A stretch of DNA of 6,209 nt from Bacteroidota bacterium (GTDB lineage Bacteria > Bacteroidota > Ignavibacteria > Ignavibacteriales > Melioribacteraceae): assembly GCA_021812745.1 (NCBI GenBank), contig JAKAMS010000157.1, positions 1 through 6,209 on the forward strand, in the 5' to 3' direction. Numbering within the stretch: position 1 is the stretch's first letter; each line of letters starts with the position of its first letter. Below, in pieces: positions 1-6,209 of this stretch. Below the pieces are notes generated by a model. The model had not been told where the DNA came from. It did no database searches and worked only from the letters and a program-made list of their open reading frames with translations. The position numbers were made by a program, and so were the translations under genes.

Positions 1-617
1 TCTTTGTAATTGACCGGAAGATACTGAAGCTCAGTTGCTTTGATCTCTATATTTCTTTCTTCAAGCGCTTTCTGCATAGAACCGTATTCCTGAAACGGCG
101 CATAGATATAAATGAATTCATCGTCATTGGAAAAATCATCTAGTCCAGAGTCAATCAATTCTAACTCTAAATTATCTAAATCGGTACCTGCGGATTTTAC
201 AGCTTTGAATAATCCTTTCCTTTCGAACATGAAAGCAATGGAACCGGTAGTACCTAACGATCCTTCGTGTTTTTTAAAGATATGACGGACGTTCGCTACG
301 GTTCTTGTCGGATTGTCTGTAGCGCATTCAACAACCACACCAATTCCGTGAGGACCATATCCTTCATAAATAATTTCCTGGTATCCGGACGTGTCTTTAG
401 AAGAAGCTCTTTTAATTGCGGCTTCAACTTTATCTTTTGGCATGTTAACGCTTTTAGCGTTTTGGATTGCAATCCTAAGTTTAGAATTTGATTTTTGATC
501 GGGTCCGCCTGCTTTTACGGCAATCTCGATCTCCTTTCTAACTCTATTAAAAGCTTTGGACATTCTTGCGTAACGCGCAAACATTACATGCTTTCTTGTT
601 TCGAAAATTCTTCCCAT
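1..617 (-). CDS. yebC: YebC/PmpR family (TACO1-like) protein, 3' end outside window
   Basis: The minus strand is open from an ATG at 617-615 to the window edge: 205 codons plus two bases. It begins MGRIFETRKHVMFARYARMS, the N-terminus I know from Bacteroidota-type YebC in place of the AGHSKW type. Family landmarks follow: an AVKAGGPD segment (residues 33-40), NSKLRIAIQNAKSVNMPKD (44-62), YEGYGPHG (84-91) and a C-terminal alpha/beta region. Family members run to about 240 residues, so roughly 35 are missing only because of the window edge. YebC proteins were named as transcriptional regulators; more recent work, including the mitochondrial relative TACO1, links the family to translation, notably of proline-rich stretches. 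I cannot tell which role applies. No good SD precedes the start; instead a four-codon ORF ends in a TAATG overlap with it. The gene is divergent from the trp leader. Confidence 0.93.
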   Translation of the reverse strand, partial: MGRIFETRKHVMFARYARMSKAFNRVRKEIEIAVKAGGPDQKSNSKLRIAIQNAKSVNMPKDKVEAAIKRASSKDTSGYQEIIYEGYGPHGIGVVVECATDNPTRTVANVRHIFKKHEGSLGTTGSIAFMFERKGLFKAVKSAGTDLDNLELELIDSGLDDFSNDDEFIYIYAPFQEYGSMQKALEERNIEIKATELQYLPVNYK

Positions 618-668
618 TATTTTTTACTCATAGTTTGTTAATTAATCTATAACTCATTTTTCGGTGGT

Positions 669-701
669 CAAATTTACAAATTCATTTGCAATTTTCTGAA
701 A
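669..701 (-). promoter_or_regulatory. candidate yebC promoter (Bacteroidota -33/-7 type)
   Basis: On the minus strand TAAATTTG (676-669) fits the Bacteroidota -7 consensus TAnnTTTG. A TTTC, one base from the -33 TTTG, lies at 701-698, 21 bases away. A 5-2-5 dyad CAAATTCATTTG (677-688) sits in the spacer and could be an operator or chance in AT-rich DNA. Transcription would start near 663, just upstream of two tiny ORFs that precede yebC. Confidence 0.4.
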
Positions 702-771
702 TCAAAATAGCCCACCTTTCTGTAAATATTACTTTTTTGAATACAAAATCACAAAAATTATAATTCTCTCA

Positions 772-802
772 TTGACAAAACCGGATTTCTGTTATACATT
801 TG
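772..802 (+). promoter_or_regulatory. promoter of the trp leader-trpB2 unit
   Basis: TTGACA at 772-777 supplies the upstream element. TACATTTG at 795-802 matches the Bacteroidota -7 consensus TAnnTTTG exactly, with 20 bases between TTG (772-774) and TA. This is the best promoter match in the window. The transcript should start near 806-810, immediately before the leader ATG at 811, so the leader peptide would have a 5' UTR of a few bases at most. Confidence 0.7.
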
Positions 803-810
803 CAACCAAG

Positions 811-879
811 ATGACAAACGAAAAGAACATAGCAAATAAAAATTGGTGGTGGTGGAGAAATATTTCTCTGCTATCCTAA
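811..879 (+). CDS. trpL: trp leader peptide, 22 aa with four consecutive Trp codons
   Basis: A 22-codon ORF runs from ATG 811 to TAA 877-879. It starts MTNEKNIANKN, is followed by TGG TGG TGG TGG at 844-855, and ends RNISLLS. Four tandem codons for the rarest amino acid, just downstream of a promoter and just upstream of a U-tract hairpin and a tryptophan synthase gene, are the hallmark of a ribosome-mediated attenuator; the peptide itself need have no function. No SD is visible before the ATG (CAACCAAG), and the predicted transcription start is only a few bases upstream, so initiation may be leaderless. A ribosome waiting at any of the Trp codons would reach to about 856-867, leaving 867-876 free to pair; one at the stop codon would cover it. 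The ORF is too short for usual gene callers. Confidence 0.9.
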   Translation: MTNEKNIANKNWWWWRNISLLS

Positions 880-933
880 TGCTTTAAATAGATTTTAACA
901 ACAAGCCGTGGATGGTAGAACCGTTCACGGCTT
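848..933 (+). promoter_or_regulatory. trp attenuator: pause hairpin (1:2) and antiterminator (2:3)
   Basis: Two alternative helices can be drawn from the sequence. Hairpin 1:2 pairs 848-859 (GGUGGUGGAGAA) with 864-875 (UUCUCUGCUAUC): 12 bp, four of them G-U, with an AUAU loop. Antiterminator 2:3 pairs 867-876 (UCUGCUAUCC) with 910-919 (GGAUGGUAGA): 10 bp with two G-U and no mismatch. Segment 3 is the upper 5' side and loop of the terminator at 903-937, so 2:3 and that terminator exclude each other. Segment 1 lies within the Trp codons and segment 2 is the last codons of the leader ORF, the spacing needed for ribosome stalling to choose 2:3 over 1:2. The architecture matches the classic enterobacterial trp and his attenuators. 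Confidence 0.85.
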
Positions 934-937
934 TTTT
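903..937 (+). terminator. attenuator terminator T1 (3:4)
   Basis: AAGCCGTGGATGG (903-915) pairs with CCGTTCACGGCTT (921-933) over 13 uninterrupted bp, two of them G-U, around a UAGAA loop. A run of six T (932-937) overlaps the stem base. This is a strong Rho-independent terminator upstream of trpB2, and its 5' arm is the target of the leader-encoded antiterminator. Its 3' arm (segment 4) also has an exact complement downstream at 944-953. Confidence 0.9.
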
Positions 938-943
938 GTATAC

Positions 944-978
944 AGCCGTGAACTTCCATTCAGCGGCTTTTTTATTTT
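944..978 (+). terminator. second tandem terminator T2 (5:6)
   Basis: AGCCG (944-948) pairs with CGGCT (964-968), and TGAA (949-952) with TTCA (959-962), with G963 bulged and a CUUCCA loop. Six T (968-973) and then ATTTT follow. It resembles T1 in sequence: AGCCGTG recurs at 904 and 944, and a C(A/AG)CGGCTTTTTT tail recurs at 926 and 961, so it may be a duplicate. Its 5' arm (segment 5) can instead pair exactly with the T1 3' arm (923-932 with 944-953), which would abolish both hairpins together. Confidence 0.72.
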
Positions 979-998
979 ATACATAATAGGAGGTTCAC
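948..998 (+). promoter_or_regulatory. trpB2 ribosome binding site with SD-sequestering helix (5:7)
   Basis: AGGAGG at 988-993 lies five bases before the trpB2 ATG and is the strongest SD in the window. GUGAACUUCC (948-957) can pair with GGAGGUUCAC (989-998): 10 bp with a single G-U, covering the SD except its first base and running up to the start codon. The strand that hides the SD is the same segment 5 used in T2 and in the anti-T1 helix 4:5. Pairing is seen by hand; translational control is inferred. Confidence 0.6.
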
Positions 999-2345
999 AT
1001 GTCAAGCAACAAAATAGTTTTTCTCGATCAGTCTCAAATGCCTACTCACTACTATAATATTCTTGCGGATTTACCCAAACCGATGGATCCGCCGTTGCAT
1101 CCCGGTACAAAGCAGCCGATTGGTCCGCAAGACTTATCCGCAATCTTTCCAATGGAATTGATCAAACAAGAAGTCTCACAAGAACGGTTCATAGAAATTC
1201 CGGATGAAGTACGAGATCTTTACAAATTGAGTCGTCCAACTCCGCTAATCCGTGCGAGCAATCTTGAAAAAGCTTTAGGAACGCCAGCAAAAATTTATTT
1301 TAAGTATGAAGGTGCAAACCCAACCGGAAGTCATAAAACAAATACATCATACGCGCAGGCATATTACAACAAAAAAGCTGGAATTAAAAAACTTGTAACG
1401 GAAACAGGAGCCGGGCAGTGGGGCAGTGCGCTTGCTATGGCTTGCAAACATTTCGGTTTGGAGTGTGAAGTGTTTATGGTGAAGGTGAGCTACAATCAGA
1501 AGCCGTACCGTAAGACTTTTATGAAATTGTTCGGCGCTGAAGTGCATGCCAGCCCATCAATTTATACTAATGCCGGAAGAAATATTCTAAACAACGATCC
1601 CGATTCACCAGGCTCACTTGGGATAGCAATCAGCGAGGCAATTGAAGTTGCGGCACAGCGGGAAGACACAAATTACAGTTTAGGAAGTGTGCTCAATCAT
1701 GTGCTTCTTCATCAGACAATCATTGGAGAGGAAGCGCGCATCCAAATGGAAATGGCTGGCGCTTACCCTGATATTGTAATTGGATGCCTTGGCGGCGGAA
1801 GTAATTTTGCTGGAATTGCATTCCCATTTTTACGCGATAAACTTACCGGTGTAAAGAAAGATCTAAAAGTAATTGCTGTTGAACCGGCATCGTGTCCTAC
1901 TCTTACAGAAGGCAGGTATGAATATGATTTTGGCGATGAAGCCGGAATGACACCGCTAATGAAAATGTACACACTCGGACATGATTTCATACCACCCAAG
2001 ATTCACGCAGGCGGTTTGCGTTATCATGGCGCTGCGCCGTCCGTTTCATTGCTTTATAACACTGGTGCAATCAGTGCAAGTGCATACGAGCAGCTGGATG
2101 TGTTTCAAGCTGCGCAGTTCTTCGCCCAAACTGAGGGAATTATTCCTGCGCCAGAAAGTTCTCACGCAATTAAAGAAACAATTGTGCAAGCTTTACGGTG
2201 CAATGAAACAGGAGAGGCAAAGACCATTCTGTTTAATCTATCCGGCAATGGATTTTTAGATTTGGGCTCATATGAAATGTTTTTAGAAAATCAGCTTGAG
2301 AATTATTCCGGCGAAACAAAATATGCAGATGTTACGGTAGGATGA
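999..2345 (+). CDS. trpB2: TrpB2-type tryptophan synthase beta chain (PLP-dependent)
   Basis: This 448-residue protein makes L-tryptophan from L-serine and indole. It belongs to the longer TrpB2 subfamily, not the roughly 400-residue TrpB1 that partners TrpA. Visible landmarks are the TrpB2-like N-terminal extension with [20 protein letters not shown] (14-33), RPTPLIRA (79-86), the PLP lysine K113 in GSHKTN, the catalytic glutamate E135 in ETGAGQWG, the PLP phosphate loop GCLGGGSN (262-269), HAGGLRYHG (336-344) typical of TrpB2, and LSGNG (414-418) near the C-terminus. No key residue is missing. The ATG is fixed by AGGAGG five bases upstream. No trpA or other trp gene is adjacent, which fits indole salvage or an auxiliary beta chain, though the rest of the pathway may lie elsewhere. 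It is the evident target of the Trp-codon attenuator upstream, so it should rise when charged tRNA-Trp is scarce. Confidence 0.95.
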
Positions 2346-2358
2346 TTTTTTAGTTTTA

Positions 2359-2386
2359 GCAGAGGCGGAACATCTTCCGTCTCTGC
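2359..2386 (+). terminator. hairpin after trpB2, probable terminator
   Basis: GCAGAGGCGGAA (2359-2370) pairs with TTCCGTCTCTGC (2375-2386) over 12 bp with one G-U around a CATC loop, 14 bases after the trpB2 stop. The stem is strong but the tail (AATATTTGC) is a poor U-tract, so termination may be partial or the hairpin may instead stabilise the mRNA 3' end. Confidence 0.5.
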
Positions 2387-2393
2387 AATATTT

Positions 2394-2409
2394 GCATAAC
2401 CAATTATGC
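2394..2409. repeat. 6-4-6 inverted repeat upstream of the membrane protein gene
   Basis: GCATAA-CCAA-TTATGC is a perfect 16-base dyad 39 bases before the ATG at 2449. It could be an operator for the downstream gene or, as RNA, a small hairpin followed by a moderately U-rich stretch. No clear -7 element (TAnnTTTG) is seen in 2387-2448. Confidence 0.4.
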
Positions 2410-2448
2410 TTCATTAACTTTTCATTCAAAATAAAATGATACAGAATA

Positions 2449-3102
2449 ATGAATTCGGTTTTGCAAATATTTTTAAGCAGCTTGCTGCTTAGTTTGGTTC
2501 ACGCTTCAATCCCAAGTCATTGGCTTCCGTTAATTGCTATTGGAAAAGCGGAAAAGTGGACAGACAAAGAGACGGTAACCGTAACTGCGATTACCGGCGC
2601 GTCTCACACAATCAGTACGGTAATTATCGGAATCATTGTCGGTTTAGTCGGTTATAAACTATCAGAGTCGTATCATTATATTACTCATATTGTAGCGCCG
2701 ATAATTTTAATTCTTCTTGGGTTTATCTATTTGTTCTTGGAATACCGTCACAGTTTAATAAGTACCACGCATCAACATCACCACATTCATGTTGATGAAA
2801 TAATTGAAAAACGGAAGAGTAAAAGATCAATTGTATTTACTCTGAGTGTAGCAATGTTCTTCTCGCCGTGTCTGGAAATAGAAGTATACTATTTTACTGC
2901 AAGCCGCCTGGGCTGGCTGGGAATTGGAATTGTTTCAGTCGTTTATTTTTTTGTTACTGTTCTTGGAATGATGTTTCTGGTTCACTTTGCATCAAAGGGA
3001 GTTCGTAAGCTCAACTGGCATTTTCTGGAACATCATGATAAGCTGATAAGCGGGATTGTACTTGTGCTGGTTGGCTTGCTTGCCTTTTTTGTGGAATATT
3101 AA
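2449..3102 (+). CDS. polytopic membrane protein with His-rich loop, possible metal transporter
   Basis: The 217-residue protein shows about six hydrophobic segments, near residues 5-30, 45-68, 77-97, 128-150, 155-178 and 197-215. Conserved-looking polar motifs lie inside or beside them: HASIPSHW (18-25), GASHTIST (50-57) and SPCLE (139-143). A hydrophilic loop (about 100-127) carries THQHHHIHVDE, a likely metal-binding patch, and separates two halves of three segments. The pattern recalls NicO/RcnA-like, UreH and LysE-superfamily transporters, whose members move Ni2+, Co2+ or other small solutes, but the diagnostic HX4DH nickel motif is absent, so I call no substrate. The start has no clear SD; ATG 2449 is the only one that gives a full first membrane segment. 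It may be partly co-transcribed with trpB2 through the hairpin at 2359-2386. Its 3' end converges on the S46 peptidase gene. Confidence 0.8.
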   Translation: MNSVLQIFLSSLLLSLVHASIPSHWLPLIAIGKAEKWTDKETVTVTAITGASHTISTVIIGIIVGLVGYKLSESYHYITHIVAPIILILLGFIYLFLEYRHSLISTTHQHHHIHVDEIIEKRKSKRSIVFTLSVAMFFSPCLEIEVYYFTASRLGWLGIGIVSVVYFFVTVLGMMFLVHFASKGVRKLNWHFLEHHDKLISGIVLVLVGLLAFFVEY

Positions 3103-3120
3103 ATACCGAAAGTGCCTCAA

Positions 3121-3169
3121 AACAAAGTGAAGAATCAGAAATCAATTATTAGTGACTCTTCACTTCGTT
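3121..3169. terminator. hairpin between convergent genes
   Basis: AAGTGAAGA (3125-3133) pairs with TCTTCACTT (3157-3165). The helix extends outward by AAC/GTT (3121-3123 with 3167-3169) and inward by TCA/TGA (3135-3137 with 3153-3155), each across one A-C mismatch. It fills the 79-base gap between the two convergent genes. The U-rich side (GTTTTG) follows on the minus strand, so it serves the S46 gene best; the plus-strand tail is poor. Confidence 0.55.
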
Positions 3170-3181
3170 AAGTTCAAAAAC

Positions 3182-5392
3182 TTAGTTTACTCCAATTTCT
3201 TTTAGTAATGTATCTGCACCACCGATTTTATCCATTACCCATAAAACGTAACGGATATCAACGCCAATTGAGCGGCTGTATGATTCATTCCAAGCAAAGT
3301 CATTTATTGTTGCTTCAAATGCACGGTCAAAGTTAACGCCTATCAAATTTCCATAAGCGTCAAGAACCGGACTGCCGGAATTTCCGCCGGTAGTATCCAT
3401 ATTATAAAGCATTGCAACCGGAAGTTTGCCGCTCTTCTTACTCACATATTTCCCAAAGTCTTTCTTAGCATAGGCAGCGCGGAGTTTATCGGGAATTACA
3501 AAATCCTCATCACCGGTAGCGCCTTTTTCAATTACGCCGTCAATAGAAGTAAACGGCTCCATATAAACAGCATCAGCTGGATTGTATCCTTTAATATATC
3601 CGTATGTAAGCCGCAGCGTACTGTTTGCGTCGGGAATAAATCCTACCTGTCCGGCGGGCATGTTGGTTTTTTTCCATTCCATTTTTACATCAACAAGATC
3701 GCCATAAAGTTTGTTCAGCTTCCCTTCGTTTTTCTGGCTCTCTTTATCACTGGCTTGAGTTTGCATTTTAATTTTTTTTGCAAAAATAAAAAGCGGGTCC
3801 TGCATTTCGGCAATCTCTTTCGGCGATTTCTTTAAGAGTGAATCAAAAAATTCTTTATCCCGGATTTTGGAATTTGAAATGTTATTAGAAACAAAATCTT
3901 GAAAAGTTTCTTCCGGATGTATTCCGTTACCTTCTAGGATTTCATCAACAGCTACTATGCGCGATGATTCCTTAAATCCATTTGCATCCATTAACATTTT
4001 GACTAGCATTGTTTCTTCAAAGTCGGGGTTGTAATTCTGTTTTATAGATTCAATTCTGCTTAGAGTCTGCTTAATATTTTTTTCTTGATATGCCGGGCTT
4101 CTTTCTTCTTCCGGTTTCTGCATCTCGTCAGCATAGCTAAGAATAAAGTTTGCTAATGAAAGAGTTGTTGAGAAAGAATTAATCTGTCTTAACCACAAGT
4201 CCGCTTGAGCATTTTGATTGACCAAATCAAATACATTATGAATCTCTTCCAGCAAATTTCCGTATTTGGCTTTCAGCTGCGGATTGGAATTGATAAAATT
4301 CTGAAGTTGTTTTTCCTCTTCTTGTTTCTGTGCGATGAGATTTATCTTTTTTAGTCCTTTAATTTTTCCTTGATAATTTTTCATCGTGTTCGCTAATCCT
4401 TTTATCCGGCTGGCAAATGCAAGTGTAAGTTCTTTGTTGCCTGCGCTGATTTCCTGCATTGTCTCAATAGCATACTGATATAAATTGGAAATGTATGGAA
4501 GTAAATAATCCTGTTGATATTTCATATACTGAGATGGACGGTGACGAAAAGTTCTTCCAGGATAACCAAGTTGGAAAACAAAATCTCCCGCTTCAACTCC
4601 ATTCGGATTGATTTTTAAAAACTTTTTCGGTTTAAATGGGACATTCTCTTTAGAGTAAGTTGCAGCTTTGCCGTCTGGTGCAACATAAGCGCGCATGATT
4701 GAAAAATCACCTGTGTGGCGCGGCCAAACCCAGTTATCCGTTTCACCGCCAAAGTTGCCAATTGATTGTGGCGGCGCAAAAACAAGTCTTACATCACGTA
4801 TTACACGGTACTTAAACAAAACATAAGTTTTACCTGCAAACATTTCTGAGACATCGGCTACGATAGATTCTTTTTCGTTTGTAGCAGCATCTGATAACTC
4901 TTTAGTCTTTTGTGCGATCATTTTTGTGCGTTCAACGGGGTCGGTAATGTTTTTAATAGCATCAAGAATTACATCGGAAACATCTTGATATGATTCGGTA
5001 ATTTTGCATGTATAACCTTGCGAAGGTATCTCTTCTGCTTGAGTTTTTGCGTAGAATCCATTCTCAAGATAATTTTTTTCTACTGTGCTCGCGCGTGTAA
5101 TCGCGCCGAAAGCACAATGATGATTTGTAATAATCAGTCCGTTTTCGGAAATGAATGATCCGGTGCAACCGCTCAATTGTACCAATGCATCAACGAGACT
5201 TACTCCGTTTGGGTTGTAAACTTCTTTCGTGTCAATTTTTAATCCTGCTTTTTGCAGATCAACTTTATCAATTTCACTCAATGGATACATTCCTTCTTCC
5301 GGAGAAGCTGGAATCATTCCTAAAATAAATGTAAGCGAAAAGGTAATTGTAAAAAGTTTCAAAAATTTGGATATCCAATGACTGCGCAGCAT
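3182..5392 (-). CDS. S46 family dipeptidyl-peptidase, DPP11-like (Asp/Glu-specific)
   Basis: The 736-residue exported serine peptidase should remove dipeptides from the N-terminus of oligopeptides outside the cytoplasm. A signal peptide (LFTITFSLTFILGMIPAS after a basic N-region) leads to the mature-end motif EEGMYPLSEI typical of S46. The triad is the His in TNHHC (91/92), an Asp in GGETDNWVWPRHTGDF (D219) and S672 in GGNSGSPV. A long helical insertion between the Asp and Ser parts matches the S46 cap domain. Arg690 lies 18 residues after the Ser (NFDR), the place where DPP11 has Arg and DPP7 has Gly, so cleavage after Asp/Glu at P1 is predicted. I chose ATG 5392 because GGAG lies five bases upstream and the signal peptide follows directly. 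The frame stays open to ATG 5473, but that start would put 27 extra residues before the signal and lie upstream of the likely promoter. Confidence 0.93.
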   Translation of the reverse strand: MLRSHWISKFLKLFTITFSLTFILGMIPASPEEGMYPLSEIDKVDLQKAGLKIDTKEVYNPNGVSLVDALVQLSGCTGSFISENGLIITNHHCAFGAITRASTVEKNYLENGFYAKTQAEEIPSQGYTCKITESYQDVSDVILDAIKNITDPVERTKMIAQKTKELSDAATNEKESIVADVSEMFAGKTYVLFKYRVIRDVRLVFAPPQSIGNFGGETDNWVWPRHTGDFSIMRAYVAPDGKAATYSKENVPFKPKKFLKINPNGVEAGDFVFQLGYPGRTFRHRPSQYMKYQQDYLLPYISNLYQYAIETMQEISAGNKELTLAFASRIKGLANTMKNYQGKIKGLKKINLIAQKQEEEKQLQNFINSNPQLKAKYGNLLEEIHNVFDLVNQNAQADLWLRQINSFSTTLSLANFILSYADEMQKPEEERSPAYQEKNIKQTLSRIESIKQNYNPDFEETMLVKMLMDANGFKESSRIVAVDEILEGNGIHPEETFQDFVSNNISNSKIRDKEFFDSLLKKSPKEIAEMQDPLFIFAKKIKMQTQASDKESQKNEGKLNKLYGDLVDVKMEWKKTNMPAGQVGFIPDANSTLRLTYGYIKGYNPADAVYMEPFTSIDGVIEKGATGDEDFVIPDKLRAAYAKKDFGKYVSKKSGKLPVAMLYNMDTTGGNSGSPVLDAYGNLIGVNFDRAFEATINDFAWNESYSRSIGVDIRYVLWVMDKIGGADTLLKEIGVN

Positions 5393-5397
5393 AAATT

Positions 5398-5447
5398 CTC
5401 CTAGATAGGTTGATCCAAAAATAATATTATGTTGAAGAAAAACGAAA
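5398..5447 (-). promoter_or_regulatory. candidate promoter and SD of the S46 peptidase
   Basis: On the minus strand TATTTTTG (5423-5416) fits TAnnTTTG, and TTTC (5447-5444) stands 20 bases upstream at the -33 position. GGAG (5401-5398) lies five bases before ATG 5392. A start near 5410 gives a 5' UTR of about 18 bases and places the promoter inside the longer reading frame, supporting the 5392 start. Confidence 0.5.
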
Positions 5448-5489
5448 TCAATGGAAAATGTATTGTTTCCCACTTAAATGGAGGAAATT

Positions 5490-5514
5490 TTCCTAAATTA
5501 AAAGCTGATTCAGC
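5490..5514 (-). terminator. weak terminator-like hairpin after the barrel gene
   Basis: On the minus strand GCTGAATCAGC (5514-5504), a short stem of 4-5 bp, is followed by TTTTAATTT. It lies about 43 bases past the stop of the upstream minus-strand gene. The stem is short, so this is only a possibility. Confidence 0.25.
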
Positions 5515-5556
5515 GATTCGAAAAAAAGAAGAAATTACGATTCGGAATTAAGATCA

Positions 5557-6024
5557 CTATTCAAAATAATATCTCCCGCCAATAGCGAAATCCAAATGCA
5601 ATGATGTTTCCGGAAATAAATTAAATACCGGGGCTAGTTCTATAAATGTATCAATCGGCAATGATTCAGGTATCCACATTATTCCAATAACACCGCGTGC
5701 GCCTAATGTATTTCCATCCTTATTACCGAAATGGATTCGTGCGCCGAAACCGTAATAAACCGGAAAATTATATGGAGACTTTATTTTATCGGGAAAATTA
5801 AAAAGAAAATCCCCGTGTAAAGAAAATGTTTTGTCGGGATGAGCGAATGAGTATGCTAAACCGAAATCAATAGCGTGTCCGTTGCCAAGTAAATATTTTC
5901 CGCTTAAGCCCGTCGGTTCGCCCAGCATAATCCCTAATCCAAATTTTCTTTCTTGAGAATAATGCTTTACTGATGTTATTGAAACAATTAAAAAAACCGC
6001 AAGAAAGAACTTACCGACTCTCAC
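5557..6024 (-). CDS. small exported protein, probable outer-membrane beta-barrel
   Basis: From GTG 6024 the product has 155 residues. A signal peptide (MRVGKFFLAVFLIVSITS) ends near HYSQ-ERKF. The rest is rich in Gly, Phe and Tyr with alternating polar and hydrophobic residues: GLGIMLGEPTGLSGKY (29-44), AIDFGLAYSF (51-60), YYGFGARIHF (90-99), and a last strand HLDFAIGGRYYF. This is the look of an eight-strand-size barrel; I do not recognise a named family and claim no specific function. GTG 6024 is preferred because GAGG (6034-6031) lies six bases upstream and the signal peptide starts cleanly. An in-frame GTG at 6060 would add 12 residues before the basic N-region. The gene faces the same way as the S46 gene, about 160 bases upstream of that gene's start. 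No convincing promoter was found. Confidence 0.75.
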   Translation of the reverse strand: MRVGKFFLAVFLIVSITSVKHYSQERKFGLGIMLGEPTGLSGKYLLGNGHAIDFGLAYSFAHPDKTFSLHGDFLFNFPDKIKSPYNFPVYYGFGARIHFGNKDGNTLGARGVIGIMWIPESLPIDTFIELAPVFNLFPETSLHLDFAIGGRYYFE

Positions 6025-6136
6025 TGAATACCTCAGATTATTTTGTATGTCTAAATACACAAATCAGATTAAAAATTAAAGTCAAAATAATCGCCTCATA
6101 AAAACAGTTTCTTTCAACATTATTAACGAATATTAT

Positions 6137-6168
6137 TAAATTTGATTTAGAGATCATTCCAAAAGAGG
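6137..6168 (+). promoter_or_regulatory. candidate -7 element and SD for the gene at the right edge
   Basis: TAAATTTG (6137-6144) fits TAnnTTTG, with TTTC (6112-6115) at the -33 position 21 bases upstream. GAGG (6165-6168) lies five bases before ATG 6174. The same TTTC plus TAnnTTTG pair is seen upstream of yebC and of the S46 gene. Confidence 0.45.
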
Positions 6169-6173
6169 ATTAA

Positions 6174-6209
6174 ATGAAGGAAATTTCCAACAGCACGAAC
6201 ATTAATAAT
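6174..6209 (+). CDS. start of a gene leaving the window, unidentified
   Basis: ATG 6174 opens 12 codons (MKEISNSTNINN) that stay open to the window edge. An SD GAGG five bases upstream and a promoter-like TAAATTTG support a real start. The fragment is too short for a family call. It is divergent from the barrel protein gene. Confidence 0.55.
   Translation, partial: MKEISNSTNINN

Follow-up and report, generated by a model that had tools for sequence, protein, structure and literature searches.

What tells a cell to express a TrpB2 gene that stands apart from any trp operon, and what is such a gene kept for? The DNA analysed here, a stretch of 6,209 nucleotides from a genome of the Ignavibacteria (the window), carries a single trpB2 of this kind. 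For the lone TrpB2 of Pyrococcus horikoshii, another selective function 'has not been identified yet', and assays were unfavourable to the idea of a serine deaminase (PMC1854888). The window gene is assigned by two family models (Table 1); the classical trpB model gives it 170 bits, under the cut-off of 392, and the enzymatic role of TrpB2 is taken from published work on the family (PMC11535334). We hold with high confidence that a core ribosome-mediated Trp attenuator lies before this stand-alone gene, one that probably switches trpB2 on only when tryptophan is short.

The leader and its alternative helices

A sequence-only reading of this DNA had proposed a four-segment Trp attenuator at 811-937, ahead of the stand-alone trpB2. 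This was confirmed on re-checking the anatomy in the sequence, and the coordinates given for the leader ORF and three helices were all borne out, with standard pairs at 12/12 positions of helix 1:2 (848-859/864-875), 10/10 of 2:3 (867-876/910-919) and 13/13 of 3:4 (903-915/921-933). The reading had further described 3:4 as followed by six U; the helix and the count of U (932-937) stand, but two of the U fall inside the 13-bp stem. Four features by which we recognize a Trp attenuator are found together: a leader ORF with tandem Trp codons (WWWW, 844-855), mutually exclusive and covarying helices 1:2, 2:3 and 3:4, of which 1:2 is the weakest, an intrinsic terminator between leader and gene in the window, and a downstream gene serving the same amino acid, with TrpB2 models above cut-off. 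The yebC relative upstream is on the opposite strand and reads away from the leader, and terminator 1 is therefore not that gene's own.

Table 1. Features of the window (positions without prefix) and of trpE leaders in fetched trp-operon regions (positions with locus prefix)
Feature	Position	Strand	Remarks
Predicted promoter	772-802	+	TTGACA 772-777; TACATTTG 795-802, Bacteroidota -7 consensus TAnnTTTG
Leader peptide ORF	811-879	+	22 codons and stop; translation MTNEKNIANKNWWWWRNISLLS
Sensor, four tandem Trp codons (TGG x4)	844-855	+	
Segment 1	848-859	+	partner 864-875; 90.9% of cells paired, 35 distinct rows
Segment 2	864-876	+	ends at leader stop codon; partner is segment 1 or 910-919
Segment 3	903-919	+	partner is segment 2 or segment 4
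Segment 4, 3' arm of terminator 1	921-933	+	
Terminator 1 (3:4 hairpin)	903-937	+	-21.1 kcal/mol; U-run 932-937
Segment 5, AGCCGTGAAC	944-953	+	perfect 10-bp complement of segment 4 part 923-932, GTTCACGGCT
Candidate terminator 2	944-973	+	hairpin 944-968 (-9.2 kcal/mol), U-run 968-973
Candidate anti-Shine-Dalgarno	948-957	+	complement of 989-998; 0/300 shuffles as low
trpB2 Shine-Dalgarno region, GGAGGTTCAC	989-998	+	GGTTCA before start
trpB2, 448 aa	999-2345	+	NF009057 734 bits (cut-off 366); TIGR01415 669 bits (cut-off 519)
trpE-leader ORF	L191:9446-9538	-	
trpE-leader ORF	L193:4513-4596		
trpE-leader ORF	L195:12117-12200	-	
trpE-leader ORF	L196:3600-3689		
trpE-leader ORF	L197:14145-14228	-	
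trpE-leader ORF	L198:13431-13526	-	
trpE-leader ORF	L199:11650-11733	-	
trpE-leader ORF	L200:4944-5027		

Dinucleotide shuffles of 618-998 never yielded WWWW in a plus frame (0/5000), and WWW once in 5000. The fold energy of 844-940, -39.5, compares with -19.2 +/- 3.2 in shuffles, that is 6.3 standard deviations under the shuffle mean, with 0/500 as low, and the 2:3 duplex beats 300/300 shuffles of segment 2. The expectation that the helices covary in orthologues held for 2:3, 3:4 and, less clearly, 1:2 among the 36 relatives that entered the core alignment and covariance model. These 36 of 46 loci contribute 35 distinct rows; L104, L108, L110, L111, L113, L114, L115, L117, L119 and L190 were left out as too different to align. 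In helix 2:3, 93.7% of cells pair and 5/10 pairs show both-side changes over the 35 distinct rows, and its covariation score of 0.365, against 0.251 in shuffles, is reached by 0/500 of them, a comparison in which kinship alone may lift sequences above the shuffles without any structure. Sliding the 2:3 partner by one to three columns lowers the pairing to 28-55% (maximum 54.6%), and further pair types are no more numerous than in shuffles (144/500 reach the same count). For 3:4, 95.6% of cells are paired and both-side changes occur at 3/13 pairs. The corresponding 4/12 pairs of 1:2 are not above shuffles in number (178/500 reach the same), and slid versions of this helix retain pairing of up to 67.8%. 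The letters differ in more distant lineages. Over all pairings within a clade, 2:3 energies average -17.5 kcal/mol in A, -13.2 in B and -20.1 in C, against -9.3 to -12.5 kcal/mol between clades, so that A and C stand out in the swap, while pairing within B (-13.2) is hardly better than with C partners (-12.5). Clade A is the window's own, comprising 22 loci with TrpB2 79-100% identical.

Folding with the Trp codons excluded, a check suggested by the sequence-only reading, did not reveal a switch: the plain minimum-energy structure remains 3:4, because in full-length RNA this helix is the more stable one. When synthesis has reached 920 and the mRNA is covered as far as 865, the best fold is 2:3; at 945 under the same cover it is back to 3:4, and free RNA to 920 folds best as 1:2. 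In such predicted folds the switch is visible only under limited RNA length.

The footprint of a ribosome usually extends about 12 nt past the first base of the A-site codon. We propose that RNA polymerase begins just 5' of the leader ATG. Where charged tRNA-Trp is ample, the ribosome would reach the stop codon (877-879) and cover segment 2, and after its departure 1:2 would form; with segment 2 either covered or held in 1:2, 3:4 is expected to form and transcription to end at about 937. A ribosome stalled at any of the four Trp codons would on the other hand cover the mRNA to 865 at most, breaking 1:2 and leaving 867-876 free. Helix 2:3 could then form, by which segment 4 would be released and transcription would continue.

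The 5' end of the leader is likewise predicted. The -7 consensus used here is that reported for Bacteroidota (PMC7366714). The element lies 8 nt from the leader ATG in the window and 4 nt from it in L004, L006, L008, L090 and L203. In the promoter alignment, which covers 21 of the 22 clade A loci (L012, without leader, was left out), 13/21 rows have the exact TAnnTTTG 4-8 nt before the leader start; in six others a looser variant stands at a distance of 2-11 nt, and two have neither. With the -7 element so close to the ATG, the leader is predicted to be leaderless or nearly so. Transcripts with 5' UTRs under 10 nt are uncommon, about 3.7%, in B. thetaiotaomicron (PMC7366714). No -7 element precedes the leader in L013 and L015, in which a tRNA-Lys(TTT) gene ends 5 nt (L013:4554-4634) and 7 nt (L015:4733-4815) before the likely leader start. 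Leader and trpB2 seem co-transcribed with the tRNA in these two loci, and as the tRNA lies directly before, with no promoter, its maturation could form the 5' end.

Distribution of the leader among TrpB2 loci

TrpB2 loci were assembled from four sources. A genome scan supplied the best 80 of 407 relatives; at class level, 391 genomes sampled from a larger group were searched and 269 of them gave a match of some kind, as did 76 of the 79 genomes searched at family level; further loci came from fetched regions. After removal of duplicates the set comprised 177 loci, window included, each with at least 150 nt upstream. Among the best 80 of the 407 relatives, the TrpB2 records nearest to the window are titled Melioribacter, Stygiobacter, Ignavibacteria or Bacteroidetes, in keeping with the Ignavibacteria-like genome guessed in the sequence-only reading. 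A Trp-run leader, scored as a short ORF within 300 nt upstream with at least three Trp in six codons, was detected in 57/177 loci, namely in 46 of the 56 with TrpB2 at least 66% identical and in 11 of the 121 more distant ones. By the same rule, 4/3520 shuffled upstream sequences and 2/106 control gene starts in the same loci scored; in both of the latter, the rule had picked up the trpB2 leader, read from an in-frame ATG further 5'. Of the 57 leader loci, 56 (all but L029, and with the window included) have a hairpin and a U-rich tract behind the leader. Orthologues without the Trp run had been named as a test of the attenuator; in clade A, the leader is kept in 21/22 loci, L012 being the exception.

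At 66% identity or above, L012, L023, L024, L025, L026, L031, L100, L101, L107 and L125 lack a counted leader. A Trp-rich ORF is present further upstream in L023, L107 and L125, and L100 and L101 hold Trp-rich sequence that the leader rule missed. In L012, the 300 nt upstream of trpB2 have no Trp leader but hold a site resembling a promoter and a hairpin resembling a terminator, which ends CTGTTCACGGCTTTTTT.

The covariance model of the element gave 29 strong matches in the 79 family genomes, one per genome (E <=4e-7). Of these, 28 are directly 5' of a TrpB2 match, and the remaining one (G372) touches a contig end. A strong match is present in 28 of the 30 family genomes with TrpB2 at 66% or more, the exceptions being G012, source of L012, and G425, whose TrpB2 locus has less than 150 nt of upstream sequence. 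By the same model, the element is absent from 12/12 family genomes with 60-64% TrpB2. Thus, it is not general to TrpB2.

Leaders also precede TrpB2 in records named after other groups, Calditrichota or Caldithrix (L023, L040) and KSB1 (L042), and in records titled Neomarinimicrobiota (L029) and Flavobacteriia (L060), which suggests that the arrangement is old or has arisen more than once. The letters of these five leaders are unrelated; a hairpin and U-run stand behind the leader in L040, L042 and L060, and by eye in L023. Another TrpB2 group (62-66% identity; L122, L127, L128, L131, L133, L136, L137, L142 and L148) has short ORFs ending WWP... or TWPWRR, 85-220 nt upstream of trpB2. In several of them GGCCTC...GAGGCC spans the last codons and a U-run is absent; Trp control in this group may be translational or work through an arrest peptide.

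Between terminator 1 and the trpB2 start codon

The element seems to continue past 937 up to the trpB2 start codon, a part that the sequence-only reading lacked. Segment 5 complements segment 4 in the window as none of 300 spacer shuffles does, with 10 cross pairs in the fold. Once released by 2:3, segment 4 may pair with segment 5, and terminator 2 would thereby be blocked; the 4:5 helix might in addition keep segment 5 off the trpB2 ribosome-binding site, to a degree depending on the species. We lean, if only slightly, towards the existence of such a 4:5 relay.

The comparison of relatives bears on both arms of this proposal. Complementarity of 4:5 at p <=0.05 against spacer shuffles is found in 16/16 segment-5-bearing clade A loci, 0/5 other leader-bearing clade A loci, 14/15 of clade B and 5/8 of clade C. 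The counts for pairing of segment 5 with the Shine-Dalgarno region (5:SD) at the same level are 14/16, 0/5, 0/15 and 3/8, respectively; two of the eight clade C loci enter both sets of counts with a misplaced start codon. For L113 and L116, the clade swap test used the ATG that follows the automatically assigned start codon, whereas the leader survey, the shuffle comparisons and the opening-cost calculation kept the latter. By one criterion, a second terminator accompanies segment 5 in 8/16 of the clade A loci that bear it (the window and seven others), and the other 8/16 keep segment 5 without such a terminator. In clade B it is present in 15/15 loci. Segment 5 is absent from L006, L009, L012, L090 and L091, and L010 has a degenerate copy; with six clade A loci devoid of an intact segment 5, the relay is not needed everywhere.

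The letters at the two sites vary together. GGTTCA precedes the trpB2 start in 16/22 clade A loci and 0/106 other starts (L001-L022, L056). Together with GTGAA(C/T) in segment 5, it is found in 16 of the 22 loci; six have neither, and 0/22 have one alone. On a TrpB2 tree built from the 22 clade A loci and 13 of clade B (all but L211 and L212), without clade C, either label needs three changes, of which the well-supported branches force only one, and losses of both are placed in L010 and in the L006/L009/L012/L090/L091 branch. Within clade A, 4:5 shows both-side changes at 0/10 pairs and 127/500 shuffles reach its score, because segment 4 is almost invariant there. Part of the 5:SD covariation stems from rows without segment 5, and the 5:SD swap does not discriminate, clade C spacers giving -14.7 with clade A start sites and -15.8 within C.

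To open the start site of the window costs 5.1 kcal/mol with 3:4 and 4.8 with 2:3, a difference of 0.3, and the translational arm thus receives no backing there from this calculation. The two states differ by 4.1-5.5 kcal/mol in L004, L007, L011, L013 and L014. The calculation is however non-specific, as large differences are also obtained in clade B without any 5:SD pairing (6.3 in L017 and 7.4 in L096), and L005 goes in the opposite direction (-1.3). With nearly equal opening costs, the second terminator is the likelier output in the window, and we doubt that the translational arm acts in the window itself. From these sequence patterns we conclude that selection probably acts on segment 5, both for its pairing with segment 4 and for at least one of the two outputs.

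A strong contender, to which we give somewhat less than an even chance, is a plain four-segment attenuator with incidental parts after 937, terminator 2 being a decayed tandem copy of terminator 1, so that segment 5 resembles segment 3. Indeed, GCCGTG is common to segments 3 and 5, although the better match for segment 4 is segment 5 (GCCGTGAAC) and not a copied segment 3 (GCCGTGGATGG). The loss of an intact segment 5 from 6/22 clade A loci agrees with incidental parts, yet segment 5 is retained in the 8/16 loci that by the criterion used have no terminator 2. Likewise, the lack of both-side changes in 4:5 within clade A and the small difference in start-site opening between the states of the window would be expected, whereas the joint variation of segment 5 and the start-site letters would not, and the strong terminator 2 of all 15 clade B loci would keep the gene off always, unless blocked.

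Two further explanations replace the core itself, and both appear very improbable. A riboswitch of the RF04312 'trpB motif' type, or a protein-bound leader, would respond to a small molecule instead of tRNA charging. Among Rfam families RF04312 scores best, at 30.2 bits with hairpin and terminator at 851-942, but this is about half of its gathering score of 59, and the first hairpin consists of Trp codons, with letters that covary with segment 2 while the Trp run stays. The motif resembles the present element in a hairpin with the anti-terminator in its right shoulder, a terminator thereafter and a position sometimes 5' of trpB; it is known from other phyla, Firmicutes and Fusobacteria, the text available to us mentions no leader peptide, and its authors leave a classic attenuator possible (PMC11109978). 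Equally remote is a TnaC-like arrest peptide that senses free Trp via the nascent chain. The leader is short and Trp-bearing, and the distant TrpB2 group has the ORFs ending WWP or TWPWRR; within the window's clade, on the other hand, neither the residues next to the Trp run nor the end of the peptide are constant, which fits codon sensing, and stalling at high Trp would presumably have the wrong sign for a synthase gene.

Returning to the ribosome-mediated attenuator, the support is drawn from sequence and comparison: the leader, the Trp run, the covarying helices, the conservation, the segment 5 complementarity and an operon-less relative. Tentatively, and with rather less assurance than for the relay taken singly, we propose an extended attenuator class, in which one stalled ribosome would act through a chain of helices (2:3, then 4:5) to override two successive terminators and, in part of the clade, to open the ribosome-binding site, all in a near-leaderless mini-gene that would be the sole control of Trp biosynthesis left in operon-less species living on the indole of their neighbours.

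The trp operon, possible indole salvage and known attenuators

The closest genome compared, G023 (locus L056), is 91.7% identical in DNA over the whole window, and has trpE, trpD, IGPS, trpB1 and trpA matches on one contig. In this operon, trpE is preceded by a separate WWWW leader with a terminator (L191, Table 1), and trpB2 there does therefore not share the leader of the operon. A DAHP synthase-like gene was noted by eye at L191:3902-4933 (-), upstream of trpB1 in the same operon. Short Trp-rich ORFs are present just 5' of trpE in 8/10 fetched trp-operon regions (Table 1), L194 having none and L192 beginning inside trpE. A terminator-like hairpin lies between the Trp ORF and trpE in the four that were read (L191, L193, L195 and L198), and in these four, by eye, a piece at the stop codon complements the loop and the beginning of the 3' arm (CTCAGTGA with TCACTGAG, or variants of these). 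No Rfam match at gathering level was obtained for the L191 trpE leader. That the trp-operon leaders are close copies of the trpB2 leader is ruled out by the single strong model match per genome.

A trpA match above cut-off is present in 19/27 genomes. In 7/27 (G001, G002, G013, G015, G016, G020 and G242), no trpA reaches the cut-off and trpE-like matches are weak (119-188 bits). These seven genomes also lack an IGPS match and a trpD above cut-off; six of them have no trpB1 above cut-off, and G242 has no TrpB1-like match. The two flank genes of the operon are side by side in G242, 18 bp separating their aligned parts; they lie within a 507-kb contig, away from its ends, and the junction (L252:12623-16678 against L191:103-12000) holds no remnant of the trp operon; the order of flank, operon, flank is kept in G004 and G005. 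The G242 TrpB2 is 90% identical, and its leader, helices, terminator 2 and start-site letters are intact (L082). G020 has one flank gene with 3.8 kb beyond it, in which trpE, trpD, trpB1 and trpA matches are absent, and in the remaining five genomes the flank-gene searches gave no useful match. As the operon is a single locus, missing contigs may explain some of the absences, but not that of G242.

On the simplest interpretation, TrpB2 uses external indole to make Trp. Once produced, the enzyme would turn indole, imported or leaked from the main pathway, into Trp. In B. thetaiotaomicron, TrpB2 confers a cross-feeding benefit that the authors ascribe to indole use (PMC11535334), archaeal TrpB2 is cited for indole salvage (PMC11085991), and in Pyrococcus horikoshii a lone TrpB2 remains after loss of the other trp genes (PMC1854888). 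The latter parallels the present case in TrpB2 being kept, and differs in that the host is an archaeon, with no leader or attenuator mentioned in the text at hand (PMC1854888). An attenuator kept across Ignavibacteria and in an operon-less relative marks TrpB2 as a Trp supplier and makes the indole-salvage role directly testable.

Enterobacterial trp operons have ribosome-mediated attenuators, with tandem Trp codons, exclusive helices and an intrinsic terminator, all of which are alike here. The trp attenuators of Corynebacterium and Streptomyces similarly comprise a leader peptide with tandem Trp codons, exclusive helices and a terminator (PMC1262725). In contrast to all of these, the present element serves a single trpB2 outside any operon, in Ignavibacteria, and adds a near-leaderless start and a segment 5 linked to a second terminator and the start site. 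Judged from sequence, function and anatomy would be those of a classical Trp attenuator, to which a putative relay is added. If real, the relay would illustrate one way of extending an attenuator, with a single stalled ribosome governing a second terminator and possibly translation as well.

The Rfam 15 scan returned 0 gathering-level families in the window, and only two tRNA matches in 14 relatives. Nearest in name are RF04312 and RF01692. The latter, Bacteroid-trp, is described by Rfam as a tryptophan peptide leader RNA of Bacteroidetes, as here (PMC2864571), but the window scores 22.3 bits against a gathering score of 49. According to a 2010 survey, such leaders were known only in Proteobacteria and Actinobacteria before its Firmicutes cases (PMC2965389). 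An open-licence literature search over titles and the beginnings of abstracts gave, among the matches listed, no attenuation in the TrpB2 family and no Trp leaders of Ignavibacteria. C. diphtheriae has a trpB2A operon with a candidate attenuator, a name that alone does not place the gene in the TrpB2 family (PMC1262725).

For the added layer, the nearest precedent comes from Bacillus subtilis: in its vmlR leader, a stalled ribosome governs a terminator and a hairpin partly covering the Shine-Dalgarno sequence. This leader senses antibiotics and not an amino acid, and the text consulted mentions no second terminator (PMC9226507). The 5' end of the leader RNA coincides with the leader ATG in trpL of Sinorhizobium meliloti, there in the main trp operon of an alphaproteobacterium (PMC7298713). 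Further along the window, the minus strand at 3182-5473 encodes a relative of the Dpp7 dipeptidyl-peptidase (NF053519, 458 bits, far under the cut-off of 1200).
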